Assembly: GCA_001789205.1 (NCBI GenBank)
Contig: MFYT01000011.1
Span: 16,444 to 80,443, forward strand
Reading direction: 5' to 3'
Length of the DNA stretch: 64,000 nucleotides
Source: Candidatus Raymondbacteria bacterium RIFOXYA2_FULL_49_16
GTDB taxonomy: Bacteria; Fibrobacterota; OXYB2-FULL-49-7; XYB2-FULL-49-35
A program made the translations under genes and the position numbers. Positions 1-64,000 of the stretch are shown in pieces. Numbering within the stretch: the first letter of the stretch is position 1; each line of letters starts with the position of its first letter. Below the pieces are notes generated by a model. It searched no databases. It was not told the DNA's origin and worked only from the letters and a program-made list of their open reading frames with translations.

Positions 1-482
1 TGCCGGACAAATCACGCAAAGGCGTTATCGTTCCCCTCAAGGTCAAATTCGCGGCAAAAGACTTTGTCAACCATGTCATCAAACGCGTAATAAGCCAGCG
101 TAAAGTAAACCTTACTGCCGCGCACATCATTGTATCGGGCGGTGCTGGCGTTGGCAGCAGGGAAAACTTCAAGCTCATCTGGGACTTTGCAGAGGCCATT
201 GGCGGTGTTGTCGGCGGATCGCGCGCTGCTGTTGACAATGGTTTTGTGGACCACGACCATCAGGTAGGCCAAACCGGTACTACAGTCAGACCAAAGCTAT
301 ATATTGCCTGCGGCATCTCCGGCGCTATCCAGCACCGCGCTGGCATGGAACATGCTTCTAAAATAATCGCTATTAACAGTGATCCGAACGCCCCCATGCT
401 CAAGATAGCCCACTACGGCATAGTCGGTGATCTCAATCAGGTCATTCCGAAAATGATCAAAGCGTACAAATCCAAAGGATAA
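1..482 (+). CDS. etfA: Electron transfer flavoprotein alpha subunit, 3' part (5' end outside window)
   Basis: The reading frame is open from the first complete codon (base 3) to TAA at 480-482, so only the C-terminal ~159 residues are present. They form the FAD-binding domain of EtfA: an SGGAGVGS-type motif, then GGSRAAVDNG, HQVGQTG and the ACGISGAIQH segment, all in the usual order. EtfA with EtfB accepts electrons from acyl-CoA dehydrogenases and passes them on to a quinone reductase or a bifurcating partner. The acyl-CoA dehydrogenase gene starts 13 bases downstream, so the two are almost certainly co-transcribed. etfB would be expected just upstream of the window, which cannot be seen. 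Confidence 0.95.
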   Translation, partial: PDKSRKGVIVPLKVKFAAKDFVNHVIKRVISQRKVNLTAAHIIVSGGAGVGSRENFKLIWDFAEAIGGVVGGSRAAVDNGFVDHDHQVGQTGTTVRPKLYIACGISGAIQHRAGMEHASKIIAINSDPNAPMLKIAHYGIVGDLNQVIPKMIKAYKSKG

Positions 483-495
483 AGGCGGAAAACCC

Positions 496-2235
496 ATGGC
501 AGATAATTTTTATACGGACAATCCAGACATAGAATACAATCTTGAACGTCTGAATCTGTGCAAAATCGCGGACCTTCTCGAAGGCGACTACGCTGAATCG
601 CAAAAATACGATTATGCTCCTGCAAACGCGGACGACGCACGCGAAAACTACCTGAACGTCTGCAAAATCGCGGGCGAACTGTGCGGCGGCCCTGTGCTTG
701 AACGTGCTCGCCAGATCGATGAAGAGGGCAACGAATGCAAGGATGGCGATGTCATCTACCACCCCCTGGTAAAAAAGAACATTGAAGACTTTGCCAAAGC
801 GCAGCTCCTGGGCCTTTCACTTCCACGACGGTATGGCGGTGTCAACATGCCCCAGGTGGTCAAAGTGGCCATTCTTGAAATGGTTTCCCGTGTCGACGCA
901 GCCCTCATGAATCTTGTTGGATTACAGGACATTGCCGAAACCGTGAATGAATTCGGTTCCGAAGAGCAGAAACAGACCTATGTCACCCCGCTTGCCATGG
1001 GAACGCACACCGCGGCCATGGTGCTTACCGAACCCGATTCCGGATCAGACCTCCAGTCTGTACGCCTTGTTGCCACCCCGCCTGCCGACGGCAACGACAG
1101 AGGCGTTTGGACAGTCAAAGGCGTCAAACGGTTCATTACTAATGGCTGTGGAAACGTGCTTCTCATACTCGCCCGTTCCGAGGAAAACACCAAAGACGGC
1201 CGCGGGCTCTCTATGTTCGTCTGCTTCAGGGACAAGTCAGTGCGTATCAGGCGCATTGAAAACAAACTGGGCATTCACGGATCTCCCACTTGTGAGATGA
1301 CCTTTGACAACACCCCCTGTTACCTTGTGGGAAAGCGCAAACTCGGTCTTATCCGCTATGTCATGGCGCTCATGAACGGCGCCCGCATCGGCATTGCGGC
1401 CCAGGCGCTCGGCATTGGCGAAGCAGCCTACCGCGATGCGCGCGAATATGCCGAAAGCCGGGTCCAGTTCGGCAAACCAATTTCCCAGTTCCCGGCAGTA
1501 TACGAAATGCTCACCAACATGAAAATCGCGGTTGAGGCTGGCCGCACGCTTCTGTACGAGACCGCTAAAGTGGTCGACCTGTTCAAGGTGAACGAACGCA
1601 GGGCCGATGAAATGAGGGCACAGGGCCAGCAGCCAAGCGCTGAAATGCTTGCGGATGTCCGGTACTACGACCGCCTTGCCGCAGTGCTTACTCCATTCTC
1701 AAAGTTCTTTAACACGGAAATGGCCAATCAAAACGCCTATCTGGGCATCCAGATCATGGGCGGTAGCGGTTTCATGAAAGACTACAACATGGAACGCTAC
1801 TACCGCGATGCGCGCATCACTAATATTTATGAAGGTACCACGCAGCTTCAGGTGGTGGCGGCAATTGGCGGACTCATGGCCGGCTCCCTGAACAAAATTT
1901 TCGACGATTTCAGCGCCAAACAATTCGATGATAAATTCGAGGGTCAGGCCAACAAGGTCAAAGAGATTATTTCACAGCTCTACAAGGCCATTGAACACGT
2001 AAAAGCACAGAAAAATCAGCACTATACAGACTATGTTGCCCGCAAACTGGTTGAAATGGGGATGAACATTTATATCTCCATACTCTTCCTCGATTGCGCG
2101 CAGACCAATGCCCGCAAGGCAACCATTGCCGAGATCTGGATCAATGATGTTGAACTCAAGGCAAAGGGCCATTTCGAGTTCATCATGTCCGACCGCAACC
2201 AGGTCATCAACATGCACAAGGACATTATCGGGTAA
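496..2235 (+). CDS. Acyl-CoA dehydrogenase (long form, 579 aa)
   Basis: FAD-dependent alpha,beta-dehydrogenation of an acyl-CoA, passing electrons to the EtfAB pair encoded just upstream. Visible family signatures are LTEPDSGSDL (flavin/substrate region, ~residues 178-187), the GIAAQALGIGEAAY helix with SRVQFGKPI, and IMGGSGFMKDYNMERYYRD followed by IYEGTTQLQ. The Glu of that last motif (about E446) is in the position of the catalytic base. At 579 residues it is ~200 longer than short-chain enzymes; the extra ~120 C-terminal residues are helical, as in long acyl-CoA dehydrogenases with an extra C-terminal domain. Start chosen at ATG 496, with AGGCGG at 483-488. Acyl chain-length specificity cannot be read from sequence. 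Confidence 0.93.
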   Translation: MADNFYTDNPDIEYNLERLNLCKIADLLEGDYAESQKYDYAPANADDARENYLNVCKIAGELCGGPVLERARQIDEEGNECKDGDVIYHPLVKKNIEDFAKAQLLGLSLPRRYGGVNMPQVVKVAILEMVSRVDAALMNLVGLQDIAETVNEFGSEEQKQTYVTPLAMGTHTAAMVLTEPDSGSDLQSVRLVATPPADGNDRGVWTVKGVKRFITNGCGNVLLILARSEENTKDGRGLSMFVCFRDKSVRIRRIENKLGIHGSPTCEMTFDNTPCYLVGKRKLGLIRYVMALMNGARIGIAAQALGIGEAAYRDAREYAESRVQFGKPISQFPAVYEMLTNMKIAVEAGRTLLYETAKVVDLFKVNERRADEMRAQGQQPSAEMLADVRYYDRLAAVLTPFSKFFNTEMANQNAYLGIQIMGGSGFMKDYNMERYYRDARITNIYEGTTQLQVVAAIGGLMAGSLNKIFDDFSAKQFDDKFEGQANKVKEIISQLYKAIEHVKAQKNQHYTDYVARKLVEMGMNIYISILFLDCAQTNARKATIAEIWINDVELKAKGHFEFIMSDRNQVINMHKDIIG

Positions 2236-2308
2236 ACAGGAGAATACCTCGAAGAAAAGCAAATCCGCCGGTTCATCAGTCATAATAACGGGAAAACAGG
2301 AGAGAAAA

Positions 2309-4051
2309 ATGAGGTATCAATTCCTTGCCGCGTTTGTATTCTCCGTCTTTATATTCCAGACACCATTCGGTTATTCAATAGATTCCTACTGGGGCCAGTG
2401 GCATGGACCTGCAAACGGCAATGCCTGCATACCCGAAGCGCCCAATCCAGATATTGAACTCAAATGGGCCATGAATCTACTCGACCCCAACGGGGACGGA
2501 AATCAGGCTGACAATCTCGGCTACACCGCCGCTGATGCATTTAAAGAGGGGACGCTGGTACGGGCGGACAGTCTGTGGATTTATCTCAAGATCAACCGCG
2601 ACTATTCAGGTGCGGCCGACAAAACGCTCTGGAAAATCGATCCATCCGACGGTTCCTTTGCCTGGAACTCTACAAAGGCAAATGGCGAGGACGAAAGTAC
2701 GCCCCGCGCCTTTCAGCTCTACAGAGACCCGCGGGGACATGCCGCCTTGCATGTGGCTTCCTTCTACGGCACATACTGGGACACGTATAATGCGGAAACA
2801 CAGGCAGAAGAGAACTTTTTTCAGGATAGCCACTCCTGCAAAGGGTCACGCATACTCATGGGAAAATGGGCATGGAAGAACAATCGGTTCCGTCCCGACT
2901 ATTCTCCCTCATATTATCACGGCGGTACGCTCCGTTTTTGGAACGGTATCGATTACAACACAATACAATATGCCGATTCCATTGCCGTCATGGACCATGC
3001 ATGGGACTCCAGCCGTTGCCTGGTGGCGGTACTTTCTGGCTTTTCCACCAATCCGGCCCTTGCCTATGGCAAAGCGCGCTACCTGATGCTCGATACTGCC
3101 GGAAACGTGGTCCGCAACGATACCGTCTCGGGCGTCTATCTTCCCACCTGTCCCACAAATTGGACCAGCTATAATACCGATATTTTCATGCGCCTTGCTC
3201 TAAAAGGAGACTATCTCTACGCCATCGAACGGACAACCTCCGTAGAAAACCAGTTGGTTCGGAGACGGATAAGCATGGGCTGCATAAAAACAGATTCCAT
3301 TGTCCTGGGTACATCCATAAACGACCGGGGAACATCGATCGCCCTTGACGATAACGCGATATATGTGCAGCGTTCCGGTGAAATAACCGCGTATTCGCTT
3401 GACCTCCGGACCGTACGGTGGAGCACGCCTACGCCAGTGCGTACTACCTATCATCAGACCATTCAGGTATTTGATTACAACCGCTTTCCCGGAAACCGCA
3501 ATACACCCAGCCAGACTCTTGCCTGCAACGGGACATGGGTCTATTCCACAAACGACAGTTCGCTGCAGATCCACCGCGCTTCTAATGGAGAACTGGTGGA
3601 TGAACATGTATTTGACGATCTGCCCGACTATCGTACGTACAACGGCGCTATTGTCTATGGCGTACCGGGCGATATCGTTCTTATGCCCGGATATGTCGTG
3701 GTTGTGTCCTGCCGGGACCATTCAAAAATATGGGTGTTCCATGAGGCGTCTTCGACAAGGAAAAAAGATACTGGAACCATTGATGACACACGAATTAATC
3801 TGGAGGCGCTACCGAATCCGTTCAATCCAGATCTTTCTATCCTGATACATGGCGGCAAAGCGTCCGTGACCATACATGATGTGAGGGGAAATCATCTGAA
3901 AACACTTTTTCCATCATCATCGGCGGGGAGCGGCAGTTATATGGACCAAAAATATTCCTGGAATGCCGCCGGACACCCCTCCGGTATATACATCATTAAA
4001 GCACGGATTGGCAGACAGACGGTATTAAAGCGGATAATGCTCGTGAAATAA
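2309..4051 (+). CDS. Secreted beta-propeller-like protein with T9SS-type C-terminal sorting domain
   Basis: Starts at ATG 2309 behind an ACAGGAGAG ribosome site, giving 580 residues. The open frame extends further upstream, but that part lies inside the dehydrogenase gene and has no protein-like composition. Residues 1-~23 are a signal peptide (hydrophobic AAFVFSVFIFQTPFG). The middle has repeated W-x-DP-x-G-x-W-like strands (e.g. LWKIDPSDGSFAWN) that resemble PQQ/quinoprotein-type propellers; no enzyme motif is visible. The last ~80 residues (NPFNPDLSI..., VTIHDVRGNHLKTL, SGIYIIKARIG...KRIMLVK) are a typical Por/T9SS type A sorting domain, so the mature protein is probably exported to the cell surface or released. 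Function unknown. Confidence 0.85.
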   Translation: MRYQFLAAFVFSVFIFQTPFGYSIDSYWGQWHGPANGNACIPEAPNPDIELKWAMNLLDPNGDGNQADNLGYTAADAFKEGTLVRADSLWIYLKINRDYSGAADKTLWKIDPSDGSFAWNSTKANGEDESTPRAFQLYRDPRGHAALHVASFYGTYWDTYNAETQAEENFFQDSHSCKGSRILMGKWAWKNNRFRPDYSPSYYHGGTLRFWNGIDYNTIQYADSIAVMDHAWDSSRCLVAVLSGFSTNPALAYGKARYLMLDTAGNVVRNDTVSGVYLPTCPTNWTSYNTDIFMRLALKGDYLYAIERTTSVENQLVRRRISMGCIKTDSIVLGTSINDRGTSIALDDNAIYVQRSGEITAYSLDLRTVRWSTPTPVRTTYHQTIQVFDYNRFPGNRNTPSQTLACNGTWVYSTNDSSLQIHRASNGELVDEHVFDDLPDYRTYNGAIVYGVPGDIVLMPGYVVVVSCRDHSKIWVFHEASSTRKKDTGTIDDTRINLEALPNPFNPDLSILIHGGKASVTIHDVRGNHLKTLFPSSSAGSGSYMDQKYSWNAAGHPSGIYIIKARIGRQTVLKRIMLVK

Positions 4052-4072
4052 GGAATATTCGCAAAATTCCTT
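4050..4072. terminator. Small hairpin between convergent genes
   Basis: AAGGAAT (4050-4056) and ATTCCTT (4066-4072) form a 7-bp perfect stem with a 9-base loop in the 24-base gap between two convergent genes. There is no long T-run, so it would be a weak, possibly bidirectional, terminator. Confidence 0.4.
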
Positions 4073-4075
4073 CTC

Positions 4076-6757
4076 TCACGCTTTTGCCTGCTCAAGCATC
4101 TCACGCAGCGCCACAAGCAGGTTCTCCACAGTATAGGGCTTGGGAAGGAACCGGTATCCTTTTTTATGAATTATGTCGTAATGCGACCTGTCGTCCGTAT
4201 AACCGCTGGTAAACAGTACTGCCGGCGCCAATTGCGTTGCGTGTATACATTCCTCCGCAAACGCTATGCCCGTGCCATCGGGGAGGACAATGTCGGAGAT
4301 GACGGCCTTTATGACATTCGCCTTTTCCGTGTATATTTTCCTTGCATCGGCAACTGATCCTGCGGTTATCACCATGTAGCCGCTGGTTTCAAGCACCTGG
4401 ACCGCAAGTTCCCTGACATCAGTCTGGTCCTCGATAACAAGCACCAGTTCACCCCTGCCTTTTAACTCTTTGGCCCTTTTGGCCTTGTCCGGGACACGCC
4501 GTGGTTCAATATTCTCTCCGGAAGCTGGAAAATATACTTTGAATGCAGTCCCTTTGCCTTCCTGGCTATCAACCGTTATCCATCCATTGTGCTGTTTTAC
4601 AATGCCGTAAACCACCGAAAGTCCCAGTCCCGTACCCTTTCCGTCTTTTTTAGTGGTAAAAAACGGCTCAAAGATATGTTCCAAGTTTTGCGGAACAATG
4701 CCAGTGCCAGTATCGGCAATGGCCATGCATACAAAAAGGCCTGTGCGGGCAAAGGTATGCGTGTGGCAATACTCAACACCCACATTCTCGTTCGCTGTGC
4801 TTATTGTAATAGTCCCGCCGCTGGGCATGGCGTCCCGCGCATTGACAGCTAAATTCATTATCACCTGTTCAATAGTGCCTGCATCGCCGCTAACCGGTTT
4901 TAGGTCCTGTGGAAGTTCGGTCTTTACCCGCACATCCTCGCCAATGATGCGCTCAAGCATTTTGAGCAGTGAAGTCACGGTTTTGTTAAGGTCAAAAGCC
5001 CTGAATTCCATAGGTTGCTTCCGGCTGAATAACAAAAGCTGCCGGATTATATCTGCCGCGCGGTTGGCGTTCAGGGCTATTTGCTCCAGATCGTGCTTTA
5101 ATGGGCTATCTTCCTTCAGACGGCCTAGCGCAAGGGACGAGTATCCATGTATGGCGGTCAGAACATTGTTAATGTCGTGTGCCACACCGCCCGCAAGTTG
5201 GCCAATGGCCTCCATTTTCTGCGATTGCCGCAACTGGGATTCCATGCTGATCTCTTTCGTGATGTCGCGCTTGACAGCCACATAACTGACGATGTTTCCA
5301 ATAGCGTCGCGTACAGGCGAGATGTTCGCCTCTTCGGTATAATGGTCGCCATTTTTCTTCTTATTAACAAATCGCCCCTCCCATGTTCTGCCGTTTGATA
5401 TGGCCTCCCAAAGTTTCCGATAAAAAACGTTGTCCTGCATGCCGCTTCTGAGAATGCGTGGATTTTGTCCAACAGCCTCCTCGCGCGTGTACCCCGTGAT
5501 CCTTTCAAATGCGGGATTCACATATTGGATTGCCGCGGTGCTATCAGTAATGACCACCATTTCACCCGCCTGCGCGATTGCCGCAGCTAGACGCTCCCGT
5601 TCGATCTCGGCCCGCCGGCGCGCTGTGATGTCCCGGATGTTGCACTGGATCACCTTCTTGTTGTCCACAAGATAAACATTGCTGACGAACTCCACGTCCA
5701 CACACCTGCCATCAGCGGTTTTCAGGGGCAAATGCTCATAGCGTATGTATTCCTGTTGCTGCAATTTCAGAAAATTATCCTGGTTGGCTATAATGTCCTT
5801 TAAAAATCCCAGTTCCCATACGGTCTTTCCAAGGAAATACTCCTTTGAATACCCCAGGATTTCGATCAGAAACGGATTGACATCCACGATCACGCCTGTA
5901 TCAGCATCGAGAATCAGTATCCCGTCTTTTGCTGACTCAAAAAGACGACGGTACCGGACTTCTGAAACGCACCGCGCTTCCTCGGCCTGCTTGCGCTCGG
6001 TAATGTCCTGGATTGTGCCAAGAAACCGAAAAACACGGCCTTCCTCGTTCCGGACAGGCGTGCCTATCACAGTAAATGTTCTTTCCTCGCCTGATTCAGG
6101 CATGACCCGTACATCCACTTCGTACGGTTCGCCAGTGTCCAGTGACTTTTTGAAACACTCCCGCAAGAGAGTGGCTGTCTCCGGGGTATAATAGGCCGCT
6201 TCCTCCTCCTCTGTTGGCGGACCTTTTTCAAGGTCCCTGCCATATAACCTATATACCATGTCAGACCATATTATTGTCCGGGAACCGATGTCGTATTCCC
6301 AGTGGCCTATGCTGCCCAACCGCTGCGCTTCCTTGAGCTTCCGTTCTCTATCAAGAAGCGTTTGTTCAATCCTTTTCCGTTCAATCGAGTACCGGATCGA
6401 ACGTGAAAGCACGTACGAGTCTATCCGCTGTTTATGCAAATAATCCTGCGCGCCCATACCAAGGGTCACAAGCGAGATTTCATCGTCTTCGCAGCCGGTG
6501 AGGACCACGATGGGAACCGAGGGCGTGCGTGTGGCCACCTTTGCCAGTGTGTTCAGGCCTTGGCTGTCGGGAAGGCCAAGATCGAGAAGTACAAGGTCCA
6601 CCCCTCCCTGCGACAGGTGTTCGAGACCTATGGAGAGCCGGTCCGCATGGACAAGGTCGAGTTCGTCTGATTCGCCTATCAGTTCCTTGATGGCAGATGC
6701 ATCGTCCGGGTTACCATCGATCAAAAGCAGGTTGAACCTTGATTTTACTTTTTCCAT
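4076..6757 (-). CDS. Hybrid sensor histidine kinase (REC-PAS-PAS-PAS-HisKA-HATPase-REC)
   Basis: An 893-residue cytoplasmic signalling protein without membrane segments. Domains in order: N-terminal receiver (~8-125, phospho-acceptor D59 in LVLLDLGLPD); three PAS regions (~140-258, ~265-385, ~390-500), the last two with typical NPxFxxxTGY/LGY motifs; HisKA with H527 in GGVAHDINNVLTAI; HATPase (N-box NLAVNARDAMPSG, G1 DTGTGI, G2 GKGTGLGLSVVYGIV); and a C-terminal receiver (D822 in SDIVLPDGTG, K near 873). The H-box form and C-terminal receiver match hybrid kinases of the NtrB-like group. Receivers at both ends suggest it takes a phosphoryl input from another kinase as well as sensing through PAS. 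The output partner is not adjacent. ATG 6757 starts exactly at the receiver beta-1 strand region. Confidence 0.93.
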   Translation of the reverse strand: MEKVKSRFNLLLIDGNPDDASAIKELIGESDELDLVHADRLSIGLEHLSQGGVDLVLLDLGLPDSQGLNTLAKVATRTPSVPIVVLTGCEDDEISLVTLGMGAQDYLHKQRIDSYVLSRSIRYSIERKRIEQTLLDRERKLKEAQRLGSIGHWEYDIGSRTIIWSDMVYRLYGRDLEKGPPTEEEEAAYYTPETATLLRECFKKSLDTGEPYEVDVRVMPESGEERTFTVIGTPVRNEEGRVFRFLGTIQDITERKQAEEARCVSEVRYRRLFESAKDGILILDADTGVIVDVNPFLIEILGYSKEYFLGKTVWELGFLKDIIANQDNFLKLQQQEYIRYEHLPLKTADGRCVDVEFVSNVYLVDNKKVIQCNIRDITARRRAEIERERLAAAIAQAGEMVVITDSTAAIQYVNPAFERITGYTREEAVGQNPRILRSGMQDNVFYRKLWEAISNGRTWEGRFVNKKKNGDHYTEEANISPVRDAIGNIVSYVAVKRDITKEISMESQLRQSQKMEAIGQLAGGVAHDINNVLTAIHGYSSLALGRLKEDSPLKHDLEQIALNANRAADIIRQLLLFSRKQPMEFRAFDLNKTVTSLLKMLERIIGEDVRVKTELPQDLKPVSGDAGTIEQVIMNLAVNARDAMPSGGTITISTANENVGVEYCHTHTFARTGLFVCMAIADTGTGIVPQNLEHIFEPFFTTKKDGKGTGLGLSVVYGIVKQHNGWITVDSQEGKGTAFKVYFPASGENIEPRRVPDKAKRAKELKGRGELVLVIEDQTDVRELAVQVLETSGYMVITAGSVADARKIYTEKANVIKAVISDIVLPDGTGIAFAEECIHATQLAPAVLFTSGYTDDRSHYDIIHKKGYRFLPKPYTVENLLVALREMLEQAKA

Positions 6758-6874
6758 GAGTGCACGCCTTTTTCAAAACCTCATAACTGGTTTTTTTAAT
6801 CTATCCTACGTTGAAAATACGCCATCTGAACAAGACTACCCAAGGTGCAGTTGCATCAAGATATCTGACAATAG

Positions 6875-7141
6875 CTATCCGCAGGCGATCGCAACGTCTT
6901 TTTCACGGTTTTTTTCCAGTATCAGATTGTCCCATTGCAGCGGCTGGAGGTCTTCCACAATTTTGAAGCTGTCTGGATCCATACACTCTATGCCCCAACC
7001 ATATTTGATGTCCTTATCATCATAATATTGCCGGATTATCATGGCGCCAAAGCGGTCTTTTCTGATAACGTTTGGGTCGAGACTGGGCACGGTTTGGCCT
7101 TTTTCCCAGACTTTTTGGATGATTTCTTCAGACCAGGTCAT
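6875..7141 (-). CDS. Small HNH-like protein, probably without nuclease activity
   Basis: 88 residues from ATG 7141 behind a strong AAAAGGAGG site. The sequence follows the layout of small HNH proteins: WSEEIIQKVWEKG, then DPNVIRKDRFGAMIIR, YGWGIE, and LQPLQWDNL. In the family as I know it, YGWEIDHI carries the first HNH histidine and the segment before NLQPLQW often carries further metal residues. Here the DH pair reads EC (YGWGIECMDP), and no other histidine occurs in the protein, so metal binding and catalysis are probably lost. Likely role unknown (decayed nuclease or repurposed binding protein). Convergence on family identity is by motif only. Confidence 0.6.
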   Translation of the reverse strand: MTWSEEIIQKVWEKGQTVPSLDPNVIRKDRFGAMIIRQYYDDKDIKYGWGIECMDPDSFKIVEDLQPLQWDNLILEKNREKDVAIACG

Positions 7142-7237
7142 GGTGTCCTCCTTTTCATGTGTTGTTTTCGTTCCTCGCGGAACTCTTCTTGGGTTTTTCA
7201 GTTTAACTGGTTTTTATAAACATACACCCCGTCACCG

Positions 7238-7465
7238 TTACCCTGGAATCGGATACCCCAGTTCTTGTTTGATCATCCAATAAACTTTAAGATATGCGGC
7301 ATATCCTATCCACTGCACATTCCTCTTGGTCTCTAAAAACTTACGGACCCTGTCTTTGTCCGGATAAAGCCCGGCAATATATTCCATTTCCTGCTCATGT
7401 CCAATGCAAAAAAACCTCGTATCCTTTGATTTGTCTCTATTTTTGCACACGCTACAGACATCCAT
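7238..7465 (-). CDS. Small hypothetical protein with Cys-rich N-terminus
   Basis: 75 residues from ATG 7465, preceded by GAGGGGAAG at good spacing, which argues for a real gene. The N-terminus reads MDVCSVCKNRDKSKDTRFFC..GH, a CxxC plus C-x-x-H arrangement able to hold one zinc ion. The remaining part is helical with aromatic residues (WIGYAAYLKVYWMIKQELGYPI). I recognise no family. It is on the same strand as the HNH-like gene, with ~96 bases between them, and is divergent from the TIGR02147 gene. Confidence 0.5.
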   Translation of the reverse strand: MDVCSVCKNRDKSKDTRFFCIGHEQEMEYIAGLYPDKDRVRKFLETKRNVQWIGYAAYLKVYWMIKQELGYPIPG

Positions 7466-7636
7466 TTCACTTCCCCTCTTAATTTAAAAGAACCGGCCCC
7501 AACCGCGTGTCCATCCCTTCTGCATAGGGATAAATCCCAATACACAAGCACCTTTAAACGACTGGAGCCTGGTTCCACTATCACCAATAAATGTAATTCA
7601 TTTTAAGGGCAAATGCAAGACAAAAAATGCAGTTTT

Positions 7637-7655
7637 CGTGTGTATTTTGCACACG
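7637..7655. promoter_or_regulatory. Operator-like dyad in the divergent intergenic region
   Basis: CGTGTG (7637-7642) and CACACG (7650-7655) are perfect inverted arms separated by 7 A/T-rich bases. They lie 66 bases before the ATG of the TIGR02147 gene, between two divergent genes. A second dyad, AAAAAGC-TT-GCTTTTT (7669-7684), follows closely. Regulatory role is inferred from position and symmetry only. Confidence 0.35.
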
Positions 7656-7720
7656 CCTGAAAGACCACAAAAAGCTTGCTTTTTTTTCATTTTAAAGGTA
7701 ATTTAACAGAGGGGATTCTT

Positions 7721-8578
7721 ATGAAGAAACTATTCGAATACGCCAACTACCACGAATTTTTGAGCGACTGGTTTAAAGCGCATAAAACCGGCGAGAACCA
7801 TTGCTCGTACCAAACCTTTGCCGAACGGGCGGGGTTTCAGGACAAAAGCTCCATACACGCCGTGGTCACCGGCAGACGCGACCTCTCCAAAAACGGCGTC
7901 TACAAGTTCATCAAGGCCCTCCAACTAAACAAAAAAGAAACGAAATACTTTAGAAACCTGGTGGGCTTTAACCAGGCAGGGGACCTTGCCACGCGAAAGT
8001 CTTATTTCGAACGCATGAACAGCATACGAACCGCGGGCGCAGGCGTGCAGGCGCGCATCATGCGCCAGGACCAATACGACTACTACGCTCAATGGTGGAA
8101 CAGCGCAATCCGCTCCTACATTGGCATGCACCCGTTTAAAAACGATTTTAAATTACTGGCCAGGTCACTCTATCCCGCGATTAAACCAATGCAGGCAAAA
8201 CGGTCAGTGCGGCTCCTTGAAAAGCTGGGGCTCATTAAAAAAGGCAAAACCGGCACATACGTTCTCACTGAAAAACACATTTCAACAGGCAAGGAAGTGG
8301 CTGGCCTTGGAGTGCTGGATTTTCACGACACCTGCACAAAGTTGGCGTGCGCGGCAATGGCCCACTTGCCCCGTTCCGAACGCCATGTCTCGGGAATGAC
8401 GCTTGGTGTGTCCAGGAAATGTTATGAAAAAATCTCTGAAGAGATAATGAAATTCCAGCAAAAAATCAGAGGTATAGTGGACGCTGACAAGGGGTCGGAC
8501 AGGGTATACCAGATGAACGTGTATATGGTCCCGTTCTCAAAACCTGGGAATTGGTCAAAAAGGAAAACCCAAGAATGA
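7721..8578 (+). CDS. TIGR02147 family protein (putative regulator)
   Basis: 285 residues from ATG 7721, with AGAGGGG at 7708-7714; the frame extends upstream but that part lacks family similarity. The opening matches the TIGR02147 pattern closely: LFEYANYHEFLSDW, SYQTFAERAGFQDKSSIHAVVTGRRDLSKNGVYKFIKAL and KETKYFRNLVGFNQA. To my knowledge this family is expanded in Fibrobacter and has no proven function; the N-terminal AERAGF...GRRDLS region reads like an Xre-type helix-turn-helix, and the central/C-terminal part could sense a ligand or partner. Its stop codon overlaps the start of a lipoprotein gene by 4 bases (ATGA), so the two are translationally coupled, which suggests a functional pair. 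Confidence 0.88.
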   Translation: MKKLFEYANYHEFLSDWFKAHKTGENHCSYQTFAERAGFQDKSSIHAVVTGRRDLSKNGVYKFIKALQLNKKETKYFRNLVGFNQAGDLATRKSYFERMNSIRTAGAGVQARIMRQDQYDYYAQWWNSAIRSYIGMHPFKNDFKLLARSLYPAIKPMQAKRSVRLLEKLGLIKKGKTGTYVLTEKHISTGKEVAGLGVLDFHDTCTKLACAAMAHLPRSERHVSGMTLGVSRKCYEKISEEIMKFQQKIRGIVDADKGSDRVYQMNVYMVPFSKPGNWSKRKTQE

Positions 8579-10296
8579 ATAAAAAAACCATCGCACCAAC
8601 AGTCCTGTGCCTTTGCGCTGCCAGCAGCCTGCTCCTGTGGCAATGCGGCCAACCTTCAGGCCCCGACGTGGCAGGCAACACGTCTGAGACCGGCAATGCG
8701 CTTGTGTCAGGATATGTATACAATTCAAACGGTTCCGCGGCACAAGGAGCTACAATCAGGTTTGTGGCAATTGACCATAATCCCTACGAGACTCATACCA
8801 TTACAGACTCCACTTTCACGGACAGCACAGGATGGTATGGCATAAACACCCTTCCATTTGATACCTACAATGTGTTTGCCGCAGGGGTTAATGACAGCCT
8901 GGGCCTGCAGGACTCTGTGGCATTCACAGGCGACACCATACAGGTCCCGGAAAACACAATTAAGACGCCAGGTTCAATGGCCGGGTATATCAAACTGCTT
9001 GCCGGGGACGAACCAGACAAGATAATCGCCATTGCCATGGGGTCTAATACATTCTCGTTCATAACCACTAGCGCCCGATTCAGCTTTGCGGACCTGGCAG
9101 AAGGGCAATATAATGTGAAATTCCTCTCTCTTTTGCCTAAGTACAGTAATTTGGATACAGTATTTCATATTTTTGCGGGCGCGAATATTGATTTAGGAAC
9201 AGATTCCATTGTAATACCATTGAAAATACCCATTCCAACAGGGTTTGCCGTTAAATATGACAGCATGACGCAGCGAGTAACGCTCTTGTGGAACAAAATG
9301 AACCCCGCAAAGGTGAGTGCCTACAATGTGTATCGTGAGCATGCTGGCAATGGTGATTCTCTGCTAACGCCAGTGGCAACAACAGACACCTTCTACGTGG
9401 ACTCCAACGCCATTCAGGATGAGACCTATATCTATCGTGTGGCTTCAGTGAATGCAGGGGATGAAGAAGGGGTAAAAACGCGTGGAGACAGCGTGACAAT
9501 TGTAAGCGCGTACAAATTCCTGCGAGTATTTGCAGCCACAGGCACGAATGACGGACAGGTTTCATTGCCCCAAGGAATCACTATAGATTCCATGAAAAAT
9601 GTCTATGTTGTTGATTTAGGAAACTGGCGAATACAGAAATTCGACAGATCTGGCAACTTTCTAATGAAATTCGGCAGCCAAGGTAATACTAACGGGCAAT
9701 TCAGCAGACCACAAGATATCGTAATAGACAAATGGGGTAAAATATACATTACCGACGCAGACCAAATGTGCGTCCATAAATTCAACAGTATTGGTTCATT
9801 CGTTACAAAATGGAGTACAAAAGGGCTACCATCTGGCATCGCAATTGATTATTCAGGTCGAATATATGTTGCTACACAATCAGATTCAAGTTTCATACAA
9901 GTATTTGATACTGGTGGAGTTAAGCTAAGTGAATGGAAGACACCCGTGGGCAATCTTGATATTGCGATTAAAGACCTTGATACTGTGTTCGTAAGCTCAC
10001 GAGATAATAAGCTAACAACATATTTATCCAATGGTACCCTGATCCAGAGCTGGACAATTAATGGATTAGCAGATGGTTTCCGTTTTGCTATGGATAAAAA
10101 CAACAATTTCTTTATCCCCTTCTGGTATACAAATGATTTTGTTCGTGTTTTTAATAAAGAAGAGAGACTTTTAGGACAATTCGGGAAATCAGGCGCACAA
10201 GTAGGGTATCTTTATTATCCAGTGACAGCATATGTGGATGGAAAAAATGTTTTCATTTGTGCAAATAATGGAATCCAAATATTTACTATTCCTTAA
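8575..10296 (+). CDS. Lipoprotein with Ig/FnIII-like domains and NHL repeats
   Basis: 573 residues from ATG 8575, overlapping the upstream gene by 4 bases. The N-terminus is a lipoprotein signal (AASSLLLWQC; lipobox LLWQ-C near residue 27). It is followed by a carboxypeptidase-regulatory-like beta domain (GYVYNSNGSAAQGATIRF), a second such domain, a fibronectin type III-like domain (~residues 220-315, with RVTLLWNKMNPAKVSAYNVYR) and at least five NHL-type propeller strands (GQVSLPQGITIDSMKNVYVV; NGQFSRPQDIVIDKWGKIYI; PSGIAIDYSGRIYV). Cell-surface binding or scaffold role is likely; no catalytic motif is seen. A/T content rises toward the 3' end. Confidence 0.85.
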   Translation: MNKKTIAPTVLCLCAASSLLLWQCGQPSGPDVAGNTSETGNALVSGYVYNSNGSAAQGATIRFVAIDHNPYETHTITDSTFTDSTGWYGINTLPFDTYNVFAAGVNDSLGLQDSVAFTGDTIQVPENTIKTPGSMAGYIKLLAGDEPDKIIAIAMGSNTFSFITTSARFSFADLAEGQYNVKFLSLLPKYSNLDTVFHIFAGANIDLGTDSIVIPLKIPIPTGFAVKYDSMTQRVTLLWNKMNPAKVSAYNVYREHAGNGDSLLTPVATTDTFYVDSNAIQDETYIYRVASVNAGDEEGVKTRGDSVTIVSAYKFLRVFAATGTNDGQVSLPQGITIDSMKNVYVVDLGNWRIQKFDRSGNFLMKFGSQGNTNGQFSRPQDIVIDKWGKIYITDADQMCVHKFNSIGSFVTKWSTKGLPSGIAIDYSGRIYVATQSDSSFIQVFDTGGVKLSEWKTPVGNLDIAIKDLDTVFVSSRDNKLTTYLSNGTLIQSWTINGLADGFRFAMDKNNNFFIPFWYTNDFVRVFNKEERLLGQFGKSGAQVGYLYYPVTAYVDGKNVFICANNGIQIFTIP

Positions 10297-10300
10297 AATT

Positions 10301-10325
10301 AGGGACAAGTTCTTCACTTGTCCCC
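10301..10325. terminator. Bidirectional hairpin between convergent genes
   Basis: AGGGACAAGT (10301-10310), loop TCTTC, ACTTGTCCC(C) (10316-10325) make a strong 9-10 bp stem between the convergent lipoprotein and tail-fibre-like genes. On the minus strand it is followed by an A/T-rich AATTTTAA stretch. Confidence 0.6.
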
Positions 10326-10351
10326 TGTTAGCATCTCATCTTCATTGATTT

Positions 10352-10903
10352 TCAATAAAGATCATGAGACCCGCCAGAATTATCTTTAAAGCAAAGTTTC
10401 CCGGAAGTTGAGTCAACATAAATAGAACAATATGGTGCGCTTGCAGCGGAAGAAACTTTAGGCTTTATATACCCATTGCTATCTACGACTTGCTGTCCCC
10501 CAACCTTTAAATCACCATTCACTTCAAGCTTTGCACCAGGCGAATTCGTGCCCACACCAACATCGCCGCCGCTTTCAACAAACACCCTTGCCGTGGCAGC
10601 TGTGCACAGGACTAGCGGTGCGCTTGTACCTGAATCAATCTCCAGCCATTTTGGCTTTCCAGCGCTTCCGCTGCCATACTTGGTCATAGCAGCCGCACCC
10701 TGATACGAAATCAACTGCACACCAGTGCCAGCGGAACTGCCGGAATCAGCATTCACAACCCCCACCCTTGTCACACTGTTCGCGACCTTTTGCACGTGGA
10801 GGGGATACGAAATACTGGTAACGCCAATACCCGCATTGCCGCCATTGGTCAGTGTAATGTCAGACGTGTTCGCGGTCTCTGTCACACTTGGATAATTAGC
10901 CAT
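10352..10903 (-). CDS. Tail-fibre-like / cell-surface structural protein (orphan)
   Basis: 183 residues from ATG 10903, with AAGGAGGC just upstream. The sequence is rich in Gly, Ser, Thr and Val and has the repeat style of trimeric phage-tail-fibre or adhesin shafts: GNAGIGVTSISYPLHVQK and GDVGVGTNSPGAKLEVNGDL are two copies of a G-I/V-G-x-x-S-x-P-x-x-L-x-V unit. No signal peptide, no membrane segment and no phage genes nearby. The C-terminus (CSIYVDSTSGKLCFKDNSGG) resembles fibre tips. It has its own promoter and leader hairpin. It could be a moron-like remnant, or a host protein of this style; I cannot decide. Confidence 0.6.
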   Translation of the reverse strand: MANYPSVTETANTSDITLTNGGNAGIGVTSISYPLHVQKVANSVTRVGVVNADSGSSAGTGVQLISYQGAAAMTKYGSGSAGKPKWLEIDSGTSAPLVLCTAATARVFVESGGDVGVGTNSPGAKLEVNGDLKVGGQQVVDSNGYIKPKVSSAASAPYCSIYVDSTSGKLCFKDNSGGSHDLY

Positions 10904-10934
10904 AATACTGCCTCCTTGAAAAAATGTTTATGGG

Positions 10935-10955
10935 TCCGAAGGAGTTTCCTTCGGA
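10935..10955 (-). promoter_or_regulatory. 5' leader hairpin of the tail-fibre-like gene
   Basis: TCCGAAGGA / TCCTTCGGA perfect 9-bp arms with a 3-base loop, located between the predicted transcription start and the ribosome site of the gene at 10903. It could stabilise the mRNA or act in translation control. Confidence 0.45.
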
Positions 10956-10974
10956 AAATGAAGCGGTTAACTAT

Positions 10975-11003
10975 ATTATAATACAAAAAATGATAAAATG
11001 CAA
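10975..11003 (-). promoter_or_regulatory. Sigma-70-type promoter for the tail-fibre-like gene
   Basis: On the minus strand: TTGCAT (11003-10998), 17-base spacer, TATAAT (10980-10975, exact consensus). Predicted start near 10968, giving a ~65-base leader before ATG 10903. Confidence 0.65.
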
Positions 11004-11197
11004 GTAGTTACTATGCATGTAATTGATTCTAGATAAAAGATCGGTTTTACTGACTATATAGCATTTTGTTTTCTCTTGGCATCCCTCCCTAAAAGGATTA
11101 TTTTTTCCAGGAAAACAAAAACCGGCACAAAATCGGGAAATTATAAAGAACTGCAATCAACCACTAGAAACATGTTTACTGCATACGAGGTGTTGTC

Positions 11198-12193
11198 ATG
11201 AATGAACAAATCCCAGCCACGCTGAAATCAAGCCCGGTCATTAAACGGCACACCTCAAACCCCATACTGTCTGCAAAAAATGTTCCGTACAAGGCGGCTC
11301 TTATTTTCAACGCCGGGATCGCCAAATTCAATGGGAAATACGTAATGGTTTTCCGCAACGACTACGGATCCATTCCAGAGCAACGATTGGATGGAACAAA
11401 TATTGGTATCGCGTTCAGCAACGACGGCATCAGTTGGGATGTCGCACCAAAGCCCTGTTTTGACCTTGCCGATGGAGAGATAACCCGGGCATACGATCCC
11501 CGGCTTACCGTGATGGACGGCAGGTGCTATATGTGTTTTGCCGTGGATACCAACCATGGGGTGCGCGGAGGTATCGCCGTTACTGACGATTTCGAGCGCT
11601 TCGAAATATTGAGCCTATCAGTGCCTGACAATAGAAACATGGTCCTATTCCCGGAAAAAATAGGCGGAAACTATGTACGGCTCGAACGCCCCTTTCCGGT
11701 GTACAGCCGCGGAGGCAAGGACAGGTTCGATATCTGGATATCAGCATCGCCGGACCTGAAGTACTGGGGAGACTCACATCTATTGCTGGGTGTCGAACAT
11801 GTCCCGTTTGCCAATGATAAGATCGGTCCTGGAGCGCCTCCCATAAAAACAAAGGCTGGATGGCTCACTATGTTTCACAGCGTGGATATTGATTCACGCC
11901 GAGGAAAAAATGGATGGGAAGATTCATGGAAAAAGAGATACTGCGCAGGCATCATGCTGCTTGATCTGAGTGACCCAAGCAAAGTAAGCGGCATATCCAA
12001 ACAACCGCTCATTGCGCCCGAAGCGGATTATGAAACTAAAAACGGTTTCAGAAATGACGTTATTTTCCCCGGCGGCATGGTGCTCGAAGATTCGGGTGAG
12101 GTTAAAATATACTACGGTGCGGCCGATACCGTTGAATGCCTTGCAACGGCCCATGTTGACGACCTGATTGCGTTGTGTACAAAAGAAAGATAA
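11198..12193 (+). CDS. GH130 family glycoside phosphorylase/hydrolase
   Basis: 331 residues from ATG 11198, after GAGGTG. The GH130 pattern is clear: NPIL near the start, FNAGIAKFNGKYVMVFR, SNDGISW, the AYDPRLT motif with D100 as the likely proton donor, RPFP, and YYGAADT near the C-terminus. The family phosphorolyses or hydrolyses beta-mannosides (e.g. mannosyl-glucose, mannobiose, beta-1,4-mannosyl-GlcNAc). No signal peptide, so it acts in the cytoplasm. A phosphorylase role is probable, but the subfamily, and hence substrate, is not certain. Its 3' end lies 14 bases before the start of the serine dehydratase gene. Confidence 0.9.
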   Translation: MNEQIPATLKSSPVIKRHTSNPILSAKNVPYKAALIFNAGIAKFNGKYVMVFRNDYGSIPEQRLDGTNIGIAFSNDGISWDVAPKPCFDLADGEITRAYDPRLTVMDGRCYMCFAVDTNHGVRGGIAVTDDFERFEILSLSVPDNRNMVLFPEKIGGNYVRLERPFPVYSRGGKDRFDIWISASPDLKYWGDSHLLLGVEHVPFANDKIGPGAPPIKTKAGWLTMFHSVDIDSRRGKNGWEDSWKKRYCAGIMLLDLSDPSKVSGISKQPLIAPEADYETKNGFRNDVIFPGGMVLEDSGEVKIYYGAADTVECLATAHVDDLIALCTKER

Positions 12194-12207
12194 CCGTTAA
12201 TAATACC

Positions 12208-13416
12208 ATGGAATCATTAAAGGAACTATATCGAATCGGGCATGGGCCGTCAGCAAGCCATACCATGGGCCCGCGTACAGCCGCGGAGTTATTTCTTAAA
12301 AAGGCCCCCAATGCTTCAAGTTATCGGGTCACGCTGTATGGGAGTCTCGCGCTTACTGGCAAAGGCCACATGACCCATACGGTCATCAAAGACGTTTTCA
12401 GGTCCATACGCGTCAACATAAGCTGGAAACCAAAGATATTCCTCCCCCTTCATCCTAATGGCATGAAATTCGAGGCCCTAGACAAAAAAAACAAAGTATT
12501 TGCGCGAAGCACAGCATACAGTATTGGCGGTGGCGCAATCCGGGAAGAACAAGAGAAGCGGCCTGTCCCTGGTCCCTATAAACTAAAGACCTTGGGCGCT
12601 GTTGTTGCATGGGCGCAAAAGACCGGCAGGCCATTATGGGACTATGTCGATATTTCTGAAGGCCCCTCCATTTGGGCATACCTGTCAGAAATCTGGAAGG
12701 TCATGCGGGAAACCCTGGAAAATGGGTTACAGGAAGAAGGCGTATTGCCCGGCAGGCTAAAACTGGCGAGAAAAGCGCGCTCTTATTTCATGAAGGCGAA
12801 AAGCATGAGGCCTGATGTGCGAAAAAACGGGCTCATCTATGCGTATGCCTTGGCTGTTGCGGAGGAAAATGCCTCTGCCAGCAGGATCGTGACCGCGCCT
12901 ACCTGCGGAGCGGCCGGCGTACTCCCCGCAGTACTCTATTATGTCAAAACCGTATGCGGTCTTTCGGAAAATAAAATTGTCCAAGCCCTTGCCACAGCCG
13001 GTATCATTGGCAATGTGGTCAAATCCAACGCATCAATCTCGGGTGCGGAAGTAGGGTGCCAAGGTGAGATCGGCACGGCCTGCGCCATGGCGGCGGGCGC
13101 TGTATGCCAACTCTACGGCGGGACATCGCACCAGATCGAATATGCCGCTGAAATGGGGCTTGAGCACCATCTGGGACTCACGTGCGACCCGGTCGCGGGC
13201 CTGGTCCAGATACCGTGCATTGAAAGGAATGCCTTTGCCGCTGTACGCGCGGTTGATTGCGCGGAATACGCGCTTCTTTCCGACGGCAGGCATTGCATCA
13301 GCTTTGACGATGTTGTGAAGGTCATGAAAAAAACAGGGACAGACCTGAAAGAACTTTATAAAGAAACATCCACAGGTGGTTTGGCATCTCTGGTATTGCA
13401 CCATCTGAAATCCTGA
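12208..13416 (+). CDS. sdaA: L-serine ammonia-lyase (iron-sulfur serine dehydratase, single chain)
   Basis: Converts L-serine to pyruvate and ammonia with a [4Fe-4S] cluster. Start set at ATG 12208 because the family begins at SLKELYRIGHGPSASHTMGP; an in-frame GTG at 12175 would add 11 residues overlapping the previous gene and has no better ribosome site. Both the N-terminal beta domain (~1-120) and the alpha catalytic domain (~165-400) are on one 402-residue chain. Probable cluster ligands are C284 (EVGCQGEIG), C326 (LTCDPV) and C337 (QIPCIERN). No strong Shine-Dalgarno is visible, suggesting coupling to the GH130 gene. Confidence 0.93.
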   Translation: MESLKELYRIGHGPSASHTMGPRTAAELFLKKAPNASSYRVTLYGSLALTGKGHMTHTVIKDVFRSIRVNISWKPKIFLPLHPNGMKFEALDKKNKVFARSTAYSIGGGAIREEQEKRPVPGPYKLKTLGAVVAWAQKTGRPLWDYVDISEGPSIWAYLSEIWKVMRETLENGLQEEGVLPGRLKLARKARSYFMKAKSMRPDVRKNGLIYAYALAVAEENASASRIVTAPTCGAAGVLPAVLYYVKTVCGLSENKIVQALATAGIIGNVVKSNASISGAEVGCQGEIGTACAMAAGAVCQLYGGTSHQIEYAAEMGLEHHLGLTCDPVAGLVQIPCIERNAFAAVRAVDCAEYALLSDGRHCISFDDVVKVMKKTGTDLKELYKETSTGGLASLVLHHLKS

Positions 13417-13443
13417 AATATCCTATTTTTTTTAGAGGCGCGT

Positions 13444-13758
13444 ATGGAACACTGTTTTGTATATATCACGGCAAAAGATAAGCGGCAGGCAAAAAGCATT
13501 GGCAAGACCCTCGTGCGCGAACGCCTTGCCGCATGCGCGAACATCATTGAAAAAATACACTCGTTCTACTGGTGGGAAGGCAAACTCCAGGAAAACGCTG
13601 AGGCGCTGCTTATCGTAAAAACCAGGAAAACCCTGGTAAAAAAGCTTGTTACCCGTGTGAAAAAGCTACACTCCTACTCCTGTCCGTGCGTTGTTGCCCT
13701 GCCCATAACCGAAGGGAACCCAGACTTTTTGAATTGGATTTCAGCCGAGACCAGGTAA
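13444..13758 (+). CDS. cutA: Divalent-cation tolerance protein CutA
   Basis: 104 residues, the usual CutA1 length. Family features: FVYITAKDKRQAKSIGKTLVRERLAACANII, the YWWEGKLQENAEALLIVKT segment and the C-terminal P(I)TEGNPDFLNWI. The protein forms trimers of ferredoxin-like fold; it is linked genetically to copper tolerance but its molecular role is unsettled. ATG 13444 is preceded by TTTTAGAGGCG. It sits 27 bases after sdaA and 19 before the first lpxA, so probably in the same transcript. Confidence 0.93.
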   Translation: MEHCFVYITAKDKRQAKSIGKTLVRERLAACANIIEKIHSFYWWEGKLQENAEALLIVKTRKTLVKKLVTRVKKLHSYSCPCVVALPITEGNPDFLNWISAETR

Positions 13759-13777
13759 ATAGTATCTTTTAGAATCC

Positions 13778-14557
13778 ATGGCAACCATCCATTCAACTGC
13801 GATCATTGATCCCGGGGCCGAACTAGATTCGACTGTCGATGTGGGACCCTATTGCATTGTTGGTCCCAAAGTGAAAATCGGCGCTGGCACACGCTTTATG
13901 TCTCACGTCCAAGTGGAAGGGCCCACAACTATCGGAAAAGACAACATGTTCTTTCCTTTTTCCTATATTGGTGCGGTCCCTGTCGACCTCAAATACCGGG
14001 GAGAAGAGAGCGAACTCATCATCGGCGATAATAATAACATCCGTGAATCAGTATCCCTGCACCGGGGAACAATAGGCGGAGGAAATATCACAAAAATCGG
14101 AAACAATTGTCTGATTATGGCGTATGTGCATGCGGGGCACGATACCATTATCGAAGACGAGGTCATTGTCGCGAATGCCACTCAAATCGCGGGTCATGTT
14201 CTTATTAAAAAAGGCGCCCGTGTGGGCGGTGTAAGCGCTATAACCCAATTTTGCGTCATTGGTGAGATGGCATATATAGGCGCCTCCTCCCTTATTCACA
14301 AGGACATTCCACCCTATGTGAGCGCAACGGGCAATCCGATAAAACCTTCAGGCATAAATAAAGTGGGGCTCGAACGAAAAGGGCATGGCGTTGAAACCAT
14401 CAATGAACTGAAAAAAGCCTATAAAATAATCTACATGAAAAACCTGACTATTGCCGAGGCTGAAAAAGAGATAATGACGTCATGCGACATGTCCCTGGCC
14501 GAGCTTCAAAACATGGTCAATTTCATCAAGACCTCGCCAAACGGCATTGCCAGATAA
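13778..14557 (+). CDS. lpxA: UDP-N-acetylglucosamine O-acyltransferase (LpxA), canonical paralog
   Basis: First acylation of UDP-GlcNAc in lipid A synthesis (acyl-ACP donor). 259 residues, left-handed beta-helix hexapeptide repeats (e.g. IGAGTRF, IGKDNMF, IGNNCLI) to ~residue 190, then a helical C-terminal domain. Alignment by eye to E. coli LpxA shows the catalytic His (H121, E. coli H125) with H118 (H122) and H140 (H144) kept; ITQFC replaces HQFC. The GNPIKPSGINKVGLERKG segment matches the UDP-GlcNAc contact region. It lies outside the lpxD-lpxC operon, which contains a second, more divergent copy at 33082; this copy has the better active-site match. Confidence 0.88.
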   Translation: MATIHSTAIIDPGAELDSTVDVGPYCIVGPKVKIGAGTRFMSHVQVEGPTTIGKDNMFFPFSYIGAVPVDLKYRGEESELIIGDNNNIRESVSLHRGTIGGGNITKIGNNCLIMAYVHAGHDTIIEDEVIVANATQIAGHVLIKKGARVGGVSAITQFCVIGEMAYIGASSLIHKDIPPYVSATGNPIKPSGINKVGLERKGHGVETINELKKAYKIIYMKNLTIAEAEKEIMTSCDMSLAELQNMVNFIKTSPNGIAR

Positions 14558-14583
14558 CACAACGGAAACGAGCGGCAGGCCTC

Positions 14584-15240
14584 TTATTCCAGTTTGAAAA
14601 CAACTTTGTATTCATAGCGAATTTCAACAGGCTGGCCCTTGATACGCGGCGGCGGGAAGCGCCATTTTCGGATAACTCTTGAAGTTTCAAGCGCAAACTG
14701 CTGGTGACCGGCTGTTTTAGTGATGGAGAAGGACTTCACATACCCTTTGGGATCAATCGTGAGTTCCACAACCACATACCCTTCAATGTGCGCTTCACGG
14801 GCAATTGCCGGATAAAGCGGTTTGGGATTATACACAGGAGTAAAGTCAGTGTTATCAAGCTGCTTCGCGTCAACAAATCCCGTTTCCTCGATAGGAGAAA
14901 CCGGCTGCGCCGTGGAAACGGATACGGCATCGTTTGGTGGAGCAGGTTCGGTCGCAGCAGGGGCGTATACCGGTTCGTCGGGTAACGGCTGAGGTTGCGC
15001 TTCCCTGGGTTCAGGCGGCCGTTCAATCGGTTTTTTCGGTGATGGCGGCCGGACGGCACGTAGTTTTTCAGCGCTGCCCTGCGGCAGCGTCACATCCTCC
15101 AGCGTGATGAAAGGGGCTTCGCTCAGTTTTCCCGGACGGTCCAGATTCAGGAAAATCAGGCAGAAAGCCAAGGGCAGAATCGCTGAAAATAGTGCTGACA
15201 GCGTCCAGCGGAACCTGTCGGACCGTACAATAGACTTCAC
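14584..15240 (-). CDS. tonB: Energy transducer TonB
   Basis: 218 residues: a short cytoplasmic start, one membrane segment (~12-32, LSALFSAILPLAFCLIFL), a proline-rich periplasmic spacer (PPSPKKPIERPPEP..., ~63-115) and a TonB C-terminal domain (~130-218, YPAIAREAHIEGYVVVELTIDPKGYVKS, KWRFPPPRIKGQPV). It transmits proton-motive energy from ExbBD to the outer-membrane receptor encoded in the same operon. Its start overlaps the exbD stop by 4 bases, so the three energising genes are coupled. Confidence 0.93.
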   Translation of the reverse strand: MKSIVRSDRFRWTLSALFSAILPLAFCLIFLNLDRPGKLSEAPFITLEDVTLPQGSAEKLRAVRPPSPKKPIERPPEPREAQPQPLPDEPVYAPAATEPAPPNDAVSVSTAQPVSPIEETGFVDAKQLDNTDFTPVYNPKPLYPAIAREAHIEGYVVVELTIDPKGYVKSFSITKTAGHQQFALETSRVIRKWRFPPPRIKGQPVEIRYEYKVVFKLE

Positions 15241-15659
15241 CGTTTCTCCATAAATTGGGTTCCTATGGAAAAACGATGAAGGTTCTTCTCCCGGAGACGG
15301 TCCATAAGCGTAATAAGAGGTTCCACCTGTGAACGGCGGTCCGGCACAAGCACCACATTCAAGCGCGGGTTCTTCGATGATTCCAAAACAGCCGCACTCT
15401 CGACTTCCTCCAGGGTCCGGACGCCTCCATCGTACCAGTAACGGCCCTGATCATCGATGGAAACGATTAAAAGGTCTTTTTGCAGGGGTTGACTGGTCGC
15501 GGCGCGCGCCTTGTCCACTTTGATACCGCTCTCTTTGATGAAATTGGTTGTCACCGCAAAGAAAATCAGAAGTAGAAACACCATATCTATCAGCGGGGCC
15601 ATGCTGATTTCCGGTTTCCGCAGTTCTCCGTCCATTACATCAAAGGCCTTTATCGCCAT
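15237..15659 (-). CDS. exbD: Biopolymer transport protein ExbD
   Basis: 140 residues with one N-terminal membrane helix, APLIDMVFLLLIFFAVTTNF, that includes the conserved proton-path Asp (D25), followed by a periplasmic domain. Part of the ExbB-ExbD-TonB motor. It overlaps exbB by one base and tonB by 4 bases. The 2-gene order exbB-exbD followed directly by tonB, with a receptor upstream, points to a dedicated system for one substrate. Confidence 0.93.
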   Translation of the reverse strand: MAIKAFDVMDGELRKPEISMAPLIDMVFLLLIFFAVTTNFIKESGIKVDKARAATSQPLQKDLLIVSIDDQGRYWYDGGVRTLEEVESAAVLESSKNPRLNVVLVPDRRSQVEPLITLMDRLREKNLHRFSIGTQFMEKR

Positions 15660-16282
15660 CAGATTTTTCCCCTATGTTCTTCAAGATATTCAAACAGATG
15701 GGTCAGCGACGCCTTCAGGACCGACACAATCGATGCGGAACGATTGGACAAAAAAACGTGAAAGAGAATAATGGGCACGGTCGCGACAAGTCCGGCTTGC
15801 GTAGTGATAAGCGCTTCCGCGATCCCATCCGCCATTGCCTGCGCATCGCCAGTCCCCTGCAGCGCAATGACCTTGAAGGTGGTGATCATGCCGGTGACCG
15901 TTCCCAGGAGCCCCAGCAGCGGCATCAACCCGGCCAATGTCGCGATAATGTTGAGATAATGGGTCAGGGCCGGCAATTCCTTCAAAAGCGCGGTATCGAC
16001 CTTTTTCTCGAGTCGAGACAAGGGAAGTTCCGCACCCTCCAGCGCAACACTCAGTACGTTCTTGATAACTCCGGTCTCGCCCTGAAGAAAGGTCCGGGCG
16101 TCTTCAAGACCGCCGGTTGCAAGCGTTTCAGAAAAACGGTCCGCCAGACGCTTGCTTCTTGAAGCGGTCTGCCAGAAAAACATGAATCGTTCGCAGATAA
16201 GCAGTAATGCCCAGAAAGTGAACCCAACGATGGGAAACATGAATATCCCACCCTTGATAAAATATTCCCTCACAGCATCCAT
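15659..16282 (-). CDS. exbB: MotA/TolQ/ExbB proton channel family protein
   Basis: 207 residues with three predicted membrane segments (~12-34, ~105-130 and ~150-175) and the family core LNIIATLAGLMPLLGLLGTV..MITTF, then IAEALITTQAGLVATVPIILFH. It forms the pentameric channel of the ExbB-ExbD motor. The ATG at 16282 is 38 bases after the receptor gene stop, within the same operon; GAGGAGAC-type ribosome site is visible on the minus strand (16287-16293). Confidence 0.93.
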   Translation of the reverse strand: MDAVREYFIKGGIFMFPIVGFTFWALLLICERFMFFWQTASRSKRLADRFSETLATGGLEDARTFLQGETGVIKNVLSVALEGAELPLSRLEKKVDTALLKELPALTHYLNIIATLAGLMPLLGLLGTVTGMITTFKVIALQGTGDAQAMADGIAEALITTQAGLVATVPIILFHVFLSNRSASIVSVLKASLTHLFEYLEEHRGKI

Positions 16283-16320
16283 AATGTCTCCTCGCTTGAA
16301 ATCCTTAAAATAAAAATTCG

Positions 16321-19300
16321 TTACCAGGCAAAATCCAGTCCCATAAAAAGTACCGGCACCGGAAAATTCATCTCAATCATCTTGATAGACCCGCTGTCCC
16401 GGTCGCGCAGAAAGGCGTTGGGCGTATTGAAGGCGTTCCATAGCTCCGTGTACCAGTGGCATTTGTGCCCGGCCAGCCTGAACGACTTGCTGATCCGGAA
16501 ATCGAAACGGACATAGGCCGCGTAGCGTTCTTCGTTGTACGGCCCAATCCGGAATTCGTTTTCTCTCAGGAGAACATCGGTATAGGGCAGTCCGGTCATA
16601 TACCGGACACGCAAGGCGATTTCATAGGCCCGGGGCAAACGGTAGTAATTGACCATTGAGAGCAGAAGCGATCTATCAAGCGGAAAGGGATGCGCCTTCC
16701 ATCCCGATTCCCGGGAACGGAGGGACCGGGCGAGCGACATTGAGATCCAGCCGGACCAGAAATCAGCTGGATCATATCGCAGAAAATATTCGATTCCCTG
16801 GGCAAAGCCGGTCCCGTTATTGGTGAATGTAGAATAGTATTCTCCGGTATTGAGTTGCGCCAGGGTGAGCATTTTATTAAATTCATCGGGGTTGGCCTGC
16901 CGGAGGGCCTGAAGAAGTGAAAGTGTCTCCTGCCGGTACTGTTCTTCCAGGGAATCCGGCCAAAAATACTGCTGATCCAGAAGGTATGCAAGGACGACCT
17001 CTTCGTCAGAGAGGCCGGTCAGCGGTTTTTTCCGGATTTCCTCAGTGACGAGGTGATAATACTGCTTATGATACAGCGTCAATTCCTGTTTCAGCCATGG
17101 CAGAAATTCGTGCGTCCAGCCGACGCTGGCATGCCAGGCCTTTTCGGGCCTCAGGCGTTCAGACAGGGCGACGTGCGAAAAGTCGTAATTGTTTTGTGTG
17201 TAATGGCCAAGCCCCGCGTGCCATTCGTCCCGGGATGTGATAGAGTAGTGCGCGGAGACCCGCGGTGAAAATACAAAAGAGGTGTCGATCATCGATACTT
17301 CGCCGCGAAAACCGAGATTAAGCGTCAGCTTTGGAGAGGCGTCAAAGCGGTCAGACGCGAAGACAGCCCCATTGACATAGGCGTCATGTCCCTCATAGTT
17401 CAACTGGGTACGGGTTTCCAGGTCATTGAACGAGCCATACTGTTCAGCGCCTAAAAACGCGGTATCAATGGAAAATGGCGCGTACCCGGAGTCCCCGGTC
17501 ACCGGGCCCCACATATCGCCATAATTGGTGCTTCCCCGGATGATCATTTCATGGAGATAGCGTGGAAGGTGCACGTGGTAATCCTGACGGGTATAGTCCG
17601 CCTGAAGACCGGAATGGAAAAGGTGGTTCCTGCGGCCCGAATAGATCCACGACTGGCTAAAATTGCCCTGGTCCAGTGTGACATCATATTGCTGACGGAC
17701 AGTTTGAATCCCATTGATGCCGTTCATGCCGATGAGGTTATCAAAAAAGCGGATATTCCAGCCCCTCCGCTGCCAGGCAAGCGAGGTCCGGAATACGTTC
17801 TCCGCTCCGTATTGATGCTCAAACAGACCGTATAAAACAGAATACGCGTGCCGGTAAAACATGACAGTGTCCGGCTGAAATTCCGATTTGGTCCGTCTTG
17901 CATATTCTGAGTACATCCAGTTTCCTTCGGAATCTTGTCTCGAAAAATATGGGTCGTAGCCCCCCCAATTATAATAACGGTCAAACGCAGGTACAACATC
18001 TTCCATGGTGGTATCGGTACCATCGGAAAAATGGACCTGATAGGTAATAACGGATTCGGGATCCATGAGATAATAGCGGTCCGTGTTATATAACCCATTA
18101 ACAAAAAGACGGGACTTGCCGGACAGCTTGAGGCCAATGCCCAGGGAAAAGTCGAGGTAATCCGGAAGGGACATGGACGCCTTGTAATAGTCCGCCTCCT
18201 CGGGAGAGTCCATCATCAGGTCCATCATCCGCTTCATCATCCAGTCCATATAGGACCCTTGGGTGGCGAGGTTGACGCCGATTTTTTCCGGGAGAATTGG
18301 GACATTCAGAAAAGCGTTGTACTGCAATAGATTGACGTCAAACGCCAGGTCAAACCCTTTTTCAGTCATGGGATTGCGGGCTTCCACCGCGGTGATTGCG
18401 GAAAGAGCGTTGTGGAACTGGGCCGGCATTTCATCCCGGTGGAGCGTCATCTTTTCCATGGCAGACGCGTTAAAAATGGACTTAAAACCGCCGAAATGAT
18501 ATGGTTGCAAAAGGGGGATGCCATCAAGCGCTACTCGCGTCTCGAGCACGTCGCCCCCGCGGACAACCGGCCGCGAGTTCAGGTCACTCGTGGCCGAGAC
18601 CCCGGGCAGGGTCTGAAGGACGCGGACCGGATCATTCATGACCCCGGCCGACCGTTCGATTTCTTTCCGGCTTATTGGCACGCTTCCCGGCCTCGCAGTC
18701 ACATGGAGCGGTTCGCGCGCCGCAGAAACCACTATTTCCCGTTTGACAGGCGTTCTGCCGGTATCTGATACTCGCAGGACAATAAAGGGATCCGGTTCCT
18801 CCTTTTTAAGAAACAGAGTCTGCGCCAAAGAACGGCAGCCGGGATGTTCGGCATTAAAATGATGCTCCCCGGACACGCTATCGACGATCTGAAACGAAGC
18901 CTTTTCAGTGAGCGGGACAGTGCGGCCATCATAAAAAAGACGCGCGTCCGGCAACGGCAATTCCGTGCGGTCTTCCACGACAAATCCGAGAATATGCCAC
19001 AGCCCGCCCGTTCGCGATACTTCGGGCGCAACCCGCTCTCCGCTGGCCTTGGACGGGGCAACCCTCCGTTCCAGAGAGACCGACACGAACAAATTGGTTT
19101 TTTCCGGAACAAGCGACACTGTTTTTTCTTCGGCAACAAAGAGGTGCGATTTAATTTTAATCGTGTAGGTCCCGGCTTTCCGTACGGTAAAGGTGAACGC
19201 TCCTTCAGAATCGGGTTTCACACCTTGTTCACCTAATGTTATCAGGAGTCCGGAATCAGAAGGAGGCAATCCGTTCTCGCGTTCCACCACAAGGCCCGAC

Positions 19301-19389
19301 ACCGTCCACACGGAATCCGAGGTTACGGGAGAAGACTCGGCGGAAAAAGCTGCCGCACATGCCATGAACAGGAATAAATGCACGCTCAT
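16321..19389 (-). CDS. TonB-dependent outer-membrane receptor with two N-terminal beta domains
   Basis: 1022 residues. Signal peptide ~1-17 (LFLFMACAAAFSA). Two carboxypeptidase-regulatory-like domains follow (~28-110 and ~130-215), then the plug (~230-345: PISRKEIERSAGVMNDPVRVLQTLPGVS, RGGDVLETRVALDGIPL, FNASAMEKMTL) and a barrel of ~22 strands, ending in an aromatic residue (MGLDFAW). Two N-terminal domains instead of one is uncommon. No partner SusD gene is present. The substrate is unknown; the co-transcribed exbB/exbD/tonB suggest specific uptake. It overlaps the upstream lipoprotein gene by 4 bases. Confidence 0.9.
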   Translation of the reverse strand: MSVHLFLFMACAAAFSAESSPVTSDSVWTVSGLVVERENGLPPSDSGLLITLGEQGVKPDSEGAFTFTVRKAGTYTIKIKSHLFVAEEKTVSLVPEKTNLFVSVSLERRVAPSKASGERVAPEVSRTGGLWHILGFVVEDRTELPLPDARLFYDGRTVPLTEKASFQIVDSVSGEHHFNAEHPGCRSLAQTLFLKKEEPDPFIVLRVSDTGRTPVKREIVVSAAREPLHVTARPGSVPISRKEIERSAGVMNDPVRVLQTLPGVSATSDLNSRPVVRGGDVLETRVALDGIPLLQPYHFGGFKSIFNASAMEKMTLHRDEMPAQFHNALSAITAVEARNPMTEKGFDLAFDVNLLQYNAFLNVPILPEKIGVNLATQGSYMDWMMKRMMDLMMDSPEEADYYKASMSLPDYLDFSLGIGLKLSGKSRLFVNGLYNTDRYYLMDPESVITYQVHFSDGTDTTMEDVVPAFDRYYNWGGYDPYFSRQDSEGNWMYSEYARRTKSEFQPDTVMFYRHAYSVLYGLFEHQYGAENVFRTSLAWQRRGWNIRFFDNLIGMNGINGIQTVRQQYDVTLDQGNFSQSWIYSGRRNHLFHSGLQADYTRQDYHVHLPRYLHEMIIRGSTNYGDMWGPVTGDSGYAPFSIDTAFLGAEQYGSFNDLETRTQLNYEGHDAYVNGAVFASDRFDASPKLTLNLGFRGEVSMIDTSFVFSPRVSAHYSITSRDEWHAGLGHYTQNNYDFSHVALSERLRPEKAWHASVGWTHEFLPWLKQELTLYHKQYYHLVTEEIRKKPLTGLSDEEVVLAYLLDQQYFWPDSLEEQYRQETLSLLQALRQANPDEFNKMLTLAQLNTGEYYSTFTNNGTGFAQGIEYFLRYDPADFWSGWISMSLARSLRSRESGWKAHPFPLDRSLLLSMVNYYRLPRAYEIALRVRYMTGLPYTDVLLRENEFRIGPYNEERYAAYVRFDFRISKSFRLAGHKCHWYTELWNAFNTPNAFLRDRDSGSIKMIEMNFPVPVLFMGLDFAW

Positions 19390-20174
19390 TTAAATTCCCA
19401 TTGAAAACCAAGAGAGAAGCTCATGCCAACATTCCGAAGAGTATCGTAATCCGGGAATACGGCATTCATTTCAGGAATAATGTAGTCTGGGACAAAAGGA
19501 ATTTCCCCGGTTGCAAGGGCGATGCCAGCCGTAGCCCTGCCTTTAAAAACCCTTTTTGACGAGTCAAACCGTCCAAGCCCCCCCACGGAATCGCTGGCAA
19601 TGGGATCACGGCTATGCCCGAAAAAATCCGTGCCACCGGCAATGGCTCGAATATTAAAATACGGCGTTATAGGCCCATGCTCGTATCCCACGGCGTATTC
19701 GGCAAACCAGGTATTATCCACCCATTGCCCAATATCCCAACCCAGAGAAACATTATGATACATAACGCCGCTTTCAGTGACCCAGGGGTTGAAGCCAAAC
19801 CGGCTGTCGAGTTCAAGAACAGCGGCATAGCCGGAATAAATAGCCACCGGCGCCTGGACCATCCAACCAATTTCAAGACCGTTTCCAAAGGGTCTTTTTT
19901 CAAGGACACCAAGGCGGTATTGGACGCTGAAAGACCTAATATTTTTCCGCTCCCATCCGGTGGATTTGTATGACGTCCAAGTATAGAACGTGTCTCGCAT
20001 TGTGACAGGGCCAAAATTCTCCTCTGATATCGGAGTCACTCCAACCCCGCCGCCAAAACGGGAGACCCCGGGCTGCAGCAGCTTTCCCCGGTTAAAAGAT
20101 TGGGTCGTAAACAGGCAGCCGCAGAACAGCGAAACAGCTGTTACCGCGATGGCCCGAATAATGCGGACATCCAA
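19386..20174 (-). CDS. Outer-membrane-type lipoprotein, beta-rich, function unknown
   Basis: 262 residues, first gene of the TonB operon. The N-terminus MDVRIIRAIAVTAVSLFCGC has a lipobox-like LFCG-C (Cys20). The rest is predicted beta-rich with alternating polar/apolar strands and finishes in GMSFSLGFQWEFK, typical of outer-membrane barrels. It is coupled to the receptor gene by ATGA overlap (19386-19389), so it may be an accessory to substrate capture or receptor assembly. No family recognised. Confidence 0.75.
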   Translation of the reverse strand: MDVRIIRAIAVTAVSLFCGCLFTTQSFNRGKLLQPGVSRFGGGVGVTPISEENFGPVTMRDTFYTWTSYKSTGWERKNIRSFSVQYRLGVLEKRPFGNGLEIGWMVQAPVAIYSGYAAVLELDSRFGFNPWVTESGVMYHNVSLGWDIGQWVDNTWFAEYAVGYEHGPITPYFNIRAIAGGTDFFGHSRDPIASDSVGGLGRFDSSKRVFKGRATAGIALATGEIPFVPDYIIPEMNAVFPDYDTLRNVGMSFSLGFQWEFK

Positions 20175-20337
20175 TTAGTGGCCTTTGATTGCTGGGAAAA
20201 ATACCCTTCACCGATAATTCCATATAATATATTAAGTGAACAGAATGAAAGAAAAGATAATTGGTTGATTATAGTCGAATTCATTGCGCATATAATATAT
20301 ATAGTTAAAAACTAAATGTTTCTTTCCACCACGACTA
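20175..20337. promoter_or_regulatory. A/T-rich region upstream of the TonB operon
   Basis: Contains two copies of CATATAATATAT (20220-20231 and 20289-20300), either of which could contribute -10 elements or an operator for the minus-strand operon. A -10 match TATAAT is present on the minus strand near 20268-20273, with no good -35. Nothing else identifiable. Confidence 0.3.
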
Positions 20338-20797
20338 CCAGCCGCTTCGCCGGTCCTTGATCTCAAAATTTTCCGCGGAAATACCGCGTTTCTTTTCTCT
20401 AACCTTACCGCGCTCATTAATTACAGCACCACTGCCGGGGTCGGTTTTTTGCTGAGCCTTTACCTGCAGTTTATCAATTGCATGTCTGGTTTTTTTGGGG
20501 CTTGGTTTCGCCTTTTTCTCGTCACCCAATACCAACGCGGTCATGAGTTTAGTGGACAAGCCGCACTATGGCGTGGCCTCAGCCATCCTGGGCACCATGC
20601 GACTCGCCGGCATGATGCTCTCCATGGGCGTACTAATGGTCATTTTTTCCTGTGTCATGGGAAGGACGCGCATTACACCGGAGTATTATCCCAGGTTTCT
20701 ATACAGCATGCGCATTGGATTCACCTTTTTCACCGTGGTCTGTTCAGCCGGTGTCTTTGCCTCTCTGGCCAGGGGAAATGTCCATAAGCGCGAATAA
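20338..20797 (+). pseudogene. Remnant of a DHA2-type MFS efflux transporter
   Basis: Two frames carry adjoining pieces of one transporter. Frame 1 (about 20338-20480) reads PVLDLKIFRGN, FLFSNLTALINYSTT and AGVGFLLSLYLQFI, matching the region before and in membrane segment 9 of 14-TM MFS pumps. Frame 2 (about 20480-20797) reads LVFLGLGFAFFSSPNTNAVM, VASAILGTMRLAGMMLSMGV and the last membrane helix, matching the C-terminal segments. The joint lacks the intervening helices, and the N-terminal half is absent, so the gene has both a large 5' loss and an internal deletion with frameshift. No start codon or ribosome site of its own. A decayed gene is the only reading that explains both pieces. Confidence 0.8.
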
Positions 20798-20982
20798 GCT
20801 TGTCAACACCGGCGCAGCAGGCCTATGCAATGTCCCTCTTAGGTATTCTTAACCGGACACTCCTGATTTTTTTAACAATTTATTTCTCTTCTATCTTCTT
20901 GAGACTGCAATTCTATTTTTTATATCTTTTACATACAGAATTTAAGCAATAATAAATATTGATATAACAAGGAGTTACATCC

Positions 20983-23429
<2,447 letters not shown>

Positions 23430-23430
<1 letters not shown>

Positions 23431-26400
23431 TGAAACGTAAACGCGGACTGCTTTCGGTCGCTGTCCTGCTTGTATTCATCGTCGCGTTCTATCACAGTCT
23501 CAACCTCATACAGGTCAACGACACGATCAAACGGGCCATTCTCGCCCGCACAGCGCCCTATATCAAGGGCGAGGTTTCCATAGATTTCATCAGCCTCGGC
23601 CTCCACGGCCTCAACATCAGGAATGTCCAGTTGAAAAACAGGGAGGGGCTGAAAAGCATCTCCATCCGGAGCATCCGCATCATTCTCAACTATCGGAAAC
23701 TCTTCTCTTCTGGTTTCGACTTCGTCAACAGCGTTGAACGCATTGAATTCCGCGAACCCAGGATCTACATTCCCTTTCCCGAGGCGAAAAAGAAAAGCGC
23801 CCCGGTTGCGCCAGCGGCGGCCAAACCGGCCGTTGCTCCCGGAAGCAAAGAAAACGCCTTTGCCGGATTCCCCATCGACGTATTCATCATCCGGCACGGC
23901 GAGGTACTTCTGGGTTCGGAGGAACAGCCCTTTCTCAATATTACCGGGATTAATGGAAATGTGTCCCTGGGAAAAGGGGACCTCTCATGTTTGTTGACCG
24001 GAGAATTCCTTCATACAAGGGAAAATGTCGCGATTTCAGGCTCAGTAGCCCCTGATTTTTCCTCTTTTAATTTCCGCATTGCTCTTTCCCGCGCTTCACT
24101 CGACAAACCCCTGGCTTTCCCGTCGGGACTTACAATAACCGGCGCACATCTCGATATGGACCTCTCCATAAGCCGGACTGTGGCGGAAAACCAGGGAGTG
24201 CTGGTCAATGGCGGTATAAATCTTGACAGTATTGACCTGGTCCTTCCAGGCGCGCTCCCGGTCTCCAATATAAGCGGTTATATTACGGTCCAAAACAACA
24301 CTATCGCCTGCAACGAGCTCTCTGTTCGTTTCCTGGGAAGAACCGGGGTCCTTTCCGGTTCCGCCGGCAGTATTTTCGACCCGCAGCTCAACCTCCGCCT
24401 GTTCATTGATTCAGTCAATCTCGCTGACCAGACCATTGCCGGAAAGCTTCCCGCCCCCCTTTCTGGACAAGTTTCAGGGACCATTACCTGCATGGGAAAG
24501 CCCGATAGCCTGACCGTGACCGCCGATCTCTCCTCATCACAAATCTCTTTAGGACAGGCCACGCTTACCAACCCTCTGATAAAGGCCTCTCTGAAGAGTA
24601 ACGCCATTGTCTTTGACCAGATAAAAGCCGCTCTGCTTGGGGGAAGCATCAATGCGCAGGGTACGTATTCATTCAATCCCGATTCCGGACTCGCCCTTTC
24701 TTTCCTGGCCCAAGACATCGATATCATACGCGCGGCTGAAAAAAACAAGGACGGGACAATCCGGTCCTCACGCTTCTCTATCAAGGGCGATTTCAATAAA
24801 AACCGTGACGGACCAAACTATTCCATTCTTGGCAAAGGGACCATTACGCGCTTCCCCAATCTTGGCGCCCTGACCGCTGAAATACAATCCAACGGGACCA
24901 ATATTTTAATCAAGCTTTCTGATGTTGACAGAATCGCCACTATGCAGGGATTTATCAACAACGCCTATTCCAAAGGCCTTTTTAAGAAGAAACCCGATGT
25001 CATGGTCTCTCTGCGGGCAAAAAATCTGCACCCATGGCATTTCAGCGGCGAAAGACGGAAAACGCGTGAGGACAAGCCGGGCGATCTGTCGTTTGCGCTT
25101 TCCTCCGAACTGAAAGGAGACGCATCACTATTGTCGCTGACCGGCAGACTCAGGATCAATGGCGCTCTGTTAAGTGGCCCTGTCTCGTTCAATGGCACGG
25201 TCAAGAATTTCCTTACTAACCCCGATCTTACCGCTGTCTGCACATCCGACAGCCTGACCATTATGGGTATACTGGGGCCCCTATCGTGCCATATAGAACG
25301 GAAAAACAACCGCCTCTCCGCATCCTCCTTTTCCTTTACCCCTTCGGTCCACGGTCAGTTTTCAGACAATGGCGGCATCCTGGACGGGGGCCTTATATTC
25401 GACAACTGGAACCTTTCAGCCTACATCAACCGCGACACTGAAATCGCGCGGTTATTAAACCTGGGGGGCATTGTCAATGGCTCCCTTTCCCTGCATGGGA
25501 CAAAGATGAATCCCTCTCTCGCAATCAAGGGTTCCCTCATCAATGGCAGACTGGGCAAGCTGACTGGTCTCACTGCGCGCATTCAGGCCTCCGGCAATGC
25601 CAACCGTTTTTCCTTTTCCGAACTGACAGTCGAAAACCAGGAACGCCGCTTCCTTTTTGCCGACAATTTCACCATGACAAAAGAAGGCATTACAGGAAAG
25701 GTGAAAATTGACCGCCTGAATCTAGGCTCCATTCTAGGACCTTCGCTAGGCCTTCGCGGACTTGTCTTTGTCAATTTTGACTGTTCCGCGGCGGGAAAAT
25801 CCCAGCTGACCGCGGCCATTGACAGCTTTTCATACAAAAACTTCTCCCTTTCCTATTTCAAGGCCGACATGTACGAGAGCAACGGTACCGCGAACATCAA
25901 GGTCTTTTCATTCGGCAATGGAAACATCAGTTGTGAGGCTTCAGGTTTTTTTCCCTTCCCTTTCTCCTCGGCATTCGACAAATCATCAGACTCCGTCAAT
26001 GTCCTGATACAGCTCAAGGGCGACATCCTCAAGGAGGTTGCGCAGCAAACCTCCCTGTTCAAAAACAAATTCGGCTCACGCACACAGGGACGCGGCATAG
26101 GGAAGCTTCACCTGGTCGGCAGGACCGGCGCACTCACCCTGGAGAACGGCTTTTTTGAAATCGGCGTTGATGGGAAAGCGGCTGTCTTCCCAGCGTATAT
26201 TTTCCCCGACGAGATCTCGAAATTCAAATTGTATGCGGGTATCAACAACTCTGTAACCAGCCTGGACATTGAAGGTACCATCCAGGGGAAAGACCTAAAG
26301 ATAACCAATGAACCAGCCGGCCAAAATGAAAAAAGCCTTGTGATTTCAGTGGTCAACCTCGATCTCGGCGTGCTCAAACTTACCACATCCGAGGGAGGAG

Positions 26401-27716
26401 TAGCGCTCAATGTTCCAGGCATTATTCCGGCCGGCGAGTACGGTGAATTTGAATTTTTAGACAAAAACGGTTCTCCTGGCCTCAAGATCACCGGGCCAAT
26501 AAATCATCCACGCATAATAGGGAAAATGCGGGTCCACAATACCCGGTTTACCTTCCCCATGCTGATAGATATTGCCGCGGCAGAAGGAAGCGGGGGCAAG
26601 GATTTCATCGATTGGGACTGTACCATTATGGCGGGGAAAAACCTCCGGTATTATTACAATCATCGCCGTACCTCGCCCTTGCCCTTTATCGGAAAAGTGC
26701 TGCCGAAAAATATCAAGGACCAGATCGACCGCGGCGTCTACACGCTTATAACGTACCCCTTCTGCGAACTTACCCTCGATCGGTCATCCTGGCTCCACCT
26801 GGCAGGCATGCCCGGCCATAAAGATTTTAAGGTATCAGGCAAAATTTCCTCAAGACAGGGGACCGTGCATTATGCTGGTCTCAATTTCACGCAAGACATA
26901 GAGGCGGGTGTCGAATTCGACGAGCAAAACAATATCCCTATTCTTTGGGGATCGGCCACAACGATCCTTAGGACCGCCAACAAAAGTGATTTTGGCAAGG
27001 AAATCACCGTTACTTTATACATGAGAGATCCCAAGACCGGGGTGGAATACAAACGTGGTAAATTCAATGAATTCAGGATGGTTCCCTCGTCAAACATGAC
27101 CATCAACGACGACGGCGAGCTTGTCGACGCCGAAACCGACGCATACCAGGAAATGTTCGGTAAAAATCCAGAGAAATCCGCCAAGGATCTGGCCATGACC
27201 GAAGGCAAAGCCATGTTCGGCAACCTTCTCAGCAGATATGTTTCAAATTACCTGGAACGGAAAATTCTCGCCTTTGGCCGGACAAACATCAACCCGCTTC
27301 TCGGATTCAACGCAACGCCCGATGTCATGCGCTTCCAAATTGAATCTGACCGGTTTTTTAATTATATTGATATGTCTCTATGGACCATGGAACAGTTCCG
27401 GAAAGACCTGATCCAGAACATGGAGTTCATTACCGGGAAGTACTTCTTTGGCGGAAGCGTGTTCTTTAATTATTCGAGCCAGGTTGACCTCAACGAAAAC
27501 AACCAAGGCTTTGAAGTCGAACGGCTGCACCACCGGCTGGGGCTCGAACTCACTCCGTGGCGCTATCTGTACTTCAACATGGATTATGAGATCGGCGGCC
27601 TGTCCGGAGTCATAGGCGACGGTTTCAATGCGCGTGATTTCCGGTCAAACATCAGATTAAGGATACCGCTGACCAAAGTGTTCAACATCTTCATCCCTGA
27701 AGAAGAGAAAAAATGA
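23430..27716 (+). CDS. tamB: TamB/DUF490-family translocation and assembly module protein
   Basis: 1428 residues. One N-terminal membrane anchor (~6-27, LLSVAVLLVFIVAFYHSLNLI), then a very long beta-helical/groove periplasmic region of repeated I-x-G-x-(F/L) strands, and the DUF490 domain in the last ~400 residues (GLKITGPINHPRIIGKMRV..., FKVSGKISSRQGTVHYAGL, LYMRDPKTG). AsmA/TamB proteins bridge the periplasm and are implicated in outer-membrane protein insertion and phospholipid transport. Here it lies directly before bamA (ATGA overlap 27713-27716), as in many diderms lacking tamA, so it probably works with BamA. Confidence 0.9.
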
Positions 27717-30091
27717 AAACAAATAACCGCATTGTTTCCGTTGCATGCGCGCTGTGCGTCTGCACGGCCTCGCTTTTCGGACAAGAACAGACGCCAAGCC
27801 CTGCGCAGAAGAAGGTCTATGTGCGCGACGTGGCCGTAAAAGGCACTGTCAACACAAACGCGGGTCTCATCACCGCGAATTTCGCCCTGAAAAAAGGCGA
27901 CCGTTATTCGGCAAAGGACGTCCAGGAATCCATCCATACTCTTTACAATCTGGGGCTTTTCGCCGACATATCGATTGAGGCGATCTCTCTTGAGAACGAC
28001 TCATTCACCCTGGTCATCACCATGAAGGAGCACCCCATACTCGACAAAGTCCAGTTTTCCGGCAACGACGAAATTGATACTAAAGACCTTGAGGAAAAGG
28101 TCAATATTCTTTCAGGCACGGTCATTTCCCCGTCCGTTGTCCAAAAAGCAAAAAACCAGGTGGCCGACCTCTATACCGAGAAGGGCTTTCTACTCGCCGA
28201 AATCTCCCCTAAAACCTACGAATCAAAGGAGACGGGGAAGACCATTCTCGAGTTCGAGATCAAAGAGGGTAAAAAAGTCAAGGTCAAGGAGATCAGGATC
28301 AAGGGGGCCGTAGCGCTCAAGGAGAAAAAAATAAAAAAGGTGATAGAAAATACTAAGGAAGACCGGTGGTGGCGAAGCGGTGATTATAATGAAGATAAGT
28401 TCTTCGAAGACATGAAGCGCATTGAGGCCTACTACAACACCGAAGGGTTCCTCGACGCGAAAGTCCAGAACTGGGACGTCTCGTACAGCGACGACAAAAA
28501 AAACATGTACATCACCATCGATATTTTTGAGGGAACAAGGTATTTTCTGGGCAACGTCGTGTTCACGGGCAATGAAATCTTCGACGATAAGATCCTTATT
28601 CCCAAGATGACGCTAAAACGGGGCGATCTTTTCAATAACCAGGAATACGAAATATCCAAATTCAACCTGCAATCGCTCTATCGTGAAGACGGGTATCTCT
28701 ACATCTCTCTGCAGGACGAAAAAACCTACCGCAAAGATACCGTGGACATCATTTTCAGGCTGAAAGAAGGCATGCCGGCCTACATCAACCGCGTCATCAT
28801 CAATGGGAACACCAAAACCTGGGACAAGGTGGTCCGCCGCGAAATCGCATTGCACCCTGGCGACATTTACAGCCAGAGCCAGATGATGCTCAGCCAGCGG
28901 GACATTCTCCAGACAAACTATTTCGACCAGGCAACGCCCGATGTGCGTCCGAATGATGATGGAAGCATCGACCTGGTGATGAACGTGCAGGAGAAGGAAA
29001 GCGGCACAGGCCAGGTCTCGGCCAGCGCCGGCTATTCGCAACGCGACGGTTTTATCCTGGGCGCAAGCCTTTCAATGCCCAATTTCTCCATCACCCGCCC
29101 CTTTATGGAAGGTGCGGGCCAGTCGGTGGATCTGCAGCTCGAATATGGGAAATATTCAAAGCGATACGACGTGGGTTTTACCGAGCCCTGGTTCATGGAT
29201 ACCCCAACCCTTCTTGGGTTCCGCGGATTTTACTGGTGGCGCGACTGGCAATACAATGCCATCGAAGAACGGCGCAAAGGCGGTGAAATACGCGTGGGCA
29301 GAAGGCTGCGGTGGCCCGATCCCTATTTCAAGGTCTATTCAACGTATGATGTCAGTCTACGCGAATATCTCCAGGACGGCCTCATTATGGACGACGATTT
29401 TATTCAAGGAACCGTGATAAAAAACAGCGGTATTGAAAGCGCCTTATCGCTGACGCTTACCCGCAATTCGACGGACCTTCCCGACTTTCCCACCAAAGGG
29501 TCGGTTGTCGAATACAGCCCATCCATTTCCGGGTATTTCCTTGGCGGCGAATACAAGTACATCAAACATCGGTTCAGCGCCCAACTCTACCTCCCGGTCT
29601 TCTGGCAGTTCGTATACTCCCAGGCAATCAATTTCTCGCATCTCAACGGTAGTATCATAGGCAGATACGACCATTTCCTCGCAGGCGGTGTGAATTACGA
29701 AGGCGTTATCCGGGGTTATCCCGACCGTTCTTTCGGCGATCTGGTCATGGGTGAACATGTGGGATACAACCTCGCGGTTTTCTCATCCGAGCTGCGTTTT
29801 CCCATCATGGAACGAAGATTATATCTGGGCGTTTTTGCCGACTTTGGCAACACATGGGCCCAGCTGCGCGACATTAATTTTGCTGATCTAAAGACCGGTG
29901 TGGGCACGGGCGTAAAACTCCTGGTACCCATGCTGGGCCTCATCGGGTTTGACGTGGCCTGGGGTCTCAACGATTATCCCGAACCCGGCGTTGGCAGCGA
30001 CTCATACGGGAATGTTGTCACCCACGAACAGAAAACAGGGGAAAAACCGCCCTATTTCGAGTTCCATTTCAGATTTGGAAAACCATTTTAA
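27713..30091 (+). CDS. bamA: Outer membrane protein assembly factor BamA
   Basis: 792 residues. Signal peptide ~1-22 (ACALCVCTASLFG), five POTRA domains (~35-430; e.g. VYVRDVAVKGTVNTNAG, LDKVQFSGNDEIDTKDLEEKV, YFLGNVVFTGNEIFDDK, YINRVIINGNTKTWDKVVRREI) and the 16-strand barrel (~440-792) with the RGYPDRSFGD motif (the conserved RGF/Y loop 6 segment) and final aromatic GKPF. Essential insertase for outer-membrane proteins. Followed by skp 11 bases later. Confidence 0.96.
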   Translation: MKTNNRIVSVACALCVCTASLFGQEQTPSPAQKKVYVRDVAVKGTVNTNAGLITANFALKKGDRYSAKDVQESIHTLYNLGLFADISIEAISLENDSFTLVITMKEHPILDKVQFSGNDEIDTKDLEEKVNILSGTVISPSVVQKAKNQVADLYTEKGFLLAEISPKTYESKETGKTILEFEIKEGKKVKVKEIRIKGAVALKEKKIKKVIENTKEDRWWRSGDYNEDKFFEDMKRIEAYYNTEGFLDAKVQNWDVSYSDDKKNMYITIDIFEGTRYFLGNVVFTGNEIFDDKILIPKMTLKRGDLFNNQEYEISKFNLQSLYREDGYLYISLQDEKTYRKDTVDIIFRLKEGMPAYINRVIINGNTKTWDKVVRREIALHPGDIYSQSQMMLSQRDILQTNYFDQATPDVRPNDDGSIDLVMNVQEKESGTGQVSASAGYSQRDGFILGASLSMPNFSITRPFMEGAGQSVDLQLEYGKYSKRYDVGFTEPWFMDTPTLLGFRGFYWWRDWQYNAIEERRKGGEIRVGRRLRWPDPYFKVYSTYDVSLREYLQDGLIMDDDFIQGTVIKNSGIESALSLTLTRNSTDLPDFPTKGSVVEYSPSISGYFLGGEYKYIKHRFSAQLYLPVFWQFVYSQAINFSHLNGSIIGRYDHFLAGGVNYEGVIRGYPDRSFGDLVMGEHVGYNLAVFSSELRFPIMERRLYLGVFADFGNTWAQLRDINFADLKTGVGTGVKLLVPMLGLIGFDVAWGLNDYPEPGVGSDSYGNVVTHEQKTGEKPPYFEFHFRFGKPF

Positions 30092-30102
30092 GGAGGTATC
30101 AT

Positions 30103-30630
30103 ATGAGACGTTTGAACATCGCGGTCCTGACCGGTATCGCGCTTCTCGCATTCTGCACGATCGTTCCGGCTAAAAACATGAAAATCGGCTTCATTAAATC
30201 CGATGAAGTGTTTAAAAAATTCAAGGGAACCGCCGAGGCTCAGGAAAAATACGACAAAGAAGTCGCCAAATGGGAACAAGACGCGGCCCAAAAAGAAAAA
30301 CAGATCAAAGAGATCAAGGAGCAGATGGATAAACAGGGACTGCTCATGAGCGAAGCGAAAAAAAAGGAAAAAGAGGAGGAGATCAAACGGCTCTATGTTG
30401 AATACCAGGGGTTCGTGAACAAGGTCTTCGGCAACCAGGGGGAAGCCTTCAAGAAAAACGAGGAATACACCAAACCTATAGTCAAAAAGATCAATGAAAT
30501 CCTTACAGAGATTGGGAAAAATGAGCAGTTCGATTTTATTTTCGACGCTACCGCCGGCGGCGTGGTCTTTGCCAACGACGCGTACGACCTTACGGACCGC
30601 ATTGTCAAAGAACTGAACAAGGGCCTGTAA
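30103..30630 (+). CDS. skp: OmpH/Skp family periplasmic chaperone
   Basis: 175 residues, ATG 30103 behind AAGGAGGT. Signal peptide (VLTGIALLAFCTIVPA, cut ~residue 25), beta strand MKIGFIKSDEVFKKFKG, then a Lys/Glu-rich coiled coil (~40-125) and a closing beta segment FDFIFDATAGGVVFANDAYDLTDRIVKEL. The Skp trimer carries unfolded outer-membrane proteins to BamA, encoded immediately upstream. lpxD follows with a 2-base gap. Confidence 0.93.
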   Translation: MRRLNIAVLTGIALLAFCTIVPAKNMKIGFIKSDEVFKKFKGTAEAQEKYDKEVAKWEQDAAQKEKQIKEIKEQMDKQGLLMSEAKKKEKEEEIKRLYVEYQGFVNKVFGNQGEAFKKNEEYTKPIVKKINEILTEIGKNEQFDFIFDATAGGVVFANDAYDLTDRIVKELNKGL

Positions 30631-30632
30631 TT

Positions 30633-31673
30633 GTGGCCCTGCTGTTGCGCCAACTGGCGGAAAAGATAGGCGCCCAATGCATGGGCGGAAACGGGGAACT
30701 CACTATTACGGGCCTCGCCCCGCTCAATGCGGCCTCCGCTTCGGAAGTCAGTTTTTTCTCAAACACAAAGTACCAGACAGACCTTAAAAACACCCGTGCA
30801 GCCGCTGTGATAATGGAAAAAGAGAGGTCTGAGTTGCCCTGCGCCAAGCTGATAATGAGAAATCCCTACTTGGGATGGGCGCTGGCAACCGCTCTGTTCA
30901 GGCCCGACCGTACGGCATTTGCGCGCCAGGGCATCCATCAGAGCGCCCGCGTGCATCCGGAAGCGCGCCTCGGACCCGATGTCCATGTGGGCCCGGGCGC
31001 ATGCATCGGCGCCCGCACGACCATCGGCGCTCGCACAATCATCCACGCTGGCGCGGTCATAGAGGAACTCTGCGAGATAGGGAATGACTGCGAGATACAT
31101 CCCAATGCGGTCATCCATCACCAGACCATTATCGGAAACAACTGCGTCATCTGGTCAGGCGCTGTCATCGGCTCGTATGGATTTGGCTACGCGGAAGACA
31201 ACGCCAGGTTTATCACCATCCACCAGCTGGGAAAGGTCGTGATCCAAGACGATGTCGATATCGGGGCAAACTGCGCCATTGATCGCGGGGCCGTGGGTGA
31301 CACCGTGATAAAACGGGGGACAAAGCTCGACAACATGGTCCATTGCGCGCATAATGTTGAGATCGGGGTTGATTGCGCCATTGCCGCGCAAACGGGAATT
31401 TCGGGCAGCGTGAAAATCGGCAACAGAGTCAAAATAGCCGGACAGGTCGGATTTGTCGGCCATATTGAGCTTGGCGACGACTCCTTTGTCGGCGCTAAAA
31501 CCGGTGTTTCAAAAAATTTTCCGGCAAAAAGCATTCTTTCCGGATATCCTTCCCGCAATCTCATGGATGCCCGCCGGAGCGACGCCTGCCTTCATAAACT
31601 TCCCGAATTAATTAAAAAAGTGCGCGCGCTGGAAAACCTTGTCAAAAAACTTTCCGAGGAAAAAAAGACCTAA
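30633..31673 (+). CDS. lpxD: UDP-3-O-acylglucosamine N-acyltransferase (LpxD)
   Basis: Third step of lipid A synthesis: N-acylation of UDP-3-O-acyl-glucosamine. 346 residues; GTG start at 30633 because the LLLRQLAEKIGAQCMG N-terminal domain begins there and skp stops at 30630. N-terminal uridine-binding domain (~1-100), hexapeptide beta-helix (~105-310; VHPEARLGPDVHVGPGA), catalytic His H240 in VHCAHNVEIG (E. coli H239), and a C-terminal helix. Hexapeptide repeats match LpxD rather than LpxA. In the lpxD-lpxC/fabZ-lpxA order found in several diderm phyla. Confidence 0.95.
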   Translation: MALLLRQLAEKIGAQCMGGNGELTITGLAPLNAASASEVSFFSNTKYQTDLKNTRAAAVIMEKERSELPCAKLIMRNPYLGWALATALFRPDRTAFARQGIHQSARVHPEARLGPDVHVGPGACIGARTTIGARTIIHAGAVIEELCEIGNDCEIHPNAVIHHQTIIGNNCVIWSGAVIGSYGFGYAEDNARFITIHQLGKVVIQDDVDIGANCAIDRGAVGDTVIKRGTKLDNMVHCAHNVEIGVDCAIAAQTGISGSVKIGNRVKIAGQVGFVGHIELGDDSFVGAKTGVSKNFPAKSILSGYPSRNLMDARRSDACLHKLPELIKKVRALENLVKKLSEEKKT

Positions 31674-31702
31674 CATACGATATTGCAAAAAAGGAACTAT
31701 TC

Positions 31703-33073
31703 ATGGAAATGCAGCATACCATCCGCTACCCGGTGTCAGTATCCGGCGTAGGATTGCACACGGGAAACACCACCACGGTAACCATAAAACCCATGCCCGA
31801 AAACACGGGCATTGTCTTTCAGCGCATGGACCTGAAAGACAAACCGCAGGTTGAGGCGGATATTGACTATGTAGTCTCACTCGACCGCGGTACCACCATC
31901 GGCCGCGACGACGTTAAGATCCATTCCATTGAGCACATTATGGCCGCGTTCCACGGCCTTAAAATCGACAATGTACTGATCGAACTCGACGGCGAGGAGG
32001 TGCCGCTTTGCGACGGCAGCGCCCTGGAATTTGTCGACGCGATAAAAAAAGCCGGGATTGAGGAGCAACACGAGGAACGGCGCTTCATCCATATCGAGAA
32101 ACCGCTGCTGTACGAGGATAGCCACAAGGCCCTGTCGATTTTTCCCGCTGAAAATTTCCACCTCACCTTCATGATTGATTACAACCATCCAGCGTTAGGC
32201 GCCCAGCACACCACTATGTTCGACATGGCCGAAGAATTCGTGCGGGAATATGCTCCCGCGCGCACCTTCTGTTTCCTTTCCGAAATACTCGACCTTTACA
32301 ACAAAGGTCTCATCAAGGGCGGCCGCATCAACAACGCCGTGGTAGTGCAGGACCAGAAACTGACCACCGAAACCGTGACCCAGCTGAAAAACCTCTTCAC
32401 CATTTCCGAAAACATCTTTGAAGGAAAAAACGGGTTTCTCAACAATACCGAACTCCGGTATCCAAATGAATTGTGCCGTCACAAGGCCCTCGACCTCATC
32501 GGCGACATCTACCTCATCGGCGCTCCGCTCAAGGCCCATCTGCTTGCGGCGAGAAGCGGCCATGCCGCGAACATTGAGATGGCGCGCCGTATCCGCAAGG
32601 CCAACATCAGACCGCGCGCCAGCGGTACAGGCAAATATATCTACGACATAGAACAGATCAAGGCAATCCTCCCCCACCGGTATCCTTTCCTCATGGTTGA
32701 CCGGGTGATCGAGATTGAAAAAGACAAACGGATTCTGGCCATGAAAAACCTGACCGTAAATGAACTCTTTTTCCAGGGGCATTATCCCAACTACCCGATC
32801 ATGCCGGGCGTGCTCCAGATTGAGGCACTCGCGCAGACTGGCGGTCTGCTCATGCATAACACCATCGGCGATATGAAGGAGAAGGTTACCATTTTTATGG
32901 GTATTGACGAATGCCGCTTCCGCAGGCCTGTCAGGCCCGGCGATACCTTGTTCCTTGAGGTCGAATTAACGCGGTTCAGGGGCAAAGTCTGCCTTATGAC
33001 CGGCCGGGCCATGGTGAACGGAGAAGTCACCTGCGAGGCCAAATTCATGATCTCGGTAATGGACAAACGGTAG
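31703..33073 (+). CDS. lpxC-fabZ: Bifunctional UDP-3-O-acyl-GlcNAc deacetylase / 3-hydroxyacyl-ACP dehydratase
   Basis: 456 residues, a natural fusion. LpxC half (~1-300): zinc ligands H78 (IHSIEHIM), H260 and D264 (CRHKALDLIGD). FabZ half (~312-456): LPHRYPFLMVDRV with H360 (QGHYPNYPIMPGV) and E374 (QIEALAQTGG) as the hot-dog catalytic pair. It commits to lipid A synthesis and also makes enoyl-ACP for fatty acids, so the two pathways share one polypeptide. This fusion is known in Bacteroidota and some related diderms. ATG 31703 follows AAAAGGAACT. LpxA follows 8 bases later. Confidence 0.95.
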   Translation: MEMQHTIRYPVSVSGVGLHTGNTTTVTIKPMPENTGIVFQRMDLKDKPQVEADIDYVVSLDRGTTIGRDDVKIHSIEHIMAAFHGLKIDNVLIELDGEEVPLCDGSALEFVDAIKKAGIEEQHEERRFIHIEKPLLYEDSHKALSIFPAENFHLTFMIDYNHPALGAQHTTMFDMAEEFVREYAPARTFCFLSEILDLYNKGLIKGGRINNAVVVQDQKLTTETVTQLKNLFTISENIFEGKNGFLNNTELRYPNELCRHKALDLIGDIYLIGAPLKAHLLAARSGHAANIEMARRIRKANIRPRASGTGKYIYDIEQIKAILPHRYPFLMVDRVIEIEKDKRILAMKNLTVNELFFQGHYPNYPIMPGVLQIEALAQTGGLLMHNTIGDMKEKVTIFMGIDECRFRRPVRPGDTLFLEVELTRFRGKVCLMTGRAMVNGEVTCEAKFMISVMDKR

Positions 33074-33081
33074 GAACGCCC

Positions 33082-33843
33082 ATGGCCATCCACAAAACAG
33101 CAATCATAGATCCGTCGGCTCATATCGGGAAAAATGTTTCGATTGGCCCTTATTCCATTATTGGCCCATCAGTTGCCATCGGCGACAACACGCGAATTGC
33201 CTCACATGCGCGGCTCGAATGCAATACCATGATCGGCCCCAACACGACCATTAGCATGGGCGCTGCCCTGGGCCTCGAACCCCAGGACGTACGCTATACG
33301 GGAGCTGAAACATGGCTCGAAATCGGCGCCAATGCCGTACTGCGCGAATATTGCACCATTTCACGGGGATCAACGGGAAAAACAGTGATCGGCGAAAACT
33401 TCACCCTTATGACATACGGTCACGTTGAACACGACTGTAGTATCGGCGACAACGTGGTCATTTCCAAGTCGGCCATCCTCATGGACGGCATATGCGTGGG
33501 CAATGGCGCCATCATCGGAAGCCTGACATTCATTAATCGGGGATGCCGGATCGGAGAACTCTGTTTCGTTGGCGGCGGCTTCAACGTAGTAAAAGATGTG
33601 CCTCCCTTCATCCTCGCAGGTGATGAACCCCTTCAAATGCTTGGCGTCAATACCGTCGCCCTGCGAAAAAAGGGCGTACCTGAAACCATTATCAATGCCA
33701 TCACGCAGATCTATAAAAAAATCCAGGCTTCCAAAGATGACCTGCGGAACGTGGTCGATGACATTGCCGCGACTATTGAACATTCGCGGGAAATCGACGC
33801 GATCATCGCGTTTATCTCCGGAAACGGAAAAGGCATCGTATGA
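33082..33843 (+). CDS. LpxA-like acyltransferase, divergent active site
   Basis: 253 residues with LpxA architecture: IDPSAHIGKNVSIGPYSII beta-helix start, helical C-terminus. The catalytic His is kept (H117, E. coli H125; H114 for H122). But ungapped alignment to the E. coli 144-162 region shows G136 in place of H144 and N152-R153-G154 in place of H160-Q161-F162. The GN nucleotide-contact segment reads AGDEPLQMLGVNTVALRKKG, closer to the Bacteroidota form. Its position after lpxC-fabZ is where the true lpxA would be, whereas a more canonical copy sits at 13778. It may have changed substrate or acyl chain specificity. Confidence 0.8.
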   Translation: MAIHKTAIIDPSAHIGKNVSIGPYSIIGPSVAIGDNTRIASHARLECNTMIGPNTTISMGAALGLEPQDVRYTGAETWLEIGANAVLREYCTISRGSTGKTVIGENFTLMTYGHVEHDCSIGDNVVISKSAILMDGICVGNGAIIGSLTFINRGCRIGELCFVGGGFNVVKDVPPFILAGDEPLQMLGVNTVALRKKGVPETIINAITQIYKKIQASKDDLRNVVDDIAATIEHSREIDAIIAFISGNGKGIV

Positions 33844-36800
33844 AACATCCGCTTGTTCAACCAGGCGAACAGGCGGCGATTGCCCATATTCAGGTATCGG
33901 TAAAAAAATCCGCCAAGACCCTCATCCCCTGCGGACAGAGACAAGTAATACGCAACAATAAGGGATACCTGGTACGGGACAATATTCCCTTCTTCTATAT
34001 CCACTGGCACACATGGAACCGTTTTCATAAAAACCCCTTTGCCCAGTATATTGCGCGCATTCTATCGCATTATACGCTCATGAACGCCGCCCAAATCAAC
34101 GGAGCTGAAGCGGCGCACGCAAAACCGGGCCGCATACCATTAAACGTATTGAACAATGCAACCGCTGCCTACAAACTCGGTTTTCTCGCGATTCCCCGTT
34201 CCGAATCGTATATTTTTATTTTACCTGATAGCGTTATAAAACGCCATCCTGAAGAACTTGCCCGCAACCATCGCGGCGAGGCCTTCAGCAAACCCTATCT
34301 CTACACCAATGTACCGCGCCTGGGTTCCCCATGGTTGAAAAAGCGGATTCGTGAAACACACCTTTCAATGGCGCTCTGGTGCCGCGCGCATCCGGCCATC
34401 ATGGGTCCTCTGGTTTATGAAGAAATGCATTATAATTTCGGCGGATACAGTCCTTTGGAAGTCGAGGAATATAGGAAATTCCTCCGTACAAAATATGCAA
34501 CAATCGCAGCGTTAAACCATGAATGGAAAAGTGCATATAGAACATTTTCAGAGATATCACCCCCGACCGCGGAAAGCGAAAACCAGGACATGCCGCTCTA
34601 TGGGACCCGCTCAGGAGCGGATCCTTTTATCCTGGCAGCCACTGAAGAAAAAATAGAACTCTCTCCCAATGCCCTTAGCTTCTCACTTTTCAAAATCGCT
34701 ATACTGCTCGAACGCCAGGAATGGATGTACCGGACAATCAAGGATATAGATCCTGACATGCCTGTTCTCGGTTATAAGACCGCCCGCGGCCCTCTCATGT
34801 GGTACAGCAACCAATGGGCCGATGTTTCAGGATACTGCGACATTACCAGCAGTCTCGCCATGCCGGGCATCAGTACCTTTGAAGCCGTACCCCAGCCTTC
34901 GATAGTGAGTCTCTGTGAATATTGGGAATGGCCGTCAGGGGGATGGCCGCACTATCCCTTTTACCGCGGCCCCTGGCAACGCAATAATTCGTGGACAGAA
35001 GACCTGTACAGCGTCCAAAAGGCCGCGTATGCGCGAATAGTCAAAGAGATTTTTGACGGCTCGAAATCAATCTTTATGGAAGATTATTCCGCTACGGCTC
35101 CCCATGGCGGATGCGAGTACCATTATTTTCACAGAAAAAAACACTATCGCGAATTGGACCAGCAAAAGAAATGCATTGGCTGGAACGACCAGCCGGTCGT
35201 ATATACCCCTGATGAAAATAAGGAACCTGATGTTTCAATTGAACGTAAGACCCTTGAACTTGCCCGCGCCTACCAGCTCTGCTACCGGCTTGCGCCCCTT
35301 TTCTTGCCGGCAAAAAAGCCCAAAGCTGAGACCGGTATTCTGGCTACGTATGAAACACGCTTCACTCCAGGAGGAAAATGGGCGTTTCTCGAAGCTGTCC
35401 CTGCGCTTGTCGACCTACTCGACCGCATCCATGCGCCCTGCGAAGTGGTGACCGGTTACCAACGGGACGAAATAAACCGGTTCAAAGTCCTCTTTGTCAC
35501 CTTTGCCGCAACCCTTCTCGACGCTGATCTTGCCAATAGGCTAAAAATATTCGTGCGCAAAGGCGGAACGCTGGTTTTTATTCAGGGGGCCGGCCGCTAC
35601 GACCTGAACACTGCACGCGAAGGAAACCGTGAACCTCTGTTCGGGCTTGATACGTTTCTGTGCGCCAGGGCAGACCGCTCCATTGTCCCTAACTTTGAAA
35701 AACCAATTTTATTGAAAGATGGCTCAACGCTTCCCACCTATGAGTGGCCACCCCAATTTTCCGTTGGCCAAATACCCTGGATAGGGTCCCTGCCTCCCCA
35801 CCGTTTTGAATCAACGGGTGTTTTATCACTTTTACCCGGCGGTTCGGTCATTGGCGCAATGGATGGTCATCCGGCAATAATTTCTGCGAACAAGGGCAGG
35901 ACAATTTCAATGATCTGCCCGCAGCTACAGATAATTGACCGCCTCGCCGCTCCATTCGACGCAACATGGCGCGCCTTTTTCAACGCCATTCTTGTTCGGG
36001 CAGGAGTAAAAAAACCCGTGGAAATAAGTTCCAGCGCTAATACCCACCTTCTCGATCCGGCAATCCTTGAAGGCAACGGCTACTGGCTTGCGGCCGTGGT
36101 AAACTACGGGTCCCAGAAACAACACTGCAGGGTGCGCTTTTCTTTTTTACCAAAAGGAACATACGACATAACGGATGTCACAGGTGAAAAACCCATTATC
36201 GTGAAAGACAAAAAAGGACAAAAACGCCTGAAAATCGACAGAAACGGCAGAAAAACCAGGTTTGTGGCGGAAAGTGCAAACGCGTTTGTACTGAAAAGCC
36301 AGGGACTATCACTTGCGATCGGTCCACGAAAAGCCATGGTCCTCCTCGTTCGAAAAGCCGGAGAACCGGTTCTGGTAAACGCGCCTGTTTTCAGCATCCA
36401 GGCGCTCTGCAACAAGCCGGCGTATGTGGTAATCGATAAAACAACTAGTAAGCAATGCCACAAAGCCATTGAAAAACTTGAATGCGTTTTCAGAAACAGA
36501 AAAATACCCGCCCGATTCATGGCCCCCGAAGACATAAAGATGCGAAAGACCTCGTTCACTGTTGAACTCGACGGTGTAAGGCTCGAACTGTTCAGAAACC
36601 AGCCGTTGAAAACAAACCGGAACCTCATCATCATCGGGACAACGCGAAACAACCCGCTTGCCGCGCATATAGAGAAACCCGAGGTCTTTACCTATGACAA
36701 GGTGCTCGAAAAGGTAACGCGGTTGTATCCGGGCAAAGGCCGCGGCATTATCCAATTGGTGGAATCCATCAACTCTCCAGCCTACGATTCGACCGGCAAA

Positions 36801-36884
36801 TGCAGGCATGCGCTCCTTGTCCAAGGAAGCGATACCGCGGGAACTATGCGGGCGATTGAAACACTCACCCGGCTTTTGACTTGA
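33840..36884 (+). CDS. GH42-like (clan GH-A) glycosidase with GATase-like and C-terminal accessory domains
   Basis: 1014 residues, no signal peptide. N-terminal TIM-barrel: PWLKKRIRETHLSMALWCRAHPAIMGPLVYEEMHY places the probable acid/base at E194/E195; NGYSPLEVEEYRKFLRTKYATI and the pattern GSKSIFMEDYSA (likely nucleophile) agree with GH42-like beta-galactosidases. A middle domain (RDEINRFKVLFVTFAATLLDADLANRL...KGGTLVFIQGAG) resembles the GATase/trimerisation fold. The last ~170 residues (LIIIGTTRNNPLAAHI, ALLVQGSDTAGTMRAIETL) look like the accessory domain found with GH20/GH67 enzymes. Start codon overlaps the lpxA-like stop by 4 bases (ATGA), so it is coupled to the envelope operon. Substrate unknown. 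Confidence 0.78.
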   Translation: MKHPLVQPGEQAAIAHIQVSVKKSAKTLIPCGQRQVIRNNKGYLVRDNIPFFYIHWHTWNRFHKNPFAQYIARILSHYTLMNAAQINGAEAAHAKPGRIPLNVLNNATAAYKLGFLAIPRSESYIFILPDSVIKRHPEELARNHRGEAFSKPYLYTNVPRLGSPWLKKRIRETHLSMALWCRAHPAIMGPLVYEEMHYNFGGYSPLEVEEYRKFLRTKYATIAALNHEWKSAYRTFSEISPPTAESENQDMPLYGTRSGADPFILAATEEKIELSPNALSFSLFKIAILLERQEWMYRTIKDIDPDMPVLGYKTARGPLMWYSNQWADVSGYCDITSSLAMPGISTFEAVPQPSIVSLCEYWEWPSGGWPHYPFYRGPWQRNNSWTEDLYSVQKAAYARIVKEIFDGSKSIFMEDYSATAPHGGCEYHYFHRKKHYRELDQQKKCIGWNDQPVVYTPDENKEPDVSIERKTLELARAYQLCYRLAPLFLPAKKPKAETGILATYETRFTPGGKWAFLEAVPALVDLLDRIHAPCEVVTGYQRDEINRFKVLFVTFAATLLDADLANRLKIFVRKGGTLVFIQGAGRYDLNTAREGNREPLFGLDTFLCARADRSIVPNFEKPILLKDGSTLPTYEWPPQFSVGQIPWIGSLPPHRFESTGVLSLLPGGSVIGAMDGHPAIISANKGRTISMICPQLQIIDRLAAPFDATWRAFFNAILVRAGVKKPVEISSSANTHLLDPAILEGNGYWLAAVVNYGSQKQHCRVRFSFLPKGTYDITDVTGEKPIIVKDKKGQKRLKIDRNGRKTRFVAESANAFVLKSQGLSLAIGPRKAMVLLVRKAGEPVLVNAPVFSIQALCNKPAYVVIDKTTSKQCHKAIEKLECVFRNRKIPARFMAPEDIKMRKTSFTVELDGVRLELFRNQPLKTNRNLIIIGTTRNNPLAAHIEKPEVFTYDKVLEKVTRLYPGKGRGIIQLVESINSPAYDSTGKCRHALLVQGSDTAGTMRAIETLTRLLT

Positions 36885-36942
36885 CACTCGCCTGCCGCGT
36901 AAGCCATTTTTCTTTTGGGAATTTACAAAAAAAGGACCTTTT

Positions 36943-37545
36943 ATGAAACAAAAAATGCCGCAAATACTTTCAATTATCTGGGCCATTCTCGGCCTGATAG
37001 TTATCTGTATAATCCTTGGACTGCTCGGCCTCGGGTTCTATTCGGGTAAAATGCGGCCGGGAATTTTCATTACCTTTTTCATTAACCTGACCTTTGTATT
37101 TTTTCTCTTCACGCTCCCCCTCTTTTATACGGTAATCAGAAAAATCTTTTCGTTCGCCCTGTTCAGAAAAAGCAAACTCTTCGATGAAATCGCTGCGGCA
37201 AAGCGGCTGGAGTCATGGAAAGAGGCCTTTTCAAAGATCGAAGATGACCGTATCGGACAGATAACGTCCGGGGATCGCTTTGGTCTGGCCATGCATCTGT
37301 ACAACCATTTTCTACGCCAGGCAGTGCAAAATCTTTGTCTAACCGGGGAACAAAAAGCGCGGCTGGCCGACATTGCCGACTATTTTAACATGAACAACAA
37401 TGACCTTATGATTATCCATCGCCAATGCGCTAGAACCGTGCGCACGGCTGTTTCCGCCGGAGTCGTTAAAACCGAGATGCTCTACGAACTTGGGGAATAT
37501 ATCGGACTTGCCCGAAAAGAGCTCAACCAGATAAAAAAAGATTGA
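36943..37545 (+). CDS. Hypothetical membrane protein (two TM segments, cytoplasmic domain)
   Basis: 200 residues from ATG 36943 (AAAAAAGGACC upstream). Two N-terminal membrane helices (~8-32 and ~42-65), then ~135 residues of charged, helix-rich cytoplasmic sequence (SKLFDEIAAAKRLESWKEAF..., FNMNNNDLMIIHRQCARTVRTAVSAG). No family recognised. It precedes the two-component genes by 83 bases, on the same strand. A perfect AAAAGATT/AATCTTTT dyad spans its stop codon. Confidence 0.7.
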   Translation: MKQKMPQILSIIWAILGLIVICIILGLLGLGFYSGKMRPGIFITFFINLTFVFFLFTLPLFYTVIRKIFSFALFRKSKLFDEIAAAKRLESWKEAFSKIEDDRIGQITSGDRFGLAMHLYNHFLRQAVQNLCLTGEQKARLADIADYFNMNNNDLMIIHRQCARTVRTAVSAGVVKTEMLYELGEYIGLARKELNQIKKD

Positions 37546-37557
37546 AATTAATCTTTT
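37536..37557. promoter_or_regulatory. AAAAGATT-N6-AATCTTTT dyad
   Basis: Perfect 8-bp inverted arms (37536-37543, 37550-37557) with a 6-base spacer, overlapping the stop codon of the upstream gene and ending 71 bases before the sensor kinase. The 11-mer ATTAATCTTTT (37547-37557) recurs exactly at 42038-42048. It could be an operator of the adjacent regulator, or an A/T-only terminator. Confidence 0.45.
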
Positions 37558-37628
37558 GTCTTTTTCCCCCGTCCTGAAAGTATTTTTCAAGTAATTATCC
37601 TGAAATAAGTTATCCAGGAACGGGTATA

Positions 37629-39086
37629 ATGGTTAGATTTTTGCATCATCTGTCATTTAGAATGAGAAAAAGTATCAACACCCGTTTTACACTCATTTTT
37701 TTCATCCTGTTCGGCGGCCTTTTTGTTGCTGGCGGAGTTTTGATCAACCGCTATCTTCAAAAAGAGATGGGCGACCTTCTTGCGAAAAGAATGATCTCGC
37801 TGTCTCAATCGATTTCCTCTGAATTATCAGGCGTGTACGCAGAGTACCTCCTTGAATCAGATCCAAAGAGCAGGTTTCTGCAAACGGTTACCGCAAAACT
37901 AAAGGAAAAGAAAGAAATCTTCTCCCTTACGGAATTAACTATTCTCACCATGGATGCGCGCGTCATCGTTTCAACCAATCCGGGAAAGAACTCACAAGAA
38001 CCATATCGTTCACCAGGATTGCGTAAAGTCTTCCCCGGCGGCGATATGCAGCGGAATAAGATTTTCACCACCTCTCTCTACAACGTGCATGACGCACCCT
38101 GCATGTCTGTCTTCTTGCCCCTAAACAATCAAACAGGCGCTGCCAGGGCGGTTCTTGTTGTTGAAGCAAGTGCGGATTATTTTAAAATCCTCAGGCAGAT
38201 ACAACGCTCATTTTACGTCGCGGGTGTTGTCCTCATCATCCTGCTGCTTCTGTCTTCGTATTTAATAACACGATACATTACCCACCCCATCCGATCCCTT
38301 GAAAAGACAGCCGCCCAAATAGGAGCTGGCGGCCTTGGCATGCGGAGTTCCATTGACCGGGAAGACGAAATCGGCAATCTTGCGCGCTCCCTCAACAGGA
38401 TGAGCGCCCAATTGCAGAGCGACCGTACACAGCTCGATGCAAAAATTGCTTCGCTTATGATCCTTGCGGGCGGAGTAGCCCACGAGATCCGGAACCCCCT
38501 CAATGGGATCAACTTATACATTGATCTCATGGAACGCAAGACAAACGACCCGAAGTTCACCGAGATCCTGAAAAAAATAAAGAATGAAATAAAACTTATC
38601 GAATTCATCATTGCCCAGCTTCTTGATTATACAAGGCCTGTTGAACTGAAATACGAACCAGTACCCATACAGTACCTTTTCGACCGTGTGCGGGCCTATT
38701 GCGCCCAAGCCAAAATTAATGCATCCATTGCCCCAGGTTTGAACATCTGGGTGGACAGTGTCAAATTCATCCAGGTGCTTACAAATGTGCTCCAAAACGC
38801 GGTCGATGCGGCAGGCGATACCGGCCGGGTCCTTTTCGTGGCAGAGAAAAAAAGGGACGAGATTGTCATGGAAATTCACAATACCGGTGAACCCATAAAC
38901 GAAACCGATGCTGAGAAGTTTTTTGTCCCCTTCTTCACCACAAAACCCCGCGGTACAGGTTTGGGGCTTGCAATCTGCAGAAAACTCGTCGAATCTCATG
39001 GTGGCCAAATCCAGTTATCCAGGTCAAACCGTGAAGGGTTCGCGACCATGGTAAGAATAGTATTAAAAGGAGCCGCGCATGGCTGA
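37629..39086 (+). CDS. Sensor histidine kinase (periplasmic sensor, HAMP, HisKA, HATPase)
   Basis: 485 residues. TM1 (~20-40), a periplasmic sensor domain (~42-190), TM2 (~195-215), HAMP (~216-265), HisKA with H285 in GGVAHEIRNPLNGI, HATPase (~375-485; NVLQNAVDAAGD N-box, RGTGLGLAICRKLVESHGG). Partner of the NtrC-type regulator whose start codon lies 8 bases before this stop. The GGVAHEIRNPL H-box is of the NtrB/ZraS type. ATG 37629 is chosen for AGGA at 37617; a later in-frame ATG (37662) is possible since TATAAT overlaps the first ATG. Confidence 0.93.
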   Translation: MVRFLHHLSFRMRKSINTRFTLIFFILFGGLFVAGGVLINRYLQKEMGDLLAKRMISLSQSISSELSGVYAEYLLESDPKSRFLQTVTAKLKEKKEIFSLTELTILTMDARVIVSTNPGKNSQEPYRSPGLRKVFPGGDMQRNKIFTTSLYNVHDAPCMSVFLPLNNQTGAARAVLVVEASADYFKILRQIQRSFYVAGVVLIILLLLSSYLITRYITHPIRSLEKTAAQIGAGGLGMRSSIDREDEIGNLARSLNRMSAQLQSDRTQLDAKIASLMILAGGVAHEIRNPLNGINLYIDLMERKTNDPKFTEILKKIKNEIKLIEFIIAQLLDYTRPVELKYEPVPIQYLFDRVRAYCAQAKINASIAPGLNIWVDSVKFIQVLTNVLQNAVDAAGDTGRVLFVAEKKRDEIVMEIHNTGEPINETDAEKFFVPFFTTKPRGTGLGLAICRKLVESHGGQIQLSRSNREGFATMVRIVLKGAAHG

Positions 39087-40422
39087 TATTATTATCGTCG
39101 ACGATCAGGACAGCATCAGGGATACGCTGAAAAGCGCCTTTTCCGACTTGGGACACACGGTAAATACCTTTGCCACGGGTACACAGGCACTGGCAGCATT
39201 CCAGGAAAAGCCGGCGGACCTGGTCATAAGCGATGTCCGTATGCCTGAAATGGACGGTTTCAAACTGCTGCAAGCGATCAAAAACATTGATCCTTCTGTG
39301 AAATTCATCATGATGACCGCCTATAGTTCGATTGACGACGCTGTTGCCGCAATGAAACTCGGCGCACTCGACTATATCAGCAAGCCCTTTGATCTTATAG
39401 AGATAGAAACCAAAGTTAAAAAGCTCTTTACCACCAGTACTACCCCGCCGTTAAAAGCGTCCCAGTCAATTCTTGAACGGTATGACGGACATCCAAGCAG
39501 AAATGAGAACATGGTCTCAGTATATGAAATAGCCAAGAAAGCGTCGCAAAACAAATCCAATGTGCTTATCCGGGGTGACTCAGGCACTGGCAAGGAACTT
39601 ATTGCAAAAGCCATTCATTTCAATGGCCGGGAGGCTGATGGAAAACCCTTTGTCAAAGTCAACTGCGCCGCGCTTGCCGAAGGTATCCTTGAAAGCGAGC
39701 TTTTCGGCCACGAAAGAGGCGCCTTTACCGGAGCAATGGGCCAACGCAAGGGAAAATTCGAGATCGCTGACAACGGGACTCTCTTTCTCGATGAAATCGG
39801 CGACATCCCTCTCAACACGCAGGTCAAACTGCTGCGCGTCCTCCAGGAAAGGGAGTTTGAGAGGGTTGGCGGCAATGAGACCATCAGTGTCACAGTACGG
39901 ATTATCACCGCAACAAACAAGAACCTCGAAGAAATGATCTCTAACGGCACGTTCAGGGAAGACCTCTTCTATCGGCTCAATGTCATTCCCATTTACCTTC
40001 CCCCATTGCGCGAACGGCCCGAGGACATCCCTGATCTCATCACCTATTTCATCGGTAAAAACCAGGAGCACAACCCTGTAACAATCACCGGGTGCAGCCA
40101 GGACCTCATAGACACCCTTTGCTCATACCCGTGGCCTGGCAACATTCGTGAACTCGAGAATGTGATTGAACGCATGGTTGTTCTCTCGGACGACCCAATC
40201 CTCCGAAAGGAATTCCTTCCCTATGAGATCACGGCAAAATCAGGCGGCAAACAGGTGCAGGAGGCAAAAAACAGTTTTATCGACCGGACTTCAACCTATG
40301 AAAAAAACCTGATAGCGCAGGCGCTCCAAAAATGCAACTTCAAGCAGGTGGAGGCGGCACGGTCGCTGAAAATGGACCGCAGCACACTCAGGTATAAAAT
40401 GAAAAAATATGGCCTTTTATAA
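39079..40422 (+). CDS. Sigma-54-dependent response regulator (NtrC family)
   Basis: 447 residues. Receiver ~1-120 (phospho-acceptor D52 in VISDVRMPEMDG, K101-region), sigma-54 activator AAA+ domain ~145-375 (Walker A RGDSGTGKELIAKAIH; GAFTGA loop in ERGAFTGA that contacts sigma-54; Walker B GTLFLDEIGDIPL), and a Fis-type HTH (~405-447; FKQVEAARSLKMDRSTLRYKMKKYG). The GAFTGA motif is intact, so it can activate sigma-54 promoters directly. Start overlaps the kinase stop by 8 bases; the next gene starts inside its 3' end. Candidate targets with -24/-12 elements lie at 42099 and 44281. Confidence 0.95.
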   Translation: MADIIIVDDQDSIRDTLKSAFSDLGHTVNTFATGTQALAAFQEKPADLVISDVRMPEMDGFKLLQAIKNIDPSVKFIMMTAYSSIDDAVAAMKLGALDYISKPFDLIEIETKVKKLFTTSTTPPLKASQSILERYDGHPSRNENMVSVYEIAKKASQNKSNVLIRGDSGTGKELIAKAIHFNGREADGKPFVKVNCAALAEGILESELFGHERGAFTGAMGQRKGKFEIADNGTLFLDEIGDIPLNTQVKLLRVLQEREFERVGGNETISVTVRIITATNKNLEEMISNGTFREDLFYRLNVIPIYLPPLRERPEDIPDLITYFIGKNQEHNPVTITGCSQDLIDTLCSYPWPGNIRELENVIERMVVLSDDPILRKEFLPYEITAKSGGKQVQEAKNSFIDRTSTYEKNLIAQALQKCNFKQVEAARSLKMDRSTLRYKMKKYGLL

Positions 40423-40864
40423 AAACCAATCGTATATCCGCGTGTTTTTGCTCATCGCGATGCTTTTTGCCTATTCCTCCACTTGGGCGAATGATTCGCT
40501 TAACACCCGGATTGGCAATGATTCTGCCTACGATGTTTACGGGCTGGAAGCGCGACAGATATTCCTGCAAGACCGGCTGCAAAAGGATGAAAGCGAACGC
40601 GATTCTCTTATGGCAACGCTTGCCGCACTTGACATGGAAAACAACGGCCAGGACAATGACTGGGAGACTGGTTTTGGTCTGGAATCCAACCCGAAAAAAA
40701 GGGGATTTCCCAACCCACGGGCCATTGATCCGGCAAAGGAGAAACATCGGTCCGAACTCATCACCCGCATCGACGTCATCACCCCGCGTATCAAGGCGCT
40801 GGAAAAGGAGCTTAAAAAGAACAAACAATATATAAGGAAACAATTGAAAGGTGGTATTGAATGA
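40409..40864 (+). CDS. Exported coiled-coil protein of the two-component operon
   Basis: 151 residues overlapping the regulator 3' end by 14 bases. N-terminal signal (SYIRVFLLIAMLFAYSSTWA, cut after ~28). The mature part is charged: a helical/coiled section (~45-75, QIFLQDRLQKDESERDSLMATLAAL), a low-complexity linker (WETGFGLESNPKKRGFP) and a second coil (~110-148, RIKALEKELKKNKQYIRKQL). No family recognised. The location makes it a candidate for periplasmic sensing or for a structural partner of the next protein, whose start overlaps it by 4 bases. Confidence 0.65.
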   Translation: MAFYKNQSYIRVFLLIAMLFAYSSTWANDSLNTRIGNDSAYDVYGLEARQIFLQDRLQKDESERDSLMATLAALDMENNGQDNDWETGFGLESNPKKRGFPNPRAIDPAKEKHRSELITRIDVITPRIKALEKELKKNKQYIRKQLKGGIE

Positions 40865-42000
40865 CGCGATGCGCATGGCTGCTGCCGCTCTTCATAGGTC
40901 TCCTCATCGGTCTCCCCCCCTGGGCAGAACTCAAATGGAAGCCCGATTTTTCCTGTGAAATAGGCTTAAAACACGACGCAAACATCATTCTCCCTGATTC
41001 CGTGACTGATATTTCCACGTTCATCAGCGAAGGAAGACTTTCCAGCGGACTTTTTGTCCAAAAAGACCGGTCAACCATGGTGAAGCTCAGCGCTTCTGCG
41101 GAAAACAAACAACTATTCGCAGTCTCCGAATACATCACCGTCCTTGGCGGTTCGCTCCAGCTAAAGCACCTTTTCTCACACCTGACCATGCTTAACCTCT
41201 CCGTGGACGGCGAACGGTATTTTTCCGACAATCCCTACTATACATCGGGATTCATCAGCTGCGGAGCAACCTGGGGCCGCTATTTCAACGCGGAAATGAA
41301 CCTGGAGCTTTCCACGATCGCATCGCAGAAAACATTCCCCGACCTGTTCCGCACCGACCTCGACGACCGAACCAGGAAAAGCTTCTATTACGATTTCCGC
41401 CTTGTTGAAGCCGGGGCGCTTGTGAACAGGGCTCTGGGAAAAAAATTCACGGTTCGGCTTGATGCCAATGCGGGTTATAAGAATTTTTTCAACGACACGC
41501 ACGATTCAGACTATGTTGGTTCAACCCAGATCATCAATTACATAGACATAAATACCGGCGATACAATCTATGATTACATACCGCTCTATCAGCAAAACAT
41601 CCAACAACAGGATTGGATTATTTCTGGAGAGGGTTCCTGTACCTGGACACCCGCCCAAAACCTGTATATTATTTCCTCATTTCTGATCCGGCAGGTTCTC
41701 TCGAACGACCCATACTTTAATGCCAACCACCTTGCTCCAGCGGTCCGGGTTGAGTATAGCGTGAAGAAACTTGCCCTGAAATCTATTTTCAGTTACTATA
41801 AAGAAGTGTATCCTGACCGGGAGGCATATGCTGATGGAGAGGAAGAATCCAGCGTTTTTACAGGTCTTTCATGCGGTTACCGTATTACAAAGAGTATAAG
41901 AACTGGTGCGGGGATTTATTATAAGCAACTGGATTCATCGATTCCATTCTATTCATACTCAAAGACCATTACAACACTGAACTTTTCCTACTCTTTCTAA
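40861..42000 (+). CDS. Predicted outer-membrane beta-barrel protein, unknown function
   Basis: 379 residues from ATG 40861 (4-base overlap with the previous gene). Signal peptide (LLPLFIGLLIGLPPWA, cut ~22). The rest is a run of ~10-residue amphipathic strands (e.g. FSCEIGLKHDANIILPDS, FTVRLDANAGYKNF, IIYYKQLDSSIPF...) ending in TTLNFSYSF, a classical barrel C-terminus with terminal Phe. Probably an outer-membrane porin or anchor. It closes the operon kinase-regulator-coiled coil-barrel. No family recognised. Confidence 0.7.
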   Translation: MTRCAWLLPLFIGLLIGLPPWAELKWKPDFSCEIGLKHDANIILPDSVTDISTFISEGRLSSGLFVQKDRSTMVKLSASAENKQLFAVSEYITVLGGSLQLKHLFSHLTMLNLSVDGERYFSDNPYYTSGFISCGATWGRYFNAEMNLELSTIASQKTFPDLFRTDLDDRTRKSFYYDFRLVEAGALVNRALGKKFTVRLDANAGYKNFFNDTHDSDYVGSTQIINYIDINTGDTIYDYIPLYQQNIQQQDWIISGEGSCTWTPAQNLYIISSFLIRQVLSNDPYFNANHLAPAVRVEYSVKKLALKSIFSYYKEVYPDREAYADGEEESSVFTGLSCGYRITKSIRTGAGIYYKQLDSSIPFYSYSKTITTLNFSYSF

Positions 42001-42033
42001 GATGGTCTGATTAAGCCTCACCACATTCAGATG

Positions 42034-42048
42034 AAAAATTAATCTTTT
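42034..42048. promoter_or_regulatory. AATCTTTT element upstream of a -24/-12 promoter
   Basis: AAAAATTAATCTTTT (42034-42048) shares the exact 11-mer ATTAATCTTTT with the dyad at 37536-37557. It lies ~50 bases upstream of the -24 element at 42099, a usual distance for an NtrC-type activator site. Confidence 0.4.
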
Positions 42049-42098
42049 TTCACCCACATTTTTCATTCAAATCATTGAAAAACATCATCTTCCGAATA

Positions 42099-42113
42099 GG
42101 CATGCTTTTTGAT
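42099..42113 (+). promoter_or_regulatory. Candidate sigma-54 (-24/-12) promoter, copy 1
   Basis: GGCATG-CTTT-TTGAT fits the sigma-54 consensus GGCACG-N4-TTGCA with GG and the -12 G 12 bases apart. The only notable deviation is A for the second base of the -12 GC. A start near 42124 gives a ~32-base leader to the ATG at 42156, containing AAAAAGGAGG. A near-identical box occurs before the gene at 44327. Confidence 0.55.
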
Positions 42114-42155
42114 GTACGATAGGTAGATAAGTAAAAACTCAAAAAGGAGGGTTAT

Positions 42156-42770
42156 ATGAAAAAACTTATCACAGTGATTTCGGGTCTTGCGGTTGGAGCA
42201 GTCATGGCAGCGAGCGTACCGGCTAATACTGAAGTTGATGCCACCCAGGCACAAACCCAGACATGGGAACAAAAGCAGGAAGCAATCAAGACGTGCGCTG
42301 CTGAGCAAACACGGATTCAAAACCAAATCAAGACGCTTACCCAGACAAAAGAAGCGGCTCAGACTGACGCTGAAAAAGCACAGTTGCAGGAACAGATCCA
42401 GCAAAAGGAAAGTGAACTTCTGCAGGCCCAGACACGTTACCAGTCCATGATCGCCAGTCAGACAAAATACAAATACGAATTTAAGGACATGAACGGTGAC
42501 GGTGCCAATGACAATGTTGTCGGCGTAAACGATCCCACTGCCAAAGCCTATATGTACAAAAACGGCTATGGCTATGGTTATGGATTTGTCGATGAAAATG
42601 GTGATGGCATCAACGATTATTTCGTGGACGCAAACGGTGATGGCATCTGCGACCAAAACGCCGAAATGACCAAAACCCGCCTGCAGAGCCGTGAAAAGGT
42701 AAAAGGCAAATCACAGCACGGCAGCCATGGCTCAGAACAGGATAGAACCGGGAGCCGCGGTTCAAAATAA
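42156..42770 (+). CDS. Secreted coiled-coil protein with DxNxDG calcium-loop repeats
   Basis: 204 residues from ATG 42156 behind AAAAAGGAGG. Signal peptide (ISGLAVGAVMAASVPA, cut ~24). A Gln/Glu/Thr-rich coiled coil (~25-105, e.g. QNQIKTLTQTKEAAQTD) is followed by three loops of the EF-hand/thrombospondin type-3 style: DMNGDGANDN, DENGDGINDY, DANGDGICDQ, which probably bind calcium. A short Gly/Tyr-rich stretch (GYGYGYG) separates the first two. The tail is Gly/Ser/His-rich. No known family; likely an exported stress or surface protein controlled by the candidate -24/-12 promoter. Confidence 0.7.
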   Translation: MKKLITVISGLAVGAVMAASVPANTEVDATQAQTQTWEQKQEAIKTCAAEQTRIQNQIKTLTQTKEAAQTDAEKAQLQEQIQQKESELLQAQTRYQSMIASQTKYKYEFKDMNGDGANDNVVGVNDPTAKAYMYKNGYGYGYGFVDENGDGINDYFVDANGDGICDQNAEMTKTRLQSREKVKGKSQHGSHGSEQDRTGSRGSK

Positions 42771-42802
42771 CTATAACAGAAGTTGTCCTGATTACAAGTC
42801 AG

Positions 42803-42834
42803 AACAGAGGCGGGGAACATCCCCCGTCTCTGTT
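42803..42834 (+). terminator. Rho-independent-type terminator
   Basis: AACAGAGGCGGGG (42803-42815), loop of 6 bases, CCCCGTCTCTGTT (42822-42834): a 13-bp stem with one G-U pair, followed by TTTAATG. It separates the coiled-coil repeat gene from the next gene. Confidence 0.75.
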
Positions 42835-42871
42835 TTAATGCATTTTAAACACCTCAACAAAAGGAGCCTGT

Positions 42872-44107
42872 ATGACGCTGAAAACAATTGCTGCCGCCGC
42901 AGTGTATGCCGCGCTGTTTTCTTTTCCGGCAATGGCCGCACCTGCGGTAGATAGTTCGGGCGCATTCACCGGAACCGTGTACGATTCGGCAGCGCAGATA
43001 CCATTGGAAGGCGCGCTCGTGGTCTTGAGTCAGTATACTATCAATCCGTTGGAAATCGATACGTTCTTAACTGGCGCTGATGGAAAATTCAGCTTCACCA
43101 ATCTGCTCACTGGCAGCAGAAACAAGTATACGATCTCCGTATCCGCCGATAGCTTTCGCAGTACCTTCAAATCCGACCTGGTACTTGCAAAGGACCAGAC
43201 TGATACGATAAATTTCTTCCTTATTGAAACCGATTCAGTCATTATACCTCCGGTAGATAGCGGCATTATTGTCGGGACCGTGTATGATACCGTCACCAAT
43301 GATCCCATCGCCGGCGCACTGGTCATTCTGAACCAGGGAACCGGGAGGGTGACGGTATTTGTCGATTCTATAAGGACCGATGCCAGCGGCAGCTATTCAT
43401 TCGAAAACCTTTCTTTTGCCATACGGTTTATGGTTTCAGTATCCAAACAAGGGTATTTGCCTGGTGTCAGTGGAGGAACCTATCTTTATTCGTCCACGCC
43501 CATCGATACCATAGATTTTCATCTTATTCCCATGGACACATCCAACAGCTGGATCATCAGCGGAAAAATAACCGCAGATTCATCCACCGGAGAGACGCTC
43601 GAAAACGTGTCAGTAGTCTTTACGCAACGATATGGAACGGAGAACAAATATACCGGCACTACTGATGCCGCGGGTGTATACACCATAATGCTGCCAGCCC
43701 AGGAACTCGGATACACGGTAACAGCGTCACTCGACGGGTATATTCCGTTTGAACAGAACCATTCGGTCTCCGCGGATTCCAGCGAATTGGATATAGTACT
43801 CGTATGGGACGGCAATACCTCAATGGAGGTAGCCGCGGTAAATACAGGAAATACGACCCTGCAAACCTTTCCCAATCCGTGCAAGGATGTTTCGACTATA
43901 TCCTTGCATATGGCAAAAGCCGGCCAGGTCAATGTCGCTGTATATGCGATTGATGGCACATTGATCTCCACGCTTGCCCATGGCGCAATGAATCCTGGGG
44001 CGTATTCCCTACCCCTGCAAACCAACCGCCTGGCAGCCGGTGTCTATGTAGTCAGGGTAAAAACCGGAGACATTCATCTGTCGCAAAAACTCTTGCTGAC
44101 AAAATAA
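42872..44107 (+). CDS. Secreted carboxypeptidase-regulatory-like protein with T9SS sorting domain
   Basis: 411 residues from ATG 42872 (AAAAGGAGC). Signal peptide (AAAVYAALFSFPAMA, cut ~23). Three carboxypeptidase-regulatory-like beta domains (~25-125, ~130-225, ~230-310; GTVYDSAAQIPLEGALVVLS, GTVYDTVTNDPIAGALVILN, GKITADSSTGETLENVSVV) are followed by a T9SS type A tail (TFPNPCKDVSTISLHM, VNVAVYAIDGTLISTL, AAGVYVVRVKTGD...KLLLTK). Such domains are adhesive scaffolds. Transcribed after a terminator, so probably from its own promoter, which I cannot define. Probably a surface adhesin or binding protein. Confidence 0.83.
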   Translation: MTLKTIAAAAVYAALFSFPAMAAPAVDSSGAFTGTVYDSAAQIPLEGALVVLSQYTINPLEIDTFLTGADGKFSFTNLLTGSRNKYTISVSADSFRSTFKSDLVLAKDQTDTINFFLIETDSVIIPPVDSGIIVGTVYDTVTNDPIAGALVILNQGTGRVTVFVDSIRTDASGSYSFENLSFAIRFMVSVSKQGYLPGVSGGTYLYSSTPIDTIDFHLIPMDTSNSWIISGKITADSSTGETLENVSVVFTQRYGTENKYTGTTDAAGVYTIMLPAQELGYTVTASLDGYIPFEQNHSVSADSSELDIVLVWDGNTSMEVAAVNTGNTTLQTFPNPCKDVSTISLHMAKAGQVNVAVYAIDGTLISTLAHGAMNPGAYSLPLQTNRLAAGVYVVRVKTGDIHLSQKLLLTK

Positions 44108-44132
44108 GACTTCATTACTCCTCACTTGCATT

Positions 44133-44171
44133 AACCCTATCGGAAGCATGGCACATGTTTCCGATAGGGTT
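44133..44171 (+). terminator. Long hairpin terminator
   Basis: AACCCTATCGGAA (44133-44145) and TTCCGATAGGGTT (44159-44171) pair fully; the loop also holds an internal CATG/CATG pair. No T-run follows directly, so termination strength is uncertain. Confidence 0.6.
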
Positions 44172-44178
44172 CTCAATG

Positions 44179-44220
44179 AAAGATTAAAATTTATCCAAGA
44201 ATGATTAATAGTAATCTTTT
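44179..44220. promoter_or_regulatory. AAAGATTA ... TAATCTTTT inverted elements
   Basis: AAAGATTA (44179-44186) and TAATCTTTT (44212-44220) are widely spaced inverted copies of the element seen at 37536-37557 and 42034-42048, with a further AAAGATAAAA just before the -24 box (44271-44280). Position ~60-100 bases upstream of the -24 element suits an activator binding site. Confidence 0.4.
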
Positions 44221-44280
44221 CTATAATATGCAGTTTACGTAAGCCATTAATAAATTATATTTTATCACAGAAAGATAAAA

Positions 44281-44295
44281 GGTATGCTTTTTGAT
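44281..44295 (+). promoter_or_regulatory. Candidate sigma-54 (-24/-12) promoter, copy 2
   Basis: GGTATG-CTTT-TTGAT differs from copy 1 (42099) in a single base over 15. The -12 element again reads GA instead of GC. A start near 44305 yields a ~22-base leader to ATG 44327 with AAAAAGGAG in it. Confidence 0.55.
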
Positions 44296-44326
44296 ATTTA
44301 TTTATACAAGCAAAAAGGAGTTGATC

Positions 44327-44626
44327 ATGCTGAAAAAAATAGCGCTCTCAGGCTTTTTGATAATCATTTCGGGCTTACTGCCTGTCTTCTCCCAGAATAC
44401 TCCGGACGCTTCCAATACAAAAACCTTCGGGTATGTCATTGATGATAAAAACAACAACGGCATTACCGACATCTTTGAAACTGATTCACTTCCAAAAGCC
44501 GATTCCTCGGCAAACACGGTCAACCCAGGCCCTGTTGATGAAATAAGGCAACGGTGGGGCCATAGAAATCTTCATGGCCAGCATGGAAAGGAATTTGACC
44601 GGGGTGAATCCCCTCACGCCCATTGA
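44327..44626 (+). CDS. Small secreted protein with one calcium-loop-like motif
   Basis: 99 residues from ATG 44327, behind AAAAAGGAG; the upstream in-frame extension lies in promoter DNA and was rejected. Signal peptide (ALSGFLIIISGLLPVFS, cut ~22). The mature part carries DDKNNNGITDIFETD, an EF-hand/TSP3-like loop, and a basic His/Arg-rich tail. It shares the promoter type, the loop type and the His/Gly-rich tail with the 42156 gene, so the two form a small family. Function unknown. Confidence 0.65.
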   Translation: MLKKIALSGFLIIISGLLPVFSQNTPDASNTKTFGYVIDDKNNNGITDIFETDSLPKADSSANTVNPGPVDEIRQRWGHRNLHGQHGKEFDRGESPHAH

Positions 44627-44647
44627 CCTAAATACTGTAACACTACA

Positions 44648-46045
44648 ATGAACCTGCTGCTCATCCTGCTTATTGTCGTTTGCCCCCTTTTTTCACAAAC
44701 CTATTGGCAAAACATCCGGTTGACCTATTCCGCTGAGTACAATGGCGAACCATCCATGGCGCTCAATGGTACGCAGGTTGGTATCGCCTATGAAGGTTAT
44801 AATTTCGGCAACGATGAAATACTCCTCCTTGTCTCCAACGACAATGGGGCAACCTTTTCGCCACCAATCAGGGTATCGAACAACGACAGTGCTTCATGGA
44901 AGCCAAAAATTACGGCAACATCAACAGGATTTGATATTGTTTGGGAAGACAATAGGACGGGAAAACGGGAGGTATATTATGCTCGGTATTCCTCCGGAAC
45001 CATGGGCCCTACCCTAAAAATAAGCAGTGGCAATGTCTATTCGGCCTTTCCCGCAATTACCGCGAATGGAAACGATATCTATTGTGTTTGGGAAGATTTC
45101 CGTGATGGGAATGACGAGATTTATTTACGGAAGTATGTTTCTGGCGTATGGTCTCCGGAAAAACGACTAACAACAGACGACAGCACCTCCTGGGGCGCGG
45201 ACATTGCACGCGACCCAGTCACCGGAACTCTCCACGTTGTCTGGTTCGATTACCGGACAGGAAACGACGAGATATATATAATCAGTTCAAATGATGACGG
45301 CACAACATGGAGTTCTCCACGCAACCTGAGCAATGACGCGGCGAATTCCTGGGAACCCCGGATTGCGGCATATAATAATCGTATAGACGTTACCTGGTAT
45401 TCCTGGCGAAGCGACTTTGTTTCGTACGAGGTCTGGTACGCAGGATTCAATGGCGAAACATGGACTGTTCCGGAAATAGTAAGCGATCCTTACGCTGACT
45501 CTAAATGCCCTTCCATTTCGTCTGACGCATTAGGAACCATTATTGCCTGGGAAGATTACTGCCAAGGAAACGATGAAATCTACGCGGCCTATAAACGCCA
45601 CGATTCAACGACCTGGGGGAACAAACGTATCACCAACAACGATGCGGATTCCTATGGCGCTGATTGCGCGGCCAATGCTACAAATCTTTTGTTTACCTGG
45701 TTCGATTATCGTGATACTATTGACCAGATCTATTTTACGAAAGGTCTGATTACAGACATGACCTCTATAGAACAAGAGAGGGTGTCTCACCAAAAACCAG
45801 CTATTACCATCGGACCAAATCCATCGAACAATCTGATCTCTGTGAAAATTGCCGGACAACACGCGGCCGGAACCATTGAATTGTATGACTGCCGAGGCGC
45901 ATTACACCATCGGTATTCCTGCACTGCCCAATCCCTGGCCGAGAGCGTCTTGTGGGACACATCCCGCCTGCCATCGGGCATGTATGTGGTTAAAATCCTC
46001 TTGGGCAAAACAGTCTGGACACGGCACGTGGCCCTGGTCAGGTAG
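44648..46045 (+). CDS. Secreted sialidase-like beta-propeller with T9SS sorting domain
   Basis: 465 residues from ATG 44648. Signal peptide (NLLLILLIVVCPLFS). Repeated blades WxDxRxGNDEIY (EGYNFGNDEILLLVSNDNGATF, WEDNRTGKREVYYARY, WEDFRDGNDEIYLRKY, WFDYRTGNDEIYIISS, WEDYCQGNDEIYAAYK, WFDYRDTIDQIYFTKG) suggest a six-bladed propeller of the BNR/sialidase type. The sialidase Arg triad is not recognisable, so an enzymatic role is doubtful and a binding role possible. The C-terminus (ITIGPNPSNNLISVKI, GTIELYDCRGALHHRY, PSGMYVVKILLG...RHVALVR) is a T9SS type A sorting domain. Confidence 0.83.
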   Translation: MNLLLILLIVVCPLFSQTYWQNIRLTYSAEYNGEPSMALNGTQVGIAYEGYNFGNDEILLLVSNDNGATFSPPIRVSNNDSASWKPKITATSTGFDIVWEDNRTGKREVYYARYSSGTMGPTLKISSGNVYSAFPAITANGNDIYCVWEDFRDGNDEIYLRKYVSGVWSPEKRLTTDDSTSWGADIARDPVTGTLHVVWFDYRTGNDEIYIISSNDDGTTWSSPRNLSNDAANSWEPRIAAYNNRIDVTWYSWRSDFVSYEVWYAGFNGETWTVPEIVSDPYADSKCPSISSDALGTIIAWEDYCQGNDEIYAAYKRHDSTTWGNKRITNNDADSYGADCAANATNLLFTWFDYRDTIDQIYFTKGLITDMTSIEQERVSHQKPAITIGPNPSNNLISVKIAGQHAAGTIELYDCRGALHHRYSCTAQSLAESVLWDTSRLPSGMYVVKILLGKTVWTRHVALVR

Positions 46046-46047
46046 TT

Positions 46048-46944
46048 TCACGAACCTTTGTTGACAAGACTTCTGTATTTTCCAGGCACAGCGCACTTCA
46101 GGACATAGTCGCGATACTGGCATTTGGGTATTTTTTCAATGACTGCGAGAAGCTCCTCGACTGTCAGATACCCCATATCAATTGCCGCTTCCTCGGGACA
46201 TCCGAGTTTGAGCCCTTGGCGTTTTTCAATGATTTCAATGAAGTGTGCCGCCTGCATAAGGCTTTCACTGGTGCCGGTGTCAAGCCAGGCCACTCCCCTT
46301 CCCAGAGTTTCGACCGTAAGCGTACCACGCTCAAGATACACTCGGTTCACATCGGTAATTTCATATTCACCACGCGCTGATGGCTTTAGATTTTCGGCAA
46401 TTGAAACCACTTCATTGTCGTATATATAGAATCCTGGTACCGCATAGTTTGATTTTGGCTGCTTCGGTTTTTCCTCTATATCTATAACCCGGCCCTGGCC
46501 ATCAAACTGGACAACGCCGTACCGTTCGGGATCGTCGACATAATACCCGAAAATAGTTCCGCCGTTCTTGAAGGTCTTAAAAGCCTTACGAAACGTACTC
46601 AGCTTTCCATAAAATATATTGTCTCCCAGAATAAGGGTCACACTGTCTGTCCCAATGAATTTCTTTCCCAATACAAAGGCCTGCGCCAAACCATTGGGCT
46701 TCTCCTGAACAACGTAGGAAAAGCGTACGCCAAACTGGGAACCAGTGCCGAACAGTTTTTCGAACCGTGGAATATCTTCGGGTGTTGAAATAATCAGTAT
46801 GTCACGGATACCCATGAGCATAAGCGTTGATACCGGATAATAGATCATGGGTTTGTCGTAGACCGCCTGAAGCTGTTTTGACACGATCTGCGAGAGCGGA
46901 TAGAGACGCGTTCCCGAACCGCCCGCCAGAATTATTCCTTTCAT
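46048..46944 (-). CDS. rfbA: Glucose-1-phosphate thymidylyltransferase
   Basis: Makes dTDP-glucose from dTTP and glucose-1-phosphate, the first step to dTDP-rhamnose and related sugars for surface polysaccharide. 298 residues; pyrophosphorylase signature KGIILAGGSGTRLYPLS, sugar-binding KPMIYYPVSTLMLMGI, LGDNIFYG with the catalytic metal Asp, and EKPKQPKSNYAVPGFYIYD. No rfbB/C/D nearby. It overlaps the rnhB stop by 4 bases (46941-46944). Convergent with the T9SS gene at 46045, only 2 bases apart. Confidence 0.95.
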   Translation of the reverse strand: MKGIILAGGSGTRLYPLSQIVSKQLQAVYDKPMIYYPVSTLMLMGIRDILIISTPEDIPRFEKLFGTGSQFGVRFSYVVQEKPNGLAQAFVLGKKFIGTDSVTLILGDNIFYGKLSTFRKAFKTFKNGGTIFGYYVDDPERYGVVQFDGQGRVIDIEEKPKQPKSNYAVPGFYIYDNEVVSIAENLKPSARGEYEITDVNRVYLERGTLTVETLGRGVAWLDTGTSESLMQAAHFIEIIEKRQGLKLGCPEEAAIDMGYLTVEELLAVIEKIPKCQYRDYVLKCAVPGKYRSLVNKGS

Positions 46945-47585
46945 GGTAGTACTCCTTTGAAAGTCTTTCTATGCAGCGCGCACGGGCCAAACTCCCTGAT
47001 CTTTTCCAGATGCAGCGCTGTCCCATAGCCCTTGTGACGCAAAAACCCGTATTGCGGATACATAGTGTTCATTTCGCGCATATAGCGATCTCGCGATACC
47101 TTTGCAAGAATGGATGCCGCGGCAACTGACGCGGAACGCGCATCGCCCTTCACCAGCCATTGCTGTAAATTGTCAATTTCCGGTATGGTTTGGTTGCCAT
47201 CGACCAACACAGGAAGATCTGAATCCAGGGCGCGGACAGCCTGGGCCATGGCCTGCAGCGCTGCCTTGAGGATATTTGTCCGGTCAATGACCTCAGCCTC
47301 AACAAATGCGACCGCGTGCCCCAAAGCCGCCTGGACGATTTTTTCGTAGAGTTCTTCGCGCTCGCTCTCGCCGATCTTCTTTGAATCACGGACACCGGCG
47401 ATTTCCCGTTGAGGATCCAAAATAACGGCCCCTGCCACAACCGGTCCGGCGAGCGGGCCGCGGCCTGCCTCGTCCACGCCAATAAAACAACCGCCTATCG
47501 CGTTCCATAGGAAATGGTCGAATGCGCATGGTGAGATTTCGCGGGGTATGGCGGGGATACAATCAAAAAATGCGGCGGTTTGCAT
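46941..47585 (-). CDS. rnhB: Ribonuclease HII
   Basis: 214 residues. Type 2 RNase H: GGCFIGVDEAGRGPLAGPVVAGAVIL (the first two acidic active-site residues in DEAGRGP), KLSPRKRE-like region DSKKIGESERE, and DGNQTIP plus KGDARSASVAAASILAKVSRDRYM. Removes misincorporated ribonucleotides and RNA from RNA-DNA hybrids. ATG 47585 follows GGAGAAG. N-terminal ~30 residues are an extension relative to short family members. Confidence 0.94.
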   Translation of the reverse strand: MQTAAFFDCIPAIPREISPCAFDHFLWNAIGGCFIGVDEAGRGPLAGPVVAGAVILDPQREIAGVRDSKKIGESEREELYEKIVQAALGHAVAFVEAEVIDRTNILKAALQAMAQAVRALDSDLPVLVDGNQTIPEIDNLQQWLVKGDARSASVAAASILAKVSRDRYMREMNTMYPQYGFLRHKGYGTALHLEKIREFGPCALHRKTFKGVLP

Positions 47586-47609
47586 GTATATGTTCTTCTC
47601 CTTTTGCGT

Positions 47610-48176
47610 CTATGCCTTGAATCCTGCCAGTTCGACATACATCCCGATAAAAAGAATGACGTAGAACATAGGCACTCTGATGACAAGCCACCACCATTTG
47701 CTGAGACGGAGGGCCGCGTACGCTGTGAGCGCCGCGTGCCCGAAGATCCACCAGCCGAGATCACGCGAAAGAAGGGTCATCATCCTTTCAAACACCTCGC
47801 GGGAGACCTTTCCCCGTATCAAGACGTCGATCTGCGCACCAAGGTATTTCTCGGCCATGAAGGTGAGCAGGGGCTTGTCAAGAATAAAATAAAAAAAGAA
47901 AAATGATCCCGCAAAAAAAAGCCCAAGAATCGCGGGCTGAAGTTTGAAAAACAGGTCGTTTTTTGTCTTAATGGAGAATACGCCCATAACAATCACCAAC
48001 GAAAACGAAAACACGGTAAGTTCGTCAAGCGAGCCGAACGAGACAATACTGAACACGCACTCGGCCGCGGCAAGCGCCATGGCGCTTATGATGGCAGCCC
48101 GTTTTGACGTAAAAGAATCAAGGACCACAAAGGCGATGACCGGCACAATGCCTATCCAGAAAAGGCTTGCGTCCAT
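47610..48176 (-). CDS. YciB/IspZ-like inner membrane protein
   Basis: 188 residues with about five membrane segments. The middle matches YciB (septation protein A) in layout: FSLVIVMGVFSIKTKNDLFFKLQPAILGLFFAGSFFFFYFILDKPLLTFMAEKYLG aligns with the E. coli [21 protein letters not shown]...KKPLIQRMLGKEL region. In E. coli YciB affects cell-envelope integrity and division, with no enzyme known. It sits 4 bases after the CpXC-TPR gene and 24 before rnhB. Identification rests on layout and the central motif, so moderate. Confidence 0.65.
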   Translation of the reverse strand: MDASLFWIGIVPVIAFVVLDSFTSKRAAIISAMALAAAECVFSIVSFGSLDELTVFSFSLVIVMGVFSIKTKNDLFFKLQPAILGLFFAGSFFFFYFILDKPLLTFMAEKYLGAQIDVLIRGKVSREVFERMMTLLSRDLGWWIFGHAALTAYAALRLSKWWWLVIRVPMFYVILFIGMYVELAGFKA

Positions 48177-48180
48177 GCCG

Positions 48181-49206
48181 TTACTCCGCTATTTCAGGTT
48201 GGCGGTTGGTCCTGAACCTCTCTATTGTCTTTTCGATGAGTGTCCGGTCCTCATCAGTGGCGGCAAGGTCGAGACTGATGCGCAGACAGTCAAACGTTTC
48301 GTTGGTGCGGCCCTTCAGTCCAAGACAGAGACCCGCGTTGAACCAGGCCAGACTGCTATGGGGCTGTAGTACAACGCTGTTCAGAAAACAACCCAGGGCA
48401 TCGTCAATATTTTCAAGTTTCAGATGTATCTGGCCCAAGCAAAACACTAGGTCATTGTCATTTGGCCGTATCTCCCTGCACGCGCGGAAACACTCGAGAG
48501 AAAGCGTATTGTCTTCGAGAGTATTAAAATAGACAAGACCAAGATTGAACAGGGAACTGTAATGATTCGGTTTCTCGGCCAGGGCCTCGCGATACCGGGA
48601 AACAGCGGCATCGTATTCCTTGTTCCGGTGAAAGGCATAGGCTTCATTGAACAATTCATCAGCACGCTGCTGGCCGATTTTCTCCCGGCCCGCGTTGAGC
48701 CATTCCTGAGACAATATGAACAACCTGCGGTAAAGGTCCCTATCCCCTTCGCCTGCGTACTGAGCGCGCATATTTTTAATATTCTCAGGCCGCTCGATCA
48801 GGGCGACAATCTTTGCCAGGTTCGCGTAGCCAAAAAGGATGAAGTTGGAAAAAAGTTCGTCCGCTGGCACCAGCCGGAACTCTTTAACCAGACGATCACA
48901 TATATCGTTTATCTTTGGCCCGTAATCCTGTGAGAAAACATGGATAACAAGCCCTTTTTCTCTGTCCGTGTACAATAAATATTCATCGTAATGAAGTTTG
49001 GCGCCGCATTGGACGCAATCGAAAATATTCAGCTCGCCCTTGAAAAGCTTCTGTCTGAGCTCAGGCTCTTCGCTAACATCCGCGATTTTGCAGGTGAATA
49101 CGTTTTGGGCAGCTGAGCACTCGGGACAGGTTATCGATACCCAGCCGTGACTGTTCTCCATTGTCAGATGGTCGCAAGCATCCCGAACAACAGGGTTACT
49201 TGGCAT
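48181..49206 (-). CDS. CpXC-domain and TPR-repeat protein
   Basis: 341 residues. N-terminal CpXC zinc-binding domain (~25-150): ITCPECSAAQNV, ELRQKLFKGELNIFDCVQCG, LHYDEYLLYTDREKGLVIHVFSQDY. The C-terminal half has 4-5 tetratricopeptide repeats (~180-330; HYSSLFNLGLVYFNTLEDNTLSLECF, NDLVFCLGQIHLKLENIDDALGCF, SSLAWFNAGLCLGLKGRTNETFDCL). Protein-interaction adaptor of unknown partner. The chosen start overlaps secG by 11 bases; an in-frame ATG 15 codons later is an alternative. Confidence 0.82.
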   Translation of the reverse strand: MPSNPVVRDACDHLTMENSHGWVSITCPECSAAQNVFTCKIADVSEEPELRQKLFKGELNIFDCVQCGAKLHYDEYLLYTDREKGLVIHVFSQDYGPKINDICDRLVKEFRLVPADELFSNFILFGYANLAKIVALIERPENIKNMRAQYAGEGDRDLYRRLFILSQEWLNAGREKIGQQRADELFNEAYAFHRNKEYDAAVSRYREALAEKPNHYSSLFNLGLVYFNTLEDNTLSLECFRACREIRPNDNDLVFCLGQIHLKLENIDDALGCFLNSVVLQPHSSLAWFNAGLCLGLKGRTNETFDCLRISLDLAATDEDRTLIEKTIERFRTNRQPEIAE

Positions 49207-49651
49207 CCTGGCTTGGCGTGGGCTGCTCCTGGGTTACTCCGGGAATGGTGATAGGCGCGTTTTCGCCTTGATCCTGCTGCTGAGCAGCACCCTCGGGCCC
49301 TGTCTGCGGAGGAAGGGCCATTTGTTGGTCAAGTACCGCTGAAGCCGCATTGGATTCGAGCTTTTTGACTCTCTCAGCGCGCTTCTGCAAAGCGCTATTA
49401 GGGGCGCTATGCGCTCTATTACGACTCATGATATTGAGCACAATGCAAATGACCATAAAAAAAATCGCAAGCCATGTGGTCAGCTTGGTGAGAATGGTCG
49501 CGGCTTCGCGGCCTGAAAAAGGCATTGCCCCGCCTCCCATGCCGCCCAGAGACCCTGCAAGACCACCGCCTTTATCAGACTGCAGGAGAATAAAAACAAC
49601 CAGAAAAACAGAAATCAGGATAAGAATTGCAAGTAAAACACCGTAAAACAT
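49196..49651 (-). CDS. secG: Preprotein translocase subunit SecG
   Basis: 151 residues. Two membrane helices (~2-24 and ~58-80) around the SecG signature QSDKGGGLAGSLGGMGGGAMPFSGREAATILTKLT, then a long Gln/Pro/Ala-rich hydrophilic tail (~85-151), longer than in most SecG. Completes SecYEG. It lies 15 bases after tpiA, the tpiA-secG order being common in bacteria. Confidence 0.93.
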   Translation of the reverse strand: MFYGVLLAILILISVFLVVFILLQSDKGGGLAGSLGGMGGGAMPFSGREAATILTKLTTWLAIFFMVICIVLNIMSRNRAHSAPNSALQKRAERVKKLESNAASAVLDQQMALPPQTGPEGAAQQQDQGENAPITIPGVTQEQPTPSQDAK

Positions 49652-49666
49652 GGTCGAACCCTTGGT

Positions 49667-50416
49667 TTAAGCCAGAACTATTCCCTTGAAATCATCGGCT
49701 TTGAGCGCGGCGCCGCCAATAAGACCACCGTCGATATCTTCCTGCTTCAGCAGTGCCGCTGCATTGTCGGCCTTCATGCTGCCGCCGTATTGGATCTGTA
49801 TTTTAGAGGCTGTGTCTGCATCGTAGAGCGCTGAAAGCACCTTTTTCCTGATAAACGCGTGAACTTCCTGGGCCTGTTCCTTGGTCGCCACTTTACCCGT
49901 ACCAATGGCCCAAACCGGCTCGTACGCAATGACAGTCTTGAGCGCGTCATCTTTGGAGAGCCCTTTATATGCGCCTTCGACATGGTCTTTTACCACGGCT
50001 TCGGTGCGGCCACCTTCACGTTCGGCCAACGTTTCGCCAACGCAAATAATTGGCAGCAGGCCGGCTTTTAAAACAGCCTTCACCTTTTTATTCACGGTTT
50101 CATTTGTTTCGTTGAAATAGGAGCGTTGTTCACTATGGCCAATAATAACATAGGTGACACCGGCGCTTTTTAGCATGTCGCACGACACTTTTCCCGTAAA
50201 GGCGCCCTTTTCTTCCCAGTGGACGTCCTGTGCGCCAAGAATGACATGGGAACCCTTGATGGCCTCGTTGACCGGGGCAAGACACACATAGGTGGGACAA
50301 ATGACCGTGATTGCCTGGGCGCCCTTGGTAGCTGCCACAACCTCTTTGGCAAGTGTAACCGCCTCAGGGATGGTCTTATTCATTTTCCAGTTGCCGGCAA
50401 TGATTTTTCTGCGCAT
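49667..50416 (-). CDS. tpiA: Triosephosphate isomerase
   Basis: 249 residues from ATG 50416 (CAGGAG upstream on the minus strand); the longer open frame is not family-like. Motifs: AGNWKMNK (K11 active site), IIGHSEQR (catalytic His), and YEPVWAIGTGK (catalytic Glu with loop 6). Interconverts dihydroxyacetone phosphate and glyceraldehyde-3-phosphate. Located directly after pgk, 16 bases apart. Confidence 0.97.
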   Translation of the reverse strand: MRRKIIAGNWKMNKTIPEAVTLAKEVVAATKGAQAITVICPTYVCLAPVNEAIKGSHVILGAQDVHWEEKGAFTGKVSCDMLKSAGVTYVIIGHSEQRSYFNETNETVNKKVKAVLKAGLLPIICVGETLAEREGGRTEAVVKDHVEGAYKGLSKDDALKTVIAYEPVWAIGTGKVATKEQAQEVHAFIRKKVLSALYDADTASKIQIQYGGSMKADNAAALLKQEDIDGGLIGGAALKADDFKGIVLA

Positions 50417-50432
50417 GATAGCTCCTGATAAA

Positions 50433-51668
50433 TTACGCGTCTGATAATGCTGCGACACCGGGTAGGGGTTTGCCTTCAAGAAATTCGAGAGACGCCCCGC
50501 CGCCGGTTGAAACATGGCTTACCTTTTTGCTGAGCCCGGCCTTTTTGATCGCTGACGCTGAATCGCCGCCGCCGATCACCGTGGTGGCGCCTTTGGCGGT
50601 TGCATCGGCCATGGCCTGCGCAATGGCAAAAGTGCCCTTTGACGAGGCCTCAATTTCAAACACGCCCATGGGCCCATTCCAAAGCACGGTTTTGGCTTCG
50701 CTGACCACTTGTGAAAAACGCCCTATAGTAACGGGGCCAATATCAATGCCCAACCATCCCTGAGGAATACCTTTTGCGTCAACCGTTTTTACGGCGCCAA
50801 TGGTCCGCGTCTTGAAATCGAGTTTGTCTGTGACCAGCACATCGCTCTGAAGCATGAGCTTGTCCCCGGCTGTTGCCATGATCTGTTTTGCCAGGTCAAC
50901 TTTGTCGTTCTCGCACAGGGACGCGCCAATCTCGAATCCGGCCGCCTTGGCAAAGGTGAAAGCCATACCGCCGCCGATTATCAACTTGTCGACCTTTGGA
51001 AGCAGATTGTTAATGACTGAAATCTTGTCGGAAACCTTGGCGCCGCCCAGAATGGCGACAAAAGGCCGTTTTGGATTTTCAACCGCGTGGCCAAGAAAAT
51101 CGAGCTCTTTTTTCATAAGATAGCCGCAGGCGCGCTGGGGCAGAGTGACGCCTGTCATGGAACTGTGATCGCGGTGCGCGGTGCCAAAGGCATCGTTGAC
51201 ATAGATATCAGCAAGTTTGGTAAGACCGGCGCGAAAGGCCTTCACATCTTCTTCCTTGGCCTTCATTTTTGAGCCGTCGTCGAGTTTGACCTTGCCTTCT
51301 TCCTCGATGTGGAACCGCAGGTTTTCGAGAAGAATGACATCGCCCGGTTTCATGGCAGTACAGGCTTTTTCCACGTCAGGACCAACACAATCGTTCAGAA
51401 ATTTCACGGGCCGTTTTATCAGCTCCTGCAGCTTTTCAGCAACTGGTTTGAGACTGAACTCAGGTTTGACCTTGCCGTCGGGGCGTCCCAGATGGCTCAT
51501 GAGAATGAGGGCAGCACCCTTTTCGAGAAGGTAGTTGATTGTCGGAAGACTGGCTGCAATCCGCTTATCATCCTCGACTCTGCCGTCCTTGACCGGCACA
51601 TTGAAATCAGTACGGACAATAACGCGTTTCCCTCTGACATCCAGGTCTTCGATAAACAGCTTTGCCAT
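50433..51668 (-). CDS. pgk: Phosphoglycerate kinase
   Basis: 411 residues. Family core: [58 protein letters not shown], and [13 protein letters not shown] near the ATP site. ATP-forming step converting 1,3-bisphosphoglycerate to 3-phosphoglycerate. AAAGGGGCG precedes the ATG. It follows gap with 21 bases between. Confidence 0.97.
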
Positions 51669-51689
51669 GATGTATGCGCCCCTTTTAGA

Positions 51690-52700
<1,011 letters not shown>

Positions 52701-52782
52701 CTATTTTTTAAATGGTTAAAGCTTTGTTTTCAAGGCCTAAGAATATAATTAATTACATCGCTGGAATTTAAAGGTTTTTCGT

Positions 52783-52819
52783 TAAAACAAAAGGCGCCCT
52801 CCGGGACTCGGAGAGCGCC
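52783..52819 (-). terminator. Terminator after the aldolase gene
   Basis: Read on the minus strand: stem GGCGC-x-CTCCG / CGGAG-x-GCGCC (52793-52819) with a 5-base loop, followed by UUUUGUUUU-like sequence. Lies 28 bases past the fba stop and 92 before gap. Confidence 0.8.
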
Positions 52820-52846
52820 GCTATCCTAAATATTACAATACCAAAA

Positions 52847-53935
52847 TTATCCGAAGATTTCCTTACCGTGGCCGGCCGAACCGAGCACGTCCCTGTTTTT
52901 CTCGATAATCATCTGTTTGAGCTCATCGCGTGCCGGTCCAAGATATTTGCGCGGATCAAATTCGCCGGGTTTTTCCGCAAAGGTCTTGCGGATAAGGGCG
53001 GTCATGGCGAGACGGCCATCTGAATCAATGTTGATTTTGCACACAGCCGAACGCGCGGCCTTGCGAAGCTGCTCGGAGGGAATACCCACAGCGTCGTCAA
53101 GCTTACCGCCAAACTGGTTAATCATGTCGACAAACTTCATGACAACCGAGGAGGCGCCATGCAGGACAATGGGAAAACCCGGGATGCGCTTCTCGATCTC
53201 TTCAAGAATGTCGAACCGGAGCGGCGGGGGAACCAGGATACCCTGCTCATTACGCGTGCACTGAGCGGGTTTGAACTTGTACGCCCCATGCGAAGTGCCA
53301 ATGGAAATGGCGAGCGAATCGACGCCCGTACCTTTCACAAACTTTTCCACATCTTCGGGCTGAGTATAAATGGCTTTGGCAGCCTGGACATCGTCTTCGA
53401 TACCCGCCAGCACGCCCAATTCACCCTCGACCGTGACATTATATTTATGAGCGTATTCGACCACTTTGCGGGTCTCTTCAATGTTCTTCTCAAACGGATG
53501 GTGCGACCCGTCGATCATAACTGAGGAAAAACCGGTCTCTATGCACGATTTGCACAGTTCAAAGGTGTCGCCATGGTCGAGGTGCAGGGCGAACTTGAGC
53601 TTTGAGCCCATGCTCTTGATGACTTCAACCGCGCCCTGGGCCATCCAGCGGAGCAGGGTCTGGTTAGCGTATTTACGCGCTCCGGACGAGACCTGAAGAA
53701 TAAAAGGCGAATCGGATTCGACACAGCCCATGACAATTGCCTGGAGCTGTTCCATGTTGTTGAAATTGTACGCGGGAATGGCGTATTTGCCTTCCATCGC
53801 ATGCCTGAACATCTCCCGGGTGTTTACTAGTCCAATCTCCTTGTACAGCGCTTTCTTTGCCGCGGGTTTTGCTGGTTTTGCGGCCTTTGCGGGCGCCTTC
53901 CTGACGATTTTCTTTGCTTTTGCCTTTTTAGCCAT
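52847..53935 (-). CDS. fba: Class II fructose-bisphosphate aldolase with Lys/Ala-rich N-terminal tail
   Basis: 362 residues from ATG 53935, chosen because AAAGGAGC stands at ideal spacing; there is no Met between the tail and the enzyme core, so the tail must be translated. Residues 2-~28 (KKAKAKKIVRKAPAKAAKPA, then KPAAKKA) resemble the tails of histone H1-like proteins. The core follows: ALYKEIGLVNTREMF, YAIPAYNFNNMEQL, ALHLDHGDTFELCKSCIETGF (zinc His), and the GTSHGAYK/GTGVDSLAISIG and IVLHGASSV motifs. Cleaves fructose-1,6-bisphosphate. Between pfp (23 bases upstream) and the terminator. Confidence 0.95.
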   Translation of the reverse strand: MAKKAKAKKIVRKAPAKAAKPAKPAAKKALYKEIGLVNTREMFRHAMEGKYAIPAYNFNNMEQLQAIVMGCVESDSPFILQVSSGARKYANQTLLRWMAQGAVEVIKSMGSKLKFALHLDHGDTFELCKSCIETGFSSVMIDGSHHPFEKNIEETRKVVEYAHKYNVTVEGELGVLAGIEDDVQAAKAIYTQPEDVEKFVKGTGVDSLAISIGTSHGAYKFKPAQCTRNEQGILVPPPLRFDILEEIEKRIPGFPIVLHGASSVVMKFVDMINQFGGKLDDAVGIPSEQLRKAARSAVCKINIDSDGRLAMTALIRKTFAEKPGEFDPRKYLGPARDELKQMIIEKNRDVLGSAGHGKEIFG

Positions 53936-53957
53936 TGTATGCTCCTTTGAAATAATC

Positions 53958-55166
53958 TTATCCCATGATCTTGTGTACAACCGGCGCAGCTATCCGGTCC
54001 ATGATGGGCAATTCGCCTACCAGGGGTCTGACATAATTGCAGAAAGCGCTTGTGACCATGTTGTCGCCCTGAAGGAATTCGGCAGGCATGATCTTTGTTT
54101 TTGCGGCAACATCCTCAAGCTTCAGCAGCTCGTATTCGACCGCATAGTCGCCCACGCGCTTGATAGAAACCGAACCGTCGACGCTGTGCCATACTGAAAA
54201 CTGAACAGCCTTCTCTCCCACTTCGCGTGCCTCGTTGGCATCGGTTTCGCTGATGCAGCCGAGGAAAGAGCGTTGGAGATATCCGAGCGTATCGGACCGA
54301 ACGCGCTTAATTTTTGTTTTTGCCTTTATCAGATCAGATAGCAGGTCGCCCAATGCGCCTGTTCCGGAAAGCTGCACATTGCCATGCGCGTCTTTCTCCT
54401 CGCCCTTGAGAGAAGCGATGATTGGTTTGTGGTCTTTGTCTGAAACACCCTCGGAAACCGCAATAACGCAACGGCCATATTTGTCGTATACAGTCTGTAC
54501 ATCTTTGACGAATTTTTCAGTGTCGAAGACGCGTTCGGGAACGTAGATAAGATGCGGGCCGTCGTCAGAAAATTTCTTTCCCAGAATTGACGCTGCTGTG
54601 AGAAATCCCGCATGGCGTCCCATGACCACGCCGATATACACACCGGGAAGTGCTCTGTTGTCAAGATTGACACCGGCAAAGGCCTGTGCCACAAACTTAG
54701 CCGCAGATCCAAAACCCGGACAATGGTCGGTGCCTACAAGATCGTTGTCGATTGTTTTGGGAACATGAATACATCTGATGTCGTATCCAACTGCCTTTGC
54801 CTGCTGATTCACAATGCGGCAAGTATCGGAAGAATCGTTCCCGCCGATATAGAAAAAGTAGCGTATCTCGTGTGCTAGCAATACCTTAAACATCTTTTTG
54901 CAAAATTCTTCGTCGGGCTTATCCCTTGTGGAACCAAGAGCTGAAGCAGGGGTAAGTGCAACTTGTTCGAGATTATGGGTTGTGGCTTGGGTAAGGTCGA
55001 TAAAATCTTCGTTGATAATACCTCTGACCCCGTGCTTCGCACCGTATATCTTCGTGATTTCAGGGAACTTACGAGCTTCGAGGACAACGCCGACCAGACT
55101 CTGGTTGATTACTGCAGTTGGGCCGCCGCCCTGGGCTACAAGCGCTTTGCCGCTCATTTTTGCCAT
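53958..55166 (-). CDS. pfp: Pyrophosphate-type phosphofructokinase
   Basis: 402 residues. Motifs: AQGGGPTAVINQSLVG, YFFYIGGNDSSDTC and VPKTIDNDL. In this family GGN-D (D111) instead of GG-D/N-G and the Lys of PKTIDND are the markers of PPi-dependent enzymes, so the phosphoryl donor is probably pyrophosphate and the reaction reversible. First gene of the glycolytic cluster; fba starts 23 bases later. ATG 55166 has GGAG upstream. Promoter predicted at 55221-55250. Confidence 0.94.
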   Translation of the reverse strand: MAKMSGKALVAQGGGPTAVINQSLVGVVLEARKFPEITKIYGAKHGVRGIINEDFIDLTQATTHNLEQVALTPASALGSTRDKPDEEFCKKMFKVLLAHEIRYFFYIGGNDSSDTCRIVNQQAKAVGYDIRCIHVPKTIDNDLVGTDHCPGFGSAAKFVAQAFAGVNLDNRALPGVYIGVVMGRHAGFLTAASILGKKFSDDGPHLIYVPERVFDTEKFVKDVQTVYDKYGRCVIAVSEGVSDKDHKPIIASLKGEEKDAHGNVQLSGTGALGDLLSDLIKAKTKIKRVRSDTLGYLQRSFLGCISETDANEAREVGEKAVQFSVWHSVDGSVSIKRVGDYAVEYELLKLEDVAAKTKIMPAEFLQGDNMVTSAFCNYVRPLVGELPIMDRIAAPVVHKIMG

Positions 55167-55220
55167 GTGTCTTACTCCATTGTTGGGTTTGCAATGATTG
55201 TTTTATGTATGAGAGCAGAT

Positions 55221-55250
55221 AAAATAATTATGGCCTTGAGGGCAGGTCAA
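55221..55250 (-). promoter_or_regulatory. Sigma-70-type promoter for the pfp-fba genes
   Basis: Minus strand: TTGACC (55250-55245), 18-base spacer, TATTTT (55226-55221), ~50 bases before ATG 55166. The -35 matches 5 of 6 consensus bases. Confidence 0.5.
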
Positions 55251-55462
55251 TAGGTATCAATTTATTAATTTATTCGCAATTTGCGGCCCAAGCCTCATGA
55301 TTAATTCCGATTGATTAAGACTACCTTTTCCAAATTTCTCTAATTGGGCATCACACCAGATAGTTTGAACCGTATTTATCGGACAATGGGCTAAAACAGA
55401 TTTGCGAAGGACACATAAGAAACCTGTGGGTTATAATTAACGGGGAAAACGAGTAAAGAATG

Positions 55463-55717
55463 TCAGACTTTTGTCACGTCACCATGGCCCATGAGAAGGT
55501 GCGGCACGCTGATATCTTCATCAATTTCGTCCCAGTGTATGCCCGTGCCACCGCCGCTTAATTCATATTTCATTCTGGCCGCTGGCGTGGCCTTCAATAA
55601 ACGGGGAAAATACGGCAACGGAACGGCCAACTGTCTTCCATCATTCAGCAGCAGCCACATCTGTTCATTATCAAACCAGATCTTTGCAGCACTGGCTTCA
55701 AGCGCTAAAGTAGGCAT
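55463..55717 (-). CDS. DUF2442-type small protein
   Basis: 84 residues from ATG 55717 (MPTLALEASAAKIWFD), with the DUF2442 pattern WLLLNDGRQLAVPLPYFPRLLKA and IHWDEIDEDISVPHLL. It overlaps the DUF4160 gene upstream by 20 bases, so they are co-translated. DUF2442 proteins commonly occur beside DUF4160 or other small partners in arrangements that look like toxin-antitoxin modules; no activity is established that I can cite. Confidence 0.75.
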   Translation of the reverse strand: MPTLALEASAAKIWFDNEQMWLLLNDGRQLAVPLPYFPRLLKATPAARMKYELSGGGTGIHWDEIDEDISVPHLLMGHGDVTKV

Positions 55718-55943
55718 ACCATTTCTCCTTGATAATATCAGTCTTTCCCTCAACTATCTTTTCCAAAAGATTGAGCTCCTGCGCATTCATACCCCAGGAA
55801 TTCGCTAGACTCACAACCGGCACCATCCAGAACTTTGCCCGTTGTGAACCCTTCCGAACATGCACATGACAAGGTTCCAGCGGCAACCCCTCATTTGAGA
55901 AGAAAAAAAACTTATATCCCTGTATCTCGAATAACTTTGGCAT
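55698..55943 (-). CDS. DUF4160-type small protein
   Basis: 81 residues: MPKLFEIQGYKFFFFSNEG, HVHVRKGSQRAKFWM, LNLLEKIVEGKTDIIKEKWYAYF, a full match to the DUF4160 layout. First gene of the two-gene pair with DUF2442. Upstream ribosome site is weak. Likely a minimal mobile module. Confidence 0.78.
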   Translation of the reverse strand: MPKLFEIQGYKFFFFSNEGLPLEPCHVHVRKGSQRAKFWMVPVVSLANSWGMNAQELNLLEKIVEGKTDIIKEKWYAYFSA

Positions 55944-56079
55944 AATTGCTTATCTAAAAAATACGCTTTTCCTTGCCCTTTTTCCACTGTTTTTATCCTT
56001 TCAGACGCCATAACGCATTTAACCTTTCGCTAAGCACGATACAATATTGGTAGGGCAGGCTGCACGAGTTTCAAGACAA

Positions 56080-56138
56080 GGCCAAAAAATGTCCATTTTC
56101 CAACACCCAGTCCTATGAGAAAACGGGATTTTTTGGCC
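56080..56138. repeat. 59-base imperfect inverted repeat
   Basis: GGCCAAAAAATG...ATTTTC (56080-56100) and GAAAACGGGATTTTTTGGCC (56119-56138) pair over 20 positions with a few mismatches. The whole could fold as a long hairpin or be a small transposon-end-like element. Located between the ndk stop and the DUF4160 gene. Confidence 0.5.
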
Positions 56139-56189
56139 GATGTTTAGCAGGGAACGTAAATAAAAAGGCTCGTTATTACAAACTACTCT

Positions 56190-56927
56190 TCAGACCGGTA
56201 TGTCCTCGTTTATCAGGTATTTTGCTGCAACCGCCTCAACCGTGCAATGTGCTGGCTTTCCGTTGAGCATATTGCGTAGAGCTTCAAGATCGGACTTCCA
56301 CGCATTGTCACCTTCGGCAAGCAGACAAAAACGTCCGGCCGCAAATTCCGTGAAGACCTTGCCGTTCTGATAATAGTAGTGCGAATCGCTCCGTTCGGTC
56401 TCGTACGCATGCATAAAAGGCGGAATATCCTGAGGCCTGAACCATAGTTTGATTTCACGCTCAGAATCGACAGTGTTCGCAGAGGCATGGATAAGATTGT
56501 CGAGCCGTTCGCCAATGACTTTGCCTGACTCGTCTTTGAGTATCTGGATGGTACCCAGGGCCCTGATGCAGCCGGGTTTGGTATCGCGGGCAACATGAGG
56601 ATTGGTGGGACCGCAGATATCGCGGATCTTTTTGATGGCATCGACCCCTTGATAGACAAAACCAATGACCCGCCGCTTTCCGGGCTGGTCGGGATAATGG
56701 ACGCATCCGGTAATATATTCGAGCAATGAGGGGAAAAAGGGTTTGCCCTTGTGTTCGGCATAGTGTTCCTCGGCAAGCATGCGGCTCACATTGACAACCT
56801 TTGCCCCGGCAAAACAAAGACCCGTATGGAATTCGGAAAGCAAGGAAAGAACGTATCCAGTGAGCGAATTCTTCATTGCATCGGGTTTGATGAGTACGAG
56901 TGTCTGTTCAATGTCTTTGCCGTTCAT
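56190..56927 (-). CDS. ndk: Long-form nucleoside diphosphate kinase
   Basis: 245 residues versus ~140-150 in usual Ndk. Core: IEQTLVLIKPDAMKN, GKPFFPSLLEYITG, CGPTNPHVA, and the phospho-acceptor H147 in NLIHASAN. Insertions appear after residue ~74 (HYPDQPGKRRVIGF), around 125-140, and a C-terminal extension of ~70 residues. Exchanges gamma phosphate among NTPs. Last gene of the gnd-SDR-HAD-larA operon, 28 bases after larA. Confidence 0.88.
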   Translation of the reverse strand: MNGKDIEQTLVLIKPDAMKNSLTGYVLSLLSEFHTGLCFAGAKVVNVSRMLAEEHYAEHKGKPFFPSLLEYITGCVHYPDQPGKRRVIGFVYQGVDAIKKIRDICGPTNPHVARDTKPGCIRALGTIQILKDESGKVIGERLDNLIHASANTVDSEREIKLWFRPQDIPPFMHAYETERSDSHYYYQNGKVFTEFAAGRFCLLAEGDNAWKSDLEALRNMLNGKPAHCTVEAVAAKYLINEDIPV

Positions 56928-56955
56928 GGGGATGCCTTTCTTGTAAGTAGTGCGG

Positions 56956-58224
56956 TTATGCCTGCCATTCCGGCGGGTTTTTTAGTTTGTAGAGGGTCTC
57001 GCCGGCCTTTTCGACATACAGGACACCCTGATCTTCTTTGTTGATATAGTCAGAAACACGGACTGACGCGGGGTCCAAATAACCCAGATGTATCCGTTTG
57101 CAGCGCTCTTCCGGTACCTTGGAAGACAAAACAACCGTGATCCGGGGCTTTTCGATCCCGTTTTCAAAAGTCCCGATACCACGAACATGGGTTGCATGCG
57201 CCATGACGCCCCGAGGTACGCCCGCAAAAAGGTCCATCTGCTTGGCAAAATAATCCCTGGTGTGATAGCCGATTGCATCGAGCACCTTGCCATGAGTATA
57301 GGAGATTTCCTCGACATGGGGCGCGTAGATGATAAGCGTGCCATTGTCCGCCACCACGGGTTCAAGCTTGTACATGCACTTGCCCGCGGTCCACAAGTCG
57401 TCGTACATCTTTGGCGCGCATGAAAGCACTGTGTTAAACGGTTTGTCCAGGTACCGGATGTGGAGTGTAGAGGAAAGATCGGCCGCCGCGCTCCATGCCT
57501 CGCGAGACTCGCCCGCAAAGAGCCCGTGAATGTCGCTCTTGTTTACGACATAACAGAAGGCGTGGATGGGTTGCTTGAGCATGGCGGCGCAAAGGTCCAC
57601 GACCTCCCGCACCGGCGTGTTCTTTGTACCGATAATTTTCGGGTTGGTGATGAGCGCGCCCAGCCAATGGAAAAAATTGATGATTTCACTTTCGGCAATA
57701 CCAGGAAAGAGGTATTTGTTTCCCCCGGAAAAGCCGACCACTTCATGCGGAAAGACCGGTCCGCAGACCGCCAGGATGTCGTATTCCAGGACTTTTTTAT
57801 TTATCCGTATGGGAACTTCCTCGCTCATGAGACCTTGGGAAATCCGTTCAATCTCCCCTTTCCGGAGAAGACCGATCTGGCTGTTTTCAGACGGAGAGTC
57901 CCAGGCATGGTTGAAAATCCTATGCTTCCCGTATTTTCCCGTTCGTTCAGCTGCGGTGATGCCGAAATGATCTTCGATCATGGCGTCGCTCATGGCCGGA
58001 TGCGTGCCCAAGGCTATGAGAAAATCGAGACGCGCGGCTTGTGGGCCAATATGATCGCAAAAAGCCCTGAACATGATAGGTACCGGACCGCTGCGCGTAT
58101 GGTCGGGAAATATGGCAAGCACCTTTTTCCCCGCGTAACCATTTCCAGCGGCAACGCGCGCAAAGAGCATGGAAACCTCCGCTGGAGACACCGCGCTTTT
58201 TCCCGTCACACTGTTCAGCGCCAT
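56956..58224 (-). CDS. LarA-type nickel-pincer racemase/epimerase
   Basis: 422 residues, DUF2088/lactate racemase family. All catalytic positions known from LarA are present with matching spacing: D41 and R44 (FPDHTRSGP), H75 (GTHPAM), H160 (PHEVVGFSGG), K170 (covalent pincer-cofactor Lys; 10 from H160 as in LarA) and H186 (16 further, Ni ligand). The family includes lactate and malate racemases and sugar-acid 2-epimerases. No larB, larC or larE lies in this window. It overlaps the HAD gene by 10 bases, and GGAAGGA stands before the ATG. The neighbours suggest a sugar-acid substrate. Confidence 0.9.
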   Translation of the reverse strand: MALNSVTGKSAVSPAEVSMLFARVAAGNGYAGKKVLAIFPDHTRSGPVPIMFRAFCDHIGPQAARLDFLIALGTHPAMSDAMIEDHFGITAAERTGKYGKHRIFNHAWDSPSENSQIGLLRKGEIERISQGLMSEEVPIRINKKVLEYDILAVCGPVFPHEVVGFSGGNKYLFPGIAESEIINFFHWLGALITNPKIIGTKNTPVREVVDLCAAMLKQPIHAFCYVVNKSDIHGLFAGESREAWSAAADLSSTLHIRYLDKPFNTVLSCAPKMYDDLWTAGKCMYKLEPVVADNGTLIIYAPHVEEISYTHGKVLDAIGYHTRDYFAKQMDLFAGVPRGVMAHATHVRGIGTFENGIEKPRITVVLSSKVPEERCKRIHLGYLDPASVRVSDYINKEDQGVLYVEKAGETLYKLKNPPEWQA

Positions 58225-59099
58225 GATGGTCCTTCCGGCAAAGCGGTCTCAAACTCCCGCCTGAGGGTATCTTCGTACTCACCCTTGAAGGCATTGTCGA
58301 AAAAGCGTTCGAGTCCTTCTTCGAAAAGCCGTTTCCACGACATCTCTTCCTTGCCGGGAAGAATGGGGAAAAAGAGCGCCTCATTGTCAGTGGCCGCTTT
58401 GAGGTCGCCGATGGCGTCGCCGATCATGAGGATTTTTTCAGATGGATATTTATCGCGGGCTGCAAGGGCAATGTGTTCCGTTTTTGTCCCATGCTCCTGG
58501 CCAGCGATGACGCGAATGAACCGGTCGATCCCATGTTCCTGCCATTCGCGCGTGAGCGCCTCAATCGGCGTCTGGGAAACAACCATCATGTCCGCTTTGG
58601 ACGCGGCTTTTTTCAGGCACTCGCGAACAAAGGGGAAAGGCGGCACTCCGTGTACCATGTCCGCAATGCGGGCATTGACGTCCTCGCTCCACATGAGCGC
58701 CTGTTTGAGCTCGGGATCATTGGTCGTCTGGACCACCTTTTTCAATGCGCCATTTCCCAGCCTCGTCTCTTCCTTGATCCATTTTCTGAGCCGTTTCAAC
58801 TCGGGCACCTTTACCTTGCGCGCTTTAATCTCGGGTCGTTCGCGCAGAAGGTCGAGCATGCTGATAAGCGCTGGAAAACGGTTTTTCCCCCGTTCACGGG
58901 AATACAGGTTCACGAATTCAAATGCCTCACGCGCGTATTTTGACACTGCCTGCAGGCCAAAATATTTGATGACACTGGGACAAAAACACTCCTTGTGCTT
59001 TATCTCCATGGTATCAAAGGCGCATCCGTCGGAATCGATGCCAATGAAGAATTCCCGTGATGGTTTGAGTTTCTTTAAATCTTTCTGCGGATCGGCCAT
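58215..59099 (-). CDS. HAD-superfamily phosphatase
   Basis: 294 residues. Motif I FFIGIDSDGCAFD (nucleophile D22 and acid/base D24), motif II Ser/Thr in MVVSQTPIEAL, motif III Lys in GTKTEHI, motif IV MIGDAIGDLKAATDN. The cap domain (~35-180) is large and helical. Substrate cannot be read; its place between an SDR and a LarA-type enzyme in a 6-phosphogluconate operon suggests a sugar-acid phosphate. Start 12 bases after the SDR stop. Confidence 0.86.
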   Translation of the reverse strand: MADPQKDLKKLKPSREFFIGIDSDGCAFDTMEIKHKECFCPSVIKYFGLQAVSKYAREAFEFVNLYSRERGKNRFPALISMLDLLRERPEIKARKVKVPELKRLRKWIKEETRLGNGALKKVVQTTNDPELKQALMWSEDVNARIADMVHGVPPFPFVRECLKKAASKADMMVVSQTPIEALTREWQEHGIDRFIRVIAGQEHGTKTEHIALAARDKYPSEKILMIGDAIGDLKAATDNEALFFPILPGKEEMSWKRLFEEGLERFFDNAFKGEYEDTLRREFETALPEGPSWR

Positions 59100-59110
59100 G
59101 CATTGGTCCC

Positions 59111-59923
59111 TTAAATATTAAAAGCCATATACGCGCCATCAATGGCGATATTTATGCCGGAAACAAACCCCGCCGCATTGTCCGAAGCCAGGAAAATGCA
59201 CGCCCCGCTCAGTTCGTCCGGTTCGCCGAAACGGCCATAGGGCGTGTGGGCAATGACCGCTTTGCCCCGGGCAGTGAGGCTCCCGTCAGGATTGAGCAAA
59301 AGCGCCCTGTTTTGGTCGGCAATGAAAAAGCCGGGCGCAATGCTGTTCACCCGGATGCCGTGGGGCGCGAGTTCCTTGGCCATGTTCACTGTCTGATTGA
59401 TGACCGCTGCTTTGGCCATTGAATATCCATAGACCTCTGAAAGCGGGTTTAAACCGGCCATTGAGGCGATATTGATGATGGCGCCTTTGACCTTGTTTTT
59501 GATCCAGTAGGAGGTAAAATGTTTTGAAGGGATGATACATCCGGCAAGCAGGTTCAGCTTGAGCACAAATTCTACGTCTTCTATCTTTGCCTCGGTCAAA
59601 AACGCCTTGCCTTTATTCCCTCCCGCGCCATTCAGAAGGATGTCGACTTTGCCGTACAATGAAACCGACTTCTCGAGCGCCTGTTTCACCGAGTCTTCGT
59701 TTAAAAGGTCCACCTTGACAGATGAAACGCGTGTGGGATCGCCGCAGGCTTGCGCGAGGACCTTGACCTTCTCATCGAGCCCTTCCTGCCGGATGTCCCA
59801 GAGTATGACATTCGCCCCTGCTTTCGCGAAAGCGCTGCCGATAATGCTGCATAAAACCCCGCCGCCGCCGGTAACTACTGCTGTTTTTCCGGCCAGACTG
59901 AACATGTCATTTAAATAATTCAC
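59111..59923 (-). CDS. Short-chain dehydrogenase, D-mannonate oxidoreductase-like
   Basis: 270 residues. GTG start 59923 with AGGAGG close upstream. NAD(P)-binding TGGGGVLC, catalytic S154, Y167, K171 (YGYSMAK). Overall closest to SDRs assigned to D-mannonate/fructuronate interconversion (MNYLNDMFSLAGKTAVVTGGGG opening). The role in mannonate metabolism is inferred. 13 bases after gnd and 11 before the HAD gene. Confidence 0.85.
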   Translation of the reverse strand: MNYLNDMFSLAGKTAVVTGGGGVLCSIIGSAFAKAGANVILWDIRQEGLDEKVKVLAQACGDPTRVSSVKVDLLNEDSVKQALEKSVSLYGKVDILLNGAGGNKGKAFLTEAKIEDVEFVLKLNLLAGCIIPSKHFTSYWIKNKVKGAIINIASMAGLNPLSEVYGYSMAKAAVINQTVNMAKELAPHGIRVNSIAPGFFIADQNRALLLNPDGSLTARGKAVIAHTPYGRFGEPDELSGACIFLASDNAAGFVSGINIAIDGAYMAFNI

Positions 59924-59936
59924 ACAACCTCCTGTT

Positions 59937-61397
59937 TCATGCTGTATAAGTCGATGAAGAGACAGAACCTCCCGTACCAGTCCAATTGGTATGGAAAAAC
60001 TGGCCGCGCGGCTTGTCTACCCGTTCGTACGTATGCGCGCCAAAATAATCCCGCTGGGCCTGCAAAAGATTGGCAGGCAACCGGGCGCTACGGTAACTGT
60101 CGAAAAAAGCCAGGGCAGTGGAAAACACCGGTACAGGCACGCCAAGTTCGACAGCCGTCATCACAACCTTGCGCCATGAAGCCTGGCACGTTCCGATCAC
60201 GCTCTCGAAATACTTGTCGAGCAAAAGGTTGCTCAGGTCAGGATTGGTGTCAAACGCTTCCTTGATTTTGCCCAGGAAAGCGCTGCGAATGATGCAGCCG
60301 CCGCGCCACATGAGTGCAATGGCGCCGTAATTGAGCTTCCATCCATATTCCCGGGCTGCTTCGCGCATGAGCATGAAGCCCTGCGCATAGGAAACAATCT
60401 TTGACGCGAGAAGCGCCTGGCGTATGTCTTCGACAAATTCCGTCTTGCTGCCTTTGAATTCCTTTGCTTTTGGGCCTTTGAGGATTTTTGACGCGTTGAC
60501 GCGCTCTTCTTTCATGGCGGAAACGCACCGCGCGTAGACAGCCTCGGCAATGAGTGTCACGGGCATGCCCAGGTCGAGCGAGCTGACGCTGGTCCATTTG
60601 CCCGTGCCTTTTTGGCCTGCGGTGTCGAGTATCTTTTCCACAAGCGGCTGGCCATCGGCGTCTTTAAAGGCGAGAATGTCGCGTGTGATCTCGATCAGAT
60701 AACTGTCCAATTCTCCCTTGTTCCATTCGGAAAACACTGTGTGCATTTGGCCGGCGGTCATGCCCAGACCCTCTTTCATGAGCTGATACGCCTCGCAGAT
60801 GAGTTGCATATCGCCGTATTCGATCCCATTATGCGTCATTTTTACGTAGTGGCCCGCGCCGTTCTCGCCCACCCATTCACAGCATGGGGCGCCGTCGGGC
60901 GTTTTCGCGGATGTTGCCTGGAAAATATCTTTTACCAATGGCCATGCCTTGGGACTTCCGCCCGGCATGATCGATGGCCCCCTGCGCGCGCCTTCTTCAC
61001 CGCCTGAAACGCCTGTTCCAATATACAGGAACCCCTTGCTCTCCAGGTATTTTGTGCGGCGGATAGTGTCAGGAAAATGGGAATTACCGCCGTCTATGAT
61101 GCAATCGCCCGATTCGAGGTGGGGCAAAAGGAGTTCGATAAAGTCGTCCACCGCCTTGCCCGCCTTGACCATAAGCATAATTTTACGCGGCTTCTTAAGC
61201 ATGCGTACCATCTCCTCGATCGAATGCGCGCCAAGGATTGTCTTCCGTCCCTTGGCCGCGTCGTTGAGGAATTCGTCGACCTTTGACACGGTCCGGTTGT
61301 AGGCGACAACCGTATACCCCTTGTCGTTCATGTTTAAAATAAGATTTTGGCCCATGACAGCCAGGCCGATGAGCGCCAGATCTCCTGTTGGTTCCAT
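59937..61397 (-). CDS. gnd: 6-phosphogluconate dehydrogenase (decarboxylating)
   Basis: 486 residues from ATG 61397; the upstream in-frame extension is not family-like. [16 protein letters not shown] (NADP fold), GNSHFPDT-type region [34 protein letters not shown] with the catalytic Lys, and C-terminal [20 protein letters not shown]. Makes ribulose-5-phosphate and CO2 from 6-phosphogluconate. Head of the minus-strand operon; rpe diverges 140 bases away, so the two pentose-phosphate genes share an A/T-rich promoter region. Confidence 0.96.
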
Positions 61398-61537
61398 TGT
61401 GCTGACTCCTTGATTTTTGTTATGGTTCCATTTTGATTGTGCGGCCTTTGTGTTCGAAAATAATAACAAATAAATATAATCAATAATTTGATTTAATAAA
61501 TAGATAAAATTATATTTTTCATTCTAAATCAACCCAT

Positions 61538-62191
61538 ATGGTAAAAATTTCACCATCAATCCTTTCCGCTGATTTTTCCCGGCTCGGGGAACAGATCCAG
61601 GAGGCTGAAAGGGCCAGCGCTGACTGCATCCACATTGATGTCATGGACGGCCATTTTGTGCCCAATATTACTATAGGCCCCGTGGTTGTCCAATGGATAC
61701 GGAAAGTCACGAAGCTCCCGTTTCATACCCATCTTATGATAGAGAATCCGGAAAAATACATTCCCCGGTTCATAGACGCTGGCTCAGACCTTATCATAGT
61801 ACACATAGAAACCTGTCCCAGCCTCCAAGCTGTTTTGGACCTTATCAAACAAAAGGGCGCAGAGGCAGGTATCTGCCTGAACCCTGGCACGCCAGCGGAA
61901 CAGATCATTCCTTTTCTCGACAAAATTTCCCAAGTCCTGGTTATGACCGTAAACCCCGGATTCGGCGCACAGGCGTTTATGACTGATATGCTGCCCAAAA
62001 TCGAAAGGATTGGCCGGGAAAAGCAGGGCCGCTCATTGGCATTCGACATTTCAGTAGATGGCGGCATTTATCCGGACACGGCCCCTCTGGTCTATCGCGC
62101 GGGAGCGCGCATACTGGTGGCTGGAAACGCGGTATTTGGCAAAGGCGATGCGGGAGAGAACATCAGAGCGTTGCGCGCGTCATGCGCGTGA
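61538..62191 (+). CDS. rpe: Ribulose-phosphate 3-epimerase
   Basis: 217 residues. SPSILSADFSRLGEQI, HIDVMDGHFVPNITIGP, HLMI, MTVNPGFGAQAF and DGGI motifs are complete. Converts ribulose-5-phosphate to xylulose-5-phosphate, using the product of gnd. No clear Shine-Dalgarno; the leader is very A/T-rich. Overlaps the STAS-receiver gene tail-to-tail by 12 bases. Confidence 0.96.
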   Translation: MVKISPSILSADFSRLGEQIQEAERASADCIHIDVMDGHFVPNITIGPVVVQWIRKVTKLPFHTHLMIENPEKYIPRFIDAGSDLIIVHIETCPSLQAVLDLIKQKGAEAGICLNPGTPAEQIIPFLDKISQVLVMTVNPGFGAQAFMTDMLPKIERIGREKQGRSLAFDISVDGGIYPDTAPLVYRAGARILVAGNAVFGKGDAGENIRALRASCA

Positions 62192-62872
62192 GTGCGGTAT
62201 CTTCCGCTGCAGAGTGCGCTTGATGGCGTCCTCCATGTCGCGTAGAAAAAAAGGCTTCTTCAGAATCTCAAGGTCGCGTTTTTGCTTAATGCGGATCAAT
62301 TTGTCGGAATCAGCGTATCCAGTGACTACGATAATACGCGCCTCTGGATCATCGTCGAGTAATGCGTTGAAGACCTCTTCCCCGTCCATGACCGGCATGT
62401 TGATATCAAGGACAATAAAGAGAATTGACTGCTTGTATCTCCGGTAGAGCTCAATGCCGGCACAGCCGTTTTCAGCCTCAATGCATAAATAATTGAGCTC
62501 TTTGAAATATTCGCGGGTAAGATTCCGCACCGCTATGTCGTCCTCAATGAGCAAGACCGTGTTTTTTTTCGTACCATCGCGCAATTCCTTGACAAGACCG
62601 GCAAAACCCGTGGCCAGAAGGATTGAACGCACATGATCGTTCGCATTGGAAATACGAAGCTCGCCCCCGAAACCCCGCACCTTGTTCACCAGGGTGGTAA
62701 GAAAACCGGCAAAGCTTCCGGAAAGTTCGGTAACCTGCGCAAAGTTCATTTCAATATAACTCACGCCCTGCATAACAAGCTGATGGGCGGTTTCAAAAGT
62801 TTTCTGGCACTCTTTGATCGTAGTGATTTTTCCGGCTAAATCCAAAGTGAAAAAATCCGGTCCGGTTTGCAT
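62180..62872 (-). CDS. STAS-receiver fusion protein
   Basis: 230 residues. N-terminal STAS-like domain (~8-95; YIEMNFAQVTELSGSFAGFL, FGGELRISNANDHVRSILLATGF) followed by a receiver (~105-225; VLLIEDDIAVRNL, D156 in LFIVLDINMPVMDGEE, K-P in ILKKPF). No output domain, so it likely acts by protein interaction, such as in partner-switching or a phosphorelay. The overlap with rpe is 12 bases at the 3' ends. The STAS-plus-receiver order is uncommon. Confidence 0.85.
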   Translation of the reverse strand: MQTGPDFFTLDLAGKITTIKECQKTFETAHQLVMQGVSYIEMNFAQVTELSGSFAGFLTTLVNKVRGFGGELRISNANDHVRSILLATGFAGLVKELRDGTKKNTVLLIEDDIAVRNLTREYFKELNYLCIEAENGCAGIELYRRYKQSILFIVLDINMPVMDGEEVFNALLDDDPEARIIVVTGYADSDKLIRIKQKRDLEILKKPFFLRDMEDAIKRTLQRKIPHSRA

Positions 62873-62995
62873 AATAATGAAAACCCTCCCTTGAGGTTAC
62901 CGCAACTTAAGCGCTTTTTAATAATATAAATAAAATTAGCTAAAAAGTGCTTATTTTTTTATTCTTTTTGGTGTTAGGACTATCTGACAGGCCAA

Positions 62996-63928
62996 TTATC
63001 CGGCTTTTGATGCCTGGTATTTTTTCTTCAGATTGCCCTGGGCATCGATAAAAAGGTCGTCTGATTTTTCAATTTGTCCGGGGATTTTTGAGCCCATAAA
63101 ATGGTTGAGCAGGGTTACCAGGAGGTTTTTCAGGTTCCGGCGGTCGCAGATAACATCGATGAATCCGTGCTCGAGAACGAATTCAGCCCTCTGAAACCCC
63201 TTGGGAAGCTCCTGGCGTATTGTTTCGCGAATAACACGCGGTCCGGCAAATCCGATAAGCGCCCCTGGTTCGGCAATGTGTACATCGCCAAGCATGGCAA
63301 AACTAGCAGTGGTCCCACCAGTGGTGGGATGGGTAAGAACTGATATATAGGGCAACTTTTTTTCCGCATGAAGGGCAAGGGCGGCGCTTGTTTTCGCCAT
63401 TTGCATGAGTGAGAGCGCCCCTTCCTGCATGCGCGCGCCTCCAGAAGATGAAATGATGATGAGCGGCAACTGTTCGGCTGTTGCACGGCGCACCAGACGG
63501 GTCACCTTTTCACCAACCACAGATCCCATGGAGCCGCCCATGTACCGGAAATCCATGACGCCAATAGCGACCGGCCGTTTTTCCATGGTTCCCAGGCCAG
63601 TGACAACAGCGTCCATGAGTCCCGACTTTTTCTGGTGCTCAATAATACGGTCGGCGTATCCCTTTTTGTCCTTGAATTTCAGTATATCGTTGGACCCCAT
63701 GTCCCGGTCTATTTCCTTGAAGCTGTCCTGATCGATAAGAATGGCGCGGTATATTTCGGAATTGATCTGGAAATGCCATGAACAATTGGGACATATCCAG
63801 AGAATTTTTTCGACTTCCTTGCGGTAGATGATCTCTTTGCAGCTGTCGCATTTCAGCCAGAGATCGTCGTTGATTTCCTTTTTGGGCTGGAAAACAATGC
63901 CGCTCTTTGATTTTTTAAACCATTCCAT
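62996..63928 (-). CDS. accD: Acetyl-CoA carboxylase carboxyltransferase subunit beta
   Basis: 310 residues. N-terminal zinc ribbon with C27, C30, C46, C49 (WLKCDSCKEIIY, WICPNCSWHF), then the carboxyltransferase core: MDFRYMGGSMGSVVGEK, SSSGGARMQEGALSLMQMAK, THPTTGGTTASFAMLGD, GFAGPRVIRETI. First committed step of fatty-acid synthesis. accA is not in the window. No Shine-Dalgarno before ATG 63928. Confidence 0.96.
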   Translation of the reverse strand: MEWFKKSKSGIVFQPKKEINDDLWLKCDSCKEIIYRKEVEKILWICPNCSWHFQINSEIYRAILIDQDSFKEIDRDMGSNDILKFKDKKGYADRIIEHQKKSGLMDAVVTGLGTMEKRPVAIGVMDFRYMGGSMGSVVGEKVTRLVRRATAEQLPLIIISSSGGARMQEGALSLMQMAKTSAALALHAEKKLPYISVLTHPTTGGTTASFAMLGDVHIAEPGALIGFAGPRVIRETIRQELPKGFQRAEFVLEHGFIDVICDRRNLKNLLVTLLNHFMGSKIPGQIEKSDDLFIDAQGNLKKKYQASKAG

Positions 63929-63939
63929 TATGTATTATT

Positions 63940-63968
63940 AAAATATATAAAACCGTAATGGTTGTAAA
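63940..63968 (-). promoter_or_regulatory. Candidate accD promoter
   Basis: Minus strand: TTTACA (63968-63963), 17-base spacer, TATTTT (63945-63940). The predicted start lies only ~5 bases before ATG 63928, which would make a nearly leaderless message and agrees with the lack of a ribosome site. Tentative. Confidence 0.35.
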
Positions 63969-64000
63969 GTTTTCTTTTCTTTAAACCTTTGTGATTCAGA

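Follow-up and report, generated by a model that had tools for sequence, protein, structure and literature searches.

A two-component system of the NtrC type, probably autoregulated, quite likely drives two local units encoding exported proteins through the operator GATT-N6-AATC and promoters of the sigma-54 type. The window, i.e., the whole stretch of 64,000 nt analysed here, lies within a genome of 5.43 Mb (112 contigs), probably of the phylum Fibrobacterota, that was searched as well. Computation directly showed which genes are present, rpoN among them, as well as the shared operator and box, how rare both are genome-wide and that both recur upstream of an orthologous target. Since this operator and this type of promoter reappear in a second genome, ahead of the same secreted protein, the arrangement looks like a real regulatory circuit of a well-known type.

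The kinase-activator operon and its genomic setting

Four genes on the forward strand (37629-42000) overlap one another end to start. The first (37629..39086) encodes a membrane sensor histidine kinase with HAMP, HisKA, and HATPase_c domains, whose true start may be the ATG at 37662. The second (39079..40422) encodes a putative sigma-54 activator that, by its predicted domains, belongs to the NtrC type, combining in one protein a receiver (PF00072, 3.2e-31), an AAA+ domain with the GAFTGA motif (PF00158, 7.8e-70), and a Fis-type helix-turn-helix (HTH_8; PF02954, 3.2e-12). The third (40409..40864) encodes an exported 151-aa protein, a probable coiled coil without a family assignment, and the fourth (40861..42000) encodes an exported 379-aa protein that is presumed to be an outer-membrane barrel, given its signal peptide and terminal Phe. 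The predicted structure of the latter was unusable (pLDDT 31), and no homologue was detected among 167 genomes of the phylum. The initial annotation had placed a GAFTGA activator, its kinase, an exported coiled coil, and a barrel in one operon, and all these features were found where it had located them.

The regulon proposed there would need sigma-54, and the same genome does carry rpoN, as a 560-codon open frame in contig C23 (PF04552, E 1.4e-58). The activator has no clear orthologue in the phylum, since its best full-length match in the other genomes is only 46% identical, and no close relative was detected among the 167 genomes. Within the phylum, the most similar kinase pairs share about 30% identity; they accompany a different kinase-regulator subfamily and were discarded. 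An Rfam search of the window gave no match. Elsewhere in the window, among lipid A genes, a single ORF (31703-33073) reads as an apparent LpxC-FabZ fusion, and a BamA-like ORF (27713-30091) lies near these genes; both readings come from the translations.

The predicted target genes

The first predicted target gene (42156..42770, forward strand) encodes a secreted 204-aa protein formed by a helical hairpin and acidic DxNxDGxxD repeats, and it is followed by a strong intrinsic terminator (42801..42836, forward strand). The predicted structure of this protein (mean pLDDT 52) is confident in the helical hairpin only, and the acidic repeats of the family may bind calcium. The second predicted target unit starts with a gene (44327..44626, forward strand) for a small protein of 99 aa, also secreted, that may be distantly paralogous to the 42156 product. 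The gene 21 b behind it (44648..46045, forward strand) encodes a BNR-repeat-like protein with a T9SS sorting tail and is probably on the same transcript. The term "envelope" given to the system is a putative label taken only from the signal peptides and the type of genes, and a surface or matrix role for the targets is our guess.

The candidate operator GATT-N6-AATC

The perfect dyad that had been noticed before the kinase operon (37536..37557) was confirmed, with the structure AAAAGATT-N6-AATCTTTT, the spacer being GAAATT. Upstream of 44327, both elements previously described are present, i.e., AAAGATT at 44179-44185 and AATCTTTT at 44213-44220, but they had been wrongly paired, joining the outer arms of two separate sites. 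The counterpart of the dyad at this place is GATT-AATAGT-AATCTTTT (44203..44220), and it is accompanied by a degenerate second copy, GATT-AAAATT-TATC (44182..44195). As for the element upstream of the 42156 gene, its right half-site AATCTTTT (42041..42048, forward strand) is good, but the left half is poor, since its arm is GATG (42030-42033) and lies 1 base too distant.

The exact sequence GATT-N6-AATCTTTT occurs in three places of the 5.43-Mb genome, two of them in the window and the third within a protein kinase gene. The combined pattern, with a sigma-54-like box (GG-N3-G-N4-TTG) placed 54-84 b beyond the operator, also gave three matches in the genome, again two in the window and one within a gene, and the control with the reversed pattern gave none in this genome. 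When the operator was combined with a stricter box, four matches were obtained in the 167 genomes. A random spread of the motifs would have spoken against the regulon, but two of the three exact operators and both copies of the exact box described below are at this locus. The distances from the operator centre to the GG of the box are 61.5, 71.5, 84.5, 92.5, and 93.5 b, and they share a common helical phase within 2.5 b, an observation made afterwards that is suggestive. In contig C58 of the same genome (L089, ~96268-96285), GATT-N6-TATCTTTT lies ahead of a gene for a secreted 476-aa protein, with GGCCCGAAAATTGCT 29 b downstream; this would be a possible distant target of the same regulator.

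The dyads could also be read as A+T-rich transcription terminators instead of activator sites, a reading that we find hard to credit. Both the dyad at 37536 and its counterpart in the second genome described below overlap the preceding gene's stop codon and end in a T run, as a terminator might, but the stems they would form in RNA have little stability (-3.4 to -7.3 kcal/mol vs -28.6 and -31.4 kcal/mol for two nearby hairpins). Before 44327, moreover, a strong hairpin already lies upstream of the operators, and terminators need not share GATT-N6-AATCTTTT or its spacing to the box. That hairpin (44133-44171, -31.4 kcal/mol), located between 42872 and the 44327 operators, has no T run.

Sigma-54-type boxes and predicted promoters

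The two near-identical GG-N10-GA boxes reported before the target genes are indeed present on the forward strand. The predicted promoter of 42156 (42098..42115) contains GGCATGCTTTTTGAT at 42099-42113, with a predicted +1 at about 42124, and that of 44327 (44280..44297) contains GGTATGCTTTTTGAT at 44281-44295, with a predicted +1 at about 44306. The 15-mer GGYATGCTTTTTGAT occurs exactly twice in the 5.43-Mb genome, at 42099 and 44281 of the window, and nearly all the matches with 1-2 mismatches that could be placed (L003-L030) are within genes. If 42156 and 44327 are paralogues, the shared 15-mer could be partly inherited.

A PSSM built from the 29 intergenic Salmonella sigma-54 sites listed in PMC3844500 ranks these two boxes first and second among the 3,572 upstream positions in the window; sites of the window with higher scores, e.g., 54084, are within genes. 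Their absolute scores are modest (9.6 and 8.1, while all 29 training sites score at least 15.6), mainly because of the A at -12 and the A before GG. Neither box passes a strict GG-N10-GC test, and neither does the box of the second genome, which has GT. By their sequence, however, boxes 1 and 2 resemble bound sigma-54 promoters once the -12 variants are considered. Among the promoters bound by sigma-54 in Salmonella, STM0649.S has TTGAT, and pspA and pspG have TTGTA, so that T or A replaces the C at -12, as A does here, although these three promoters carry T before GG where our boxes carry A (PMC3844500). The two boxes are variants even locally, since sigma-54-like sites elsewhere in the genome have TGG...TTGCA; four such sites (L108, L117, L119, and L122) are intergenic, precede genes, and resemble ordinary sigma-54 promoters.

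A further candidate promoter, absent from the initial annotation, is found before the kinase operon (37630..37645, forward strand). Its sequence, TGGTTAGATTTTTGCA, passes the strict GG-N10-GC test (37631-37645), ranks seventh among the 3,572 upstream positions, and lies 73 b beyond the kinase dyad. This GG-N10-GC overlaps the called start codon of the kinase (ATG 37629), the alternative start being ATG 37662 (MRKSINTRF...). We consider this promoter tentative because, were it used, the kinase would have to be translated from ATG 37662, leaving a leader of just ~6 b and no evident ribosome site.

It has to be considered whether the boxes could instead act as elements of an RNA leader, pairing with the ribosome site (CTTTTTG/CAAAAAG), with transcription coming from sigma-70 promoters located further upstream. 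In fact, CTTTTTGA is complementary to TCAAAAAG before 42156, seven bases pair before 44327, and a TTTACG-16-TATATT match is found at 44234-44261. However, the folding of the leaders is no better than that of shuffled sequences (z -1.2 and +0.3), and sigma-70-like matches occur at chance level (13 vs 12.6). In the second genome, the box GGTACGCATATTGTA has no complement to its ribosome site, but the sigma-54 positions are kept. This explanation is thus very improbable.

Conservation of the operator and box before an orthologous gene

A scan of the species genomes with the whole 42156 protein gave nothing, but the repeat region alone retrieved two loci (L184 and L185). The second of them encodes an unrelated repeat protein and was rejected. 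The first, in Fibrobacteres MAG-297 (JAEUSG010000635.1), encodes an orthologue of 205 aa with 60% identity, and this is the only other genome in which it was found. Searches for 42156 homologues in 60 genomes, and with the C-terminal half in 167 genomes of the phylum, yielded nothing convincing outside the window.

The MAG-297 locus was found without using the operator or the box, and nevertheless the orthologue is preceded by an exact operator, GATTAAAACTAATCTTTT (6682-6699), and by a sigma-54-type box, TGGTACGCATATTGTA (6781-6796); the start codon comes 48 b past the predicted +1. Apart from these elements, the DNA between the upstream gene and the start of the orthologue shows only a poor alignment to the window. 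Simulations of this region with random sequence of matched composition produced the operator in 5.5e-5 of the runs, and the operator together with the box in 0 of 200,000. Of all the evidence for a function of both elements, this conservation is the strongest. The orthologue comes after genes for a glycosyltransferase-2, an unassigned 944-aa protein, and a GH42M-domain (GH42-type) protein, and the contig (1-9493) is perhaps a polysaccharide locus.

This contig also bears on the identity of the binding protein. The operator and boxes might be real and yet be used by another sigma-54 activator or DNA-binding protein, the adjacent two-component system being a mere neighbour. Another activator could be the binder because there are 27 strong sigma-54-activator domain matches in the genome of the window, and the MAG-297 target lies on a contig of 9.5 kb without an activator gene. 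That contig is short, however, and the exact operator is essentially confined to the locus, where one copy lies directly before the kinase-activator operon. A site directly before its own operon is the usual place for autoregulation. Thus, we consider a different binder unlikely and favour the local activator.

The claim that one regulator drives all the genes of this locus can therefore be kept in part. The support is strongest for 44327 and, by way of the MAG-297 orthologue, for 42156; for the kinase operon, where the box and the called start codon overlap, the claim is weaker. It is unsupported for the T9SS-tailed protein gene at 42872, which is located behind the strong terminator and lacks a box.

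Proposed mechanism

According to our proposal, the membrane kinase (37629) would phosphorylate the NtrC-type activator (39079), which would then bind GATT-N6-AATC, centred 60-95 bases upstream of the sigma-54 promoters. NtrC-type activators remodel sigma-54 polymerase with ATP, and the 39079 protein would likewise remodel the RNA polymerase by ATP hydrolysis. The outputs would be the secreted helical-hairpin protein (42156) and, from 44327-44648, the small secreted protein and the T9SS-sorted surface protein, together with probable autoregulation of the operon encoding the kinase, the activator, the coiled coil, and the barrel. The upstream sites to which activators of this type bind are often some 70-150 b away from the promoter (PMC3844500).

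Comparison with known systems

NtrC-type two-component systems that control local regulons form a large class of well-known design, and the present system belongs to it. In ZraPSR of Escherichia coli and Salmonella, sigma-54 promoters drive the own operon and a nearby gene for a small exported protein (PMC4987338). As in that system (ZraS/ZraR and the periplasmic ZraP), there are here a membrane kinase, an NtrC-type activator, and a nearby gene encoding a small exported protein. However, the kinase scores 127.2 against a ZraS cut-off of 479 and the regulator 389.2 against 760 for ZraR; there are more exported genes, the operator is different, and zinc is not implied. Neither Pfam nor NCBIfam gave a match to a ZraP-type domain in the 40409, 42156, and 44327 proteins. 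Judging from these comparisons, the system would work like ZraPSR but is not a member of it.

The best NCBIfam scores of the kinase and regulator were those for AtoS and AtoC (182.9 and 474.1 bits), with the same domain order, but they are under the curated cut-offs (646 and 714), and there are no acetoacetate genes nearby. PrsK/PrsR is the sigma-54 two-component system of PEP-CTERM/exopolysaccharide loci, and our system resembles it in the regulator match to the PrsR model (358.7 bits), in its exported targets, and in the location of the MAG-297 target after a glycosyltransferase gene. The scores are nevertheless below the cut-offs (TIGR02916, 85.4 vs 300; TIGR02915, 358.7 vs 502.6), and the tails on two of the exported proteins here are of the T9SS type, not PEP-CTERM.

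Significance

A limited literature search found no described sigma-54 regulon for this lineage. One broader reading is that the sigma-54 of the lineage commonly uses A or T at -12, so that scans for GG-N10-GC miss part of the regulon, and that the system controls an unnamed family of secreted hairpin/acidic-repeat proteins acting in a cell-surface matrix; we give it only an outside chance. For one sigma-54 two-component system of the lineage, the analysis would supply a concrete operator together with predicted promoters and targets, and it draws attention to a hitherto undescribed secreted protein family. New genomes can be probed with the operator, which has sufficient specificity for this use. 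Control of the bacterial exterior by sigma-54 has been proposed (Francke et al., 2011; PMC3162934), and the system is in line with this idea.
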